Shown: piece by piece, positions 1-64,000 of the stretch
Layout of the letters: each line of letters opens with the position of its first letter
Position numbering within the stretch: position 1 is the stretch's first letter
Assembly: GCF_013702265.1 (NCBI RefSeq)
Contig: NZ_CP059348.1
Span: 3,348,001-3,412,000 of the forward strand
Direction: 5' to 3'
DNA: 64,000 bases
Source: Providencia rettgeri
GTDB lineage: Bacteria; Pseudomonadota; Gammaproteobacteria; Enterobacterales; Enterobacteriaceae
The notes under the pieces: generated by a model
Databases searched by the model: none
Told to the model about the DNA's origin: nothing
Seen by the model: only the letters and a program-made list of their open reading frames with translations
Translations under genes and position numbers: made by a program

Positions 1-496
1 AAGCAACCGTTAATGTCGCACTGGCAGTAAACTCCCCCGGCTCGACAGAGGCTGAACTTGAGCTACTTTTCACTAATGCCGCCTTCAAATCAGGTGTTCT
101 ATAGTCAGATTCATAGGTGTATACAAACGTATCGTTCACTCTTAATGTTTTTGAATCATGATAAATTTGCAGTGCAATGTCTCTTTGCTCATTAATTGCT
201 AATAAATCATTATCAAAGTAAGATTTTTTGCCTTCAAAACTAAAAACCACATCCGTTCCTGAAGAGATGTTGTCACATTCCCATTCAAAATCGATATCTT
301 CTATATATTTTGTACCATCTTTGGTCGGCACTAACGAAACCACCAAGTCATCACCAAAATCCACCTCAATCGGGCGATTATTATTGATGACACATGGCGT
401 TCCCTCTATCAAATTTCCTCTAAAGCTCACTTTGACAGCCTGTGCCGTACTTGTGTATGCCAGAAATAAAACGAATGATAATAAGAGCTTTTTCAT
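1..496 (-). CDS. Minor fimbrial subunit, truncated by window start
   Basis: The frame opens at ATG 494-496 on the minus strand and is still open at base 1, so 165 codons are visible and the stop lies outside the window. Residues 1-20 form a signal peptide ending in AQA. The mature part has Cys35 and Cys74, a likely pilin-fold disulfide, and a VDFGDD motif near residue 45. It ends in the visible part with a beta-strand like the C-terminal strand of pilins. It lies 11 bases after the stop of the neighbouring minor subunit, with which it shares the VDFGDD block, so the two look like diverged paralogues. It is exported by Sec and probably assembled by the chaperone and usher of the same operon. 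It could be a tip adaptor; the adhesin itself is not visible and may lie beyond the window. Confidence 0.82.
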   Translation of the reverse strand, partial: MKKLLLSFVLFLAYTSTAQAVKVSFRGNLIEGTPCVINNNRPIEVDFGDDLVVSLVPTKDGTKYIEDIDFEWECDNISSGTDVVFSFEGKKSYFDNDLLAINEQRDIALQIYHDSKTLRVNDTFVYTYESDYRTPDLKAALVKSSSSSASVEPGEFTASATLTVA

Positions 497-507
497 AAGA
501 TAATACC

Positions 508-990
508 TTAATGATATCCTACAGTTAGTGTTGCAGCAGTAGAAAACTCACCTCCAACAGGTCTTATCCCATTAGCCAGTGCCAGTTTTGCGGTTAAAGA
601 GGGTAAGGACTGAATATTATCAATCTCATATCGAGAACCAATATTCATCGGTTGATCACCAATATATAACTTGATATTCAAACCTGGTGTATCCGCGACT
701 TTCAAGCTATTTAAATCTTCGCCCTTATCCCCTTCAAAAGCGAGGTACAGCTCATCAAATCGCGAATCACAACTTAAACTATAAGGAATTGCTTCTGTGT
801 ATTTACCTGACTCAATTTGCCCAATAACGATGTCATCGCCAAAATCTACATAGATATCTTCGTTATCATTCAACACACATCCGCCAGACAAAACATTCAC
901 TCTGACCGTCACAAACTTCCCATCCGCAAATGCAGTCACAGATAAAAAAAACAGTAAACTAAGACAAAACAGGTTCTTAAATTTAAACAT
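508..990 (-). CDS. Minor fimbrial subunit
   Basis: A 160-residue secreted protein with a signal peptide (about residues 1-22, ending AFA). It has two cysteines (38 and 74) placed as in pilin domains and a VDFGDD motif near residue 48. The C-terminal stretch with alternating hydrophobic residues and a penultimate Tyr (TLTVGYH) is the usual donor-strand/chaperone-binding end of chaperone-usher subunits. It follows the chaperone gene by 34 bases and precedes a paralogous subunit gene by 11 bases. Family knowledge places such genes between the chaperone and the adhesin, as MrpE- or PapK-like adaptors. The exact role in the fibre is inferred. Confidence 0.85.
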   Translation of the reverse strand: MFKFKNLFCLSLLFFLSVTAFADGKFVTVRVNVLSGGCVLNDNEDIYVDFGDDIVIGQIESGKYTEAIPYSLSCDSRFDELYLAFEGDKGEDLNSLKVADTPGLNIKLYIGDQPMNIGSRYEIDNIQSLPSLTAKLALANGIRPVGGEFSTAATLTVGYH

Positions 991-1024
991 TCGATTTATC
1001 CATTTCTCTCATTTGCTTATGGAA

Positions 1025-1759
1025 TTAGTTAGCCGCTTGCGCGTGACACTCTGTTGCAGAACAGACAAACGGAACATCAACCTGACCGCCGTAGTCATTG
1101 ATATAGTTAATCACTGGCGATGAACCTAATTGATCTGCAGTAATTGACAGTTTTTGCTCAGCAAATGGAGCAACGTCTACAGCAACAAAGCTTTTTGCTT
1201 TCTCTGCGTTAGCACTTTTTCTAATGTTGTTTAATACCACGTAGTAAGCCGTTGGGTTTTTGGCATAAATAGCGCCATCTTTTTTGACTAACACTAATTT
1301 ATTCTGCCACGGTGCATTTTTCATTTGAGTGGAATCAACCGCTAAAGAAGCTGGACGATAGAACAACTTCACGCGTGTTTGTAATGCAATTTGCAGTACG
1401 TTAGATTTTTTACTTGTAGGTGGAATTTCTCTTAAATTAAAGAAAAATAAACTTTCTCTATCTTGAGGTAATTTCACTATGTCTGGTAAAGCTTCAATAC
1501 GTAATTGGCTTGTTTGTCCTGCATTAATTCTTTGGATTGGTGGCAAAATCGTAAAATAAGAGGTTAGTTTTTCGCCTTTCACATCTTGAAACCAACCCTG
1601 TGCCAAATAAGGCAGTTGGTTATTTTTATTACTTACCGTTAATGAAACAGAATTGCTATCGCCATTATAAATAATACGCGTTCTATCCATTGAAATTGCA
1701 GAATAAGCATTCGCAGTCACGAAGCAGCTAAGTAATAATACGGATAATTTTTTCATCAT
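1025..1759 (-). CDS. Periplasmic fimbrial chaperone (PapD family)
   Basis: The protein has a signal peptide (MKKLSVLLLSCF..., ending around AYS) and two immunoglobulin-like domains. The conserved family stretch with LPQDRESLFFFNLREIPP is present near residue 100, and the subunit-binding Arg is expected in the first strand (DRTRIIY). Two cysteines near the C terminus (PFVC and TEC) probably form the domain 2 disulfide. The chaperone caps pilin subunits in the periplasm and hands them to the usher. An upstream ATG at 1763-1765 is only 3 bases from the AAGAAGG ribosome site, so I prefer the ATG ending at 1759 (9-base spacing, 244 residues). It lies 26 bases after the usher stop and is part of the minus-strand fimbrial operon. 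Confidence 0.93.
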   Translation of the reverse strand: MMKKLSVLLLSCFVTANAYSAISMDRTRIIYNGDSNSVSLTVSNKNNQLPYLAQGWFQDVKGEKLTSYFTILPPIQRINAGQTSQLRIEALPDIVKLPQDRESLFFFNLREIPPTSKKSNVLQIALQTRVKLFYRPASLAVDSTQMKNAPWQNKLVLVKKDGAIYAKNPTAYYVVLNNIRKSANAEKAKSFVAVDVAPFAEQKLSITADQLGSSPVINYINDYGGQVDVPFVCSATECHAQAAN

Positions 1760-1791
1760 AAACATTAGCCTTCTTTTAAGATTATTATTAA

Positions 1792-4284
1792 TTAATTACA
1801 TGGTAAGAGCAGTTTGTCGTAAATATTATGCTCTTCGATATTTTGTGGGAATGTAATCGTACATTCAGAACCTTGCCATGATACTGTCATTGTCTCACCC
1901 GGCTTTATTCCACCGATGTAAGCTTCACCTTGGTCACCCACAATACCTGTTGTCTTGCCTGCATTATTTTTAATATCCGCAGCAAATGGTGGGTAATTTC
2001 CATCTTGTAGTCTCAACGTCACCATCATTTTGATCCCAGAAATAACATCAAAACTACGATAACCTATTGCACCTTCAGTGAGTGTGGTTTGTGTTACGGA
2101 ATCCGCAATCTCAACATTCTTAGGTAATTTATTAATATCAACAACAACGTCTGTCTTATAGTAGCTATTAATATCAGGAACAACGACTTTTCCAGAACCA
2201 CTTGAGCGTAAATGTGTACCATTATATTTTACTGGTACATCTTTAACGCCATTTGTATCAACAAAAACTCGTGTTCCCCCTGTTGATGTGACAGGGTGCA
2301 TGCCTATTCCGTACCCCGTCAATGTCATGCCGCCTTGAACATTCGCAGATAATGACATTGAGTTATTACTTATATAGTTATAGCTGGTATTAAAGTCATT
2401 CATATTACCTTTATGGCTATAATAACTACTAAATATTCCGCTATGTCGATTATTACCGACAGAAAGTGAAAGGTTATCTTTATTTTCAAGACGCTCATTC
2501 ATTGTCACTTTATTCGTATTATCATTCTTACCGTTATACGTTGAATAATTGACATAAGTTCCTGATGCTAATGGAACTGAAAGGCTGACATAAACTCCAT
2601 TATCTTGATAACCCTGCATTTTGCTATTAAACATATTGATAGACAGACCGATATTATGAAACTTGCTAGTATCAAAATACTTCGAGAACGTCATGTTATA
2701 GCGATAACTATTTGGGCGGTTCCAATAGGTTTGGTGCGTGTAATTTAAATTTACGGATGAACGCCAATCAGTAAAGTTTTTACTTAGTGATGCAGAATAA
2801 GAGCCTTTATTGTGTCCTGCATACATAATATCTTTTTGGTCATTATAAGTGAGGAAATCACTCATCGTCATAAATTCACGATCCATAAAACGGTAAGCGG
2901 ATAATTGAATTTGACTATTACTTCCTTCGAAACTTTTATAATAATCGACTTTAAATGCTTTGCCTTTTAAGGTCGGCCCATCTGTCAGTGCGGCGATTGA
3001 ATGATTGAATGAGAACGAAATTGCACCAAATCGAAATAAATCACGTCCAACACCAGCAGCAAAAGAGTTAAATCGACTACTATTTAGCGCACCACCAAAA
3101 ACTGACCAACCATTGCTAATACCCCATGAAACCTCGCTTTGCGTGAAAGCATCCCCCATGACATGACGATCCATATCTGTTGGTCTACCCGCACTCACTT
3201 TATAGCGCACAGAACCTGGACGAGATAAAAAAGGAATATTTCCAGCTTCAACTTCAAACTCCGAAACGCGCCCGTCGCTCTCTTCAACTCTGACTTGTAA
3301 AGTCCCTGAAATACCGCTATTTAAATTTTGAATTCTAAATGGACCCGCAGGAACTAAACTTTCGTAAATAACGCGTCCATCTTGGCTAATTTTGACTACC
3401 GCGTTCGTTTCTGCAAAACCCGTTACCTCTGGCGCATATGAACGTAAGCTTGGTGGCAACATATTGTCGTCAGAACGTAATGAAACCCCAATAAACTTGA
3501 AGCTATCAAACAAATCTGTTTGCAGAAAATCCTCACCGAGGGTTAATTTCGATTTTAAGCTGCGAATAGCTCGATAAGCATAAATATTGGTCCATTTAAT
3601 CTCGTGAGCATCATCAACTCGACTATTCTGCGCATGGTTATATGAACCTTGCCAAAAACCTCGTAAACGCCAGCTATCAAAGTTAGCGCCGACGGCCCCT
3701 AATCCTGAAAGGAAAAAAGTATTGTTCGATTTGTTATCACCTAAACTACGGTTATATTGTGAGGTCAGATTATAGTCAAAAATAATACCTTTAATGCCAT
3801 CTTCCCAACGAGATGCTGATTCCCAGTCGTTGGCGGAATATTCCTGATAGCTTTTCGGAATATTAATAATTAATGTTCCGGTCGATAAATTAGGTGTTAC
3901 TGACATTCCTTCTAGGCTAGCAATATCTAAACACTCTAAGCCATCAATTGTATTCCACTGTAATACACTTTCAGCTTCCGAATTTAAGTCAAATTTCTCG
4001 ACAATTTCATCCGTTAAACACGCTTGCGATTTTTCTTCATAACTCACAACGGTTATTTTCTGCTCAGGTATATATGCGTTATTTATACTTAGTTTAAAGG
4101 GGTAAATGCCAGGAACAATATAAAGATCTTGTGAAAAAACTGCCAAATTAATATTTTCTCTATCTTCTGCGTTCAATATATTAATATTGAAGTCCACTGC
4201 TTCTTCAGAGAGAGCAATTAATGGATTCAGCAGTAATAAAGATACCGTAATGAGTTTTTTCATGAATTTATTTTTTATTAACAT
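1792..4284 (-). CDS. Outer membrane fimbrial usher
   Basis: An 830-residue usher. A signal peptide (MKKLITVSLLLLNPLIALS) begins at Met8. Then come an N-terminal periplasmic domain that receives chaperone-subunit complexes, a long beta-barrel segment rich in aromatic strands, a plug-like insert (around residues 280-360, with the LRSYAPEVTGFAETNA block), and two C-terminal domains ending with a Cys pair (SEC and LLPCN). It forms the assembly pore for the fibre in the outer membrane. Neither the ATG at 4284 nor the internal ATG at 4263 has a clear Shine-Dalgarno site, so the start may be 21 bases shorter. It is separated from the upstream major pilin gene by a perfect 16-bp stem-loop, which would lower its expression relative to the pilin. 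Confidence 0.93.
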   Translation of the reverse strand: MLIKNKFMKKLITVSLLLLNPLIALSEEAVDFNINILNAEDRENINLAVFSQDLYIVPGIYPFKLSINNAYIPEQKITVVSYEEKSQACLTDEIVEKFDLNSEAESVLQWNTIDGLECLDIASLEGMSVTPNLSTGTLIINIPKSYQEYSANDWESASRWEDGIKGIIFDYNLTSQYNRSLGDNKSNNTFFLSGLGAVGANFDSWRLRGFWQGSYNHAQNSRVDDAHEIKWTNIYAYRAIRSLKSKLTLGEDFLQTDLFDSFKFIGVSLRSDDNMLPPSLRSYAPEVTGFAETNAVVKISQDGRVIYESLVPAGPFRIQNLNSGISGTLQVRVEESDGRVSEFEVEAGNIPFLSRPGSVRYKVSAGRPTDMDRHVMGDAFTQSEVSWGISNGWSVFGGALNSSRFNSFAAGVGRDLFRFGAISFSFNHSIAALTDGPTLKGKAFKVDYYKSFEGSNSQIQLSAYRFMDREFMTMSDFLTYNDQKDIMYAGHNKGSYSASLSKNFTDWRSSVNLNYTHQTYWNRPNSYRYNMTFSKYFDTSKFHNIGLSINMFNSKMQGYQDNGVYVSLSVPLASGTYVNYSTYNGKNDNTNKVTMNERLENKDNLSLSVGNNRHSGIFSSYYSHKGNMNDFNTSYNYISNNSMSLSANVQGGMTLTGYGIGMHPVTSTGGTRVFVDTNGVKDVPVKYNGTHLRSSGSGKVVVPDINSYYKTDVVVDINKLPKNVEIADSVTQTTLTEGAIGYRSFDVISGIKMMVTLRLQDGNYPPFAADIKNNAGKTTGIVGDQGEAYIGGIKPGETMTVSWQGSECTITFPQNIEEHNIYDKLLLPCN

Positions 4285-4357
4285 TTAAAAACACAGAACA
4301 CATAATTTTATTATTAACTTTTTTCATTACGATGTCCTTAAATTTTAATAAATTTTC

Positions 4358-4395
4358 TAAGCTGAAGTAATGATTGGTCTCATTACTTCAGCTTA
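4358..4395 (-). terminator. Strong stem-loop between major pilin and usher (attenuator)
   Basis: A perfect 16-bp inverted repeat (arms 4358-4373 and 4380-4395) with a 6-base loop lies 23 bases after the major pilin stop. On the minus strand it is followed by an A/T-rich stretch without a clean T-run. Such structures usually stabilise the pilin mRNA and give partial termination, so pilin exceeds usher. The role is inferred from position. Confidence 0.75.
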
Positions 4396-4418
4396 CCGTT
4401 AATAACTAATGCATTAAA

Positions 4419-4985
4419 TTAGTTATACGACAATACGAAATCAGTTACCGCTTGGAATTCACCCGCAACGATATCAACTGGAGCTTCTGGTTTACCTTGG
4501 CTACCTAAACCTTTCACGTATGCAGCAAATTGCAGGGTGTTAGTTGTGCCTTGCAGTTTGTGCTCAGATTTAGTGACTTCATTTAATACGATTGGGTCAT
4601 TATTGCTATCTACGATCTGGATACCCGCACCTGCAGCAGTACCTGTAATAGCTAATAGTGATTTAGGGTCATTTGTAGCGGCCGCACCTGAAAATGTAAT
4701 ATTCACGGAATCACCTGTTTCTACAGTACAGTCAATTAATTTAATATCGAACATAACTGGTGAAGATTGACCGTCTGAAGTACCACCATTTTTTAATACC
4801 ACATCAGCGATTTGGCCTAAATCTACAGTTTGGTCAATAGAAGATGGGTCAATAGAACAAGGTGCAGTGATGATGCTACCAGTGAAAGTGACTTTACCAT
4901 TACCGTGGTTAACTGGCGCTGCGTTCGCACCAAAACCAATTAATGTCGTTGCTGCGATAGCCATAAGAGTTTTATTTAATTTCAT
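4419..4985 (-). CDS. Major fimbrial subunit (type 1/MrpA-like pilin)
   Basis: A 188-residue pilin with a signal peptide ending in ANA (residues 1-22) and a mature start APVNHGNGKV. Cys43 and Cys86 are placed for the single pilin disulfide, and the C terminus ends with the classic penultimate Tyr (VLSYN). The first gene of the minus-strand fimbrial operon, it has an AGGAT ribosome site 9 bases before the ATG. It would polymerise into the fibre shaft by donor-strand exchange. Similarity is to the type 1/MR-P group of enterobacterial pilins by overall pattern; I cannot name the exact fimbrial type. Confidence 0.92.
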   Translation of the reverse strand: MKLNKTLMAIAATTLIGFGANAAPVNHGNGKVTFTGSIITAPCSIDPSSIDQTVDLGQIADVVLKNGGTSDGQSSPVMFDIKLIDCTVETGDSVNITFSGAAATNDPKSLLAITGTAAGAGIQIVDSNNDPIVLNEVTKSEHKLQGTTNTLQFAAYVKGLGSQGKPEAPVDIVAGEFQAVTDFVLSYN

Positions 4986-5778
4986 TAGGTGAATCCTCGA
5001 TTAAGTCGTAATTTAAAGAAAAAAGATAATAAGAAGTCCTGTAATTAATTATTAATTACAATAGAAGCTTAAATTTCAGATACGAAATATAGTTAAATAT
5101 ACTTAGGTAAAACCACGATATATTTATGAATACGGTAATTAAATCTTTTTGCCTTTTGAGCTTTGGTTCACACAAATACTATAATTACACTTAAAAGCTG
5201 TAAAGTCGCCATCACCTATCGAAAACAAGAGGTTCAATAGGCAGTTATTTTTTGACACATTTACTCATATTACGATTATTTTGATATGTTAAAAATCAAT
5301 GAGTTACAAATAATGTGTCATTGATTCATACTTAACAACATTTCTTTCACATATATCGGACATTACTTTTTTGCAATTCGTTACATCTTTGACGCGTATT
5401 ATTATCAGCAATTATCCAATTACCACAATTTAGCGTAATAGTTTTTTGCATTTTCAATCCAAATTTATATGTATCAAAAAGAAAATGGTTAATTCTAATT
5501 TATCTCCATCCGCTATTTTTTCTAATAAATAAGAACTCAGTCTCATTTATTATACATAATGAGAATTATTCAATGTGGATAAAATATATTCTGGTCTAAT
5601 CAGTGATTCATTAAGGTACTATTTCACACTCAAATATGATGCCATAGTGATTATTTCAGGGATGGATTGACTGGTATATAAGAATAGCTAGGTAGGAAAT
5701 TAGAATGGCAAATGCTCTTTAGGTAAAAAGAAACACAAAGGCTCAAATGCATTCATTGAGCCTTTGCTAAAACAGTGG
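4986..5778. other. Regulatory region upstream of fimbrial operon, no gene
   Basis: A 793-base AT-rich stretch without a supported gene. It holds a 9-bp inverted repeat TGACACATT (5253-5261 and 5312-5320) and the terminator of the YiaA-like gene near its right end. I could not find a convincing pair of long inverted repeats that would mark an invertible promoter, and no recombinase gene lies beside it. Promoters are not assigned. Confidence 0.6.
5736..5766 (-). terminator. Terminator of YiaA-like gene
   Basis: An 11-bp perfect stem (5736-5746 and 5756-5766) lies just downstream of the minus-strand gene. On that strand it is followed by a T-rich tract (TGTTTCTTTTT). Confidence 0.8.
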
Positions 5779-6267
5779 TTAGCCTTTCATGCTAGGTTCA
5801 CTATCTTCATTGATGGCAGGTTGTTTCACTTCAAACTTCTTCGGTTGCTCAGCTGGCTTAGTGGTTTGTAGGTCGCGAATATTCTTTTGCACCGCGATAG
5901 AACCAAACATACATAAAAAGAAAGCAATGCCGTAAAAACCTTTTTCACTTGGTAATAGTTCCGCGTTGTACAGCCCCACAGCCATTAAGGCGATAGATGC
6001 AAAGAACGCCACCATACAAGCAATGTAATACGCTTGGGTCGTTGGGATATTATCCATTTTATCTCGCACTGTTTTCTGGACTGAAATTGAAGAAAACAGT
6101 CCCAGTAATAAGATTGCAAAGTAATACCCTTTTTCATTTAACTGCATCTCAGAGCGCCATAGCCCAATAAGATACACTGCAATCCCACCAATCACCGCAA
6201 TCCAAGAAATCAGATGAAATGCATTAAAGCCCGAAAATTCATTATCTAGTGAAGTATTATCCTTCAT
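5779..6267 (-). CDS. YiaA-like inner membrane protein (two YiaAB domains)
   Basis: A 162-residue membrane protein with two repeats of a two-helix unit, each containing a hydrophobic pair followed by a conserved tail (VQKTVRDK and VQKNIRDL). This is the YiaA/YiaB two-helix domain, present twice as in E. coli YiaA. The C terminus is hydrophilic and charged. I start at the ATG ending at 6267 because GGAAAGG lies upstream at good spacing; an upstream ATG at 6303 would add 12 residues. It stands alone with its own terminator. Function is unknown in the family, with only weak stress associations. Family assignment is fairly sure, function is not. Confidence 0.8.
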
Positions 6268-6589
6268 ATGAGCAACCTTTCCATAAGTTAAATTGGAACT
6301 CATCCTACCTTAGATAATTTGACTTTAATAGTCATTACAAGGTGACAATCATAGTGTGTAGTTAAAATAGGATTAACTGCAATACATTGATTTTATTTTT
6401 AATTATTTATTACAAACTCATAAACAACGCATTAAATGCGTTAAAAACAAAACCATCAGAAGCTATTTCGTATTATTCCGAATGGCTTACTTAAATAACA
6501 TTTTGATTTAACGCTAGCCGATAAATTGCTAGCTAACTTTAGTTCACACCGATTAAGATTGAATTCTCCCAGACAACCTGAGAAGCAAG
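6268..6589. other. Divergent intergenic region with a short palindrome
   Basis: A 322-base AT-rich region between two divergent genes. It contains an 8-bp-arm palindrome AACGCATT/AATGCGTT at 6426-6442 around a single central base, a possible operator. No other structure is seen. Confidence 0.45.
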
Positions 6590-7138
6590 ATGACTACCAC
6601 TTTTATAATTGTTCCTGGATATACCAATTCCGGTTCTCAACATTGGCAATCCTATATAGAAAGAAAATACCATAATACTGTGCGCGTCATTCAGGATGAC
6701 TGGAATGCCCCTAACCATAAATGGATAGAGCGCCTAAACGAGGTGGTTCAAAATACAGAGGGTGAATTGGTACTGATTGGACACAGTTGCGGAGCTGTTT
6801 GTGTGGCGCAATGGGCGAGCCAATTTCCCAACCATCGAGTAAAAGCGATGATCCTCGCTACCCCTGCGGATGTTGATTCCCCTTCTGCCCTACTCGATAT
6901 TCAACAGCAGCGACCGCTACCCAATAACAAGCTTCCAAGCCCTTCTTTGCTTATTTATACCGATAATGATCCACACCTTGGCACCGAAAAAGCTCATCAG
7001 CTTGCAAAAATATGGGGTAGCCAACTTATGTTGGTTAAAGGCGGTGAGCATTTAAATACTGATGCAGGATATGGCGAATGGCATGAAGGCGAGCGGTTGA
7101 TTGAAGAGTTTGTGGGGAGAGAGTTTGTTGGCAGGTAG
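6590..7138 (+). CDS. Small alpha/beta hydrolase (RBBP9/YdeN family)
   Basis: A 182-residue single-domain serine hydrolase. The nucleophile motif GHSCG places the catalytic Ser at residue 66. A likely acid is Asp125 or Asp127 (YTDNDPH) and the His is residue 154 (GGEHLN). The N-terminal VPGYTNSGSQHWQ block is typical of the RBBP9/YdeN group, which are small cytoplasmic esterase-like proteins of unknown substrate. Ribosome site GAGAAGCAAG precedes the ATG. It is a single gene, followed by a tRNA on the other strand. The substrate is not predictable from the sequence. Confidence 0.85.
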   Translation: MTTTFIIVPGYTNSGSQHWQSYIERKYHNTVRVIQDDWNAPNHKWIERLNEVVQNTEGELVLIGHSCGAVCVAQWASQFPNHRVKAMILATPADVDSPSALLDIQQQRPLPNNKLPSPSLLIYTDNDPHLGTEKAHQLAKIWGSQLMLVKGGEHLNTDAGYGEWHEGERLIEEFVGREFVGR

Positions 7139-7161
7139 TTTATTTCCGGTGCTCCAGATAC

Positions 7162-7189
7162 AAAAAAGCCACTTGCTATGAAGTGGCTT
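7162..7189 (-). terminator. Terminator of tRNA-Ile2 transcript
   Basis: A 9-bp stem (7166-7174 and 7181-7189) with a 6-base loop lies 26 bases downstream of the tRNA 3' end on the minus strand and is followed on that strand by TTTTTTG. Confidence 0.85.
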
Positions 7190-7215
7190 AATGCACTGAT
7201 TTAACAGCTAAAATT

Positions 7216-7292
7216 TGGTGGCCCCTACTGGACTTGAACCAGTGACCAAGCGATTATGAGTCGCCTGCTCTAACCAACTGAGCTAAGGGGCC
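7216..7292 (-). tRNA. tRNA-Ile2 with CAU anticodon (AUA decoding)
   Basis: A 77-base minus-strand tRNA with GGCCCC acceptor arm and encoded CCA. The anticodon loop reads ACTCATAATC. The body matches, from memory, E. coli ileX/ileY rather than either methionine tRNA, so the anticodon C is expected to be changed to lysidine by TilS and the tRNA reads AUA. An annotation program may label it tRNA-Met. Confidence 0.93.
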
Positions 7293-7647
7293 AAAGTGGT
7301 GCCGATTATACGTGCTGTTTTGGTGAAGGTCTAGTATTTCAAAACTATATGGTGAATTTGTATCCAAGCCATAGCATCACCCTATAATTCAATGGCATGG
7401 CATCATCAAAAGCCATCATTCCCATCTTAATTATCGGATTTTAATCTAGGATTCCATTCTTTATTAGAACGCCATTTATGAACAAACCTGCGTTAACAAC
7501 TACCCTATAGTAAATAATCGGGCGTAAAGATTGAGTTTTCCCATTCTAATTTATTAAGCATTCTTTGTTCAATTGATTGATATAAAACAATAATTTTATA
7601 CTTCATATAGAACATGATGATATTAGACAAATAGTTATAGGACGATA
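7293..7647. other. Intergenic region, tRNA promoter side
   Basis: 355 bases with the tRNA promoter at its left end. The right part is AT-rich leader for the dehydrogenase-like gene. Nothing else is recognised. Confidence 0.5.
7305..7333 (-). promoter_or_regulatory. Sigma-70 promoter of tRNA-Ile2
   Basis: On the minus strand a perfect -10 TATAAT (7305-7310) lies 17 bases from a -35 TAGACC (7328-7333, 4 of 6 matches), ending 12 bases before the tRNA. Confidence 0.7.
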
Positions 7648-8721
7648 ATGATGAAAAAAGTACGTGCAGTTCAATATGGTTGTGGAAAGATGGGCAAATT
7701 TCTCATCCGTTACCTACAAGAACACGGTGCTGAAGTTGTGGCGGCTTTTGATATCAACCCTGCCGTGATTGGCAAAGACATTGGTGAAATCGCAGGCACG
7801 GCGCTAACTGGTGTGAAAATCCAGCCTCTGAATGAAGCCGATAAAGCCCTAGAAACCTTAAAACCCGACGTGGGAATTATTGCTACCCTCAGCACCATGG
7901 CCGACTTAGAAGATGCATTCTCCCTCTTCGCTCGACATGGCGTGAATGCAATCTCAACGGGTGAAGAAGCTCTTTATCCGTGGAACTCTTCCCCTGAAAT
8001 CACTGAAAAACTCGATGCTTTAGCGAAAGCGAATAACTGCACTTTAGCGGGCAGCGGATACCCAGATATGTTCTGGGGCGTGCTTATCGATACCTTGGCA
8101 GGTTCTATGCACAAACTGGTCAAAATCAAAGGCTCTAGCTGCTACAACGTGGAAGATTACGGCATCGCGCTGGCAAAAGGTCACGGTGCAGGCTTAACCG
8201 TCGACGAATTCAATCAGCAAATTGGTAACTATAACGACCTGCCATACGCAGTTATCGCTGAGAAAATTGAGAGCGGGGAATATGCGCCACCATATATGTG
8301 GACACAAAATGGTTGGCTGTGCAGCCGTTTAGGTCTGACTATTACCAATCAAACTCAGCGCTGCGTACCGCAAATTGCCAAAGAAGATATCTATTCAGAC
8401 ACCTTAAAAATGACGGTGAAAAAAGGCGATGTATTAGGATTGTCTGCGGTGGTAATCACTGAAACAGCGGAAGGCGTCACCTTAGAAACGGAATGTATCG
8501 GTAAAATTTTAACGGTGGATGAGTGCGACAAAAACAGCTGGCAGCTAATTGGTGAGCCAGATACGGCGATTGAAGTGAATAACCCTGCAACCGTGGAATT
8601 AACCTGCGCAAACTTGGTTAACCGTATCCCAGCGCTGATCAACAGCCCTGCGGGCTACACCACCACGGAAAAAATGCCAAATAACGTGTATATGACCAAA
8701 CCAATGCACGAATATTTATAA
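7648..8721 (+). CDS. 2,4-diaminopentanoate dehydrogenase-like NAD(P) enzyme
   Basis: A 357-residue enzyme with an N-terminal Rossmann fold (VQYGCGKMGKFLIRYL, a GxGxxG-type loop) like the DapB N-terminal domain. A middle part follows (AGSGYPDMFWG, GHGAGLTVDEF) as in amine dehydrogenases of the diaminopentanoate dehydrogenase type. Those enzymes oxidatively deaminate 2,4-diaminopentanoate in clostridial ornithine fermentation. No ornithine aminomutase or other Ord gene is in view, so the true substrate may be a different amine or amino acid. The start is ATG at 7648 or 7651, with TAGGACG just upstream. The gene is monocistronic and ends in a strong terminator. The family call is moderately secure, the substrate is unknown. 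Confidence 0.7.
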   Translation: MMKKVRAVQYGCGKMGKFLIRYLQEHGAEVVAAFDINPAVIGKDIGEIAGTALTGVKIQPLNEADKALETLKPDVGIIATLSTMADLEDAFSLFARHGVNAISTGEEALYPWNSSPEITEKLDALAKANNCTLAGSGYPDMFWGVLIDTLAGSMHKLVKIKGSSCYNVEDYGIALAKGHGAGLTVDEFNQQIGNYNDLPYAVIAEKIESGEYAPPYMWTQNGWLCSRLGLTITNQTQRCVPQIAKEDIYSDTLKMTVKKGDVLGLSAVVITETAEGVTLETECIGKILTVDECDKNSWQLIGEPDTAIEVNNPATVELTCANLVNRIPALINSPAGYTTTEKMPNNVYMTKPMHEYL

Positions 8722-8750
8722 TTAAATGATTTAATCAAACATTAATCATA

Positions 8751-8778
8751 TAGCCCACATCCCGTGGGCTATTTTTTT
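8751..8778 (+). terminator. Rho-independent terminator
   Basis: Stem AGCCCAC/GTGGGCT (8752-8758 and 8764-8770), loop ATCCC, then ATTTTTTT. It ends the dehydrogenase-like gene and lies just beyond the stop of the convergent acetyltransferase gene. Confidence 0.9.
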
Positions 8779-8781
8779 AAC

Positions 8782-9378
8782 TTAGCGAGGCTTTGTCATC
8801 TGCCATTCCAAGTGGCGACGCACTGCCGGCCACTCATTATTTAAGATGCTATAAACGCAGGTATCTCGTAGCTCACCCGTACGAGTTAGCATATGGTTAC
8901 GTAAAATCCCATCGAGTTTTGCCCCTAAACGCTCAATCGCTTTACGGCTTTGATGATTTAAAAAGTGCGTTCTTAGCTCCACGGCAACACATTCTAATTC
9001 TTCAAACGCATGTTTTAATAACAAGTATTTAGCTTCTGTGTTGATCGGTGTGCGCTGCGCTTCCGTCCCATACCATGTCGCCCCGATTTCTACACGGCGA
9101 ACCCCTTGATCGATTCGCATATACGACGTCATACCAACGGCTTTGCCTGTCCGCTTGTCAATAATCGCGAATGGCACCATCTCTTTTTGCTCAAAACGCG
9201 CAAGGCGCATGTCGACATCTTTCGCGACATTTTCCGGTTCAGGTACCGAGGTATACCACAGGTGATGCAGCTTATCTCGTTCAATAATCTCAGCATAAAC
9301 AGCATCATGGTGATGGGTTAATGGTTCTAATCGAACATGGTTGCCTTCTAAGGTGACAGCTTGGCAAATCTCTTTCAT
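8782..9378 (-). CDS. GNAT-family N-acetyltransferase (RimJ/RimL-like)
   Basis: A 198-residue GNAT protein. The N-terminal VRLEPLT strand, the central VRRVEIGATWYG segment, the acetyl-CoA binding region around AEAKYLLLKHAFEEL, and the FLNHQSRKAIERLGAKLDG block are typical of the RimJ/RimL subgroup that acetylates protein N termini or small molecules. I chose the ATG ending at 9378 because AGGAAA lies 8 bases upstream; the longer frame to 9465 adds 29 residues without domain character. Single gene on the minus strand. The substrate cannot be named. Confidence 0.82.
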   Translation of the reverse strand: MKEICQAVTLEGNHVRLEPLTHHHDAVYAEIIERDKLHHLWYTSVPEPENVAKDVDMRLARFEQKEMVPFAIIDKRTGKAVGMTSYMRIDQGVRRVEIGATWYGTEAQRTPINTEAKYLLLKHAFEELECVAVELRTHFLNHQSRKAIERLGAKLDGILRNHMLTRTGELRDTCVYSILNNEWPAVRRHLEWQMTKPR

Positions 9379-9592
9379 CGGCGTATTTCCTGAATAACTC
9401 GGTTGTGTGGAGTGAAAAACCATCAAATTATGATGTAAATAACCATTCTTCTTTGTTGTAACCATTTTTTATGACAGAAAAATAAAACAAAAGAAATAGT
9501 ACTGTAAGTTTAATTATTCCTCGTAAAACATATGATAAAAATCACAATTTTTTAACATTATTCTTAATTCAATTGTCCATTAGGCTACAGTT

Positions 9593-9609
9593 AACTCATC
9601 TGACCTGTT
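9593..9609 (+). promoter_or_regulatory. FadR-like operator upstream of fadH
   Basis: AACTCATCTGACCTGTT matches 14 of 17 bases of the E. coli fabA FadR site as I remember it and fits the fad operator pattern with central TCxGACC. It ends 26 bases before the fadH start. In family knowledge FadR represses fatty-acid breakdown genes and is released by long-chain acyl-CoA. Confidence 0.55.
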
Positions 9610-9617
9610 ATTAATAG

Positions 9618-11657
<2,040 letters not shown>

Positions 11658-11672
11658 GTTTTACTGTCCCAT

Positions 11673-11698
11673 AAAAAAACCCGCTAATTCAGCGGGTT
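11673..11698 (-). terminator. Terminator between convergent fadH and sstT
   Basis: Stem AACCCGCT/AGCGGGTT (11678-11685 and 11691-11698) with a T-run on the minus strand (TTTTTTT from 11679 to 11673). A second hairpin with 11-bp arms (11709-11719 and 11735-11745) sits between it and sstT, so the region probably ends transcription from both sides. Confidence 0.75.
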
Positions 11699-11832
11699 TA
11701 GGTTAATGACAAAGAGGGATAAAAGCGTGGTTTTTCCCTCTTTGTGTTATCAGGCGAAAATCAATAAATTGATTTTCCTTGTTAGTTTTACAACCCAAAA
11801 GAGCCATTTCCAAACCTGATGGGTTTGTCAGC

Positions 11833-13089
11833 TTAGTCTTGAGTTTGAGATAACTCAGCATCCGCTTGAGCCAGTTTATCGTCTTCCGATAAACATACCG
11901 CCGCAGTGAAAAGCACGTCCGTTGAAGAGTTCAGTGCAGTTTCCGCAGAGTCTTGCAGTACGCCAATCATCACGCCCACTGCAACCACTTGCATCGCTAC
12001 TTCGTTCGAAATACCAAACATATTACATGCCAGTGGGATCAGTAATAATGAACCGCCTGCCACGCCAGATGCGCCACACGCACAAACCGCCGCAACCACG
12101 CTTAATAACAGCGCCGTCGGGATATCAACAGGGATCCCCAGAGTATGCACCGCTGCCAGTGTTAATACGGTGATGGTTACCGCAGCACCGCCCATGTTAA
12201 TGGTTGCACCTAGCGGGATAGAAACAGAATAGGTGTCTTCGTGCAGATTCATACGGCGACACATCCCCATGTTCACCGGAATGTTAGCTGCGGAGCTACG
12301 AGTAAAGAAGGCTGTGACACCGCTTTCACGTAAGCAAGCGAACACTAGTGGGTATGGGTTACGTTTAATTTTCCAGTAAACAATCAGTGGGTTAACCACT
12401 AATGCTACGATGATCATACAGCCCAGTAATACCGCCAATACGTGGAAATAGCCTTTTAAGGTTTCAAAACCGGTTGTTGCAATTGTTGAAGACACTAAAC
12501 CGAAAATACCTAATGGCGCTAAACGAATGACCACACGAACCAGCTGAGTCACGCTTAACGAAAAATCGTGGATCATGGTTTTGGTGGTTTCATTGGCATG
12601 ACGCAATGCAATGCCTAAACCAATCGCCCATGCCAAGATACCGATATAATTCCCTTTGAGCAGTGCATCGACTGGGTTAGCGAAAATATTAATCAGTAAG
12701 CCTTTAAGCACTTCGGCAATATTACCCGGAGGCGTCAGTTGAGTATCGCCGACAGCTAAAATCAAGCTGGATGGAAACATAAATGAGCCAATCACCGCCA
12801 CAACAGCCGCGAAGAATGTCCCTAAAATATACAGTACTAAAATTGGGCGAATACTGGTTTTTTGCCCTTGGCGATGGTTAGCAATGGACGCCATAACCAA
12901 CACCCAAACAAGTATTGGGGCAACGGCTTTTAACGCACTAACGAACAGATCACCCAGTAAGCCTACGTTTTTTGCTGCCGACGGCCATAACCATGCCAAT
13001 AAGATACCTGCAATCAAGCCTGCTAGGATTTGTTTGACCAAACTACCTTGACTAATTACTCGCCATAACCCTGCTTTATTTGTATCCAT
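11833..13089 (-). CDS. sstT: Serine/threonine:Na+ symporter
   Basis: A 418-residue inner-membrane transporter of the dicarboxylate/amino acid:cation symporter family. It contains many hydrophobic segments, the serine-rich reentrant loop ([13 protein letters not shown] near residue 270) and the NMGGAAVTI stretch that form the Na+ and substrate site. Length and sequence agree with E. coli SstT (about 414). It imports serine and threonine with sodium. The ATG has AAAGGTC upstream. In E. coli sstT is next to alx, and the same neighbourhood is kept here except for one inserted unknown gene. Confidence 0.95.
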
Positions 13090-13308
13090 AATAGACCTTT
13101 ATAATTTATCTTTTTTAGGAATTAAATGTGTTTGCCGAGCCAGTATAAGGAATATTAATCTCCTGAAAAGGCTATTATTCAAAATATACACAATGATTGA
13201 TTACAGTTAACATTAATTTTACATATCTGTGATCGCAATAGAGTTTTGTTTCTTATAGGAAACAGAGGACATAGAAAATGAGTGAGGATTTTCAGATAGT
13301 TAAAATAA

Positions 13309-13341
13309 AAAAACACCTCAGATAAATCCAAGGTGTTTTTT
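13309..13341. terminator. Terminator, probably bidirectional
   Basis: Stem AAAAACACCT/AGGTGTTTTT (13309-13318 and 13331-13340). It lies 30 bases after the stop of the Cys-rich minus-strand gene; both strands have a T-run after the stem. Confidence 0.8.
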
Positions 13342-13370
13342 AAAATTGTATGGATTACTGCGAGTAAGAT

Positions 13371-14240
13371 TTAACGATTGATTAAATAGCCACCAAAATA
13401 ATCTGCTATTTTTGCCTCGTCTACTTTTAAATTTCCTTTCCAACCGGCCCAAGGCATTTCCATATCAGAACGCCCTTTCGTATTGTTAAGTTGATTTTCT
13501 GCGCTAGTTATATCACCAAAATCGTGCCAACTATCAAGAGACAAAGAGATAAAAGTATTCGGAATAACGCCAATCAATGCGAGTGAATGCAATATCCCGC
13601 GTAATGTGTATTTATCACCTTTAATTAATTTTGCCTCAGATAAACGCTTTTCAAATTTTCCAGGAGTTTCATCTTCAGGCGCATTACGTAATAAATCTAA
13701 TAGTTGATTAAAGACTTTTTTGTCTTCATCGGTAGGCTTTACAGCATCAACATTCAATAAATGTCGTAAATTCAAATACGCATAGCTTGGATTTCCGGTA
13801 TAAGAATTTCCGTAATATAAGCAGTATTGAAAGTAGCTATCATTAATACAAATATGTTTGTTATAGCTGCTACAGATCCAGCAACAAGCATACTGCGGTT
13901 TTTCTATATATTCATGTTCGGGTAAAGTATTCAACTGATGATAAGCCCCTAAGACCGAACGTCCCCGCAAATAACTCCCCCCTACACCAGCAACAAAAGC
14001 ATCCAAACAGCGCTGGCGGGTTAATGCACTTTCATGCTTTAAGCTGTGGAGCTTATTCATAATATCTTGATGGTCTGTAAAACATTCAATCTGATTAGCT
14101 TGCCATCGAGTATCGTTTAAAAGTGTACGTTCTTTGTCAGATAACAAATCTAATGAGTAATTGGAAACAGCTCGTTCTCCATCATATTGGCTATTTTCGT
14201 ATTTATAGAGTTTTCGTAAGACCCGCATGACTTGTTGCAC
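13371..14240 (-). CDS. Unrecognised Cys-rich hypothetical protein
   Basis: A 289-residue protein I do not recognise. The start is GTG at 14240, chosen because a strong AGGAGG lies 4 bases upstream; an ATG 12 bases further in is possible. It has no signal peptide and no membrane helix. A central cluster of Cys residues (119, 120, 123, 131 and 140, as CCWICS...C...YC) in a Tyr-rich stretch suggests a metal site or structural disulfides. The N-terminal part is charged and helical; the C-terminal half has a charged segment (TPGKFEKRLSEAK) and ends PWAGWKGNLKV...DYFGGYL. It is inserted between sstT and alx, neighbours in E. coli, and has its own terminator. That position and its AT-rich codons suggest an accessory gene. 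Confidence 0.7.
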   Translation of the reverse strand: MQQVMRVLRKLYKYENSQYDGERAVSNYSLDLLSDKERTLLNDTRWQANQIECFTDHQDIMNKLHSLKHESALTRQRCLDAFVAGVGGSYLRGRSVLGAYHQLNTLPEHEYIEKPQYACCWICSSYNKHICINDSYFQYCLYYGNSYTGNPSYAYLNLRHLLNVDAVKPTDEDKKVFNQLLDLLRNAPEDETPGKFEKRLSEAKLIKGDKYTLRGILHSLALIGVIPNTFISLSLDSWHDFGDITSAENQLNNTKGRSDMEMPWAGWKGNLKVDEAKIADYFGGYLINR

Positions 14241-14280
14241 AGAACCTCCTCATCTTTACGCCTATAAATCATTAGATATA

Positions 14281-14321
14281 AAAAAACTCCCAAAGTCATG
14301 ATGAACTTATGGGAGTTTTTC
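14281..14321. terminator. Terminator of alx
   Basis: Stem AAAAACTCCCA/TGGGAGTTTTT with a loop of 17 bases, directly downstream of alx on the minus strand and before the start of the next gene. T-runs are present on both strands. Confidence 0.8.
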
Positions 14322-14336
14322 TAATTAGGAAAAAGA

Positions 14337-15308
14337 TTATTCGTTAATCAATTTTTTTGCTTCATTGCGCTTATTCACGATGGTGTTAATCACCAGTGTC
14401 AGAGCTAAAATCGCAGCAACGGTACCTAACGAAACCGCGGTAGGAATATGGAAAATATCCATCAGCAACATCTTCACGCCGATAAAGCTTAAAATGATAG
14501 CTAAACCGTACTTAAGCATTGAGAATTTCTCAGCAACACCCGCTAATAAGAAGTACATTGCACGTAAGCCTAAAATTGCAAACAGGTTAGACGTTAATAC
14601 GATAAACGGGTCAGTGGTCACAGCAAAGATAGCGGGAATACTGTCTACCGCAAAGATAACATCGCTGATTTCCACTAAGATCAGAACCAAAATTAATGGG
14701 GTAGCAAACAGCAATCCATTCTTTTTAATAAAGAACTTTTCTCCGTGTAACTCATCGGTCATCCGTAAATGTGAACGCACCCATTTAACTAATGGCTTTT
14801 CATTTATCGGTGAATCATCTTCTTTAGCAAACGCCATTTTGATCCCCGTAAACAGTAAGAACGCACCGAAAATATAGAGGATCCAGCTAAATTGCGTGAC
14901 TAACCAGCTACCTGCAAAAATCATAATCGTACGCAGGACGATAGCCCCAAGCACCCCGTAAACAAGTACGCGACGCTGTAAGTTTGCTGGAATAGCGAAG
15001 TAACCAAATAGCATTAACCAAACAAACACGTTATCCACGGCAAGGGCTTTTTCTAACAGATAACCGGTTAAGAACGCCATAGTTTGCGTGTTCGCGACTT
15101 CAGGTCCAACGGTATCATTAAAGTACCACCACAGACCGCCCGCAAAAATCAGCGATAGAGTCACCCACAAGATGCTCCAGCCCGCAGCTTGCTTCATCGA
15201 CATCGCCTGACCTTTATGTTTTCCTTGCCAAAACATATCGATGAGTAACATCACAAGGATCATGACAGCAAAGCTGCCCCATAAAACGGGATTTCCAACA
15301 GAGTTCAT
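14337..15308 (-). CDS. alx: TerC-family membrane protein, manganese exporter Alx
   Basis: A 323-residue inner-membrane protein. Nearly all of it is hydrophobic segments of the TerC fold, with acidic residues inside membrane stretches ([12 protein letters not shown] and [14 protein letters not shown]), the paired ExxxxDN/D motifs expected to bind metal. It matches E. coli Alx (321 residues), which from family knowledge exports Mn2+ and is induced by alkaline pH. I start at ATG ending 15308 ([11 protein letters not shown]), with AAAGGA upstream. The longer frame adds seven residues. The leader is a yybP-ykoY riboswitch, which supports the role in Mn homeostasis. Confidence 0.94.
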
Positions 15309-15320
15309 TTTGATTCCTTT

Positions 15321-15360
15321 AAAAAACAAAAAACGGCTGATATCCAGAAGACATCAGCCG
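15321..15360 (-). terminator. Riboswitch expression-platform terminator hairpin
   Basis: Stem CGGCTGAT/ATCAGCCG (15334-15341 and 15353-15360) followed on the minus strand by TTTTTTGTTTTTT, ending 12 bases before the alx start. It is the likely switch element of the upstream aptamer. Confidence 0.8.
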
Positions 15361-15394
15361 CTTAAACTGTTTTCACCCTAAGTTATCACTATAC

Positions 15395-15550
15395 GGTTGT
15401 AAACGATGAGCAAACCTCGCCTTCTGGCAAGGTCTCACTTACAACACAGATAACCTAAGATAAGGAAATTGTGGTGCTCGGTTACCGGGTACAATTGTGT
15501 GCACCGTAATGACGATAATCCGACAGAAGAAGTTACTCCCCTTTGCTATG
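15395..15550 (-). promoter_or_regulatory. yybP-ykoY manganese riboswitch (alx leader, SraF/PRE)
   Basis: On the minus strand the leader carries AAAGGGGAGTAAC (around 15532-15544), a central ACCCGGTAACC segment, and TGAGACCTTGCC followed by its complement GGC...AGG (around 15415-15437). These are the conserved blocks of the yybP-ykoY aptamer as found before E. coli alx and mntP. A terminator-like hairpin follows. The edges given are approximate. From family knowledge the RNA binds Mn2+ and raises downstream gene expression. Confidence 0.85.
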
Positions 15551-15919
15551 CGCACACAATAAGGTAATTAATCTTAAAAAGCAATGATTAGCTACCAATA
15601 TGTTCATGCTATTTTTCGTTACCTAAACGTAAATAAACTGGTAAATAGTCAGATTAAATCCTCTTATTCAGCGCCATTCCCATTTTTTGTTATTTTAGAA
15701 AGGCAGTGGTTAAGAACCTAAAATGTAAAAATCAGCCGCAATTTAAATGAATTCTCAAAATAAGCTTAAAATTTACTGTTTAGTTATTTTCTGTTTTGTT
15801 AAAGTGATCGGGTTTTACACTAACAGCCCGAAGAAACAGCCGTTTTCTTCCGGCATTTACTTAATCCATTTCTGCCCAACAACATGTTTGTTGCTGTGAT
15901 TGCCGTTTAGGAAACATTA
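15551..15919. other. Intergenic region before yqjA
   Basis: The 369 bases hold the promoter side of the alx leader on the left and the yqjA leader on the right. A hairpin GAAGAAA/TTTCTTC lies around 15831-15851. No gene is seen. Confidence 0.45.
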
Positions 15920-16579
15920 ATGGAATTAGTTAGAGAACTTTTTTTCGCCCTTTGGCACCAAGATTACGAAACCTTATCTAACCCATCGTTGATATGGTCG
16001 ATTTATTTCATGCTGTTCATGATCCTATTATTGGAGAACGGCGTGCTTCCAGCTGCATTCTTACCCGGTGATAGTTTACTGATCCTTGTTGGCGTACTCA
16101 TCGCAAAAGGTGCTCTTAGCTACCCATTAACCTTAGTGATTTTAACTGCAGGCGCCAGTATTGGTTGTTGGGTGGGTTATATCCAAGGTCGCTGGCTAGG
16201 TAATACAAAAATTGTCAAAGGCTGGTTATCACACCTCCCCGAACACTATCACCAGCGTGCCTATGGGCTATTCCATCGTCACGGCTTAGCTGCGCTACTG
16301 ATTGGTCGATTCCTTGCATTTGTCAGAACATTACTACCAACCATCGCAGGGCTTGCAGGCTTGCAAAATGGGCGTTTCCAACTGTTTAACTGGTTAAGTG
16401 GGCTCCTTTGGGTACTAATTTTGACCGCTATCGGCTACGGATTCGGTAAAAGCCCTATTTTCCAGCAATATGAGCATCAAATTATGAATGTCTTGATGCT
16501 TATTCCAGTTGGGTTATTAATTTTGGGTCTGATCGGCAGCATTGGTGTTGTCATCAAGAAAAAATTCGCCCGCAAATAA
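15920..16579 (+). CDS. yqjA: DedA-family membrane protein
   Basis: A 219-residue inner-membrane protein of the DedA (VTT/SNARE-associated) family. It keeps the conserved ENGVLPAAFLPGDSLL motif near residue 40 and the second-half LIGRFLAFVRTLLPTIAG motif with its essential Arg residues, plus four or more hydrophobic segments. Length and order upstream of yqjD-yqjE-yqjK agree with E. coli YqjA. Family knowledge links YqjA to proton-dependent tolerance of alkaline pH and to lipid-carrier or lipid flipping. The neighbouring alx is also alkali-induced. Its E. coli partner gene mzrA is not seen downstream. Confidence 0.9.
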   Translation: MELVRELFFALWHQDYETLSNPSLIWSIYFMLFMILLLENGVLPAAFLPGDSLLILVGVLIAKGALSYPLTLVILTAGASIGCWVGYIQGRWLGNTKIVKGWLSHLPEHYHQRAYGLFHRHGLAALLIGRFLAFVRTLLPTIAGLAGLQNGRFQLFNWLSGLLWVLILTAIGYGFGKSPIFQQYEHQIMNVLMLIPVGLLILGLIGSIGVVIKKKFARK

Positions 16580-16778
16580 ATAGCCGTCACTGAATCAAAT
16601 CGAACAGCGGGAATATTTAGCGATTCCCGCTTTCCTCTATCTCAATTCGAAATCTATGCCAATTAGTGATTGCACTTAAGCTAAAAAAAGCTATTGTACT
16701 ATTATTAATGTCATCGGCTATTAAGGTCATACGTTATTAAGGTATTGCGTTATTTTTCTATTGATAGGAGGTTCTACT

Positions 16779-17084
16779 ATGTCGTCCAATCATTCTTCTG
16801 AAGATCTACGTGCTGAACTTAAATCACTCGCAGACTCTCTCGAATCCATTCTGAATAGTACTCAAGATAAATCAAAAGAAGAGATCGAAAACTTAAAGGC
16901 TAAAGCCCGTGAAGCCCTCTCCTCTTCAAAAGCTAAACTCGGTCAAGCCAGTGATAAAATTACCGAGCAAACCAAAGAAATTGCAGGCCAAGCAGATTGC
17001 TATGTGCGTGAAAATCCATGGAAAAGCGTGGGTATCGGTGCAGCCGTCGGTGTAGTCTTAGGCATGCTACTTAGCAAGCGCTAA
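16779..17084 (+). CDS. yqjD: Ribosome-associated membrane protein YqjD (DUF883)
   Basis: A 101-residue DUF883 protein: a long charged helix with heptad-like spacing (about residues 5-75), then a C-terminal membrane anchor (VGIGAAVGVVLGMLLSKR) after the conserved YVRENPWKS block. It matches E. coli YqjD in length. From family knowledge it anchors ribosomes to the inner membrane in stationary phase under RpoS control. The start is ATG 16779 with a strong AGGAGG; the frame extends six codons upstream without support. It is followed 9 bases later by yqjE, so the genes form one operon. Confidence 0.92.
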   Translation: MSSNHSSEDLRAELKSLADSLESILNSTQDKSKEEIENLKAKAREALSSSKAKLGQASDKITEQTKEIAGQADCYVRENPWKSVGIGAAVGVVLGMLLSKR

Positions 17085-17093
17085 TCATCGCTT

Positions 17094-17498
17094 ATGGAAC
17101 AGTCGCCACGTCAAGGACCCACTAAGCGGGTTCTAGATTCTCTGCAAAGAATTGCGGGTATCACCGTTAATATGGTTGAAACCCGCATTCAACTTATTGC
17201 AGTAGAATTAGAAGAAGAGAAACTCAACCTTGTTCAGTTATTATTACTCGCAGGGCTGACTCTTCTATTTTCTGCATTTGGTCTGATGTGCCTTATCGGG
17301 CTTATTTTTTGGTCTGTGGATCCCGTCTATCGTTATCAAGCTTTCGCGATCACGACCGGAACACTGATTTTACTCGCGATTATCTTTGCTATTTGGACGT
17401 TAAAAAAAGCGAAACAGTCCACGCTGCTAAGCGCAACCCGTGAACAACTTCGTAATGACGCTAAAGCACTGGCAGGAACCGATGATGAGCAAAAGTAA
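17094..17498 (+). CDS. yqjE: Phage-holin-family membrane protein YqjE
   Basis: A 134-residue protein with an amphipathic N-terminal helix and two transmembrane segments (LLLLAGLTLLFSAFGLMCLIG and the ITTGTLILLAIIFAIWTL region), the pattern of the YqjE/holin-like family. It lies between yqjD and yqjK, overlapping the latter by 14 bases. The function is unknown; co-expression with yqjD suggests a role at the membrane in stationary phase. Confidence 0.88.
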   Translation: MEQSPRQGPTKRVLDSLQRIAGITVNMVETRIQLIAVELEEEKLNLVQLLLLAGLTLLFSAFGLMCLIGLIFWSVDPVYRYQAFAITTGTLILLAIIFAIWTLKKAKQSTLLSATREQLRNDAKALAGTDDEQK

Positions 17499-17787
17499 AC
17501 GTCAGTTACTTGCAGAAAGAAAATCACGCTTAATCTCTGATATTGAGCAGCAGCGCATCCAGTTATCGGCCAGTAAGAAAGAGTGGCTACAAGCCACAGC
17601 TCCTTATGACCGAGCTTGGCAAACCCTGATGACCTTTCGCCCAATTGTTATCGCTGCGACGGGTCTTATCTCTATTTTTACCTTAAAGCACCCCAATCGA
17701 TTTATTTCACTGAGCAAGAAAGCCATTGCAACTTGGGGACTTATTCGTACCCTAAGAAGCAGCTTAAACAGTTCAAGTCAGAAATAA
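17485..17787 (+). CDS. yqjK: YqjK-like protein
   Basis: A 100-residue basic protein with a charged coiled N-terminal half (QLLAERKSRLISDIEQQRIQLSASKKEW) resembling E. coli YqjK, followed by a hydrophobic segment around FRPIVIAATGLISIFTL. The start is ATG 17485, or 17482 one codon earlier; AGGA lies 7 bases before 17485. It overlaps the end of yqjE and completes the yqjDEK operon. The function is unknown. Confidence 0.85.
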   Translation: MSKSKRQLLAERKSRLISDIEQQRIQLSASKKEWLQATAPYDRAWQTLMTFRPIVIAATGLISIFTLKHPNRFISLSKKAIATWGLIRTLRSSLNSSSQK

Positions 17788-18050
17788 CCCATCTCCTTAA
17801 GATAAAAATAATCATTATTTGTCAATATGATAGATAAAAGTTCCCTTTGGCACTTTTTTTCGCACCCAATTATACACATTCAATTTTTTTGTCTATCTTT
17901 GTTAATAAGCTTAGCTTTTTATTGAATGAGCTAAGTAATAAGATACGCACATCCAAGATTTCTAGCCTTTTCGTGCTGAAACTTAGCTTATAACGCGATA
18001 TATATCGCACTTTATTTATATTTAATGACCGTATTATCTGGAGAGACTCA

Positions 18051-18446
18051 ATGAAAAATTTAGAAAGTGGAGCTATTTTATTAGCACGTATTATGATGCC
18101 AATTCTGTTCATCGTTGCAGGTTACGGTAAATTAGGCGGGGCATATGAAGGCACTCAGCAATATATGCAAGCAATGGGCGTCCCAGGCTTTTTACTGCCA
18201 CTGACAATTTTACTTGAGTTAGGTGGTGGTCTGGCGGTGTTATTCGGTCTGTTAACACGTACAACCGCAATTTTCACTGCTGTGTTCACATTCTTAACTG
18301 CAATGCTGTTCCACACGAATTTCAGCGTTGAGCCAAACAGCTTGATGTTTATGAAAAATATGACCATTGCAGGCGGCTACATTCTGTTAGCAGTGACTGG
18401 CCCAGGCAAATTCAGTATCGACCATTTATTAAATAAAAAATGGTAA
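18051..18446 (+). CDS. yqjF: DoxX-family membrane protein (YqjF-like)
   Basis: A 131-residue inner-membrane protein with four hydrophobic segments and the DoxX pattern (ARIMMPILFIVAGYGKLGG at the start, LELGGGLAVLFGL in the middle, NMTIAGGYILLAV near the end). Position after yqjDEK matches E. coli yqjF. Family members are quinone- or redox-related membrane proteins with mostly unknown function. Ribosome site CTGGAGAG precedes the ATG. A strong terminator follows, so the gene is the end of its unit. Confidence 0.88.
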   Translation: MKNLESGAILLARIMMPILFIVAGYGKLGGAYEGTQQYMQAMGVPGFLLPLTILLELGGGLAVLFGLLTRTTAIFTAVFTFLTAMLFHTNFSVEPNSLMFMKNMTIAGGYILLAVTGPGKFSIDHLLNKKW

Positions 18447-18538
18447 TGAGCTCCAACCTCCTCGCCTATAGCGACCTATAGGCAGGGAGTCAACAGTACC
18501 CTCAAGTCAACATCCTTTTCCATAAGTTAAATGCCTTT

Positions 18539-18568
18539 GCACCTCCCATCCGAGGTGCTTTTTTTTTT
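18539..18568 (+). terminator. Terminator of yqjF-like gene
   Basis: Stem GCACCTC/GAGGTGC (18539-18545 and 18552-18558) with a 6-base loop followed by a run of ten T. Confidence 0.93.
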
Positions 18569-18592
18569 GCTTTTATCTTTGCTTTCTTTTTA

Positions 18593-18620
18593 TTTTCGCT
18601 TTTCGCTTTTCGCTTTTCGC
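18593..18620. repeat. Four tandem copies of TTTTCGC
   Basis: A 7-base unit TTTTCGC is repeated four times exactly, followed by TTT and preceded by a degenerate T/C-rich tract. It is noncoding and lies between the yqjF terminator and an ERIC element. Short units like this can change copy number by slippage. Confidence 0.9.
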
Positions 18621-18652
18621 TTTAAAAAAGAATTAAAGAATAGGTTACGAGC

Positions 18653-18777
18653 GATCTCTAAATAATTTGTATTGTAGGTAGGCGGTCAACGAGGATATCT
18701 CGGGGAGCATACACAAGTATGTGACTCGAGTAGCCGAGAGCAACCAACACCCCTACAATGCAAAGTATGACGAGATC
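18653..18777 (+). repeat. ERIC element (125 bp) overlapping yhaJ stop
   Basis: The element has the ERIC core: AGCATACACAAGTATGTGACT palindrome, flanking GGTAGGCGG and AGTATGACGAG blocks, and terminal inverted repeats GATCTC (18653-18658) and GAGATC (18772-18777). The same sequence recurs three times near 30.1 kb. Its right end contributes two bases of the yhaJ stop codon (18776-18778). Confidence 0.9.
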
Positions 18778-19669
18778 ACCCCCTAAATAATTTAGGGATT
18801 TCTCGGAGACACCACGACTTCGCCTCCCCCATGCTATCCCGTCGCCACGCCATAATCATATTCGACTCATGACTAAACTCCGCCCCCACCACTTGCAGGC
18901 GCCCTTCCTTAATATCTTGCTCCACCAGCGGATATGGCATTGTCGCCACCCCTAGCCCTGCAATCAGCGCCTTGCGCTTATCTTCGATGCTCGATACCGT
19001 CAATCTTTGCTGCTTATCCAGCAGTTGCACGGTGATCACCGGGCGCTCACGGGCAGTATCTGCCACCGCAATACCTCGGTATTTCACACGTGTAGTTTCA
19101 GAAAGCGGCTCGGGCTCTTGGTGAATAGGATGGTTTGGGCTTGCCACATAAATATGGTTCAGGGTATACAGCACTTTGGAGTTAATTTCAGAGGATGAAC
19201 GAAAATGCATATCTGGTGCGATAACAATATCCGCACGCCCGGATTCGAGTCGCTCCCATGCTCCTGCTAGCACCTCAGTAATTAAAGAGAGTTGGGTGTC
19301 GGATTTCTCAGCCAGTTTATCCACCAGCGGGAATAAAGACTCTGCCGGAACCAGCGCTTCACACACAATCGTCAGGTGAGTTTCCCAACCTTTAGCCAGC
19401 GCCTCCGCATCCGAGGTGAGTTTATCGGCGGCTTCAAGTAACACCCGCCCACGCTCTAACAGCATGCGCCCCACATTGGTAAATTTAGTTCGATGTCCTG
19501 AACGGTCAAACAAAATAACATCAAGTTCTTCTTCTAACTTCTGCATGGTATAGCTCAATGCCGAAGGAACGCGACCCAGCTCTTCCGCCGCTGCCGCGAA
19601 GCTGCCACGCCTATCGATTGCATCCATCACCCTTAACGACTCAAGTGTTAATGCTCTCTCTTTGCTCAT
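18776..19669 (-). CDS. yhaJ: LysR-family transcriptional regulator YhaJ
   Basis: A 297-residue LysR regulator. A winged HTH occupies residues 5-65 (LESLRVMDAIDRRGSFAAAAEELGRVPSALSYTMQKLE) and the rest is the periplasmic-binding-like effector domain. It is almost the same length as E. coli YhaJ (298) and sits between yqjF and yhaK as in E. coli. Family knowledge: YhaJ senses aromatic degradation products such as those of dinitrotoluene and regulates yhaK-linked and virulence genes. It is divergent from yhaK across 122 bases, which likely holds its operator. The stop codon TGA is partly formed by the ERIC element's end, with no loss of length. Confidence 0.9.
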   Translation of the reverse strand: MSKERALTLESLRVMDAIDRRGSFAAAAEELGRVPSALSYTMQKLEEELDVILFDRSGHRTKFTNVGRMLLERGRVLLEAADKLTSDAEALAKGWETHLTIVCEALVPAESLFPLVDKLAEKSDTQLSLITEVLAGAWERLESGRADIVIAPDMHFRSSSEINSKVLYTLNHIYVASPNHPIHQEPEPLSETTRVKYRGIAVADTARERPVITVQLLDKQQRLTVSSIEDKRKALIAGLGVATMPYPLVEQDIKEGRLQVVGAEFSHESNMIMAWRRDSMGEAKSWCLREIPKLFRG

Positions 19670-19791
19670 GATGTATCTCTTTCAGGAAATTTGAATGATG
19701 GAAACAGATTAACTGGCTAACAATTCAACGTCCAGATATTTATTATAACAATATATTACTAGCTATATATTTTGAGTGAGGGTTAACCATT

Positions 19792-20499
19792 ATGATGAAA
19801 TTAAGATCAGTTAACCATTGTGGGAAAGCAGACTACGGTTGGTTACAGGCACGCTATACTTTTTCGTTTGGTCACTATTTTGATCCAGACTTAATGGGCT
19901 TTAAAACCCTAAAAGTGCTAAATCAAGAAGTGCTTGCGCCAGATAATGCTTTTCAACCAAGAGTTTATCCTCATGTTGATATTGTGAACATCATCCTGCA
20001 AGGTCAAGCTGAATACCGCGATAACGTAGGTAATACCGTCAGTGCCAAAGCGGGGGAATGCGTCAGTTTTTCGCCTCGTCCTGACCTGAGCTACAGTGAA
20101 CACAATATCAGTGAGACAACACCATTAACACGGCTTCAGTTGTGGCTAAATGCGTGCCCACAACAGGAATCTATGCCTCCCCAAAAGTTGGCATTAGCGG
20201 AGAAAGATAACAAGCTTATCGCATCACCCGATGGGGATGATGATAGCCTACAACTTCGCCAAAAAATTTGGATAAGCCAGATTTATCTTGAGCCTAATGA
20301 GTCGAAAACCCTCGTATTACGAGGTAAAAGTGCCTACCTGCAATCCATTCATGGTGGTTTACAGGTTAGCGGGAAAGAATCGCAATCTTTATCAATGAGC
20401 TGTAACGATGGCTTATTTATCCAAGATGAAAATTCCCTAACGCTCACCAGCGACCGAGCATTTAGAGGTTTGTTAATTGATTTAGGTGAATCGTTTTAA
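19792..20499 (+). CDS. yhaK: Pirin-like bicupin protein YhaK
   Basis: A 235-residue pirin-family protein with two cupin halves. The N-terminal half contains RYTFSFGHYFDPD and VDIVNIILQGQAEYRDN, where family members carry metal-binding His; the His-Asp pattern here (PHVDIV) fits. The C-terminal half is more degenerate. From family knowledge YhaK is a cytoplasmic bicupin that responds to oxidative stress. It is divergently transcribed from yhaJ and probably controlled by it. The start is ATG 19792 or 19795. Length agrees with E. coli YhaK (233). Confidence 0.9.
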   Translation: MMKLRSVNHCGKADYGWLQARYTFSFGHYFDPDLMGFKTLKVLNQEVLAPDNAFQPRVYPHVDIVNIILQGQAEYRDNVGNTVSAKAGECVSFSPRPDLSYSEHNISETTPLTRLQLWLNACPQQESMPPQKLALAEKDNKLIASPDGDDDSLQLRQKIWISQIYLEPNESKTLVLRGKSAYLQSIHGGLQVSGKESQSLSMSCNDGLFIQDENSLTLTSDRAFRGLLIDLGESF

Positions 20500-20546
20500 T
20501 TCTATTCAGGGGCGGAAAAAGTGAATTTAATCCGTAGATCGCGCAA

Positions 20547-20570
20547 AATTTGCGAATAGATTCGCAAATT
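20547..20570. promoter_or_regulatory. Perfect palindrome upstream of the PRD regulator
   Basis: AATTTGCGAA-TAGA-TTCGCAAATT: 10-bp arms (20547-20556 and 20561-20570), extended by one further pair. It lies 118 bases before the regulator start and after yhaK. With no T-run it looks more like an operator than a terminator. Confidence 0.55.
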
Positions 20571-20687
20571 TCATCATTTCTATTTCCGCAATCCTGATAC
20601 CACTGTGTTAGAGTCCAGCCATAAGACAGTTAAAAAACCATCAGTTTTTAACTCCGAACTTTATTTTTTGATTTTAAAGGGGTTCTT

Positions 20688-22625
20688 GTGGCTTTATTCA
20701 TTTTGCAGCGACACAATCAAATTTTCTCTCGGATCCTCAATGAGGTTGTCCCTCAAGATGAATTAGCGAAACAGTTTTCCGTTTCCACCCGCACCATTCG
20801 CTCAGATATCAATGAAATCAACGAATTAATTAAAGATCATAGCGCTCATATTGTGTATGAGCGCGGGCGGGGGTATCGATTAAAAATCGAAAATGATGAG
20901 ATTTTTTCTACATTTACCAAACTTAATGATAAAAACAGCCAAATCCCACGCACCAGCAAAGAGCGTATTGATGCCCTATTGCTCAAGCTGCTAATGCTGT
21001 CCCTACCCGTCAAGCTCGATGATATTGCCGAAGAGTGGTTTGTTAGCCGCAGTACCATTCAGCAAGATATGGGAGCTGTTCGTGAACATCTTCATCGCTA
21101 TCAAGTTCAACTGGAAAGCATTCCCCATCAAGGGATCCGCTTAAATGGCAGCGAGTGGGCTATTCGTGCTTGCATGACTGAAGCACTCTGGCGGCAGTTT
21201 AGCGAGCAAATCACTCCCGACCTCGCCACATTCACGCCGGAAAGTCTGGATAATCTCGATTTAACCTACATTGATAAAGTGGTTCATAACAGCTTGAATC
21301 GCTTTGATATTCGCATCAGCAATGAAGGCCATCTTTATCTTGTATTTAACTGTGCCGTCACCATTTTACGTATTACCCGCGGCCATGAACTCACTGCCAG
21401 CGTCAACAACGAAGAATTAGAAGAAGTCATTACTCAAGCCTGTGATGAAATTTCTAAAGGGCTAATTTACTTCCTTGGCAATGATTTATCCCCAGCTGAA
21501 TTGAGCTTTTTGCACGACCAAATCATCGCACAGCGTATCAGTAACCAACACGCATCAACACAGAAGCATAATCATCACAATGAGTTATCTGAATATATCT
21601 TAAATTATATCAACGAGTTGTATAACTATGATTTGCGGAATGATGAAAAGCTAAAGAAAGATCTGAATACCCATCTTTCAGCCTTAATGACTCGCCTTCA
21701 ATACCATATTTCCACCCCAAACCCGCTGCTTTCAGACATTAAACAGTATTATCCGTTTGCTTATGATGTCACGTTAAGCGCCTTAACCAGTGCCAGTAAG
21801 CAGCTGCTTCCACATCCCATTAATGAAGATGAACTGGGTTACTTAGCGGTACACATTGGGGTTAGCCTTGAACGAAATTATGGGGCAGGCTCCGCACGCC
21901 AGACGGAAGTGTTAGTGGTCACGGATGCAGGTAACTCCACCTTTCGCGTGGTGGAATCCAAAATTATGCGTGAATTTCCACAGCTCAAATTTAGCCGAGG
22001 GCTAACACTGCAAGAGTATGAATCGTTGGATGAAGTCGCAGAAGACTTTGTGATCACCACAGTACGGATCTCAGAGAAAAATAAACCCGTTATTAAAATT
22101 GCGCCCTTTCCAACCCCCTACCAGCTCGAACAAGTGGGTCGCTTAGCGATGGTGGATCAGACCCGTCCCTATATTATTGAGCGCTTCTTCGATGAACGTT
22201 TCTTTATGGTTATCAATGAAAAAATTAGCCAAGAGACGCTATTCAAAACTGTCTGCCAGAAACTGCAACTAGAAGGCTATGTCACCGCAGATTTTTATCC
22301 GTCATTACAAGAGCGTGAATCCATTGTCTCGACATTGCTGGGTGAAGGGATCGCCCTTCCTCACTCTTTAGGGTTACTCGCCAATAAAACCGTGGTAACG
22401 ACCATCCTTGCCCCGCAAGGCATCGAGTGGAACAAAGAGACCAAAGAGAACGCCTATGTGATTTTCTTATTGGCAATCAGCAAAACTGACTATGAAGAAG
22501 CGATGGCGATTTATGATTTATTTGTCACCTTCGTCAAAGAGAAAACCACCCGCCGCCTTGTGAATGTCAAAAATTTCAATGAGTTCCAAGCTATCGCCAA
22601 AGATAGTCTCGCGCGAATTTTGTAG
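20688..22625 (+). CDS. PRD/EIIA-containing transcriptional regulator (BglG/MtlR type)
   Basis: A 645-residue regulator started by GTG 20688 with AAAGGGG upstream. The N-terminal winged HTH is at about residues 15-65 (DELAKQFSVSTRTIRSDINEIN) and a second HTH at 105-135 (DDIAEEWFVSRSTIQQDM). Two PTS regulation domains follow at about 190-300 and 300-400 (HIGVSLE, His389). An EIIB-like domain (405-485) reads VVTDAGNST where the phosphorylated Cys would be expected, so that residue is absent. A C-terminal EIIA domain (510-645) carries His559 (GIALPHS). PTS phosphorylation of the PRDs and EIIA probably tunes DNA binding. It lies directly before the catabolic operon on the same strand and is its likely activator. 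Ligand is unknown. Confidence 0.88.
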   Translation: MALFILQRHNQIFSRILNEVVPQDELAKQFSVSTRTIRSDINEINELIKDHSAHIVYERGRGYRLKIENDEIFSTFTKLNDKNSQIPRTSKERIDALLLKLLMLSLPVKLDDIAEEWFVSRSTIQQDMGAVREHLHRYQVQLESIPHQGIRLNGSEWAIRACMTEALWRQFSEQITPDLATFTPESLDNLDLTYIDKVVHNSLNRFDIRISNEGHLYLVFNCAVTILRITRGHELTASVNNEELEEVITQACDEISKGLIYFLGNDLSPAELSFLHDQIIAQRISNQHASTQKHNHHNELSEYILNYINELYNYDLRNDEKLKKDLNTHLSALMTRLQYHISTPNPLLSDIKQYYPFAYDVTLSALTSASKQLLPHPINEDELGYLAVHIGVSLERNYGAGSARQTEVLVVTDAGNSTFRVVESKIMREFPQLKFSRGLTLQEYESLDEVAEDFVITTVRISEKNKPVIKIAPFPTPYQLEQVGRLAMVDQTRPYIIERFFDERFFMVINEKISQETLFKTVCQKLQLEGYVTADFYPSLQERESIVSTLLGEGIALPHSLGLLANKTVVTTILAPQGIEWNKETKENAYVIFLLAISKTDYEEAMAIYDLFVTFVKEKTTRRLVNVKNFNEFQAIAKDSLARIL

Positions 22626-23107
22626 TTTCCTTTTATTTCCACCTCCTTGTGGAAAAAGGGAGGTGAGGACTATTTACGTGATCCTAACCACAACTCCACC
22701 AAATGATTTTTAGTCCAAATTGTCCACTTCATGCATAAACCAACGTAAGTGGAAGTGAAGATTTCCACTCTATATAGATTTCCACAAATTCATTTCCACT
22801 TTTATTTATTAACCTGAGAGCTATTTCCACTATCTCCAAAATATCTTTAATAGGTTGAAATATAATAAATTTATTATATTACTCATTATCCAGTCATCCC
22901 AAATCACCCTCTTAATGTGTTAGTTTTTCCAGTTAGCTTCCTCTTAGATCGAAAATTAACCGCCGCCCTTCCAGTTTCACTTCCAAAATATTTCCACTTT
23001 GAACTGGAAATTCCCTGTCTGCAAAATTATTCAAGAAGCGATTAAGGTATTAGTCATGAAGAAAAAAGTGATTTGATTTGAAATATTACCTTGGATTTTA
23101 AACAGTT
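22626..23107. promoter_or_regulatory. Operator array of TTTCCAC(T) motifs and promoter region
   Basis: A 482-base noncoding region between the regulator and its presumed target operon. TTTCCAC(T) occurs at 22636, 22762, 22779, 22793, 22824 and 22991, and in reverse at 22649 (GTGGAAA) and 22748 (AGTGGAA). The copies starting at 22762, 22793 and 22824 are exactly 31 bases apart. Two pairs form inverted repeats (22636-22655 and 22748-22769). A perfect 22-bp palindrome sits at 22859-22880. A candidate promoter is TTGAAA (22855-22860) with TATTAC (22877-22882). Confidence 0.65.
22859..22880. promoter_or_regulatory. Perfect 22-bp AT-rich palindrome
   Basis: An 11-bp arm on each side of the axis between 22869 and 22870, AT only, within the regulatory region of the catabolic operon. 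It overlaps the candidate promoter spacer. Confidence 0.55.
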
Positions 23108-23446
23108 ATGAATGAATCAGTTGTAGTTTTCAAAATGTTAGAAGACGACCTTGATATCCATCAGGTCACACAAGAACTGCTAGCAGTGATTACTGACTGG
23201 CTCAAACTGGAGGGTTGCTATACCACGGATGTACAGCAACAAATGCTGGAGTCTCATCTACGTGCCATGGTCGCTCGAGCCAAAACCGGTGAAGCCTTAC
23301 CGGAAGTGGATATCAGTTTGTTTGATGAAATCTCGGACCACTCCATTGCATTAGCGCAACGCGTTGTCGATACCTTGCCAGGGCTTGCGCCAGAAGAGAC
23401 TTATTTGCTCTCCGTTCACTTTGAAGTTGCCCGTTCTAATGATTAA
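23108..23446 (+). CDS. Stand-alone PRD domain protein
   Basis: A 112-residue cytoplasmic protein made of a single PTS regulation domain with no DNA- or RNA-binding part. Conserved His positions are His50 (LESHLRAM) and His104 (LSVHFEVA), expected to be phosphorylation sites of the PTS. E. coli YhfY is, from memory, a comparable stand-alone PRD next to an SFCGS-type protein (YhfU). It is the first gene of the operon, 58 bases before the SFCGS gene. It has a weak ribosome site. It may relay PTS status to the regulator or to the transport components; this is inference. Confidence 0.85.
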   Translation: MNESVVVFKMLEDDLDIHQVTQELLAVITDWLKLEGCYTTDVQQQMLESHLRAMVARAKTGEALPEVDISLFDEISDHSIALAQRVVDTLPGLAPEETYLLSVHFEVARSND

Positions 23447-23504
23447 TTTTTAGCACCTTATTTTTAGCACTCTATTTTTAGCATTCGGTCTTGGAGAATA
23501 TTTT

Positions 23505-23870
23505 ATGAAACAGATAGTTATTGTTATCGGCGATCGTTTAGGTAAAGGGCAAAAAGTGGCTGCAGGCGTTGAAGCTGCCGGCGGAAAAGCCATCGTTGTT
23601 CCCGGTGTCGCTGCTGACATGAAACTGGGGGATGTGATGAACCAAGAACAAGCTGATCTTGGCATTTCATTCTGTGGTAGCGGTGGTGCAGGCGCCATTA
23701 CAGCTCAAACCAAATATGGCTACAAAGCGCGTTATGGGATGCGTTCGATTGAAGAGGGAGAAACCGCGATTGCTGAAGGTTGCAATGTTTTAGGTTTCGG
23801 TTTTATGGACAAGGAAGAGTTAGGCGAGCGCTTAGTTAAAGCTTTTAATAAAAAATACGGCAACGCTTAA
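23505..23870 (+). CDS. Glycine-rich SFCGS family protein (DUF2620)
   Basis: A 121-residue protein with the family signature SFCGS at residues 55-59 (Cys57) and a following GGAGAITAQTK stretch. The N-terminal MKQIVIVIGDRLGKG looks like a first Rossmann strand. The block CGSGGAG...A..K.G and the later CNVLGFG (93-99) resemble the RpiB/LacAB isomerase pattern, where the Cys is catalytic. An EIIB-like phosphocarrier role is an alternative. Ribosome site TTGGAGAAT is good. Its stop overlaps the DUF4312 ATG by one base. The role is unproven; it belongs to a fixed cassette with DUF4310-4312. Confidence 0.88.
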   Translation: MKQIVIVIGDRLGKGQKVAAGVEAAGGKAIVVPGVAADMKLGDVMNQEQADLGISFCGSGGAGAITAQTKYGYKARYGMRSIEEGETAIAEGCNVLGFGFMDKEELGERLVKAFNKKYGNA

Positions 23871-24166
23871 TGAAAAAATCTATCGAAACGACCGTACGGG
23901 TGACAGGGCAAGGCGACACAAAGCAAAAAGCGATTGCTGACGCCTTAAATTCGATTCAAAAAACCGTACTTAAGAACAGCACCGACATCATTCTGCGGAT
24001 AGAACCCAAGGATGTTGAGGTTGTTAGTGCTCACTCTCATTCGCGGACAGAAAAGTTTCTCTTTCTCTTTTTGCCACGCAAACGTGAACATTTTCGCGTT
24101 GTTCTCGACGTTTCGCTGGATGTTACCTTACTTTCTGTCAACGAAATTCCATTTACAGAACAATAA
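23870..24166 (+). CDS. DUF4312 family protein
   Basis: A 98-residue soluble protein (no membrane segment), with a central hydrophobic stretch KFLFLFLPRKREHF and alternating beta strands (IETTVRVTGQGDTKQKAIADAL). It matches the DUF4312 pattern as I remember it. Its ATG overlaps the upstream stop (TAATG), so translation is coupled. It lies directly before the two membrane proteins DUF4311 and DUF4310, which suggests a cytosolic partner of that transporter. No enzymatic motif is visible. Confidence 0.82.
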   Translation: MKKSIETTVRVTGQGDTKQKAIADALNSIQKTVLKNSTDIILRIEPKDVEVVSAHSHSRTEKFLFLFLPRKREHFRVVLDVSLDVTLLSVNEIPFTEQ

Positions 24167-24192
24167 AAGCAATCAGGTCTGGAGTAAATTCC

Positions 24193-24984
24193 ATGAGTGA
24201 AACTGCATCTTTCTTAGAAATATTGGGCATGTCCCTCATTATCGGCGGTCTCTGCGGCTTTGGTTTAGGCGCAGGGGCGGCACGTATGTTCCACGCGCCA
24301 ACCGTTCAAGGTATGGGTGCATTCCGTACCCTTGGTGAGTTAAACGCGTGTGAGGGCGACCCCGCATCACACTTCTCGTTCGGTTTAGGATTCTTCTTCA
24401 ACGCATGGGCATCATCGGTCGCTGCGGGTGCCTTCACCCAAGACGTTGACCACCGCATCATCCCTAACTGGGGTGCCGCTGCTCTATTAACTAAAAACCG
24501 CAGCGTGGCAGATACCCTGCATAACCCGAAAAAAATGGCGATTGCCTGTGCCATTATCGGGGCATTAGTGGTCGCCTTCTTAAATACCACGGCGTCCGCG
24601 GTACCAGCCGCGCTACAAACCACCGCGATCAACGTACTGGTTCCTGCTGCTAACTTACTGGTTAACACCGTGATGCCCGTTATTTTCTGGTTAGCCGCGA
24701 TGGACGCAGGTCGTCGTTCCGGTTTCTGGGCAACCTTATTTGGTGGTTGCGCCCAATTAATCATGGGTAACGCTATCCCAGGTTTAGTGTTAGGGATCTT
24801 GATTGGTAAAGGCGTAGATGACAATGGCTGGAACCGTATCACTCGTACCATGATGATCACCGTTGTTCTGCTGTTCGTTCTCAGTGGCTTCTTCCGTGAG
24901 TTTGACCTGAAGATGATCACCTCTTTCAACTTAGACAAACCACTGTGGCTTGAATATGTCCACGGACTGCTGAGCGGGAAATAA
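24193..24984 (+). CDS. DUF4311 integral membrane protein, putative transporter subunit
   Basis: A 263-residue protein with about seven hydrophobic segments rich in Gly and Ala, beginning with LIIGGLCGFGLGAGAARMF. It contains conserved polar stretches (GELNACEGDPASHFSFG, FFNAWASSVAAGAFTQDVDHR) between segments that could line a substrate path. It resembles the DUF4311 family. It is followed by DUF4310 after 2 bases, so the two likely form one membrane complex. It is predicted to be inner membrane. The substrate is unknown and is inferred from the downstream enzymes. Confidence 0.85.
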   Translation: MSETASFLEILGMSLIIGGLCGFGLGAGAARMFHAPTVQGMGAFRTLGELNACEGDPASHFSFGLGFFFNAWASSVAAGAFTQDVDHRIIPNWGAAALLTKNRSVADTLHNPKKMAIACAIIGALVVAFLNTTASAVPAALQTTAINVLVPAANLLVNTVMPVIFWLAAMDAGRRSGFWATLFGGCAQLIMGNAIPGLVLGILIGKGVDDNGWNRITRTMMITVVLLFVLSGFFREFDLKMITSFNLDKPLWLEYVHGLLSGK

Positions 24985-24986
24985 TC

Positions 24987-25637
24987 ATGACAACTGAAAT
25001 CAATAAACAAGACTTTTGGTACGCGGAATGGTCTTTCCCTATCTTTGTTGGGCTGTTATCTGCAGGGATCTTCGCAGGTACCCATATGTACGTCGTGTAC
25101 GGGTTCGGCGCATTTAACGAAGTGGCTTTCGTCGCTATGTTACGCGCTGGGCTAGATACAGGGGTTTACGGTGCCGTCGCCGCCTTCGGTGCAAGCTTCC
25201 TGTTTGCGCGGATTATCGAAGGGTCATTAGTGGGGATTTTAGATATCGGTGGCGCACTGCAAACCGGTATTGGTTTAGGAGTTCCCGCACTCTTTTTAGC
25301 CGCAGGCTGGGATATTTTAGTCACCAACTTCTGGATTTCCCTGATCACTGGCTTATTCCTTGGGGTACTTATCGGCTTAATTATCGTGTTCGCCCGTAAG
25401 TTTACCATTGCACAAGCGAACTCAACATTTGGTGCGGACGTCATGATGGGCGCAGGTAACACGTCAGGTCGTTTCTTGGGTCCATTGATTATCCTTGCCG
25501 CAATGGCCGCGTCTATTCCGATTGGTATTGGCGCACTAATTGGCTCACTGATTTTCTATGTATGGCAAAAACCAGTCGCCGGGGGCGCTATCTTAGGTGC
25601 GATGTTGTTTGGGTATTTCTTCCCACTCGCCGCCTAA
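24987..25637 (+). CDS. DUF4310 integral membrane protein, putative transporter subunit
   Basis: A 216-residue membrane protein with about six hydrophobic segments. Gly-rich turns (FGAFNEVAFVAMLRAGLDTGVYGAVAAFGAS, GVPALFLAAGWD) and an ADVMMGAGNTSGRFLGP loop fit the DUF4310 family. It begins 2 bases after the DUF4311 stop and is followed by a 52-base gap before the amidohydrolase. Together with DUF4311 it is the only permease-like unit in the operon. No classical PTS EIIC motif is seen. Confidence 0.85.
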   Translation: MTTEINKQDFWYAEWSFPIFVGLLSAGIFAGTHMYVVYGFGAFNEVAFVAMLRAGLDTGVYGAVAAFGASFLFARIIEGSLVGILDIGGALQTGIGLGVPALFLAAGWDILVTNFWISLITGLFLGVLIGLIIVFARKFTIAQANSTFGADVMMGAGNTSGRFLGPLIILAAMAASIPIGIGALIGSLIFYVWQKPVAGGAILGAMLFGYFFPLAA

Positions 25638-25689
25638 TTAGCATTCCTCCCCCCATACCAATTGGGAGGAGGTAACAAAGAGAGACGTT

Positions 25690-26829
25690 ATGTACACCTT
25701 AATAATCAAACAGGGCAAACGTATCGATGGTTCAATCATCGATATTCTAATCAAAGACGGAAAAATCGAAGCTGCAGGTCCTGAGCTTTCCCACAATCAG
25801 CACGCTGAGAAAATCATTGATCTTGAAGGTAAGCTGTATGTTAGCGCTGGATGGATTGATTCTCACGCCCACTGTTTTGCCGAGTCGCCGATTTACTTCG
25901 ATGAACCTGATCTCGCTGGTGCCGCTGGCGGTGTCACTTCACTGGTTGATGCGGGCAGTGTGGGCGCTGATGATATTGACAGGTTTTATCGGCTCACCAC
26001 TCAATCCAAAACTAATGTCTTCTCTCTGCTAAATATTTCACGCATTGGCATTATTGCTCAGAATGAGCTGTCCAACATGGACAATATCGACGATGCGAGT
26101 TTTCAAGCCGCACTTGAGCGCCATCCCGGCTTTGTGGTGGGCATGAAAGCGCGTATGAGCAAAAGTGTAGTTGGTGAGAATGGTATTGCGCCTTTGGTTA
26201 AAGCCAAGGAGATGCAGAAAAAACACCATCTTCCATTAATGGTACACATTGGAAATAACCCGCCAAATATTGATGAAGTCGCCGACTTACTCACCCGTGG
26301 GGACATCATTACCCACTGTTTTAATGGCAAACCGAATAAAATTTTAGGGGATGATGGCTACCTAAAACCATCTATTGCCCGCGCCCTCGCCCGTGGCGTG
26401 CTCCTCGATGTGGGTCACGGCGGTGAAAGCTTTAGCTTCAAAGTCGCAGAGCAAGCCATGCGAATTGGCACCTATCCAGACATTATCAGCTCAGACATCT
26501 ATCACCGTAACCGTGTGAATGGCCCTGTTTATAGCCTTGCATTCGTGATGACGAAATTCCTGTGTATGGGCTTTAGCGCCGAACAAATTTTACGCTGTGT
26601 CACTGAGAAAGCCGCGGATTTACTGTCGCTTCCAGCTAAAGGTTATTTAAGACCAGGCTTTGATGCTGACATCACGCTATTTGACCTCAAAGAAGAGGCA
26701 ACCGAGCTGACGGATGCCGACGGCGAGCATCGCATCGGTACCCATCGTTTTGTTCCTGTTGCTGCCATCGTTGGTGGAAAGCACATTATTCCTGCACAAG
26801 GCGAATCTGAACATGCAATCAATCTATGA
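25690..26829 (+). CDS. Amidohydrolase/deacetylase (cog3964 type)
   Basis: A 379-residue metal-dependent amidohydrolase. The TIM-barrel metal ligands are visible: His59 and His61 (DSHAHC), Lys153 as the likely carboxylated Lys (GMKARMS), His186 (MVHIGN), His209 (ITHCFNG) and Asp269 (SSDIYHR). It belongs to the group often mislabelled dihydroorotase or adenine deaminase; from family knowledge some members hydrolyse acyloxy or acyl groups of small carboxylates. In this operon a de-N-acylation of an amino sugar acid or amino acid is plausible, but not shown. The next gene begins inside its last 17 bases, so translation is coupled. The start ATG has GAGAGACG nearby. Confidence 0.88.
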   Translation: MYTLIIKQGKRIDGSIIDILIKDGKIEAAGPELSHNQHAEKIIDLEGKLYVSAGWIDSHAHCFAESPIYFDEPDLAGAAGGVTSLVDAGSVGADDIDRFYRLTTQSKTNVFSLLNISRIGIIAQNELSNMDNIDDASFQAALERHPGFVVGMKARMSKSVVGENGIAPLVKAKEMQKKHHLPLMVHIGNNPPNIDEVADLLTRGDIITHCFNGKPNKILGDDGYLKPSIARALARGVLLDVGHGGESFSFKVAEQAMRIGTYPDIISSDIYHRNRVNGPVYSLAFVMTKFLCMGFSAEQILRCVTEKAADLLSLPAKGYLRPGFDADITLFDLKEEATELTDADGEHRIGTHRFVPVAAIVGGKHIIPAQGESEHAINL

Positions 26830-27925
26830 AAAATATCAGTTAAAACACGTTATTAATGCCTCCGGTCGTATGACTATTTTAGGCGTTTCGACCCCAACAC
26901 CTGAAGTGGTCGAGCGCGTAGCGTATGGGCTGAACCATTATTTTGAAATTAAAGACTTAGTAAACAAAACTGGGGAGTACATCGCTCAACTGCTCAATGT
27001 TGAAGCTGCGGTTGTGGTTTCCTGCGCCTCTGCGGGTATTGCTCAAGCGGTGGCGGCGGTGATTGTGCAAGATGATGAGGATTTACTGCTTAACTTGCAC
27101 TCCTCCAGCAAATCCGTTCCTCGCGAAATTATTTTGCCAAAAGGGCATAACGTGAACTTTGGCGCTCCCGTGGACACGATGGTCACGTTAGGTGGCGGTA
27201 AAGTGGTTGAAGCCGGTTTTGCGAATGAATGTAGTGCTGCGCAGCTAGCGGCAAAAATCACCCCGCAAACCGCCGCCATTTTGTATATCAAATCCCACCA
27301 TACGGTACAAAAGAGCATGTTAACCGTGGCTGAAGCGGCCAAAGTGGCGCATGCCCACCAGCTTCCGTTGATCGTGGATGCGGCCGCGGAAGAAGATTTA
27401 ACTGCCTATTACCAAGCGGGTGGCGACCTTGTGATTTACAGTGGCGCCAAAGCAATTGAAGGGCCGACCAGCGGCTTGGTTGTTGGTAAAAAACAGTATG
27501 TTGAATGGGTTAAACGCCAATCTCAAGGTATTGGCCGAGCCATGAAAGTGGGTAAAGAAGGCATTTTGGGCTTAACACTGGCTATCGAGCAGTACCTCAC
27601 CGCCACCAAAGAAACTGGGGCACAGATGGTTAGCCGTATGGATAAATTCCTTAAAGATTTAAATGCGATAGCCGGTATTTCAGCCCGTATTGTTTGGGAT
27701 GCCGCTGGGCGTGATATCGCCAGAGCCGAGATCAGTTTCGATGAAAAAGCGATTGGCAAAACCACTTACCAAATCATGGATGAGCTGAAGCAAGGCAATA
27801 CCGCGATTTATTTTCGTGAGTACAAAGCCAATGAAGGAAAGGTTGAGGCCGATATTCGCAGCGTCAGTACTGAGCAACTTGACGTCATTTCGCAGCAAAT
27901 TCGTACGCTAGTAGAAGGAATTTAA
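26813..27925 (+). CDS. DgaE-family PLP-dependent ammonia lyase
   Basis: A 370-residue PLP enzyme of the SelA-like fold, close in length to D-glucosaminate-6-phosphate ammonia lyase DgaE (about 372). The PLP Lys is probably Lys213 (SGAKAIEGP), with Asp189 (IVDAAAEE) for the pyridine nitrogen. DgaE eliminates ammonia from a 2-amino-2-deoxy sugar acid phosphate to give a 2-keto-3-deoxy compound. The start is ATG 26813, within the end of the amidohydrolase gene, because MQSIYEKYQLKHVINASGR is the family N terminus; upstream extension is meaningless. It is followed one base later by the aldolase gene. Function is strongly suggested but the exact substrate is not. Confidence 0.9.
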   Translation: MQSIYEKYQLKHVINASGRMTILGVSTPTPEVVERVAYGLNHYFEIKDLVNKTGEYIAQLLNVEAAVVVSCASAGIAQAVAAVIVQDDEDLLLNLHSSSKSVPREIILPKGHNVNFGAPVDTMVTLGGGKVVEAGFANECSAAQLAAKITPQTAAILYIKSHHTVQKSMLTVAEAAKVAHAHQLPLIVDAAAEEDLTAYYQAGGDLVIYSGAKAIEGPTSGLVVGKKQYVEWVKRQSQGIGRAMKVGKEGILGLTLAIEQYLTATKETGAQMVSRMDKFLKDLNAIAGISARIVWDAAGRDIARAEISFDEKAIGKTTYQIMDELKQGNTAIYFREYKANEGKVEADIRSVSTEQLDVISQQIRTLVEGI

Positions 27926-27926
27926 C

Positions 27927-28667
27927 ATGAAGTTGTCACCAAATTTTTACCATGACCGTGTGTGCCTGAACGTCCTAGCAGGGAGCCATCAAAACGCAAA
28001 AGATATTTATGCCGCGGCGGAGAGTTTTGTGGTTGTTGGAGTGTTATCCAAGAATTACCCTGATCTTGAAAGTGCCATTGCGGATATGAAGGTGTACGCC
28101 AAAGAAGTGGATAATGCGTTGTCTGTTGGTTTAGGTGCCGGCGACCCTAAGCAGTCCACCATGGTGTCTCTGATTTCAAAAGAAGTTCAACCTCAGCATG
28201 TGAATCAAGTGTTTACGGGCGCACCGATTAGCCGCGCGCTACTGGGTCAGAATGAAACGTTTGTGAATGCGTTGATTTCCCCAACGGGTACAGTGGGAAT
28301 GGTGAAAATTTCAACAGGCCCATTAAGTGCTCAAGCGCCCGATGGTATCGTGCCGATTGAAACCGCCATTATGATGCTCAAAGATATGGGCGCAGATTCT
28401 GTGAAGTTCTTTAATATGCAGGGCTTGAAGTACATTGAGGAATACAAAGCTATCGTAGAAGCTTGCGCGAAGTTTGATTTTTCTTTAGAGCCAACGGGCG
28501 GTATTGATTTAGAAAATTTCGCCGAGATCCTGCAAATCGCCCTCGACGCTGGCGTGAAGAAAATCATCCCGCATATTTACAGTTCTATTATCGACAAAAC
28601 TACTGGTGATACCCGCCCAGAGGATGTCCGCCAATTGCTAAACATGGTTAAAAACGCGGTAAATTGA
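27927..28667 (+). CDS. KDGP aldolase (DgaF-like)
   Basis: A 246-residue TIM-barrel aldolase, like DgaF (about 247). Characteristic stretches are NVLAGSHQNAKDIYAAAE, TGTVGMVKISTGP and GADSVKFF (Lys160, possible Schiff-base Lys). DgaF cleaves 2-keto-3-deoxy-6-phosphogluconate to pyruvate and glyceraldehyde 3-phosphate. It begins one base after the ammonia-lyase stop, completing the operon, and is followed by a terminator at 28749-28785. The pairing with a DgaE-like enzyme fits a route through a 2-keto-3-deoxy acid. Confidence 0.9.
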   Translation: MKLSPNFYHDRVCLNVLAGSHQNAKDIYAAAESFVVVGVLSKNYPDLESAIADMKVYAKEVDNALSVGLGAGDPKQSTMVSLISKEVQPQHVNQVFTGAPISRALLGQNETFVNALISPTGTVGMVKISTGPLSAQAPDGIVPIETAIMMLKDMGADSVKFFNMQGLKYIEEYKAIVEACAKFDFSLEPTGGIDLENFAEILQIALDAGVKKIIPHIYSSIIDKTTGDTRPEDVRQLLNMVKNAVN

Positions 28668-28748
28668 TGTGGTAATAAGCTGCACATAAGAAAATAAATA
28701 TTAGCGAGACGTTAAAGTACTTACCGCCATAACCATGACAAAGCAACC

Positions 28749-28785
28749 AATGCCTCACTCACTTTTGTGCCGTGGGGCATTTTTA
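28749..28785 (+). terminator. Terminator of the catabolic operon
   Basis: Stem AATGCCTCAC/GTGGGGCATT (28749-28758 and 28772-28781) with one T-G pair, followed by TTTTAGTTTTT. It lies between the aldolase and the convergent YccM-like gene. Confidence 0.8.
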
Positions 28786-28800
28786 GTTTTTAATTTTGAA

Positions 28801-29871
28801 TCAATGACCTATTCCTTTGGCATTCGGTATGATATGAAACCAGTAGTTATCCGGTACAGGGCTATCCCAAACACCTAGGTAAGCCGCAACCGCGATAGTG
28901 GCGAATAAAATACCTAGGGTCAAAATGGCCATCATCATTCCCGATAACGGAATTTGGCGTTTTTTAGTCGGCGCTTGTAATGAGAAAGTCAATGTTGACG
29001 CCACTGGACAAGATTCAACGCACGTCATGCATCCCGTACATTCTACTGTTCTGACATTGATTAATTGATCAACAGGAATACGTGATGGGCAATTTTTGGC
29101 ACATTTTCCGCAATCAATGCAGCTTTCTACATTACGACGAATTTTAACGGGTGAGAATAGAGAAAATATCCCTAGCAATGCACCATAAGGGCAGAGATAA
29201 CGACACCACGCGTTACGAATAAACAGGCTAGCGACGACAAGAACAGAAACCGTGATGAGTGAGGCGCTACTAATATAGCGAAAGAAATCCAGCATTTTGA
29301 CATCGATGATGATCCCATAAGGCGACATCATAAAGTATTGGATCATTTGCGCCGGCATGGAGAGCGAGATATAGAGGAAGAAAGCTAACAGTAGGTATTT
29401 TAATCCTCTTAAGGGAATATCGAGCCATTTAGGTACGTTGATTTGGAAACGAAACAGTTTCTGCCCTATTTTCCCGATATATTCCGATATTGTGCCTATC
29501 GGGCACAGCCACGAGCAAAAGGATTTTTTCAGCAGTAAGCTAATGATAATAAAAGAAACTAAGAGAAACATTGCTGCCGCATGGATGGGAGGCAATCCAC
29601 CCGTTTCAATGGTGTATTTTAAGTTCATTAACCCCGCTATAGGCAGCCAGCCTTCGATACCTCCCGGACGAGGAAGATGGAACGTCGCACCGCCCGTTTC
29701 GTAATAGCGCACCCAGTAATAGAAGGTAATGCCGATATAAATATTGATCGCCAAAAGCGTGATTTGCACGACTTTCCGCCATGTCGAGGCGTTGCGCCAA
29801 TCATTCCAAGGGAGTTTTCCGCCAACGGTTCCCGGACGACGTGGGTATCGTACTGAGGGTTTCTTTGCCAT
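28801..29871 (-). CDS. yccM: Membrane 4Fe-4S electron-transfer protein (YccM/NapH-like)
   Basis: A 356-residue inner-membrane protein with about five hydrophobic segments. It carries two CxxxC-type membrane motifs (FCSWLCPIG and WCRYLCPYG) of the NapH/CcoG/YccM group, and a cytoplasmic pair of 4Fe-4S clusters (CIDCGKCAKNCP and CTGCMTCVESCP). The length is near E. coli YccM (357). Family members pass electrons from quinol to periplasmic or cytoplasmic partners. No partner reductase is adjacent, so its electron donor and acceptor are unknown. It begins at ATG 29871 and is transcribed towards the catabolic operon, from which it is separated by a terminator. Confidence 0.85.
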   Translation of the reverse strand: MAKKPSVRYPRRPGTVGGKLPWNDWRNASTWRKVVQITLLAINIYIGITFYYWVRYYETGGATFHLPRPGGIEGWLPIAGLMNLKYTIETGGLPPIHAAAMFLLVSFIIISLLLKKSFCSWLCPIGTISEYIGKIGQKLFRFQINVPKWLDIPLRGLKYLLLAFFLYISLSMPAQMIQYFMMSPYGIIIDVKMLDFFRYISSASLITVSVLVVASLFIRNAWCRYLCPYGALLGIFSLFSPVKIRRNVESCIDCGKCAKNCPSRIPVDQLINVRTVECTGCMTCVESCPVASTLTFSLQAPTKKRQIPLSGMMMAILTLGILFATIAVAAYLGVWDSPVPDNYWFHIIPNAKGIGH

Positions 29872-30036
29872 GTCCGCCTATCTCTTTAACATGCATTTCA
29901 AATACCATTATTGTATTTAAGTCCCCAGCACTCGTATTGATTTGCATCACTGCCTTGCGATGTTGACGGTGGATATGGCGTGTTGATAGGAAGATAAGTA
30001 AATAGAAGGTAGTCAATGAAAAATAATAAACTCAGA

Positions 30037-30097
30037 TTTTTTCTAAATAATTTGAGTGAAGCTAACGCCGTTACACCACTAAATATGACGAAAAAAT
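30037..30097 (+). repeat. ERIC element remnant with internal deletion
   Basis: About 61 bases. It keeps the left end TTCTAAATAATTTGAG and the right end GTGAAGCTAACGCCGTTACACC...AATATGACG, but the central palindrome is missing. Confidence 0.75.
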
Positions 30098-30224
30098 TTT
30101 TTCTAAATAATTCGAGGTGTGCCAAGGCGGCAAAATGAGGAAATCCCTAGGAGCATACACAAGTATGTGACTAGGGTTGACGAGTGAAGCCAACGCAGTC
30201 ACAACTTGAAGTATGACGAAAAAA
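30098..30224 (+). repeat. ERIC element, full length
   Basis: About 127 bases with left TTCTAAATAATTCGAG, AGCATACACAAGTATGTGACT core, GTGAAGCCAACGCAGTCACAAC and end AGTATGACG. This is the copy closest to the enterobacterial ERIC consensus as I remember it. Confidence 0.9.
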
Positions 30225-30228
30225 AACA

Positions 30229-30348
30229 GCTCTAAATAGTTCGGCTTGTAGGTAGGCGGCAAACGAGGATATCCCTAGAAGCATACACAAGTATGTGACT
30301 AGGGTAGCTGAGAGTAGCCAACACCCCTACAGGTCGAAATATGACGAG
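30229..30348 (+). repeat. ERIC element, full length
   Basis: About 120 bases starting GCTCTAAATAGTTCGGC, containing the AGCATACACAAGTATGTGACT core, ending AATATGACGAG. It lies just before the rnpB terminator and is in the same orientation as the other two copies and the one at 18.7 kb. Confidence 0.88.
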
Positions 30349-30352
30349 TAAT

Positions 30353-30386
30353 AAAAAAGGTCTATAGCGAACGCTATAGACCTTTT
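30353..30386 (-). terminator. rnpB terminator
   Basis: A 15-bp stem (30355-30369 and 30372-30386) with a two-base centre, followed on the minus strand by a T-rich run (TTTTTTATTA). It lies directly after the 3' end of rnpB. Confidence 0.9.
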
Positions 30387-30394
30387 CTATTTAT

Positions 30395-30768
<374 letters not shown>

Positions 30769-30775
30769 GCGGCGA

Positions 30776-30804
30776 ATTATAGGCACTTTACACTAGCTTG
30801 TACA
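30776..30804 (-). promoter_or_regulatory. rnpB promoter
   Basis: Minus strand: -10 TATAAT (30776-30781), 17-base spacer, -35 TGTACA (30799-30804, 4 of 6). A GC-rich discriminator (CGCCGCG) before the RNA start is the hallmark of stable RNA promoters. Confidence 0.75.
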
Positions 30805-30851
30805 GACTCAATGACAGGCAAATTACGTCAAAACGGGCACTTGGACAAAAA

Positions 30852-31724
30852 TCACTCGCCGTCTTGCTGGTCTAGCATTAATTTGTAGAGCTGGTTTTTC
30901 TTCAGACCATAAATTTCTGCGGTGATCGCGGCCGCTTTTTTCGGTGGCAACTCTTTTTGCAGTAGACCCAACGTACGAATAACATCTGGCGTAATCGCCG
31001 ATTCATCCGTTTGTGGCTTATACCCTTCCACAATGAGTACCATTTCACCGCGATGACGGTTTTCGTCTTCTTTTACCCATTCAAGTAATTCACCAACTGG
31101 GCGCCCTTCAATCGACTCCCAGGTTTTGGTCAATTCACGGGCTAAAACTACTCGGCGCTCTGGCCCCCACACTTCCACCATGTCTGCTAAACTGTCTAAC
31201 AAGCGATGAGTGGATTCATAGAAAATAAGTGTTCGAGTCTCTTGTTCTAAGGATTGCAAAACATCTTTGCGTCCCTTAGTTTTTGCAGGTAAGAATCCTT
31301 CATAACAGAAACGGTCTGAAGGTAAACCCGCTGCGGACAAGGCGGTGATGGCCGCACAAGCGCCCGGTAATGGGACAACGCGGATCCCTGCTTCACGGCA
31401 GCGATTGACTAAGTGATAGCCAGGATCATTAATTAAAGGTGTACCTGCATCCGAGACTAATGCGATACTATCCCCTTGTTGAAGCTTGCTAATTAATTGA
31501 TCTGCTTTTTGCTGCTCGTTATGATCATGTAGCGCAAACATGCGCGCATTGATGGCAAAATTCTGTAAGAGAATGCCTGAGTGCCTTGTGTCTTCCGCAG
31601 CAATTAGGTCAACATGTTTAAGCACATCTAACGCGCGTTGCGTGATATCTCCCATGTTACCAATTGGGGTTGGCACGATGTACAGCGTAGATGCCATAAC
31701 CACTGCTTGATTAGGTTGATTCAT
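30852..31724 (-). CDS. rsmI: 16S rRNA C1402 2'-O-methyltransferase
   Basis: A 290-residue methyltransferase of the tetrapyrrole-methylase fold. Visible blocks are [26 protein letters not shown] and [15 protein letters not shown], which bind SAM, and [20 protein letters not shown], all as in E. coli RsmI. It methylates the 2'-OH of C1402 in 16S rRNA, working with RsmH in the same site. It is divergent from lpoA, as in E. coli. The C-terminal HTH-like region ([28 protein letters not shown]) is intact. Confidence 0.96.
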
Positions 31725-31785
31725 TGTTTCATCCGAATAGCCGGTTTAAAATTAAGCAATTGAAAAATACACCATTGGATACAGT

Positions 31786-33465
31786 ATGCGTCCTTCAATT
31801 TTTTTGCATTTGAAAAAAAGATTAATCTGCACTGCGATGTTGTCCACGTTGGCATTAACAGGGTGCCAAATCGAATCATCGACAACCTCGACAACAACCC
31901 AGCAGCCTAGCGTTTCTGATGCCAGCCATTACCAGTCCGTTATCGATGCCGCTCAAGGCAAACCATCAATGGATGTCCTGCGTGCTTTTATCAGCCAAGA
32001 ACCTCTGCTAACCGATCCCGCACAACATCAAGCGAATATTGATTCTCTGTGGCAGATGTTAACACAGATGAAGCCAGAACAGATTCAAGGAATCGAAGCT
32101 GACGAAAATATTCTACTGGGCTGGGTCGACCTTCTGGATATCTACCAAAATAATAAAGATGACCCAGAAGCACTACGTACTGGCATCGAAGACTGGAAAA
32201 CTCGCTACCCACATAATCCGGGCGCCAAAAATCTGCCAAGCGCATTAGTTCAAGGAACCGTCACCAAAGTCGGTGCTAATCCACGTATTGCGCTATTTTT
32301 ACCGATGAGCGGACAGGGGCAAGTCTTTGGTCAAGCCATCATGCAAGGCTTCCTTGATGCACAAAAAGGTTTACCTTCAGGCCCTGCATCTCAAGCTGCC
32401 GCAGCACCGACTGCGCCACAAAGCTCCGGTAATGATGTGCTAGACCAGATTTACCAAGAAGTAGCTGCGACGGTTAATGAAAATGCCAATTCTGAAGTTG
32501 CTGCATCCAGCGTGCGCATTGATGCAACGCCAACCAATACCCAAAGCGTTAAAGTCTTTGATACCCAAGGTAAAGCGATCCCTCAGTTAGTCGCTCAAGC
32601 CACTTCTGAAGGGTATAACTTAATTGTTGGACCTCTACTAAAATCAGAGGTGCAAGCTATTGCTCAAATGAATGCACCCGTCAATGTACTGGCACTGAAT
32701 GAATTAGACGCTAATCAATTACAGCCGCGTGCAAATTTATGTTATTTCTCTTTATCCCCTGAAGATGAAGCGAAAAATGCCGCTAACCAAATGAAATTAG
32801 ACGGTAAGCAGATGCCGTTAGTGTTAGTGCCTGCATCCCCATTTGGTGATCGCATCGCAAAAGCGTTTGCCGAAGAGTGGCAAGCAAAAGGCGGTGGCAC
32901 TGCACTGATGCAAACATTCGGTTCTACTGCATCTTTAAAAGAATCAATCAACCGTGGTCAAGGGATCCGCATGACGGGTACCCCGATCAGTGTCGATACC
33001 CAAGGGATGGCACCAACCAGTGGCGGTGTTGATGCGGTTTATATCGTGGCAACACGCGATGAATTAACCCTCGTCAAACCGATGATTGATATGGCAATCA
33101 GTTCCCGTCAACGCCCTGCTTTATATGCCAGTTCGCGCAGTAACCAAGGGAACTCAAATGCCGATTATCGTTTCGAAATGGAAGGCGTGAAATTCAGTGA
33201 AGTTCCATTACTTGCTGGTGCAAACAACAACTTACGCAAACAAGCTCAGGGCAAAGTGAATAACGATTATTCGCTGTTCCGCCTGTATGCGATGGGTATT
33301 GATGCATGGTCACTGGCGAATAACTACGATAACTTGCAGCAACACAGTGGCCAATTCCGTGTTAACGGTGCATCTGGTACGCTAAGTGTGCATGATAACT
33401 GTGTTATTTATCGTGAATTGCCGTGGCTGCAATTCAAGCAAGGGCAAGTAAAGCCTGCGCAATAA
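31786..33465 (+). CDS. lpoA: Outer membrane lipoprotein activator of PBP1a, shortened
   Basis: A 559-residue lipoprotein. The lipobox LALTGC puts the lipidated Cys at residue 27. The rest matches the C-terminal (periplasmic-binding-like) half of E. coli LpoA (RIALFLPMSGQGQVFGQAIMQGF, VGPLLKSEVQ, LALNELDANQ, EEWQAKGGGT, DAVYIVATRDELTLVKPMI). It activates the glycan polymerase PBP1a (MrcA) from the outer membrane. Compared with E. coli LpoA (678 residues, from memory) the N-terminal TPR-like domain lacks about 90 residues: the text jumps from the lipobox tail to ASHYQSVIDAAQGKPSMDVLRAF, which corresponds to about position 140 there. It is followed by yraN, diaA, dolP. Confidence 0.93.
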   Translation: MRPSIFLHLKKRLICTAMLSTLALTGCQIESSTTSTTTQQPSVSDASHYQSVIDAAQGKPSMDVLRAFISQEPLLTDPAQHQANIDSLWQMLTQMKPEQIQGIEADENILLGWVDLLDIYQNNKDDPEALRTGIEDWKTRYPHNPGAKNLPSALVQGTVTKVGANPRIALFLPMSGQGQVFGQAIMQGFLDAQKGLPSGPASQAAAAPTAPQSSGNDVLDQIYQEVAATVNENANSEVAASSVRIDATPTNTQSVKVFDTQGKAIPQLVAQATSEGYNLIVGPLLKSEVQAIAQMNAPVNVLALNELDANQLQPRANLCYFSLSPEDEAKNAANQMKLDGKQMPLVLVPASPFGDRIAKAFAEEWQAKGGGTALMQTFGSTASLKESINRGQGIRMTGTPISVDTQGMAPTSGGVDAVYIVATRDELTLVKPMIDMAISSRQRPALYASSRSNQGNSNADYRFEMEGVKFSEVPLLAGANNNLRKQAQGKVNNDYSLFRLYAMGIDAWSLANNYDNLQQHSGQFRVNGASGTLSVHDNCVIYRELPWLQFKQGQVKPAQ

Positions 33466-33513
33466 ATTAAACGAGGTCGCTTTATTGCTGCCTATTTTTC
33501 AGACAAGGATGTC

Positions 33514-33900
33514 ATGAAAACCATTAAAAAATCATTAAAATGGTTGACTGGTCGATATTACGAAAACCAAGCGCTCTCCTATTTAAAGCAGCAAGGGCTC
33601 GCTTTTGTCGCACGCAATGTTCGAAATCGTGCGGGAGAAATCGATTTGATCATGCGAGATAAATCAGGCTGGGTATTCGTAGAGGTTCGTTTTCGCAAGA
33701 ATAGTGATTACGGAGACGCACTTTTATCAGTAAACTGGCACAAACGCAGAAAAATATTGTCCACCGCACAATATTGGCTTGCTCAACGACAAGAAAGTTT
33801 TGAAACAACACCCTGCCGCTTTGATATCTGTGCAATCACCGGCAAGCAATTTCAGTGGATTCAAAACGCATTTAATCTTAGTGAACAGGAATATAAGTAA
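33514..33900 (+). CDS. yraN: YraN family endonuclease-fold protein (UPF0102)
   Basis: A 128-residue protein with the restriction-endonuclease-like UPF0102 core: ENQALSYLKQQGLAFVARNVRNRAGEIDLIM followed by VFVEVRFRK, giving the E..D/E..ExK-type nuclease residues. E. coli YraN has 131 residues. The function remains uncertain; a role in recombination or DNA processing has been suggested for the family. It starts 48 bases after lpoA and its stop abuts the diaA start. It is part of the lpoA-yraN-diaA-dolP operon. Confidence 0.9.
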   Translation: MKTIKKSLKWLTGRYYENQALSYLKQQGLAFVARNVRNRAGEIDLIMRDKSGWVFVEVRFRKNSDYGDALLSVNWHKRRKILSTAQYWLAQRQESFETTPCRFDICAITGKQFQWIQNAFNLSEQEYK

Positions 33901-34491
33901 GTGCTAGATAGAATAAAAGTTTGCTTTACTGAAAGCATCCAAACTCAAATTGCCGCAGCAGAAGCCCTGCCCGATGCAATTTCTCGTGCTGCTATGATGA
34001 TGGTGCAGTCACTGCTTAATGGTAATAAAATTTTGTGTTGTGGCAATGGCGCATCCGCAGCAACAGCACAGCGTTTTGCGGCGAGCATGATCCACCGTTT
34101 TGAAACCGAGCGCCCAAGTTTACCCGCCCTCGCGCTAAATACGGATAATACCGTGCTCACCGCGATTTCAGGAAGCAAGCAACCAACTGAAATTTATGCA
34201 AAACAAGTTCGAGCGCTAGGCCAGCATGGCGATGTATTAATGGCTATCTCAACCCATGGTAACAGTGCCGATATTATTAAAGCCGTAGAAGCTGCAGTAA
34301 CGCGCGATATGACTATTGTCGCACTTACTGGCTATGATGGTGGTGAGTTAGCGGGTCTTTTAGGGCCACAGGATGTTGAAATTCGCATTCCATCCCAGCA
34401 TAGTGTCAGAATTCAAGAGGTACACTTACTCACAGTGAATTGTCTGTGTGACCTTATCGATAACACGCTCTTTCCTCATCAGAACGACTAA
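33901..34491 (+). CDS. diaA: DnaA initiator-associating protein DiaA
   Basis: A 196-residue SIS-domain protein, start GTG 33901 directly after the yraN stop. The SIS core [23 protein letters not shown] and [20 protein letters not shown] is complete. It resembles E. coli DiaA through almost its whole length ([19 protein letters not shown]). The tetramer binds DnaA and stimulates its assembly on oriC. The very short gap implies translational coupling. Confidence 0.95.
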
Positions 34492-34500
34492 GGAGACAAA

Positions 34501-35076
34501 ATGCGATTACTTCCGATTTTTGCCATAGTGTTTAGCGCGGTTCTTTTACAAGGCTGTATTGGTGCGGCTGTTGTGGGTACTGCCGCAGTAGCCACCAAAA
34601 GCGCTACAGACCCTCGTTCTGTTGGTCAACAAGTTGATGATGGCACATTAGAAGCCCGAGTCAGTGGTCAACTTAACAAAGACAAAGATATCACCAGTAA
34701 AGCCCGTATTATTGCAACGGCGTATAAAGGTAATGTCTTGTTAACTGGACAATCTCCCGATATGTCATGGGCAGATAAAGCCAAACAAATCGCCAGTAAC
34801 GTCGATGGTACAGAAAAAGTGTATAACGAGGTTCGACAAGGTCAGCCTGTTGATTTAGGTACCGCGTCAAAAGACACTTGGTTAACCACCAAAGTAAAAT
34901 CTAAGATTTTAGCCAGTGACGAAGTGAAGTCCGGCAGCGTTAAAGTCATCACTGAGAATGGTGAAGTCTTCTTATTAGGAGTCCTTACTCAGCAAGAAGG
35001 TGCTGCGGCGGCAAAAATTGCCAGTGAAACGGATGGCGTTCGTCGCGTAACGACGGCATTTACTTATCTCAATTGA
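34501..35076 (+). CDS. dolP: Outer membrane lipoprotein DolP (two BON domains)
   Basis: A 191-residue lipoprotein. The lipobox LLQGC gives a lipidated Cys at residue 19. Two BON domains follow (about residues 45-115 and 120-190), with ARIIATAYKGNVLLTGQ and KVITENGEVFLLGVL segments. It resembles E. coli DolP (YraP, 191 residues), which maintains outer-membrane integrity and affects BAM function, and in E. coli is under sigma-E. It is the last gene of the lpoA operon, 9 bases after diaA, ending in a terminator at 35109. Confidence 0.95.
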   Translation: MRLLPIFAIVFSAVLLQGCIGAAVVGTAAVATKSATDPRSVGQQVDDGTLEARVSGQLNKDKDITSKARIIATAYKGNVLLTGQSPDMSWADKAKQIASNVDGTEKVYNEVRQGQPVDLGTASKDTWLTTKVKSKILASDEVKSGSVKVITENGEVFLLGVLTQQEGAAAAKIASETDGVRRVTTAFTYLN

Positions 35077-35108
35077 TTATAATTAGTAACCTATTGTTAC
35101 AAAGAGCC

Positions 35109-35138
35109 AAGCCATGAAGTCAAATTCATGGCTTTTTT
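35109..35138 (+). terminator. Terminator of dolP operon
   Basis: Stem AAGCCATGAA/TTCATGGCTT (35109-35118 and 35125-35134) and TTTTTTC. It ends just before the stop of the convergent mtgA. Confidence 0.9.
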
Positions 35139-35139
35139 C

Positions 35140-35862
35140 TTATTCCTCACCTATACCGTTATTTTTCAGATAATTCCTATCTCCTAATAAGCTCATCTGA
35201 TTAAGTATCCACGCCTGCCTTTTCAAAACATATGAAGATGGATTTTTCACATGGAATCGATGAGGATTAGGTAAAACAGCTGCTAAAAGTGCAGCTTCCT
35301 GCCTGGAAAGCTTGCTGGCAGGTTTATTAAAGAATTTATTTGAAGCCTCTTCAACGCCAAAAACCCCCTCTCCAAACTCTGCAATATTAAGATAAACAGT
35401 AATGATCCGAGTTTTTGACCACATCAACTCCATAATTGGTGTCATTGCTGTCTCAAGCCCTTTTCTTACCCAGCTTCTTCCATCCCATAACCATAAGTTT
35501 TTTACCGTTTGCTGAGAGATTGTTGATGCCCCTCTAACTGTCTGTTTATTACTCGAATTATGTTTATATGCTCGCTCAATTGCATCAAGATCAAATCCCC
35601 AATGATGAGGAAAATTTTGATCTTCAGAAGCAATGACAGCGAGATAAAGATAGGGAGAAATCTGTTTTTCACTCACCCAAGTCGAATGAGAAACATAAGA
35701 AAAATTAAAGTTTACCCATGCAGAGAGCTGCCTTTCGACCATCACTGCAGAAAAGGGAACAGGGATAAATTTGAAGATCACAACCGACACTAGCCAGAGG
35801 GCAAGTAATGAAAGTGTGATCTTCTTTAACCAATACCACAAGCGAGAAACAAACTTTTGCAT
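35140..35862 (-). CDS. mtgA: Monofunctional biosynthetic peptidoglycan transglycosylase
   Basis: A 240-residue glycosyltransferase (GT51). An N-terminal transmembrane anchor ([15 protein letters not shown]) is followed by the catalytic motif [17 protein letters not shown] (with the essential Glu) and [17 protein letters not shown], and ends with [16 protein letters not shown]. It polymerises lipid II glycan strands at the inner membrane. It is separated from elbB by 8 bases on the minus strand, as in E. coli, so the two are probably co-transcribed. Confidence 0.95.
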
Positions 35863-35870
35863 TGAGTTAA

Positions 35871-36521
35871 TTACGCCATTTCTAATACTTTCTCAACCAA
35901 CTTATTGATACCTATATTTGCCTCAGCAATGGATTGAGCCAGCATATAAGCAGGTGTTGTAACAACTTTGTTATATTCATCAACCACAATGTTATCAACC
36001 GTGCAAACAACATGCTGCCCACCCATCTTTTCAATTTGGGCAATCGTTTCAGTATCATTGCCAATCGTCAATTTCACTGATATATTTAACATCTTCGGTA
36101 GCATGACAGGAGCAATACACATCAGCCCTAGCGGCTTTTTCTGATGGTGCATTGCCTGTACTAAACTTAATAGTTGTTTATTAATTTCACATTCGCTTCC
36201 TTTTACCGCAAAATCGCATAAATTTTTTGCCACACCAAAACCACCAGGAATTATAAGGGCATCTAGCTTAGAGGCATCTGCTGATGACAAAGGCGCTATT
36301 TTCCCACGAGAAATACGTGCAGACTCTTCCATTTGGTTACGCTTTTCTGTTTTTAACTCACCATTAATATGATTAATTACAGTAGCTTGATATTCATCTG
36401 GTGCATAAAAGTGAACTTCTGCGTTATTTTTACTTAAAGCAAGCATAGTTAATACTGATTCATGGATCTCGCTTCCATCAAAAACACCACAGCCACTTAA
36501 AATTACCGCAATTGATTTCAT
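35871..36521 (-). CDS. elbB: Isoprenoid biosynthesis-associated glyoxalase-like protein ElbB
   Basis: A 216-residue protein of the DJ-1/PfpI superfamily with the glutamine-amidotransferase-like fold. Motifs are [29 protein letters not shown] and [14 protein letters not shown] with the nucleophile Cys (MCIAP). It resembles E. coli ElbB (217 residues), which has weak glyoxalase III-type activity. I use the ATG ending at 36521, preceded by AAAGGA; the longer frame to 36569 has no homology support. mtgA follows downstream. Confidence 0.93.
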
Positions 36522-36751
36522 ATCTTCGTCCTTTTGTAGTAAATTACTCCCCAGAGCGAAAGCAGACAAACATCAATCTTCATCACAGATTTTAATGAAT
36601 CTTGTAACAGGTTCGATAAATTTTGGTATCTTGATAACGTCTGAGTCGTGACAAATGTATTTTAATGATTCGCCTAAGATAAAAATTATAAGCGAATCAA
36701 TGATTTCCCTGGTGTTGGCGCAGTATTCGCGCACCCCAACTTAGGTTGGGG

Positions 36752-39097
36752 TTATTTTTTTGTGCGGCCATCCACCCAGTTTCTTAATGTTTCTATATCT
36801 GATTTCCAATCCTGTTTTAACTCATCAACCCACTCTTGCACATTGTCCCACCATGCTGGTAATTCAGGGGATTGGATCTGCTGAGCGAGTTTCTGTAAAT
36901 TTTTCAGTCCCACTGAACCCGCGGCACCTTTAATTTTGTGAGCTTCCTCAACAATTCCCTTCTGATCTTTAGCCACCATATTGGAATCGAGAATCGCTAA
37001 ATAGCCCGGTAGCATTTTTTCAAATACCTCTAAGCCGTCATAAATTAGTTTTGGTCCAACTAATTCAATGTATTGCTCTAACATTTCACAATCTAAAATT
37101 GACTCATCAACTTCTGCCATATCCACTTGCTCCTCATGCTTGTCATTTGAAGATGCATTCTCGCCCCAGAATTGCTCAATCACTTGAGTGAGCGCAGGAA
37201 CCGATAATGGTTTGCTCAGAACACCGTCCATTCCCGCATCAAAGTACTCTTTCTTATCTTTGAGGACATTCGCGGTCAAGGCGATTAATGGTGGTAAATC
37301 ATCCTTATCATACTGTTGTTTAAGCTGTTTAGAGATATCTAACCCCGTCATATCAGGAAGTTGGATATCCAGTAGAACTAAGTCGTATTCCCCAGGTGCG
37401 AACATCTCTAACGCGTCCTTACCTGTCATTGCGACATCAACCGTGTTACCAAGGTTTTCTAGCACAGAACACGCCACAACCACATTTAGTTCAATATCTT
37501 CTACTAGTAAGATATGGAGCGCTGGTAATGGATAATCATCTTCGTGCTGTTGCTGCTCTTCGATTTCAGCCTCAACTTCAGGGGCTATAATCGACAATGT
37601 AAATGTTGAACCATGCCCAATATCGCTTTCCACGCGAATATCGCCCCCCATACTTTGTGCTAACCTACGGGATACAGAAAGCCCAATCCCCGTTCCCGTT
37701 GCAGGACGTCCACCAGCGGAATCGCGAACTTGATAATACATAGCAAAGATTTTATCTAATTCATCTTTAGGAATACCGATGCCGCTATCTTTGACTTGGA
37801 AAAATAGCTTGTCATCCGCTTCACGCCAGATGCTCAATTTAACTTCACCTTTTTGAGTGAATTTCACCGCATTACCGATTAAGTTCCACAGAATTTGGCG
37901 TAAACGCGTGCCATCCGTCAGAATAGTTTTCGGTAAACCGTGTGCGACATCCATAACAAACTTCAAGCCTTTCGGCTGAACCAGTAGCCCGCTTAAGTTT
38001 TCTAAATCGTTCACAAACTCGGGCAATGTCACAGGTTGGTTATCCAATTGGACTTTGCGACGCTCGATTTTGTCCATTTCAATTACATCATTAAAAATAT
38101 TGCCTAAGGTGACGGCACTGACGTGAATGGTTTTTAAATAGCTCGATTGTTCTTTGGTAAGCTTGGTATCCAGTAAAATACGGCTAAGCCCCACAATGCC
38201 ATTAAGCGGCGTACGAAGCTCGTGGCTGATAGTAGAGATAAAGGTGGTCTTCTCTCTACTAGCGTTCTCTAACGCCTCCTGGTAGCGCTTACGCTCGGTA
38301 ATATCACGCCCGAACCCCATTAGCCCGTGGCGTTTCCCTACGCGGTCATAAAATGGCACTTTTCGCAGCTCAAAACAGGCTTTTCTCCCATCAGGGTAAA
38401 CTAGCCACTGCTCATAGGTTAATGCCACATTGTGTCTGAAAACTTTCTCGTCCGTTTCCATTACTTTTGCGGCAATTTCTTCATCATAAATGTCCAGTGG
38501 CGTTAAACCGACTAGCTGTTTTTCACTCTTACCAGTGAGCAGCTCCATTGCACGGTTACAACCAGAAAATTCATTGTTTTCATTACGATAATAAACAAGG
38601 TCAGGGGAGGCATCGAGGAATGAACGCAGTAAAACAGATTGCTGTTCGAACTCAATTTGAGTCTGTTCTCGGTATTTCATTTCTTGTTTGAGTTGCTCTA
38701 ACAACTCAAGATGGGCACTTTCGGCTTTTTCACGCTCTAAAATTTCTAAGTTAAGTTGCTCAATATTGCCTTGAAGCTGAGTATTCAGTTCCGCATCACG
38801 CTTTCGCATCACTTCGAGCTTATCAACCATGCGCGTTAAACGCTGGCGAGATTCTTCTAATTGTTCTACCACCACCGAAAGAAAATAAACTGCTAATGGC
38901 GTAATAATTAAGCCAAAGAAAATGGAGCCGACCATATCGAGGCTATCGACTTGTCCTCGAAGAAAAATCGCTACCGCCATTTGCATTATCATGGCAAGCA
39001 CAACTAACGCTGACGCGAGAAGCAAAGAGAAACGCACTAAGCCTAGCTTCATCATCAGGTCAACATAGTATTGTGCAAGACCGCGAAGTACTTTCAT
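36752..39097 (-). CDS. arcB: Aerobic respiration hybrid sensor kinase ArcB
   Basis: A 781-residue tripartite hybrid kinase. Two transmembrane helices (residues 22-48 and 57-77) are followed by a leucine-zipper/linker region, a PAS domain (about 153-270), a histidine kinase with His292 (SHELRTPLNG), an ATPase (NLIGNAVKF, GTGIGLSVSRR), a receiver domain (VLLDIQLPDMTG) and an HPt domain (AHKIKGAAGS). The redox cysteines Cys180 and Cys241, known to respond to quinones, are conserved. It phosphorylates ArcA under reducing conditions. The frame has a GTG at 39103, but the ATG ending 39097 has AAGGGG at ideal distance. Confidence 0.97.
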   Translation of the reverse strand: MKVLRGLAQYYVDLMMKLGLVRFSLLLASALVVLAMIMQMAVAIFLRGQVDSLDMVGSIFFGLIITPLAVYFLSVVVEQLEESRQRLTRMVDKLEVMRKRDAELNTQLQGNIEQLNLEILEREKAESAHLELLEQLKQEMKYREQTQIEFEQQSVLLRSFLDASPDLVYYRNENNEFSGCNRAMELLTGKSEKQLVGLTPLDIYDEEIAAKVMETDEKVFRHNVALTYEQWLVYPDGRKACFELRKVPFYDRVGKRHGLMGFGRDITERKRYQEALENASREKTTFISTISHELRTPLNGIVGLSRILLDTKLTKEQSSYLKTIHVSAVTLGNIFNDVIEMDKIERRKVQLDNQPVTLPEFVNDLENLSGLLVQPKGLKFVMDVAHGLPKTILTDGTRLRQILWNLIGNAVKFTQKGEVKLSIWREADDKLFFQVKDSGIGIPKDELDKIFAMYYQVRDSAGGRPATGTGIGLSVSRRLAQSMGGDIRVESDIGHGSTFTLSIIAPEVEAEIEEQQQHEDDYPLPALHILLVEDIELNVVVACSVLENLGNTVDVAMTGKDALEMFAPGEYDLVLLDIQLPDMTGLDISKQLKQQYDKDDLPPLIALTANVLKDKKEYFDAGMDGVLSKPLSVPALTQVIEQFWGENASSNDKHEEQVDMAEVDESILDCEMLEQYIELVGPKLIYDGLEVFEKMLPGYLAILDSNMVAKDQKGIVEEAHKIKGAAGSVGLKNLQKLAQQIQSPELPAWWDNVQEWVDELKQDWKSDIETLRNWVDGRTKK

Positions 39098-39322
39098 AAC
39101 CACCCCTTAGTTAAATTCTCACTGAATCATATATCAAACAGGGCTGTTTCGGATGGGGTTTCATACGAAATATCGATCCTGCTCATTAAATCGTCTGTCA
39201 CAATGGGATATTCACCCGCGTATTAGTAACTTTATTACGATAATCACTATTTATATCAATGCTATCAAAGTAAACTTTAATTTATATCATTCCCGTAAAA
39301 GAATTTGGCAGGAAAGGTGCCT

Positions 39323-40699
39323 ATGTCCTCTTCAAATATGGGTTCGCCCCGTATTGAACCTCGAAAAAAAGCGCTGACGATCCGCAAAATTGAGTTTGTG
39401 GAAATTTACCAGCCAATGAGCGGCATTGAAGCTCAGCATCAAGCCCAGCGTTGCTTATCTTGCGGGAGCCCCTATTGTGAGTGGAAATGCCCGCTCCATA
39501 ACCCTATCCCGAATTGGTTAAAACTAGCTGGAGAAGGTCGAATTCTTGAGGCGGCAGAGCTTTGTCATCACACCAACAGCTTGCCAGAAATTTGCGGTCG
39601 AATTTGCCCGCAAGAACGGTTGTGTGAAGCCGCTTGTGTCCTGAATGAAACCTTTGGTTCTGTCACGATTGGGCATTTGGAGCGCTATATTACCGATACT
39701 GCGTTTGAACAAGGTTGGCGCCCTGACCTTTCCCATGTTAGGGAAACCAATAAACGAGTCGCGATTATCGGTGCGGGCCCCGCAGGTCTTTCCTGTGCCG
39801 ATGTGTTGGCTCGCCACGGCGTTCAAGCAACGGTGTTTGATAAACATCCTGAAATCGGCGGGTTACTCACTTTTGGTATACCTGCCTTTAAGTTAGAAAA
39901 GTCAATAATGCAGCATCGTCGACGCATTTTTGAAGAAATGGGGATTATCTTCAAACTCAACACCGAGATTGGGCAACATATCCCGTTAGAAACGTTACTC
40001 AATGAATTTGATGCGGTTTTTATTGGAACCGGCACCCATCACCCAGTTTCAGGCAATCTCCTCAACGAAGACGTTATAGGTGTTTATCAAGCACTTCCTT
40101 ATTTAGTGGGCAATGCACGTCATTTATTAGGTTACGCTGACGATCCCCGATATCCTTACGTATCACTGGAAAATAAGAATGTGATTGTGATGGGCGCAGG
40201 AGATACCGCGATGGATTGTGTCCGTAGCGCTATTCGCCAAGGAGCCAACCAGGTCAGTTGTGTCTATCGAGGTGACTCTTCAGAAATGCCAGCAACACCG
40301 CGAGAAGTCCTACACGCCCAAGAGGAAGGCGTACAGTTTCATTTTCACTTACAACCCATTGGGGTTAACACTAACTCCGAGGGGCAACTTATCGGTGTTC
40401 ATTTCACCAGCACACTATCGAATTCCACTAAATTGGAAGAAATTACACACTCTGCTGATGTGGTCATTATTGCGTTTGGTTTTGAATCTGACGATATGCC
40501 GTGGATTAGCACACATTCCATACAGCGCGATACGAGCGGTAGAATAATTGCCCCTCGTCATCATCATTATGCTTACCAGACTTCACACCCTAAAATTTTT
40601 GCAGGGGGGGATGTGGTACACGGTTCTGATTTAGTGGTAACAGCAATTGCCGAAGGGCGTGGAGCCGCAGAAGGAATAATGAGTTTTCTTCAGGTATAA
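39323..40699 (+). CDS. gltD: Glutamate synthase small-subunit-like FAD oxidoreductase, solitary
   Basis: A 458-residue protein closely resembling E. coli GltD. The N-terminal Fe-S cysteines (CLSCGSPYCEWKCP and CGRICPQERLCEAAC) bind the two 4Fe-4S clusters. [10 protein letters not shown] begins the FAD domain, VMGAGDTAMDCV the NADPH domain, and KIFAGGDVVHGSDLVVTAIAEGR closes it. The start is ATG 39323, with AGGAAAGG upstream; the frame opens earlier with TTG. In E. coli gltB-gltD encode glutamate synthase near arcB, but no gltB is seen here: only 225 bases separate it from arcB. It could be an orphan subunit or have been recruited as a separate NADPH electron-transfer enzyme. Confidence 0.9.
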   Translation: MSSSNMGSPRIEPRKKALTIRKIEFVEIYQPMSGIEAQHQAQRCLSCGSPYCEWKCPLHNPIPNWLKLAGEGRILEAAELCHHTNSLPEICGRICPQERLCEAACVLNETFGSVTIGHLERYITDTAFEQGWRPDLSHVRETNKRVAIIGAGPAGLSCADVLARHGVQATVFDKHPEIGGLLTFGIPAFKLEKSIMQHRRRIFEEMGIIFKLNTEIGQHIPLETLLNEFDAVFIGTGTHHPVSGNLLNEDVIGVYQALPYLVGNARHLLGYADDPRYPYVSLENKNVIVMGAGDTAMDCVRSAIRQGANQVSCVYRGDSSEMPATPREVLHAQEEGVQFHFHLQPIGVNTNSEGQLIGVHFTSTLSNSTKLEEITHSADVVIIAFGFESDDMPWISTHSIQRDTSGRIIAPRHHHYAYQTSHPKIFAGGDVVHGSDLVVTAIAEGRGAAEGIMSFLQV

Positions 40700-40700
40700 A

Positions 40701-40724
40701 AAAAGAGGAATTTCTTCCTCTTTT
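40701..40724. terminator. Terminator between convergent gltD and sspB
   Basis: Stem AAAAGAGGAA/TTCCTCTTTT with TTTC loop. Both strands show runs of T, so it is likely bidirectional. Confidence 0.85.
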
Positions 40725-40764
40725 CAGCATTGACTATATCAATCTTCATTGCCACGATTTGTGT

Positions 40765-41259
40765 TTATTTCACAACCCGTAACGCTGGACGACCTTTCGG
40801 TGGTCTTGGTGGCTCATCATCTGGGAATGAAGGCTCTTCAGTTTGAGTGGCTTCATCATGAACCAATACGATGTTGTCAGACAGTGCTTCATCAGTTGTG
40901 TTCTCTTCCCCATCAAAGTGCTCATCATAAGCTGCTTCCGGTTCAAACATCATACCAGCGCCATTTTCACGCGCATATACCGCCATGATAGCCGCCATTG
41001 GTACATAAACCTGACGAGGTACACCACCGAATCTCGCATTAAACCGCACTTCTTCGTTGGTAATTTCAAAGTTACCAACTGCACGTGGAGCAACATTTAA
41101 AACAATTTGCCCATCACGCGCAAATTCCATTGGAACATTCACCATGGGAAGAGTGACATCAACCACCAAATGCGGAGTCATATCGTTATCCAGCAACCAC
41201 TCATAGTGGGCGCGCAGCAGATAAGGGCGACGTGGTGTCATTGGTGCCATTTCCATCAT
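40765..41259 (-). CDS. sspB: ClpXP protease specificity-enhancing factor SspB
   Basis: A 164-residue adaptor. The N-terminal domain (TPRRPYLLRAHYEWLLDN, VNVPMEFARDGQIVLNVAPRAVGN, VRFNARFGGVPRQVYVP) binds ssrA-tagged proteins; the variable acidic linker leads to the conserved C-terminal ClpX-binding tail (GRPALRVVK). It delivers tagged peptides from stalled ribosomes to ClpXP. The gene follows sspA by 5 bases, on the minus strand as in E. coli. Start ATG at 41259 or 41256. Confidence 0.96.
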   Translation of the reverse strand: MMEMAPMTPRRPYLLRAHYEWLLDNDMTPHLVVDVTLPMVNVPMEFARDGQIVLNVAPRAVGNFEITNEEVRFNARFGGVPRQVYVPMAAIMAVYARENGAGMMFEPEAAYDEHFDGEENTTDEALSDNIVLVHDEATQTEEPSFPDDEPPRPPKGRPALRVVK

Positions 41260-41264
41260 CCGAC

Positions 41265-41906
41265 TTAGCCTCGTGCTGACTGGCGCATTTCACGCTCTAA
41301 TTCAGTTAATGATGCTAAAAATGAATCGCGTTCAAATACACGCTGCATGTACATCTGTAAATGTTTGCTGATTGCAGGCTTTAATTCGATCCCTAACACA
41401 GGTAAGCGCCATAACAGCGGTGCTAAATAGCAATCGGCTAAGCTGAATTCATCACTCATAAAGTATTGCATGTGTTCAAATGTCGGAGAGACTGCGATCA
41501 GCTCTTCAGCTAATTGACGACGCGCACTTTCAGCTTCTTGTGCAGTTCCTTTCTCGATTTTTGTCATCAGTGAATACCAGTCTTTTTGGATACGGTGCAT
41601 CAGCTGACGGCTAATACCACGTGCAACGGGATAAACTGGCATTAACGGTGGATGAGGGAAGCGCTCATCAAGGTATTCCATGATGATATGTGGGTCATAC
41701 AAAGTCAGATCGCGATCCACCAGCGTTGGTACGCTTTGATACGGGTTAAGATCAATAAGGTCTTGAGGCAGGTGACCAGGCTCGACATGTTCAATCTCAA
41801 CACTAACACCTTTTTCAGCGAGTACGATGCGTACTTGATGGCTAAAAATATCAGTAGGGCCTGAAAACAATGTCATTACCGAACGTTTATTAGGAGCAAC
41901 AGCCAT
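41265..41906 (-). CDS. sspA: Stringent starvation protein A
   Basis: A 213-residue GST-fold protein. The N-terminal thioredoxin-like part begins AVAPNKRSVMTLFSGPTDIFSHQVRIVL and keeps the PQDLIDLNPYQSVPTLVDR block; a helical C-terminal domain has DEFSLADCYLAPLLWRLP. It lacks GST activity in the family and binds RNA polymerase, repressing H-NS and activating acid and starvation genes. The start is ATG ending 41906 with GGAGG upstream. A leader hairpin (42023-42043) lies before it. Confidence 0.96.
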   Translation of the reverse strand: MAVAPNKRSVMTLFSGPTDIFSHQVRIVLAEKGVSVEIEHVEPGHLPQDLIDLNPYQSVPTLVDRDLTLYDPHIIMEYLDERFPHPPLMPVYPVARGISRQLMHRIQKDWYSLMTKIEKGTAQEAESARRQLAEELIAVSPTFEHMQYFMSDEFSLADCYLAPLLWRLPVLGIELKPAISKHLQMYMQRVFERDSFLASLTELEREMRQSARG

Positions 41907-42407
41907 TAAAACCTCCAAATGATAAAAATAATGATCCTTAAATAAGGATTAATTCATTATTTCCATTTTTAAAATCCCATGTACTTAACCTTCAAGATCC
42001 ATTTTGAAAGTCAGCACAACCCTCTCGCTTCATGGAAGCGAGAAATAATCAAATAAAAAACTGGGGCATAGTCTAACAGATTTTGTACAGCTTAGGGGGC
42101 TAACCTAGAGAAAATCATCGGTTAATTTTATTAGAGGAGAATATCCACATTAAAATCAGCATTATCAGCTTTTGGTTTTTGATAATTAAAAATTAAAACC
42201 TTAAAGCCAACTCCATGGTTAATGAGTTGTATTTTTACTGTATTTGAGATATGACGCAAAATGAGAGTGGAATAATAGAATAATATTTTCTGCCTGTCTT
42301 TATTTTAATTAAATCATGATGGCTCAATATTTGATTTATTTTAGGCAATAAAAAACCCGCCATAAAGACGGGCTTTTTCATCAATTTTATGCCCAGAAGG
42401 CAATAAA
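41907..42407. other. Intergenic region between rpsI and sspA
   Basis: 501 bases. A 9-bp stem TCTCGCTTC/GAAGCGAGA with a 3-base loop lies at 42023-42043, within the probable sspA leader; it lacks a T-run on either strand. A second hairpin ATTATCA/TGATAAT lies at 42161-42186. The rpsI terminator is at the right end. No gene is supported. Confidence 0.55.
42349..42379 (-). terminator. Terminator of rplM-rpsI
   Basis: Minus strand GCCCGTC stem pairing to GGCGGGT-type strand followed by TTTTTTATTG, directly downstream of rpsI. Confidence 0.85.
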
Positions 42408-43558
<1,151 letters not shown>

Positions 43559-44689
43559 CTATGATAAATGCGGGATTTTCAAATATTCTTCACTTTGCAT
43601 TTCTTGCAAGCGAGAAAGGCAGCGCTGATATTCAAACGCCAAAAGTTGCCCTTGATAAAGTGAATCCATCGGCACCTGTGCATTGATCATCAATTTTACC
43701 TTACGTTCATAGAACTCATCAATAAGTGCGAGAAAACGTCTGGCCGGATTTTCATCCTTCATTCCCATTACAGGAACGTCATACAGCAATACCGTATGAT
43801 AACAATTTGAGAGGTAGATATAGTCGTTTTGGCTGCGAGGCTCTTCACACAAAACCTTAAAGTTGATTGCCAATACCCCTTCAGCGGAACGAATTGCCTG
43901 CATTTTCCGGTGGTTAACTTCTAATACAGGATTTTGCTGCCCTTCTTTACCCGCCAGTTTTACAAACACTTCATCTAAATGATGGCGATTTTGTTCATTA
44001 ATTGGCGATAAAAATAGATGAGCTTGAGTCAGAGTACGCAAGCGATAGTCAATCCCCGCATCCACATTCATTACATCGCAATATTTTTTTATCTGTTCGA
44101 TAGCAGGCAAAAAGCGAGCGCGTTGCAAACCGTTGCGATAAAGGTTGTCAGGAATAATGTTGGATGTCGCGACTAACGTGATACCCCGCGCAAAGAGCCC
44201 TTCTAATAGGGTTCCTAGAATCATCGCGTCGGTAATGTCCGAGACAAAAAACTCATCGAAACACAAAATATCTGTCTGTTTTTTGAATTCATCAGCAATA
44301 ATGTCGAGCGGATTTTCCTGTCCTTGCAGCGCCATTAAGTCTTCCTGCACTTTCTTCATAAAGCGATGAAAGTGTAAACGCAATTTGCGATCTCCTGTTA
44401 AACTGTCGTAGAACATGTCCATCAACCACGTTTTACCGCGACCTACGCCCCCCCACATATATAACCCCTGAACTGGCTCGCAGGTTTTTGTGGATGATTT
44501 CCCTAACAAGCGTCCAAAGCGCTGTTTTAGACCGTTTGTTTTTTCATTTGGGATGCAAGGCGTAGCACTGCAAAGTTGCTGATAAATCTTGTCTAATCGC
44601 TCTACGGTTTGTTTTTGTACGTCGTCAGGCTGGTAATTGCCTTGTTCAAGAGCTTGTTGGTAACGCATAGTAGGGGTCATCGGTGACAT
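43559..44689 (-). CDS. zapE: Cell division ATPase ZapE
   Basis: A 376-residue AFG1-like P-loop ATPase. The Walker A motif is MWGGVGRGKTWL near residue 75 and the Walker B FDEFFVSDITDAM near residue 140; LVATSNIIPDNLYRNGLQR is a sensor region. It joins the divisome late and weakens Z-ring polymers. The frame begins with TTG at 44692, but ATG ending 44689 aligns with E. coli ZapE. Divergent from zapG, as in E. coli. Confidence 0.95.
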   Translation of the reverse strand: MSPMTPTMRYQQALEQGNYQPDDVQKQTVERLDKIYQQLCSATPCIPNEKTNGLKQRFGRLLGKSSTKTCEPVQGLYMWGGVGRGKTWLMDMFYDSLTGDRKLRLHFHRFMKKVQEDLMALQGQENPLDIIADEFKKQTDILCFDEFFVSDITDAMILGTLLEGLFARGITLVATSNIIPDNLYRNGLQRARFLPAIEQIKKYCDVMNVDAGIDYRLRTLTQAHLFLSPINEQNRHHLDEVFVKLAGKEGQQNPVLEVNHRKMQAIRSAEGVLAINFKVLCEEPRSQNDYIYLSNCYHTVLLYDVPVMGMKDENPARRFLALIDEFYERKVKLMINAQVPMDSLYQGQLLAFEYQRCLSRLQEMQSEEYLKIPHLS

Positions 44690-44938
44690 CAACTCAGTGA
44701 TCCTTAAAATTTTCGGTTTTTTTTACCGTTATATGATATACACTGCCTTTATTATAACCAGATTCTGTTAGCATTTAACTTTCGATTAACTATTCGGCAT
44801 AGAGTAAGGAATTTCGCTTTATTATTCCACTCTTTAGCATTAACAGATTTGCTATTAGCAGGTATAGTTAGGGTAATCGAGCTAAATTTTGGCGACCATT
44901 TTCTGTGAATTTTGATTGAAGTAAACGAAGGAGTTAGC

Positions 44939-45337
44939 ATGACTTGGGAGTATGCACTAATAGGATTAGTTGTTGGCTTTATCATCGGCGCATTGGTTGT
45001 GCGTTATGGCAATCCAAAACTTCGTCAACAAAAAACAGCACAGGCTGAATTAGACAAAAAAAGCACTGAGCTGGAAGAGTATCGTAAAGAACTCGTTAGC
45101 CATTTTGCTCGCAGTGCAGAGTTATTGGATAAAATGGCACGCGACTATCGCCAACTGTATCAACACATGGCGCAAAGCTCTTCCGAGTTAATGCCGGATA
45201 TGCAAGATAACCCATTCCATTATCGTTTGACTGAATCTGAAGCCGATAATGACCAAGCACCGGTTAAAATGCCACCTAGAGATTACTCTGAAGGTGCTTC
45301 AGGGCTGTTCCGCCCTCTCGATGAAAAAGAGAAGTAA
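44939..45337 (+). CDS. zapG: Z-ring associated protein ZapG (YhcB)
   Basis: A 132-residue inner-membrane protein. A single N-terminal transmembrane helix (WEYALIGLVVGFIIGALVV) leads to a long cytoplasmic coiled coil and the conserved MPPRDYSEGASGLFRP end. It matches E. coli YhcB, linking cell envelope growth and division. The start is ATG 44939 with GGAG upstream; the longer frame to 44912 is not supported. A weak terminator follows. Confidence 0.94.
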   Translation: MTWEYALIGLVVGFIIGALVVRYGNPKLRQQKTAQAELDKKSTELEEYRKELVSHFARSAELLDKMARDYRQLYQHMAQSSSELMPDMQDNPFHYRLTESEADNDQAPVKMPPRDYSEGASGLFRPLDEKEK

Positions 45338-45350
45338 TTTTTTGATTATG

Positions 45351-45376
45351 CCACCAGTAGCGCCTGTTACTGGTGG
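45351..45376 (+). terminator. Hairpin after zapG
   Basis: Stem CCACCAGTA/TACTGGTGG (45351-45359 and 45368-45376) with an 8-base loop followed by TGTTATTT; weaker T-run than typical. Confidence 0.65.
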
Positions 45377-45656
45377 TGTTATTTACCCCGCCGTATCATT
45401 CCAATTCCGAATAAAATCTTATAGTTAGTTTAGCTACTGTATAGAAGTTAGCGTTTCACCTAAACATCATGTAAATGGATGTAAAATTGTGGATAAGTAC
45501 TATCCGTATAGGGAACTTTTCCGCATAATCCGTGGTCATAGTCATCAGTAAAATATTATTTGAGACCCCAAAATACCTCCGCCCATATGACCTTAGTGTA
45601 CCGTTTATAGGTACCATTCATATGAGCTGATATTTTCTATTGAGAGAATCTACGGA
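45377..45656. other. Leader region of degQ
   Basis: About 280 bases upstream of degQ. It includes a sigma-E-like promoter at 45512-45540. Beyond that no structure is seen. Confidence 0.45.
45512..45540 (+). promoter_or_regulatory. Candidate sigma-E promoter before degQ
   Basis: GGAACTT (45512-45518) followed after 17 bases by TCATA (45536-45540). The -35 is a perfect sigma-E element; the -10 is close to the TCTGA/TCAAA type and the spacing is one base longer than usual. It lies about 116 bases before the ATG. Confidence 0.45.
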
Positions 45657-47054
45657 ATGATGAAAAGAAAAAATTTCTTTCTGACAGCAGTCGCAATGAG
45701 TTTAGGTTTAACCCTGTCCACGATCCCAGCAATCAGCAGCGCCGCATTACCGGCCACATTACCAGCAACCGCACAAAGCCAAAACATGCCGAGCTTAGCA
45801 CCAATGCTGGAAAAAGTGCTGCCTGCCGTCGTGAATATCCATGTTTCAGGCACTCGTGTACAAAATCAACAAATTCCCGAAGAACTGAAATTCTTCTTTG
45901 GTCCAAATGCACCTTCACAACAACAAAGCGTGCGCCCATTTGAAGGTTTAGGTTCTGGTGTCATCATTGATGCGACACAAGGTTATGTTTTAACCAACAA
46001 TCACGTTATTGATGGTGCTGATAAAATCCAAATTCAGCTGAATGACGGTCGCGAAATTGACGTCAAACTGATTGGTAAAGATCCACAAACTGACATTGCT
46101 CTATTAAAAATCAGCAATGCGAAAGATATCAAAAACCTCACCGCGGTTTCTATTGCAGACTCCGACAAACTACGTGTTGGTGATTTTGCCGTTGCCGTGG
46201 GTAACCCATTCGGTTTAGGACAAACTGCCACATCTGGGATTATTTCTGCGTTAGGTCGTAGCGGATTAAATCTGGAAGGCTTAGAAAACTTTATCCAGAC
46301 CGATGCCTCAATCAACCGTGGTAACTCCGGTGGTGCGCTGGTTAACTTAAACGGTGAGCTGATTGGGATTAACACCGCAATTTTAGCGCCTGGTGGCGGA
46401 AATATTGGTATCGGCTTTGCTATCCCAAGCAATATGGCGAAAAGCCTGAGCGAGCAGCTGATTAAACACGGTGAAGTTAAACGCGGAATTTTAGGTATTA
46501 AAGGCACAGAGATGAACTCTGATATCGCTAAAGCCTTCAATATCGATGCACAACGTGGTGCCTTCGTCAGTGAAGTCATTCCAAAATCATCAGCGGCAAA
46601 AGCGGGCATCAAATCGGGTGACGTTTTAGTGTCTGTAGATGGTAAACGTATTAATAGCTTCGCGGAATTAAGAGCGAAAATTGGTACCAGCCAGTTAGGT
46701 AAAGAAATCACCCTTGGCCTGATCCGTTCAGGCAAACCAATGGAAGTGAAAGTGGTGCTAGAAAGCGATGAAGGTTCAGCGACCAACGCGGAAAAACTGA
46801 GTGAATCCTTATTAGGCGCCACCATTTCCAATGCGGTTGTTAGTAATACCAAAGGGGTACAAGTTGACAGCGTAGCACCTAAGTCTCCGGCTGCTGCGGT
46901 TGGTTTAGCGAAAGGCGACCTAATCTTTGGCGTGAATGACACTCGCGTAGAAAGTATCGACCAATTCCGCAAAATCATCGATAGCAAACCGCCAGTATTA
47001 GCGATGAAAGTGCTGCGTGGCGGTGAAACACTCTACTTATTAATGAAAAACTAA
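45657..47054 (+). CDS. degQ: Periplasmic serine endoprotease DegQ
   Basis: A 465-residue HtrA protease. A signal peptide (residues 1-30, ending SSA) is followed by a trypsin-like domain with the catalytic triad His (TNNHVIDGA), Asp (PQTDIALLKI) and Ser (RGNSGGALVN), and two PDZ domains (about 280-370 and 385-460). It degrades and chaperones misfolded periplasmic proteins. Adjacent to degS as in E. coli. The ATG at 45657 or 45660 can serve. DegP is related, but the degS neighbour and length point to DegQ. Confidence 0.95.
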   Translation: MMKRKNFFLTAVAMSLGLTLSTIPAISSAALPATLPATAQSQNMPSLAPMLEKVLPAVVNIHVSGTRVQNQQIPEELKFFFGPNAPSQQQSVRPFEGLGSGVIIDATQGYVLTNNHVIDGADKIQIQLNDGREIDVKLIGKDPQTDIALLKISNAKDIKNLTAVSIADSDKLRVGDFAVAVGNPFGLGQTATSGIISALGRSGLNLEGLENFIQTDASINRGNSGGALVNLNGELIGINTAILAPGGGNIGIGFAIPSNMAKSLSEQLIKHGEVKRGILGIKGTEMNSDIAKAFNIDAQRGAFVSEVIPKSSAAKAGIKSGDVLVSVDGKRINSFAELRAKIGTSQLGKEITLGLIRSGKPMEVKVVLESDEGSATNAEKLSESLLGATISNAVVSNTKGVQVDSVAPKSPAAAVGLAKGDLIFGVNDTRVESIDQFRKIIDSKPPVLAMKVLRGGETLYLLMKN

Positions 47055-47082
47055 TTCATTAAGTTACCGCACATAAATCAAT

Positions 47083-47121
47083 AAAACGGGTACAGTATCA
47101 CTCTGCTGTACCCGTTTTTTT
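47083..47121 (+). terminator. Terminator between degQ and degS
   Basis: A 13-bp stem AAAACGGGTACAG/CTGTACCCGTTTT (47083-47095 and 47106-47118) with a T-run. Confidence 0.93.
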
Positions 47122-47184
47122 ATGTTATGCTCAAGCATCTCTCTGTCTGTCATTTCCATCATAGCGAACTTGGTAACCTTTAAC

Positions 47185-48249
47185 ATGGTCAAAAAGCTGC
47201 TTGTGTCTGTCCTGCTTGGATTGGTCACTGCCTCAATCATTATTGTGGCTGTCCCCTCATTGCGCCCACAGGGACTGGCTGATTTACTGTATGGGAAAAC
47301 CAATAGCGAGCCTGTAAGCTATAACAAGGCCGTACGCCGTGCCGCGCCTGCGGTGGTGTATGTCTATAGCAGCTCTAAAGGGAGTTTTTCCCAATCGGGT
47401 CGGGAATTACAATCTCTTGGATCAGGGGTGATATTAAGCGCTAATGGCTACATAGTGACCAACAAACATGTGGTGGATAACCCAGATCAAATCCTTGTTG
47501 CTTTACAAGATGGTGCCATTTTCGATGCGCTTTTAGTCGGCTCAGACCCTCTCACCGACCTCGCCGTCTTAAAGATAGACGCTGAAAATCTCCCCGTTAT
47601 CCCCATTAATACCAAGCGCATCACCCATGTTGGAGATGTCGTTTTAGCCATTGGAAACCCTTATAACCTTGGACAAACAGTCACCCAAGGAATTATCAGC
47701 GCGACAGGTCGTGTCGGGTTAAGCTCCACACGCCGCCAAAATTTCCTACAAACCGATGCCTCGATTAACTCCGGTAACTCCGGTGGTGCCCTCATCAATA
47801 CTGAAGGGGAATTGGTTGGTATAAACACCCTTTCATTCAGTGCAGGGCAAGGCGTGAGTTCTGAAGGGCTGAGTTTTGCTATCCCTACGGCTCTAGCAAC
47901 CAAAATCATGGAAAAATTGATCCGTGATGGTCGTGTTGTTCGAGGCTACATCGGCATTACGGCTCGTGAGTTACCGCAAATTCGCACAAATACAAATAAT
48001 ATCAATCAAATTCAAGGATTAAGGATTTTCCAAGTCTCAGCCAATGGGCCCGCTGCAAAATCAGGCATTGAGCAAGGAGATATTATTTTATCCTTAGATG
48101 GAAAACCTGCCGTTTCTGCCGCAGAAACGATGGATTATGTTGCCGAAATTCGCCCCGGTACAAAAATCCCCGTTCAAATTTTACGTGATGGTAATGTGCA
48201 AAACATCGATATCGTGATTGAAGAACTTCCTGAAGGGCAAGCGAACTAA
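47185..48249 (+). CDS. degS: Membrane-anchored protease DegS (sigma-E stress sensor)
   Basis: A 354-residue HtrA protease with one N-terminal membrane anchor (VKKLLVSVLLGLVTASIIIVAVP), a trypsin-like domain with His (TNKHVVD), Asp (DPLTDLAVLKI) and Ser (INSGNSGGALIN), and a single PDZ domain near the C terminus. It senses unfolded outer-membrane porin C termini and cleaves the anti-sigma factor RseA, activating sigma-E. I use ATG 47185, which aligns with E. coli DegS; the longer frame to 47122 overlaps the terminator. Confidence 0.95.
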   Translation: MVKKLLVSVLLGLVTASIIIVAVPSLRPQGLADLLYGKTNSEPVSYNKAVRRAAPAVVYVYSSSKGSFSQSGRELQSLGSGVILSANGYIVTNKHVVDNPDQILVALQDGAIFDALLVGSDPLTDLAVLKIDAENLPVIPINTKRITHVGDVVLAIGNPYNLGQTVTQGIISATGRVGLSSTRRQNFLQTDASINSGNSGGALINTEGELVGINTLSFSAGQGVSSEGLSFAIPTALATKIMEKLIRDGRVVRGYIGITARELPQIRTNTNNINQIQGLRIFQVSANGPAAKSGIEQGDIILSLDGKPAVSAAETMDYVAEIRPGTKIPVQILRDGNVQNIDIVIEELPEGQAN

Positions 48250-48297
48250 ATCCTCAATTCCGCCCAGTCAAATCTTCCACTCAAAATAAGCCCGAAA

Positions 48298-48330
48298 AAA
48301 AAGGTTGTTCCGATGAAGAACAACCTTTTT
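48298..48330. terminator. Bidirectional terminator between degS and murA
   Basis: Stem AAAAAGGTTGTTC/GAACAACCTTTTT (48298-48310 and 48318-48330) with a T-run on both strands. Confidence 0.88.
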
Positions 48331-48378
48331 GTTTTTTTTGAAATCTCGCTTTTGCGATGATATCAACGCAATCTGGAA

Positions 48379-49689
<1,311 letters not shown>

Positions 49690-49695
49690 TCAAAC

Positions 49696-49950
49696 TTATA
49701 GGCCGCTCAGCTTACGATCACGCTCCCACTGCGCTGGGGTATAAGCTTTAATTGAAAGCGCATGAATTCGGTTGTCCGCAATATATTCCATTAGCGGCGC
49801 ATAGACTGCTTGCTGCTGTTTAACACGGCTCATGCCGTCAAAAAGGCTGCCAACAGCGATAACTTGAAAATGACTGCCATCGCCATTCACTATCACTTCA
49901 TCCAGTGACAGCTTTTCCATTAAGACTTGTTTAATTTCGTTGGTATCCAT
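49696..49950 (-). CDS. ibaG: BolA-family protein IbaG
   Basis: An 84-residue BolA-family protein with the class II KH-like fold ([36 protein letters not shown]). The conserved His (GSHF) and Cys-less form fits IbaG. It binds 2Fe-2S clusters with monothiol glutaredoxin and affects acid stress. It precedes murA on the minus strand. A 137-base gap with a terminator separates it from mlaB. Confidence 0.95.
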
Positions 49951-50030
49951 AATGACTCAATTTTGTAATTAATTATGATAATAAATATAGCCATCTATCC
50001 TAAAGGATTCAGCTTAACACTTAAACTAAA

Positions 50031-50066
50031 GAAAACGCTTCTGGCGTATAAAAACACTCAGAAGCG
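50031..50066 (-). terminator. Terminator after mlaB
   Basis: Stem CGCTTCTG/CAGAAGCG (50036-50043 and 50059-50066), with TTTTCTTT on the minus strand. It separates mlaFEDCB from ibaG-murA, which are usually considered one neighbourhood. Confidence 0.75.
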
Positions 50067-50087
50067 CTATTTTTTACATAACTTGAC

Positions 50088-50378
50088 TTAATCCATCAGC
50101 AGAGGCTTTACCCCGTACAATTCCATCAAGGTATTGAGATTATCGCTCACACCAACAAGGCCAAAATGACGTTGCTGGGATTGATACTCCCCTTTCAGAC
50201 GCACTAGCATGGCGAGTCCGGTAGAATCCACATGGGTTAAATCAGAAACATCAATTTGCTCAACTTGGGTCAACAAGGCTTGGCGCTTATCCCAAAATTC
50301 AACCAGAGAATCGCGATTTAAAATACCGGAAAACGCCAATGTTTTGTTATTTTTCGTCCAAGATAACAAACTACTCAT
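50088..50378 (-). CDS. mlaB: Phospholipid ABC transporter STAS protein MlaB
   Basis: A 96-residue STAS-domain protein (DVSDLTHVDSTGLAMLVRL with the conserved Ser/Thr region). It associates with MlaF in the inner-membrane complex and stabilises its dimer. It starts one base after mlaC's stop. Last gene of the mla operon. Confidence 0.95.
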   Translation of the reverse strand: MSSLLSWTKNNKTLAFSGILNRDSLVEFWDKRQALLTQVEQIDVSDLTHVDSTGLAMLVRLKGEYQSQQRHFGLVGVSDNLNTLMELYGVKPLLMD

Positions 50379-50379
50379 C

Positions 50380-51009
50380 TTACTTGCTCTCTTCTAACGT
50401 AATCGGCACCTGAGCACTACGTTGTAATTGAGCTGTCAATCCATCAATACCTTGCTTACGCAGAATATCACCCCACTCATTTTGCTTGGTGGTGATCATG
50501 CTAACGCCTTCAGCAATCATGTCATACGCCTGCCAGTAACCTGTTTTACTGTTTTTACGCCATTGGAAATCCAAACGTACTGGAGGGCGGCCATTAGTGT
50601 CATTGATGGTCACTCGGATAGCGACAATATTCTTGTCACCAATCGGCTGTTCAGGAGCGATGGTGTACGTTTGACCGTGATACATCGCCAGCGCTTGGCC
50701 ATAAACTTGCTCAAGATAAGACTCAAATGCTTTAAAATAGGCATCGCGCTGCGCTGGAGTGGCATCTTTATAGTAAGTGCCTAATACCAACGCACCCGCA
50801 TACTTAATTTGCACATATGGCAGTAACTCTTCACGCACGATAGTACGTAAGTAATCTGGGTTTTGTTTGATTTGAGGTTGTTCCGCTTTTAAGCGATCGA
50901 AGGTTTTCGCTGCGGCTTCTTCCATAAGCTTATACGGGTTAGTTTGGTCAATCGCCATCGCAAATGGCGCAACCACTAACATAGCTATCATTATTAAACG
51001 TTTAAACAT
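50380..51009 (-). CDS. mlaC: Periplasmic phospholipid-binding protein MlaC
   Basis: A 209-residue periplasmic protein with signal peptide (residues 1-19, ending AMA) and the Tol-Ttg2 lipid-binding fold ([53 protein letters not shown]). It shuttles phospholipid between MlaA and MlaFEDB. It lies 35 bases after mlaD. Confidence 0.96.
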
Positions 51010-51044
51010 AATTCATTCCTTTTAAGTTCACAGGGAATTACAAC

Positions 51045-51602
51045 TTAGTGAGCAGCAGGCTCTGACGGTGCTGCCACATGAGTCTCTGGCGCGGATGCCG
51101 GTGCTGCAGGTGCGGCTGCTTCAGTACCTTGGCTATCACCACTCTTATACAAGAATTGACCGATTAAATCTTCCAGCACCATAGCCGGTTTGGTGTCTTC
51201 TAAACGACCGCCATCTTTTAACATCGCAATCCCCATATCTTCGTCATAAGGACCGATATTCATGGCGATATACTGTTCACCAAGCAGGCCTGAAGTCCGA
51301 ATTGATAGCGAGCTGGAATCAGGAATATTGTCATATTCACTGAGCAAATCGATTTGAACGTCAGGAATATAGTTCTTTTTATCTAAAGAAATATTCGCAA
51401 CCCGTCCCACGACAACGCCACCGACTTTGATTGGAGAGCCAACTTTTAAGCCACCCACGTTTTCAAAAGAGGCGGAAACTCGGTAAGTTGACTGACTACC
51501 AATCGATTGTAAATCCGCTACTTTTAAGCAGAGGAACACAATTGCGGCTATCGCCAGCAACATAAAACAACCCACCCATATTTCACTTTTTTTACTTTGC
51601 AT
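51045..51602 (-). CDS. mlaD: Outer-membrane lipid asymmetry MCE protein MlaD
   Basis: A 185-residue protein with an N-terminal transmembrane helix (WVGCFMLLAIAAIVFLCLKVA) and an MCE domain (SASFENVGGLKVGSPIKVGGVVVGRV). The C-terminal region is Ala/Pro-rich (AAAPAAPASAPE). It forms the periplasmic hexameric ring on MlaE and holds lipid. It follows mlaE by 3 bases. Confidence 0.96.
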   Translation of the reverse strand: MQSKKSEIWVGCFMLLAIAAIVFLCLKVADLQSIGSQSTYRVSASFENVGGLKVGSPIKVGGVVVGRVANISLDKKNYIPDVQIDLLSEYDNIPDSSSLSIRTSGLLGEQYIAMNIGPYDEDMGIAMLKDGGRLEDTKPAMVLEDLIGQFLYKSGDSQGTEAAAPAAPASAPETHVAAPSEPAAH

Positions 51603-51605
51603 GAC

Positions 51606-52394
51606 TTAGTTCCCAAACATCAGTGCTGTCAGTACGAAATCTAACCCTAGAACCGATAATGATGCATGCACAACAGTTTTCGTCGTTGCACGGCTAATTC
51701 CTTCCGAGGTTGGAATCGCATCATAACCATTAAATAGTGCAATCCACGTTACTGTAATTGCAAAGACTAAACTTTTGATAAAACAGTTCACTAAATCGAG
51801 TCGCCACTCGACAGAAGACTGCATGGATGACCAGAAGAAACCTGGGTCAATCCCTTTCCAATCCACACCGACAATGGCCCCACCAATAATACCGACGGCG
51901 ACAAAAATCAGTGATAACAGCGGCATGCTAATGAATCCCGCCCAAAACCTTGGGGCGACAACACGGCGCAGAGGATCCACCGCCATCATTTCTAAACTCG
52001 AAATCTGCTCAGTGGCTTTCATCAAACCAATTTCTGCAGTTAATGCCGAGCCTGCTCGTCCCGCAAACAACAGCGCAGTGACCACTGGCCCCAGTTCACG
52101 CAATAGAGAAAGCGCGACCATCATGCCAAGGCTAGCTTCTGCACTGAACGTCGTCAGTACCAAATAACCTTGCAAACCGAGCACCATGCCGATAAACAGA
52201 CCCGACACCGCCACGATAAGTAGAGACTGAACCCCTACCGAATAAAGCTGTTTAACTAACAGTGGCCACTGTTTGCCAAACTCAGGTTTGCCAAATAGTG
52301 CACCAAATAATAAGTAGCCTGCTCGACCAAAAGCCGCAAATGTTTCAATCCATCGACGTCCGAAGGCAGCAATCGCCTTAATTATCATGTTCAT
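51606..52394 (-). CDS. mlaE: Phospholipid transporter permease MlaE
   Basis: A 262-residue membrane protein of the MlaE permease family, with several hydrophobic segments and the conserved [28 protein letters not shown] block that contacts MlaF. It is the membrane core of the MlaFEDB complex. Its start, ATG 52394 or 52388, touches the mlaF stop, suggesting translational coupling. Confidence 0.96.
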
Positions 52395-53198
52395 TTACCC
52401 TAATAAATCAGCCGAATAGTCATTAGCCGGAAAGCGGAATGGCACAGGACCATCGGCAATACCATCCATAAACTGTCTGACGCGCGGATCTTGGTTTTCG
52501 CGTAACTCTTCCCCAGTTCCTTTCGCGATAACATGTTGCTGCGCCACAATATACGCTTTATCGGCAATACTTAGCACTTCAGGAACGTCATGGGAAACCA
52601 CTACGCAGGTCACCCCTAACGCTTGGTTGAGTTCATCAATCAGTTTGACCAAAACGCCCATCGTGATTGGGTCTTGCCCCACAAAAGGCTCATCAAACAT
52701 AATCAGGTCAGGATCCAGAGCGATAGCCCTTGCTAACGCCGCACGGCGTGCCATTCCCCCTGAAAGTTCTGATGGCATTAATTTTGCGGCTCCGCGTAAC
52801 CCCACCGCCTCTAATTTCATCATCACCGTCGTATGAATCAATGACTCCGGTAAATTTGTGTGCTCACGCAAAGGGAAAGCTACATTATTAAAAACGTCCA
52901 TATCGGTAAACAAGGCACCGGATTGGAATAACATGCTCATTTTTTTACGCGATTGGTATAACTTAGAACGAGACAGCGCAGGAATATTATCGCCATCAAA
53001 CCAGATTTCTCCTTCTTCTGGGCGCAGTTGTCCGCCAATCAGTCTGAGTAATGTAGTTTTACCAATCCCTGAAGGCCCCATAATCGCAGTAATTTTACCA
53101 CGAGGCACAGTTAGGTTAATATTTTCAAATATTTTCCTATTTCCCCGTGTAAATGACATGTTTTTGACTTCGATTAAGTTCTCTGTCTGTGCTTGCAT
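52395..53198 (-). CDS. mlaF: Phospholipid ABC transporter ATPase MlaF
   Basis: A 267-residue ABC ATPase with Walker A (GPSGIGKTTLL near residue 42), Q-loop (FQSGALF), signature LSGGMARRAALARA and Walker B DLIMFDEPFVGQDP. It powers MlaFEDB. First gene of the minus-strand mlaFEDCB operon; the divergent region to kdsD is about 400 bases. The E. coli neighbour yrbG is absent here. Confidence 0.96.
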   Translation of the reverse strand: MQAQTENLIEVKNMSFTRGNRKIFENINLTVPRGKITAIMGPSGIGKTTLLRLIGGQLRPEEGEIWFDGDNIPALSRSKLYQSRKKMSMLFQSGALFTDMDVFNNVAFPLREHTNLPESLIHTTVMMKLEAVGLRGAAKLMPSELSGGMARRAALARAIALDPDLIMFDEPFVGQDPITMGVLVKLIDELNQALGVTCVVVSHDVPEVLSIADKAYIVAQQHVIAKGTGEELRENQDPRVRQFMDGIADGPVPFRFPANDYSADLLG

Positions 53199-53598
53199 CG
53201 TTTAATAGCTCGTTATAGGTCAAACTATGATTCTACCTAAATAAATTCAGGGTTTTACAGAAACATAAACCAAATAGTATTAACTAATATTTTACCTAAT
53301 TAATAGAAGATAGCTCTTAGAAATTTATATATCCAACCATAAGGTTAAGAGAATTAAAAAAATTTTTTTTGGGCATCGGTGCGGTTAAACCCTAAAAGGC
53401 GCTTTTGAGCTCAAATCGCTAATAGAGACTCATAACTATCACATTCATAATAACCATGACATTCATAAAAGCTTAGAGACAAAATACTTACTGATACTAA
53501 GTATTCGTTATACAATCCGATTTCTCTTTTTTGATCTAACCGAAACTTTGAACCAACCGACACTTTTGATTCACCCGAAAACATCCATGGAATTAGAC
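53199..53598. other. Divergent intergenic region between mlaF and kdsD
   Basis: 400 AT-rich bases containing promoters for two divergent operons, not assigned. A homopolymeric AAAAAAATTTTTTTT tract lies around 53355-53370. No gene is supported. Confidence 0.5.
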
Positions 53599-54567
53599 AT
53601 GTCAAATATCGATTTTCAGAAAGTAGGTAAAGAAGTTCTCCATATCGAACGCGAAGGTCTGAAAAACCTAGAACAATATATTAATCATGACTTTGACCTT
53701 GCTTGTCAGCAAATCTTTTCTTGTCAGGGAAAAGTGGTCGTTATGGGAATGGGGAAATCAGGGCATATTGGACGGAAAATTGCGGCGACGCTTGCCAGCA
53801 CAGGAACGCCTTCATTTTTCGTGCATCCCGGAGAAGCCAGCCATGGCGATTTAGGGATGATCTCCAATAAAGACGTTGTATTAGCGATTTCGAATTCGGG
53901 TGAATCGGGGGAAATTTTAGCCCTACTGCCCGTATTAAAGCGTATCAAAGTCCCACTGATCTGCATGACCAATAATCCAGACAGCAATATGGGCAAATAT
54001 GCAGATATACACTTATGCATAAAAGTACCGCAAGAAGCCTGCCCGCTTGGTTTGGCACCAACAACAAGTACCACAGCAACATTAGTGATGGGTGATGCGT
54101 TAGCCATTGCATTGTTAACCGCCCGCGGCTTCACAGCAGATGATTTTGCGCTGTCTCATCCCGGGGGCGCACTTGGGCGCAAACTTTTACTCTTAGTTCG
54201 TGATTTAATGAGTACCGGTGACGATGTTCCTCATATTCCGAAAAGTGCCACTTTACGGGAAGCCCTTGTGGAAATAACCCGTAAAAAACTGGGTATGACC
54301 GTCATTTGTGATGACGACATGAATATTCAAGGGATTTTCACGGATGGAGATTTACGCCGCATTTTTGATATGGGCATCGACCTCAACAATGCCAAAATCG
54401 CCGATTTAATGACGCCGGGCGGTATTCGAGTCGCACCGGGCATGCTAGCGGTTGAAGCGCTGAACCTGATGCAATCTCGCCATGTCACGTCGTTATTAGT
54501 GGCAGATGGCGACCAATTAGTGGGTGTTCTCCATATGCACGACCTACTGCAAGCGGGTGTGGTATAA
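53599..54567 (+). CDS. kdsD: D-arabinose-5-phosphate isomerase
   Basis: A 322-residue enzyme: SIS domain (VVVMGMGKSGHIGRKIAATLASTGTPSFFVHP) at about residues 35-175, then two CBS domains (IFTDGDLRRIFDMGI; SRHVTSLLVADGDQLVGVLHMHDLLQAGVV). It converts ribulose 5-phosphate to arabinose 5-phosphate for Kdo. The start is ATG 53599 (GGA seven bases upstream); ATG 53587 would add four residues and is also possible. It heads the kdsD-kdsC-lpt-rpoN cluster. Confidence 0.94.
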   Translation: MSNIDFQKVGKEVLHIEREGLKNLEQYINHDFDLACQQIFSCQGKVVVMGMGKSGHIGRKIAATLASTGTPSFFVHPGEASHGDLGMISNKDVVLAISNSGESGEILALLPVLKRIKVPLICMTNNPDSNMGKYADIHLCIKVPQEACPLGLAPTTSTTATLVMGDALAIALLTARGFTADDFALSHPGGALGRKLLLLVRDLMSTGDDVPHIPKSATLREALVEITRKKLGMTVICDDDMNIQGIFTDGDLRRIFDMGIDLNNAKIADLMTPGGIRVAPGMLAVEALNLMQSRHVTSLLVADGDQLVGVLHMHDLLQAGVV

Positions 54568-54595
54568 GTCGAAAAGTATACATAAAGGAAATAGA

Positions 54596-55156
54596 ATGAA
54601 CCCTAATTATCAGAATACTTGCTATGGGTCTGTAGCGAATTCTGTGATAGAAAAAGCGACCAAAATTAAACTGCTTATCTGTGATGTCGATGGCGTGATG
54701 TCCGACGGTTTAATTTACATGGGGAATAACGGCGAAGAATTAAAAGCCTTTAATGTCCGCGATGGGTATGGCATTCGCTGCCTATTAACCTCAGGAATTG
54801 AAGTCGCTATTATCACCGGGCGCAAAGCTAAATTGCTGGAAGACAGAGCCCAAACGTTAGGTATTACATATCTTTACCAAGGACAAAGCGATAAGCTTTT
54901 GGCGTATCGCGAACTGTTAGATAAACTACAACTAACAGAAGAGCAAACAGCTTACATTGGTGATGACCTCATTGACTGGCCTGTGATGGCAAAAGTTGGG
55001 TTATCTGTTGCGGTGGCTGATGCACACCCATTGTTATTACCTAAAGCAGACTATGTAACGCATATTGGTGGCGGAAAAGGTGCAGTACGTGAACTCTGCG
55101 ACCTTATTCTGTTATCCCAAAATAAACTGGAAGAAGCTAAAGGCTTGTCGATTTAA
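54596..55156 (+). CDS. kdsC: KDO-8-phosphate phosphatase
   Basis: A 186-residue HAD phosphatase with the DVDGV motif (ICDVDGVMSDG) near residue 30 and motif IV DDLIDW. It removes phosphate from Kdo-8-P to make Kdo in the cytosol. The start is ATG 54596, preceded by AAAGGAAATAGA; the frame extends further up without homology. It follows kdsD by 28 bases. Confidence 0.96.
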   Translation: MNPNYQNTCYGSVANSVIEKATKIKLLICDVDGVMSDGLIYMGNNGEELKAFNVRDGYGIRCLLTSGIEVAIITGRKAKLLEDRAQTLGITYLYQGQSDKLLAYRELLDKLQLTEEQTAYIGDDLIDWPVMAKVGLSVAVADAHPLLLPKADYVTHIGGGKGAVRELCDLILLSQNKLEEAKGLSI

Positions 55157-55172
55157 AGAACAGATATCATTC

Positions 55173-55766
55173 ATGAGCAACGCAAAAAAGTGGTTAATCA
55201 TTGTTTTATCCCTCATTGTACTGGGGCTAATTGGTTGGAACTTTTCGGTTTACGACGACTCCAAACCATTAACAACAGAAATCAATGATGGGAAACCTAA
55301 TTATCAAACTGATGATTCGGTAACTTTCGTCTATAATCCTGCGGGCGATTTAGCCTATAAACTCGCCGCGAGCAAAGTTGATAATTATACCGATGGAAAA
55401 ATCACATGGTTTACCAATCCGGTATTAACCACTTATAACGATGCGGGTACGCCGACTTGGACGGTGAAATCCATTAAAGCAAGATTAACCAAAGAACGCG
55501 TGCTCTATCTGTATAGCGATGTTCAAGTTGACAGTTTGACCCCAGAGCCTCAAATCCAGCGTATTACCACAGATAATGCGGTGGTCAATCTAGTCACACA
55601 AGATGTTTCATCTGACGATAAAGTTACCATTATCGGACACGGGCTAAATTCAACGGGCTTAAAAATGAAGGGGAACCTTCGTACAAGAACCGCTGAATTA
55701 ATTGAAGATGTTAAAACTCACTATGAGTTACAACCAAAAGAGCAACACAATGAATCAAGTAACTAA
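55173..55766 (+). CDS. lptC: LPS transport membrane protein LptC
   Basis: A 197-residue bitopic protein: a single N-terminal helix (WLIIVLSLIVLGLIGWNF) and a periplasmic beta-jellyroll (VKSIKARLTKERVLYLYSDVQV). It connects LptBFG to LptA for LPS export. Start ATG 55173, as in E. coli; the frame is open earlier. Its end overlaps lptA by 17 bases. Confidence 0.95.
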   Translation: MSNAKKWLIIVLSLIVLGLIGWNFSVYDDSKPLTTEINDGKPNYQTDDSVTFVYNPAGDLAYKLAASKVDNYTDGKITWFTNPVLTTYNDAGTPTWTVKSIKARLTKERVLYLYSDVQVDSLTPEPQIQRITTDNAVVNLVTQDVSSDDKVTIIGHGLNSTGLKMKGNLRTRTAELIEDVKTHYELQPKEQHNESSN

Positions 55767-56307
55767 GAAAAGTTTTATTCAAGGGGCTGTTGCAAGTGCA
55801 ATTTTGGCTCTTAGCCTGCCGGCAATGGCACTGAAAACAGATACTCAACAGCCGATGACCATTAACTCGGTTAAGCAATCTCTTGATTTAGAAAAAAATA
55901 TCACCACATTTACTGATGACGTTGTTATCAAACAAGGTTCCATTGATATTCGTGCCAACAAAGTTGTTGTGACGCGTCCAAGCAGCGATTCCGATAAAAT
56001 CGTCATTGAAGCATTTGGTACGCCAGTGACTTTCTTCCAGTTACAAGACGATGGCAAACCAATTAAAGGTCACGCATCCAAAGCACGTTATGAAGTTGAT
56101 CAGCAGTTGGTTACATTAACTGGTGATGCCTACCTTGAACAGCTCGATAGCAATATCAAAGGCGATAAGATTACTTACGTCGTTCCAACGCAAAAAATGG
56201 AAGCGTTCAGTGATAAAGGCAAGCGCGTAACGACTGTCTTATTACCAGCCCAGTTACAAGAGAAAGGCCCAGCAGCGCAGGGTTCATCAACAAGTAAGAG
56301 TAAATAA
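55750..56307 (+). CDS. lptA: LPS transport periplasmic protein LptA
   Basis: A 185-residue periplasmic protein with a signal peptide (residues 1-27, ending AMA) and the OstA/beta-jellyroll fold ([51 protein letters not shown]). It forms the bridge that carries LPS across the periplasm. Start ATG 55750 overlaps lptC; lptB follows after 5 bases. Confidence 0.96.
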
Positions 56308-56312
56308 TTGTT

Positions 56313-57038
56313 ATGGCAACACTAACCGCAGAGAATCTGGCGAAATCCTATAAAAAACGCAGCGTAGTCACTGACGTCAGCCTTGAAGTGAAATCAGGGG
56401 AAATCGTTGGTCTCTTAGGCCCTAACGGTGCGGGTAAAACGACCACTTTTTATATGGTAGTCGGCATTGTTCAGCGGGATGCTGGTAAAATTTTAATTGA
56501 TGGGGAAGATATTAGCTTACTGCCTCTGCATGAGCGCGCTCGTCGTGGCATTGGCTACCTTCCTCAAGAAGCGTCTATTTTCCGCCGTCTCAGTGTGTAT
56601 GACAACCTGATGGCGGTGTTAGAAATTCGCCCAGACTTAACCTCAGAACAGCGCAAAGAGCGCGCTGAAGAACTGATGGAAGAGTTCAGTATTACTCACT
56701 TGCGTGATAGCGTAGGCCAGTCACTGTCTGGTGGTGAGCGTCGTCGTGTGGAAATTGCACGCGCCCTCGCCGCTAATCCAAAATTTATCCTGTTAGATGA
56801 GCCGTTTGCAGGGGTTGACCCGATTTCCGTTTTGGATATCAAAAAAATCATCCAACACTTGCGCGACTACGGGCTCGGCGTGTTAATCACCGACCATAAC
56901 GTCCGTGAAACTCTCGATGTTTGCGAACGTGCTTACATTGTTAGTCAAGGGCACTTGATTGCTCACGGCTCGCCAGAGATGATCCTTGAAAACGAGCAAG
57001 TGAAACGCGTTTATTTGGGTGAAGGCTTTAGACTGTAG
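56313..57038 (+). CDS. lptB: LPS export ABC transporter ATPase LptB
   Basis: A 241-residue ABC ATPase with Walker [13 protein letters not shown] near residue 37, signature [16 protein letters not shown] and Walker [13 protein letters not shown], closing with the switch His (ITDHNVRE). It powers LPS extraction with LptF and LptG. Essential gene of the lpt cluster. Confidence 0.97.
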
Positions 57039-57122
57039 TTTGTAAATTGTAGACTGTAGTTTTGCCTTGTTGGTTGTCATGGCATTGGTTGTGTAAGTGG
57101 TAATGGAGAATAAAGCACATTC

Positions 57123-58568
57123 ATGAAGCAAAGTTTGCAGCTCAGAATCAGTCAACAACTTGCAATGACGCCTCAATTGCAACAGGCCATCCGCCTGTTG
57201 CAATTATCCACACTTGAGCTTCAACAAGAAATTCAACTCGCCCTTGAAACCAACCCTCTGCTCGAACAAGAAGAATCATCCTCTGAGCAAGAAAATTTAG
57301 ATAGTCTAAGCAACGACACTGACAGCAGCGAAATCGATACTAAAGATGCCCTCGAAAAAGCAGATATGCCCGATGAGCTTCCGCTAGATGCTGATTGGGA
57401 TGAAATCTATACGGCAGGCACCCCGTCAGGAACGAGCAACGACTATAGCTTCGATGAACTTCCTGTTTACCAAGGGGAAACCACCCAAACACTGCAAGAT
57501 TATCTAATCTGGCAAGCGGATCTCACCCCGTTTACCGATACCGACCGCGCGATTGCAACCTCGATTATCGATTCGATTGATGATTCAGGCTATCTCACAA
57601 GTTCAATCAGTGAGATCCACGAAGGGATTGATGACCCCGATATCACTTTAGAAGAAGTGGTTGCCGTTTTAAAACGCATTCAGCATTTCGACCCATTAGG
57701 GGTGGCGGCGCAGGATCTCAAAGAGTGTTTACTGATCCAGCTCTCTTTATACCCCAAAGAGACAATTGGCCTGCAAGAAGCTAGACTGATTATTAGCAAT
57801 CATATTGATTTACTGGCAAATCGTGACTTTCGTCAACTGAGTAAACTGACCCGTTTAAAAGAAGATGCGCTGAAAACAGCAATTGACCTGATCCTTACGC
57901 TGAATCCCAAGCCAGGGCAGTCAATCAATACGGGTGAATCGGAATATGTTATTCCCGATGTGCTGGTGAAAAAAGTCGGTGGACACTGGCAAGTTGAGTT
58001 AAATACAGATAGCATCCCTAAGTTAAGCATCAATAATCATTATGCTTCAATGGCAAATAATTCAGCCAGCGAAAGTGACACGCAATATATTCGCAGTCAC
58101 TTGCAGGATGCGAAATGGCTGATTAAAAGCTTAGAGAGCCGCCATGAAACATTACTGAAAGTGGCGACCTGTATTGTTGAGCAACAACAAGAATTTTTTG
58201 AGTTAGGCGAAGAGTATATGAAACCGATGATTTTGGCAGACATTGCCTATCAGGTGGACATGCATGAATCGACTATCTCCCGTGTGACAACCCAAAAATT
58301 CCTGCATAGTCCACGAGGCATTTTTGAGTTGAAGTATTTTTTCTCCAGTCACGTCAGTACGGACACCGGAGGAGAAGCCTCCTCCACTGCGATTCGTGCA
58401 CTGGTGAAGAAGCTGGTTGCTGCGGAAAACCCAGCAAAACCATTGAGTGACAGTAAATTGACGAGTATGCTGGCAGAGCAAGGTATACAAGTTGCTCGTC
58501 GAACTGTTGCTAAGTATCGTGAGTCATTATCTATTCCGCCATCAAATCAACGTAAACAGTTGGTTTAA
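57123..58568 (+). CDS. rpoN: RNA polymerase sigma-54 factor
   Basis: A 481-residue sigma-54. Gln-rich region I ([22 protein letters not shown]) receives activators, an acidic region II follows, then the core-binding part, an HTH region ([17 protein letters not shown]) and the RpoN box [12 protein letters not shown] near the end. It directs nitrogen and other -24/-12 promoters with AAA activators. Located between lptB and hpf as in E. coli. Confidence 0.97.
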
Positions 58569-58591
58569 CCCAATAATATAAGGAAGATTGT

Positions 58592-58879
58592 ATGGAATTT
58601 CAGATTACTGGACACAATATTGAAGTTACACCGGCATTGCGCGAAACGGTTGAGAAAAAACTCAAAAAATTAGAGCAATTGTTTGATCGTATTAACAGTA
58701 TCCAAGTTGTTCTGAAAGTGGAAAAAGTTCAGCAAATTGCTGAAGCCACCCTGCAACTCAACGGCGCAGAACTTCACGCATCAGCGGAAGACGACGATAT
58801 GTACGCGGCACTTGATTTACTCCTTGATAAGCTGTCACGCCAATTAACCAAACATAAAGAAAAACTGAGACAACACTAA
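58592..58879 (+). CDS. hpf: Ribosome hibernation promoting factor (short HPF)
   Basis: A 95-residue protein (MEFQITGHNIEVTPALRETVEKKL) of the HPF/RaiA family. It causes 70S dimerisation with RMF in stationary phase. Lies 23 bases after rpoN. A hairpin follows at 58930. Confidence 0.96.
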   Translation: MEFQITGHNIEVTPALRETVEKKLKKLEQLFDRINSIQVVLKVEKVQQIAEATLQLNGAELHASAEDDDMYAALDLLLDKLSRQLTKHKEKLRQH

Positions 58880-58929
58880 TACATTTAGCCAGTCGTTGAC
58901 TGATTAGTCTTTGGCTGATGAATGTTCTG

Positions 58930-58962
58930 AACCAGATGGTGGCATACATCATCTGGTTTTGT
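58930..58962 (+). terminator. Hairpin after hpf
   Basis: Stem AACCAGATG/CATCTGGTT (58930-58938 and 58950-58958) followed by only TT before GTAG. It may attenuate transcription into ptsN or separate the groups. Confidence 0.6.
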
Positions 58963-58982
58963 AGTCCTAAGTGAATAATAAA

Positions 58983-59450
58983 ATGAATAGTGATATAGAA
59001 ATCCAATTAAGCGATGTTTTATCTGCCAGTTGCACACGTAATAATTTAGTTTGCACCAGTAAGAAGAGAGCATTAGAAATTATTAGTGAGTTAGCGGCCG
59101 CCGAGTTGGGATTACCGGAAAATACGGTATTTGAAGCGTTACTAACCAGAGAAAAAGTGGGTACCACGGGTATTGGTGGTGGAATTGCAATCCCTCATGG
59201 CAAACTTAGTGAAGGCGAAAGTGCACGCGCCGCTGGCGTGTTTTTGCATTTAGAAGAGCCCATTGCGTTTGATGCGATTGATAACCAACCTGTTGATCTG
59301 CTTTTTGCATTACTTGTTCCATCGGATCAATGTAAAACTCACTTACATACTTTATCTCTTATCGCTAAAAAATTAGCGGATAAAGCATTCTGTAAGCGTC
59401 TACGCAGTGCGCAAAGTGACGAAGAGTTATATCAGATCATCATTGAGTAA
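58983..59450 (+). CDS. ptsN: Nitrogen PTS EIIA protein
   Basis: A 155-residue EIIA-Ntr with the phosphorylated His72 (GIAIPHGKL) and the conserved SKKRALEIISELAA start. It regulates K+ transport and other targets through its phosphorylation state. The start is ATG 58983; a GTG at 58971 is possible but has no ribosome site. rapZ follows after 180 bases. Confidence 0.95.
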   Translation: MNSDIEIQLSDVLSASCTRNNLVCTSKKRALEIISELAAAELGLPENTVFEALLTREKVGTTGIGGGIAIPHGKLSEGESARAAGVFLHLEEPIAFDAIDNQPVDLLFALLVPSDQCKTHLHTLSLIAKKLADKAFCKRLRSAQSDEELYQIIIE

Positions 59451-59630
59451 GTAATAACTAATATGTGTTGATGCCAGCCTAATGATATTGTTATGATTTC
59501 TTTCATTCGGCATCGTAAAACACCGCAAAATGCAAAATAGTCAGACGTGTTTGATCAATTAGAAATGTGTGATCAGTCAGAAATCGATCATTAAGATATA
59601 AATCCTTAAGAGACAGAAGGGAGTTAGCTC

Positions 59631-60485
59631 ATGGTGCTGATGATTGTCAGCGGCCGTTCCGGTTCGGGAAAATCCGTTGCCCTACGCGCGCTGGAAGATA
59701 TGGGTTTCTATTGTGTGGATAACCTTCCGGTAGTCTTACTGCCGGAATTAGCTAATTCACTTGCCGATCGCAATATTTCTGCGGCCGTGAGCATTGACGT
59801 GCGTAATATGCCCGACAATCCAGAAGTGTTCGAAGAAGCGATTGATAAACTGCCATCAACCTTCTCACCACAACTGCTATTTCTGGATGCGGATCGCAAC
59901 ACATTAATTCGTCGTTATAGTGATACCCGTCGATTACACCCGCTTTCAAGTAAAAACTTGTCCTTAGAAAGTGCCATCGATGAAGAAAACGAGCTATTAG
60001 AGCCGCTGCGCTCCCGCGCTGACTTGGTCATTGATACCTCAGAAATGTCAGTGCACGAATTAGCGGAAATGCTCAGAACTCGCTTAATGGGCAAACGCGA
60101 GCGTGAACTGACGATGGTGTTTGAGTCCTTCGGTTTCAAACACGGCATCCCTATTGATGCTGACTACGTTTTCGATGTGCGCTTTTTACCAAACCCACAC
60201 TGGGATCCTAAACTGCGTCCAATGACCGGTTTAGATCGTCCTGTTGCGGCCTTCTTGGACAGACACACAGAGGTTCATAACTTCATTTACCAGACTCGCA
60301 GTTACTTAGAGTTATGGTTGCCAATGTTAGAAACCAATAACCGCAGCTATCTCACCGTCGCCATCGGCTGTACGGGAGGAAAACACCGTTCGGTGTATGT
60401 GGCAGAACAGCTGGCTGATTATTTCCGCTCCCGTGGGAAAAACGTCCAGTCACGCCACAGAACGTTGGAAAAACGCAAGCAATGA
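59631..60485 (+). CDS. rapZ: RNase adapter RapZ
   Basis: A 284-residue P-loop protein with Walker A GRSGSGKS (residues 8-15) and a C-terminal sensor domain ([20 protein letters not shown]). It binds glucosamine-6-phosphate and directs RNase E to GlmZ. It overlaps ptsO by 4 bases (ATGA). Confidence 0.97.
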
Positions 60486-60754
60486 CCGTCAAAGCGACGA
60501 TTACGCTGAAAAACCGTCTTGGTATGCATGCCAGACCAGCAATGCTTCTCTATGATTTAGTTAAACAATTTAACTCTAGAGTCATTTTAAAAAATGACAG
60601 TCAAATTGAGGCCGAGGCGGATAGCGTTATTGCGATGTTGATGTTAGACTCGGAACAAGGCAGTAAAATTGATATCGAGGTTAGCGGACCCGATGAAGAT
60701 TTGGCGTTATCCGCAATCATTAAACTGTTTGAAAGTGGATTTGACGAAGAGTAG
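60482..60754 (+). CDS. ptsO: Phosphocarrier protein NPr
   Basis: A 90-residue HPr-like protein with the phospho-His16 (GMHARPA) and the second-site block [15 protein letters not shown]. It phosphorylates PtsN from EI-Ntr. Its start overlaps rapZ. The transcript ends near 60891. Confidence 0.97.
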
Positions 60755-60890
60755 CCCAACTCATTGCGTCTTACATCTTAGCGAACAGAGCGATATACAC
60801 GGTTTTACACGCATAGGCACCGAGTTCGTGATCCCGATCTCTTCCCTTTAACGCCTATAGCGCCTAATATTTTACATAATCTATTTTCTA

Positions 60891-60930
60891 GCAAACACCC
60901 CCTGCCTTCTGGGTGGGGGGTGTTTGCTTT
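60891..60930 (+). terminator. Terminator after ptsO
   Basis: A 12-bp stem GCAAACACCCCC/GGGGGTGTTTGC (60891-60902 and 60916-60927), T-run of three. It lies between ptsO and rnk. Confidence 0.75.
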
Positions 60931-60953
60931 GTACGTCCCTATTGGAGTGTGGT

Positions 60954-61364
60954 ATGACAAAGCCAACAATTATTATCAATGATTTAGATGCAGAACGCTT
61001 AGATGCCCTGATGGAGCAAGCCGCTTATGCGGGTACGCCTGTTGCTGAAGCACTAAACGACGAATTAGACCGCGCAGATATCGTCTCTCCACAAGAGATC
61101 CCTGCGGATGTGGTCACGATGAACAGTACTGTTCGTTTCTTAGATTTAATCAGTAACGAAGAGCGCACACGCACATTGGTTTACCCTGCCTCTCTTAAAG
61201 ATAGTGCAGAACAACTGTCCGTAATGGCGCCAATCGGTGCAGCGTTATTAGGTTTGCATGTTAACGACGAAATTAGCTGGGCACTGCCAAACGGCGTAGA
61301 AACCCGTGTTCGTGTGTTAGAGATTGTTTATCAACCTGAAGCGGCTGGCGAGTTCCATCGCTAG
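60954..61364 (+). CDS. rnk: Nucleoside diphosphate kinase regulator Rnk
   Basis: A 136-residue GreA-like protein. It has [19 protein letters not shown] and the C-terminal GreA/B-type domain ([36 protein letters not shown]). It binds RNA polymerase without the Gre coiled coil tip acidic residues and affects NDK expression. Start ATG 60954 with GGAG. In E. coli rnk lies elsewhere, so its place after ptsO marks a rearrangement. Confidence 0.95.
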
Positions 61365-61446
61365 TGGCGATGCTCAACAAGAGAAAGAAGACTAGCCGAA
61401 AAAAGTTTCCATCAAGAAACTGTCGTTAGTCTTCAGGCGGTATTCA

Positions 61447-61468
61447 GGCACTCATTGAGTGCCTTTTT
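61447..61468 (+). terminator. Terminator of rnk
   Basis: Stem GGCACTC/GAGTGCC (61447-61453 and 61457-61463) then TTTTT. Convergent pmbA ends soon after. Confidence 0.85.
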
Positions 61469-61498
61469 GCTATTTAGCGCTTATTGAACAATGATAAC

Positions 61499-62839
61499 TT
61501 ACTGCCCTGCAATACTCATTTCAGGGATCAACACAGAGCCACACTGAATATTACTGCGCGTTTCGATATCATCGGCAATAGTCACCATATTCATCCACAT
61601 ATCCTTTAAATTACCCGCAATAGTAATTTCGCTCACCGGATACTGAATTTCGCCATTTTCTACCCAAAAACCGGATGCACCACGGGAATAATCCCCCGTA
61701 ATTCCACTCACACCCTGTCCCATCAGCTCAGTGACCACTAAGCCAGTACCCATTTGCTTCAACAAAGCGTCAAATGATAAGCCTTGTCCCTCAATGCGCC
61801 AGTTATGGATCCCCCCCGCATGACCCGTGCTTTGCAGACCCAGTTTACGCGCAGAATAACTGGTCATCAGCCAGGTTTGCAGAACGCCATTTTCCACAAT
61901 ATTGCGCTCAGTGGTACGCACACCTTCACTGTCAAATGGGGATGAGGCTAATCCGCCCATTAAATGTGGCTGCTCATTGATAGTTAACCAACTTGGTAAA
62001 ATTTGTTTGCCAAGGCTATCCATTAAGAATGATGATTTACGATAAATGCTGCTGCCGCTGATAGCACCGACTAAATGACCAAATAACCCCGTCGCCACTT
62101 CTGAGGCAAAAATCACTGGGGCTTTCATGGTTGGCAATTTACGCGGCGATAAGCGAGATAATGTACGACGAGCACACTCTTGCCCTACCCACTCAGGGGA
62201 TTTCAATGCCTGCATGCTGCGTGCGATGGTATACGCATAATCGCGCTCCATTTCGCCATTTTGCTCGGCGATTACGCAGCTCGACATCGAATAACGGCTA
62301 GAACTGTAACTCTTTAATAAGCCAAGAGAGTTACCAAAGACACGGATACCATAGTGCCCATTGAAGCTACCGCCTTCCGTATTCACAATGCGTGAATCTG
62401 CATTTAATGCGGTCATTTCCGCAATCGAGGCCAGCTTAATGGCTTCCTCGGGGGAAAGCTCTGTAGCTTGGAACAAGTTTAAATCCGGTGCATCGAATGC
62501 CAGTAATGATTTTTCAGCAGGACCTGCGCATGGGTCTTCAGAGGTATAATTCGCAATATCAATCGCGGCTTGAACTGTACGCTCAATGGCTTCTTCGCTT
62601 AAATCCGTTGAAGATGCACTACCTTTGCGTTGTTTATGGTAAACCGTGATCCCGAGCGCCCCATCACTGTTAAATTCCACATTCTCCACGTCACCTTGGC
62701 GAGTGCTCACGCTAATGCCAGTGCTTTTATTGACTGCAACTTCAGCGCCATCACAACGGCTTTTGGCGAATTCCAATGCGTGGGCGACGGCTTGTTCTAA
62801 TTGTTTACGTTGTTCGGCAACTTGTTCAGTAACACTCAT
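61499..62839 (-). CDS. pmbA: Metalloprotease-like protein PmbA (TldE)
   Basis: A 446-residue TldE-type protein ([24 protein letters not shown] near the start, SSYSASSRYSMS-type middle, [26 protein letters not shown] near the end). It partners with TldD in microcin B17 maturation and CcdA degradation; the catalytic HExxxH is in TldD, and is not seen here. It is divergent from darP, as in E. coli. Confidence 0.95.
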
Positions 62840-63022
62840 GCATTTTGTCCAATAAAGAGGGGAAAAGTGATTTTCTACCTAGACTCGTCATTGTCAGGTA
62901 GTCATAAGGGGGTTTTCCCAGTTACAATAGAGTTAATCTATAAATGTTAACACTCACAACGCCGTAAATCATGCTAATTACTCGTAATTACACGGCGGCG
63001 TTTAGTAAAAAGGAAAATCCCT

Positions 63023-63568
63023 ATGGCCAAACAGCCTGAAGATTGGCTGGATGATATCCCAGCGCCCCAAGATGATGAGGACGATGAGATTATTTGGGTC
63101 AGCAAAAGCGAAATTAAACGCGATGCCGAGATCCTCAAAAAACTGGGGGCTGAACTTGTTGATTTAAGTAAAAGCGAGCTTGAGCGCATCCCATTAGACA
63201 CTCAATTACTTGAGGCTATCGAATTAGCGCAAAAAATTAAGCGTGAAGGCCGTCGTCGTCAATTGCAGCTTATTGGTAAACTGCTACGTTCCCGTGAGGT
63301 TGAACCAATCACTGACGCCCTCGATAAGCTGAAAAACCGCCATAACCAGCAAGTTGTCATTATGCACAAGCTGGAAGATTTACGTAACCGTTTATTGGCT
63401 GATGGCGATGAAGTCATTGAAGAAGTCGTTGCGCTGTTCCCACAAACTGATCGCCAGCAACTGCGTGCATTAGTCCGTAATGCGAAGAAAGAGCGTGATG
63501 GAAATAAGCCACCAAAAGCATTCCGCCAGATTTTCCAATATCTGAAAGAGCTTTCTGATAGCAACTAA
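63023..63568 (+). CDS. darP: Ribosome biogenesis factor DarP (YjgA)
   Basis: A 181-residue highly charged helical protein ([30 protein letters not shown], ..., [24 protein letters not shown]). It matches E. coli YjgA, a factor that docks at the 50S peptidyl-transferase region during assembly. The pair pmbA-darP is conserved. Ribosome site AAAGGAAAA precedes the ATG. Confidence 0.95.
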
Positions 63569-63724
63569 TCATCGATTCCCCTATACCCACAGTGGTTTAG
63601 GGGAGTATTCTTAAAAACCCACCGCATTGTTGCTTGCGATACCAAATCGCACTATCATCTTCAACGTCATATTTTGACCCGTATTATCGCGGCTGCTGAA
63701 CCACGATAAATTAATGAGGCAAAT

Positions 63725-63958
63725 ATGGATAACACCCGAAATAGAGCTTGGCGTCGAGCCAAAGATCGTATTAATAAATCACGCGACAATTTAAATTCAC
63801 AAGAAATCCAATGTTTTACTCCAGAAAAAAACTGGAAGCATTTGTACCTTCGAAGTGAAAAATTGGCTCGTGCCGCACAACTAGGCATTGATTATCCTCA
63901 AGTGAGTAACGCACTACTTGCGCGACGTAGCCTTGAAGATATGCAAAATGACAAATGA
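63725..63958 (+). CDS. Small basic hypothetical protein
   Basis: A 77-residue hydrophilic, basic protein, helical, with several Arg and Lys clusters (MDNTRNRAWRRAKDRINKSRDN). I do not recognise a domain. An AGG-type ribosome site lies 7 bases before the ATG. The opposite strand also has an open frame, but codon use and the ribosome site favour this strand. No neighbours beyond the window edge can be read. Confidence 0.5.
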   Translation: MDNTRNRAWRRAKDRINKSRDNLNSQEIQCFTPEKNWKHLYLRSEKLARAAQLGIDYPQVSNALLARRSLEDMQNDK

Positions 63959-64000
63959 ACCTTTTATTCATCTGCAGTCGAAATCAATGGCGTAGCCCTA

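Follow-up and report, generated by a model that had tools for sequence, protein, structure and literature searches.

Nine open reading frames on the plus strand were confirmed at positions 20688-28667 of the window, the whole 64,000-nucleotide stretch of Providencia rettgeri DNA that was analyzed (Table 1). This agrees with the nine same-strand genes of the initial annotation, and the family assignments made at that time (SFCGS protein, DUF4310-4312, amidohydrolase, DgaE-like lyase and KDGP aldolase) were borne out by both Pfam and NCBIfam. All seven NCBIfam models of the EF_0829-0839/AHA_3910-3917 cassette (TIGR03577-03583) scored above their curated cut-offs here. The junctions after the regulator gene measure, in order, 482, 58, -1, 26, 2, 52, -17, and 1 bp, negative values denoting overlaps. 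The gaps of 0-58 bases described earlier hold only downstream of the 482-bp gap, which itself had gone unmentioned; this gap separates the regulator gene from the small PRD-type gene, and the operator lies inside it. The 17-bp overlap is that between the amidohydrolase and lyase genes. The start of the DgaE-like gene was placed at 26813, a longer ORF from 26714 representing an upstream start within the amidohydrolase gene.

Table 1. Genes and control elements of the operon, in window coordinates.
Feature	Position	Strand	Basis
Regulator, 645 aa: HTH_11, Mga HTH, PRDs, C-terminal EIIA_2	20688..22625	+	Pfam; conserved His
Operator half-site array, ATTTCCACT / GTGGAA	22636..22833	.	Count vs simulation; spacings
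Full palindromic operator TTTCCACTTTGAACTGGAAA	22991..23010	.	Exact pattern match
Small stand-alone PRD-type protein, TIGR03582, EF_0829	23108..23446	+	NCBIfam 113.6 bits, cut-off 69.35
SFCGS glycine-rich protein (Gly_rich_SFCGS, TIGR03577), predicted RpiB/LacAB fold, Cys57	23505..23870	+	NCBIfam, fold prediction
DUF4312 (TIGR03578), small soluble protein	23870..24166	+	Pfam, NCBIfam
DUF4311 membrane protein (TIGR03580), presumed part of the permease	24193..24984	+	Pfam, NCBIfam
DUF4310 membrane protein (TIGR03579), presumed part of the permease	24987..25637	+	Pfam, NCBIfam
Amidohydrolase/deacetylase, EF_0837 type (TIGR03583, cog3964)	25690..26829	+	NCBIfam; presumed metal ligands
DgaE-family PLP ammonia-lyase (SelA/DgaE family, TIGR01437)	26813..27925	+	NCBIfam; Salmonella comparison
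DgaF-type 2-dehydro-3-deoxy-phosphogluconate aldolase (TIGR03581, NF047796)	27927..28667	+	NCBIfam

Conservation, variant copies, and the control site

The operon was compared with 84 related loci, namely the best 80 of 469 relatives and four loci from a plasmid collection, a choice in which distant copies are barely represented. All 84 have the assigned genes in one order and on a single strand; the operon is thus real and not a chance arrangement. DUF4310 is accompanied by the lyase in 84/84 loci and by the amidohydrolase in 83/84 as judged by ORF, while the remaining locus (L027) contains two amidohydrolase pieces. The occurrence of DUF4310 without sugar-acid enzymes, which had been named beforehand as speaking against the pathway, was found in none of the 84 loci examined. 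In locus L016, a continuous ORF spanning SFCGS and DUF4312 was rejected as a real fusion and is likely an assembly error, since the regulator and lyase matches are split there as well. Within the family to which the window belongs, DUF4310 is present in 117 of 246 sampled genomes, the cassette thus being common to about half of the species covered; the E. coli control genome lacks it, and no blastn match was obtained among 5,426 E. coli genomes.

Several copies carry additional genes. A lactonase is added in 35/84 loci, with an export signal in 26 of the 35 according to a heuristic call, and this mostly export-signalled addition to many Klebsiella-type copies is new here. Also new is the HPr-EI fusion that adjoins the regulator in the Bartonella plasmid copies. 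In an incomplete gene table, neither the Klebsiella nor the two Bartonella cassettes have an annotated sugar kinase, and a PfkB query matched solely the E. faecalis locus among the related loci. In E. faecalis the copy is joined by a downstream PfkB sugar kinase, a PTS IIC of the lactose/cellobiose family and a protein of MupG type, and the regulator there gave no EIIA_2 match.

In an alignment of relatives, H329 and H389 of the regulator are conserved in 76/76 sequences and H559 of the EIIA domain in 75/76. The half-site TTCCAC/GTGGAA occurs eight times in the 482-bp gap, compared with 0.33 expected copies and a maximum of three in 2000 simulations. Among the sampled genomes of the family, the 20-bp palindromic operator pattern was present in 105 of 117 with DUF4310 and in 1 of 129 lacking it, and in 71 of the 72 genomes listed it lies 1.7-2.2 kb upstream of DUF4310. 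The cassette carries its own control site, an element new to this work. The Bartonella loci showed no copy of the operator, and no chitin genes were seen at the operator sites listed. The site would serve the neighboring regulator, the PRD/EIIA protein, which would sense the phosphorylation state of the PTS and bind to the TTTCCACTTYGAAGTGGAAA operator immediately 5' of the cassette. Reporter screens for inducing compounds could make immediate and inexpensive use of the operator.

Enzymes and candidate substrate

The presumed metal ligands of the amidohydrolase (H59, H61, K153, H186, H209, and D269) are conserved in 84/84 sequences. The lyase is 44% identical to the D-glucosaminate-6-phosphate ammonia-lyase (DGL) of Salmonella; it exceeds the cut-off of subfamily TIGR01437 (585.2 vs 385.3) and falls below that of the D-glucosaminate-6-phosphate ammonia-lyase equivalog NF047797 (378.1 vs 600). 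The aldolase scores above the DgaF equivalog cut-off of NF047796 (388.6 vs 300). In Salmonella DGL, manual docking placed R301, R332, and R346 near the substrate phosphate (PMC9529869). These residues correspond to R304, R335, and R349 here, each present in 84 of 85 rows with a gap in the remaining one, and the same arginine triad is found in 8t7j. H163 of the lyase is conserved in 85/85 sequences, while H162, described as conserved across all DGL sequences (PMC9529869), is replaced by Ala in two Bartonella copies. The aldolase is absent from nine loci, eight of Xenorhabdus and one from a MAG; eda was above cut-off in all eight Xenorhabdus genomes, as a KDPG product would require. Judged from these sequences, deacylation followed by DgaE/DgaF chemistry on a 6-phosphate is the probable course of catabolism.

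As to the main substrate, N-acetyl-D-glucosaminate (GlcNAc1A), a C1-oxidised sugar from chitin, may well be the compound in question, an assignment that we make tentatively. Marine bacteria use GlcNAc1A by means of a deacetylase, a deaminase and a KDG kinase (PMC9537276). Co-occurrence of the cassette with LPMO genes is weak, DUF4310 being present in 29/48 LPMO-positive and 88/198 LPMO-negative genomes (p=0.054); the genome containing the window carries one LPMO. In two genomes (G414 and G511) an LPMO is located ∼14-17 kb away, separated from the cassette by trehalose-type and other genes that were named by eye, and in G279 the distance is ∼27 kb, the stretch read there stopping short of the cassette. 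This nearness was treated as synteny in the three genomes.

The SFCGS protein and transport

Structure prediction and fold search assigned an RpiB/LacAB fold to the SFCGS protein. An hhalign comparison with RpiB gave 81.6% (E 1.1e-5) with a profile from 18 of 30 RpiB loci, and the match was also present with 9 of 30. The FCGSG motif aligns with FCGSG or ICGTG of RpiB, the active-site cysteine of the CGTG loop being present, and C57 is invariant (72/72). This predicted fold with its invariant cysteine is new here. Compared with the RpiB/LacAB sugar-phosphate isomerases, the SFCGS protein is shorter and scores below the PF02502 cut-off (16 vs 24.7). The protein of the window has no histidine at all, and the catalytic His of RpiB (H99 in E. 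coli) is therefore missing. No EIIB chain was found among the 50 rows listed by each fold-search program, and PDB sequence matches to the SFCGS and DUF4312 profiles were chance-like only. In the small PRD protein, H50 and H104 are invariant (75/75, in an alignment without E. faecalis); a Pfam PRD match was absent, and the resemblance to the PRD of the regulator was weak (hhalign, 15.7%).

DUF4310 and DUF4311 gave at most 2.45% in hhalign comparisons with EII-Sor, EIID-AGA, EIIC-GAT, and EII-GUT profiles, among which the known families were also not linked to one another (≤0.61%). The profiles were derived from 30/30 Sor, 28/30 AGA, 8/8 Gut, and 28/30 Gat loci, taken from both strands and clustered. 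Similarity of DUF4310/4311 to solved structures was not found, and the predicted DUF4311 model was of low quality (pLDDT 42, from 44 close sequences). The idea that DUF4310 and DUF4311 are related halves was rejected (hhalign 1.7%, E 0.03), and no relative of DUF4311 was found in viral contigs.

Since the enzymes are of the phosphate type, the regulator is of the PRD/EIIA type and HPr-EI accompanies some copies, we lean toward PTS-linked transport; the HPr-EI of the Bartonella copies might serve solely the regulator. It is conceivable, if unlikely, that DUF4310/4311/4312, SFCGS, and the small PRD protein form a new phosphotransferase permease class outside the known enzyme II families. The RpiB-fold SFCGS protein would then bear the phosphoryl group on Cys57 as an EIIB substitute, with the stand-alone PRD protein (H50/H104) or the regulator EIIA as donor, and about half of the Enterobacteriaceae species sampled would take up N-acetyl-D-glucosaminate as its 6-phosphate.

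Proposed pathway and comparison with known systems

The initial annotation had proposed uptake of an acylated 2-amino sugar acid followed by deacylation, deamination and aldol cleavage. This course fits the sequence evidence, with one amendment: most likely the intermediates carry a 6-phosphate, and transport must then couple to, or precede, phosphorylation. The best explanation, which we put forward with reserve, is a dedicated inducible operon by which an N-acyl-2-amino-2-deoxyhexonate, likely GlcNAc1A, would be imported as the 6-phosphate, deacylated, deaminated and cleaved. DUF4311 and DUF4310 would constitute the membrane permease, a transporter unlike any recognised type, and SFCGS, DUF4312, and the small PRD protein the soluble partners tying it to the PTS, the substrate thereby arriving as 6-phosphate. 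After removal of the acyl group by the amidohydrolase, elimination of water and ammonia by the DgaE-like PLP enzyme would yield 2-keto-3-deoxygluconate-6-phosphate, and cleavage of the latter by the DgaF-type aldolase would give pyruvate and glyceraldehyde-3-phosphate. The lactonase of many Klebsiella-type copies, mostly bearing an export signal, may first open an aldonolactone outside the cytoplasm.

This explanation is favored by the D-glucosaminate-6-phosphate-type lyase and aldolase with the phosphate arginines, the lack of an annotated kinase, the eda genes of Xenorhabdus, the HPr-EI fusion of the Bartonella plasmids, the conserved His559, C57, and H50/H104, the lactonase, the operator and the marine GlcNAc1A precedent. 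Against it weigh the equivalog shortfall of the lyase, the H162 replacement in Bartonella, the triad in 8t7j, the extra genes of E. faecalis and its regulator without EIIA_2, and the operator unseen in Bartonella. The lack of similarity of DUF4310/4311 to the PTS membrane families tried (a weak comparison) and to solved structures, the poor DUF4311 model, an SFCGS fold that is that of an isomerase and not of a known EIIB, the weak LPMO association and the listed operator sites without a chitin gene also count against it.

The same chemistry could be fed by DUF4310/4311 acting as an ordinary secondary transporter, with a cytoplasmic kinase encoded elsewhere and SFCGS as a true sugar-phosphate isomerase or sensor. 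The RpiB/LacAB fold with its active-site cysteine, the dissimilarity of DUF4310/4311 from the PTS families tried (a comparison in which no positive control worked) and the PfkB gene downstream of the E. faecalis copy are consistent with such an arrangement. We nevertheless regard it as rather doubtful, as the PRD/EIIA regulator, the stand-alone PRD protein and the Bartonella HPr-EI point to the PTS, the Klebsiella and Bartonella cassettes have no annotated sugar kinase, and an isomerase function is at odds with the missing catalytic His.

The operon might also act on another acyl, ester or cyclic amide of a 2-amino aldonate (N-acetylgalactosaminate, N-acetylmannosaminate, a glycated or a lactam form) instead of GlcNAc1A. 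This is possible, though somewhat less so than the best explanation: to our knowledge, EF_0837-type enzymes have no known physiological substrate, a relative reportedly hydrolyses acetyl-(R)-mandelate, and the LPMO link is weak, whereas the 44% identical Salmonella enzyme uses D-glucosaminate-6-phosphate and the lactonase suits an aldonolactone. The presence of the DgaE and DgaF families would even allow a plain, dga-like D-glucosaminate operon with the amidohydrolase as an accessory. That is improbable, given an amidohydrolase that belongs to the cassette core and overlaps the lyase gene, the absence of a mannose-type PTS subunit, a feature of dga, among the nine proteins in the Pfam scan, and the lyase score below the equivalog cut-off.

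If true, our explanation would extend the metabolism of oxidised amino sugars by a phosphorylated branch, a counterpart of the marine ong route, would account for four DUF/SFCGS families together, and would possibly introduce a new transporter class. It may also supply the deacetylase and deaminase missing from a chitin study of Aeromonas, which states for two strains that clear OngB/OngC were not found (PMC11653859).

The operon is the same cassette as E. faecalis EF_0829-0839 and A. hydrophila AHA_3910-3917, which NCBIfam catalogues as hypothetical equivalogs. The operon, termed undescribed in the initial annotation, has therefore been recorded, and the term holds insofar as searches by locus tag or family name found no paper explaining the cassette or naming its substrate; three E. 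faecalis papers, in the passages concerned, name EF0838/EF0839 merely in passing. With the Salmonella dga operon it shares the DgaE-family lyase, the DgaF-family aldolase and phosphorylated intermediates. The dga operon has a mannose-family PTS and is not known to contain an amidohydrolase, whereas the present one has the DUF4310-4312/SFCGS set and the EF_0837-type amidohydrolase. The marine ong pathway has the proposed substrate and the overall logic (deacetylation, deamination, KDG/KDPG) in common with it. The ong system handles the acid in its free form; its components are an SSS symporter, a deacetylase resembling D-aminoacylase (Cys/His/His metal site), a PLP deaminase of fold type III and a KDG kinase, and the findings of its authors in their strain spoke against a phosphorylate-first route (PMC9537276). 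In contrast, the operon described here employs TIGR03583 and SelA/DgaE-type enzymes in place of the ong deacetylase and deaminase types, and would represent the phosphorylate-first route.

Organization and spread of the cassette

The initial annotation had described nine same-strand genes, with gaps of 0-58 bases and overlaps of 1-17 bases after the regulator. The ORFs bear this out: the order is regulator, 482-bp gap, small PRD-type gene, SFCGS, DUF4312, DUF4311, DUF4310, amidohydrolase, DgaE-like lyase and aldolase, and the junctions from the small PRD-type gene on, all beyond the 482-bp gap, are 58, -1, 26, 2, 52, -17 and 1 bp (negative values are overlaps). Seven cassette proteins scored above cut-off against the NCBIfam hypothetical equivalogs EF_0829, EF_0830, EF_0831, EF_0832, EF_0833, EF_0837 and EF_0839, and the regulator has HTH, PRD and EIIA_2 domains. 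The genome containing the window measures 4.02 Mb. Its DUF4310 protein matches the one in Providencia alcalifaciens DSM 30120 at 100% identity, and other cassette proteins are 93-100% identical to their counterparts there, which assigns the window firmly to Providencia and probably to this species.

Features of the cassette and of related loci (unprefixed coordinates refer to the window, L numbers to related loci, G000 to the window's own genome)
Feature	Position	Strand	Remarks
Nine-gene operon	20688-28667	+	ORFs in window
Operator, exact match	22991-23010		482-bp gap; pattern search
Operator-like sites, three mismatches	22636; 3239		22636 in the 482-bp gap; 0.14 expected at such looseness
Perfect 22-bp AT-rich palindrome	22859-22880		AATATAATAAA/TTTATTATATT; in the regulator-cassette gap, separate from the operator
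HPr-EI fusion	L010 8047-10062; L011 14814-16829		downstream of the cassette; 55-56 kb plasmids of bat-faeces Bartonella
Lactonase	L009 12786-13940		one of 35 loci; in Klebsiella-type cassettes, placed between aldolase and regulator
E. faecalis cassette copy	L012 9770-16485		inserts lactose/cellobiose-family PTS IIC, small membrane-like protein and MupG-type protein
AA10-type LPMO	G000:C1:2150508-2151002		distant from the operon

In the neighborhood survey of DUF4310 that had been proposed, the best 80 of 469 relatives from a scan of genome contigs, all gammaproteobacterial, were joined to four loci from a plasmid collection, two of them from Bartonella and one each from Klebsiella and Enterococcus. 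All 84 loci have their assigned genes in collinear order on a single strand, and the lyase and amidohydrolase indeed accompany DUF4310. By ORF, DUF4310, DUF4311 and the lyase were found in 84/84 loci each, SFCGS and the amidohydrolase in 83, and DUF4312 in 82; locus L057 ends at a contig edge, and in L016 DUF4312 is continuous with SFCGS. The amidohydrolase is in two pieces in L027, a decaying cassette of an Arsenophonus symbiont of Aphis craccivora whose lyase is incomplete. The small PRD gene was recovered in 77/84 loci by ORF and in 83/84 by tblastn. No tblastn match to the aldolase was obtained in nine of the 84 loci (L028-L035 and L040), eight of them from Xenorhabdus, and eda scored over its cut-off in 8/8 of these Xenorhabdus genomes. 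The regulator gene precedes the cassette in 20 loci, follows it in 55 and has no assignment in nine. One record named Klebsiella sp. BIGb0407 (L021) holds a Providencia-type cassette with the regulator upstream and a DUF4310 96% identical, reflecting either a mislabelled genome or horizontal transfer.

Only seven of 299 genomes sampled across the phylum encode DUF4310, all from the window's family (Enterobacteriaceae in the broad GTDB sense) and including the window's own genome; within this family the count is 117/246. Of genomes G448 and G520, one has a DUF4310 with internal stop codons and the other a partial match only, pointing to occasional cassette loss.

The operator

The 482-bp gap contains eight copies of TTCCAC/GTGGAA, compared with 0.33 expected by a first-order Markov model (maximum of three in 2000 simulations). 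An unbiased 7-mer count over 350 bp of sequence preceding the cassette, leaving out the E. faecalis locus, ranked AAGTGGA/AGTGGAA with the most strongly enriched words of Providencia-type (14/14 loci), Xenorhabdus-type (9/9), Budvicia/Leminorella (4/4) and Klebsiella-type loci (37-39/46), including loci with a downstream regulator gene. These words were not seen in the same stretch of the two Bartonella loci. Alignment of the sites yielded the palindrome TTTCCACTTYGAAGTGGAAA, clearest in Klebsiella-type loci; the right arm in Xenorhabdus is AACGGAAA.

When up to one mismatch is allowed, 106/246 family genomes contain the pattern and six contain a reversed control pattern. It is present in 105/117 genomes with DUF4310 and 1/129 without (odds ratio 1120, with a p-value inflated by shared ancestry), and lies 1747-2232 bp upstream of DUF4310 in 71 of the 72 genomes, out of the 106, with listed places. 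Other coding sequences contain the G419 site as well as the additional sites in G299, G353 and G358. Twelve genomes have two sites. Among the nine of these whose cassette promoter was read, both sites are located there in G487, and one of two in G306, G318, G326, G380, G435, G444, G464 and G530. Since G306, G444 and G530 belong to one genus and each has a second site beyond the stretch read, a further regulated gene is possible there. These genome-wide counts and site placings show that the operator is specific to cassette carriers and mostly single-copy. It is presumably bound by the cassette's own regulator.

Transporter and enzymes

DUF4311 and DUF4310 are hydrophobic, while DUF4312 and SFCGS are not. 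Comparison of DUF4310 and DUF4311 with solved structures gave no convincing match, and their values against the EII-Sor, EIID-AGA, EIIC-GAT and EII-GUT profiles were at most 2.45%; these PTS families are likewise unlinked among themselves, and the comparison counts neither against nor for a PTS-type transporter. The EIIA histidine of the regulator is conserved in 75/76 sequences. In two near-identical Bartonella plasmid copies, an HPr-EI fusion directly follows the regulator, as if the cassette carried its own PTS energy source; the fusion might serve the regulator alone. A type VI secretion gene (tssA) is located near this fusion.

The lyase passed the NCBIfam cut-off of TIGR01437 and scored 378 against the cut-off of 600 of the true D-glucosaminate-6-phosphate lyase model, while the aldolase exceeded the DgaF equivalog cut-off (388.6 versus 300). 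The lyase is 44% identical (158/361) to the Salmonella enzyme (DGL), in which the substrate phosphate was hand-docked near Arg301, Arg332 and Arg346, with His163 acting as proton donor (PMC9529869). The arginine counterparts R304, R335 and R349 are each present in 84/85 aligned rows, with one gap; H163 is invariant (85/85), and H162 occurs in 83/85, the exceptions being Bartonella. This triad supports a phosphorylated substrate but falls short of proof, because the structure 8t7j has it too. In the amidohydrolase, the residues that we take to be metal ligands are conserved in 84/84, and N274/R275 after the catalytic aspartate, missing in the relative 2ogj, are invariant and may aid phosphate binding. 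The nearest studied amidohydrolase, Atu3266, reportedly has activity on acetyl-(R)-mandelate and weak activity on N-acetyl-D-serine.

Substrate and route

A search of the available literature by family names and locus tags found no paper explaining the cassette. A urine-activated clone is reported to carry the ef_0839/ef_2975 promoter on one of its two fragments (PMC2912369), and another paper gives EF_0838 only in a list (PMC11135667). The cassette is real, widespread, tightly marked and catabolic, with an undescribed transporter, whose class is its most interesting question. The substrate is likely an N-acyl-2-amino-aldonate, and the route is likely phosphorylated.

A 7-bladed lactonase adjoins the aldolase in gene order in 35/84 loci. 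A heuristic detected an export signal in 26 of the 35, and inspection by eye suggested one in four more; four from Buttiauxella are without one and the last could not be read. A lactonase acting outside the cytoplasm would be in keeping with the opening of an aldonolactone ahead of uptake. In the E. faecalis copy, a PfkB kinase follows the aldolase, whose frame is interrupted in the record; this copy may represent a pathway variant for a disaccharide.

Two observations count against a role in chitin use alone: DUF4310 co-occurs only weakly with LPMO genes (29/48 LPMO-positive versus 88/198 LPMO-negative genomes, p 0.054), and inspection of those operator sites that could be placed revealed no chitin gene. 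For N-acetyl-D-glucosaminate (GlcNAc1A), the proposed main substrate, a marine bacterium uses deacetylation, deamination to KDG and then phosphorylation; a phosphorylate-first route was weighed by the authors, with evidence against it in their marine strain (PMC9537276). In two Aeromonas strains, matches to the deacetylase OngB and the deaminase OngC of this "ong" route are distant or none, leaving other deacetylases and deaminases possible (PMC11653859), and OngB is of a different amidohydrolase subtype (PMC12017989). The cassette fits a route in which GlcNAc1A would be phosphorylated first.
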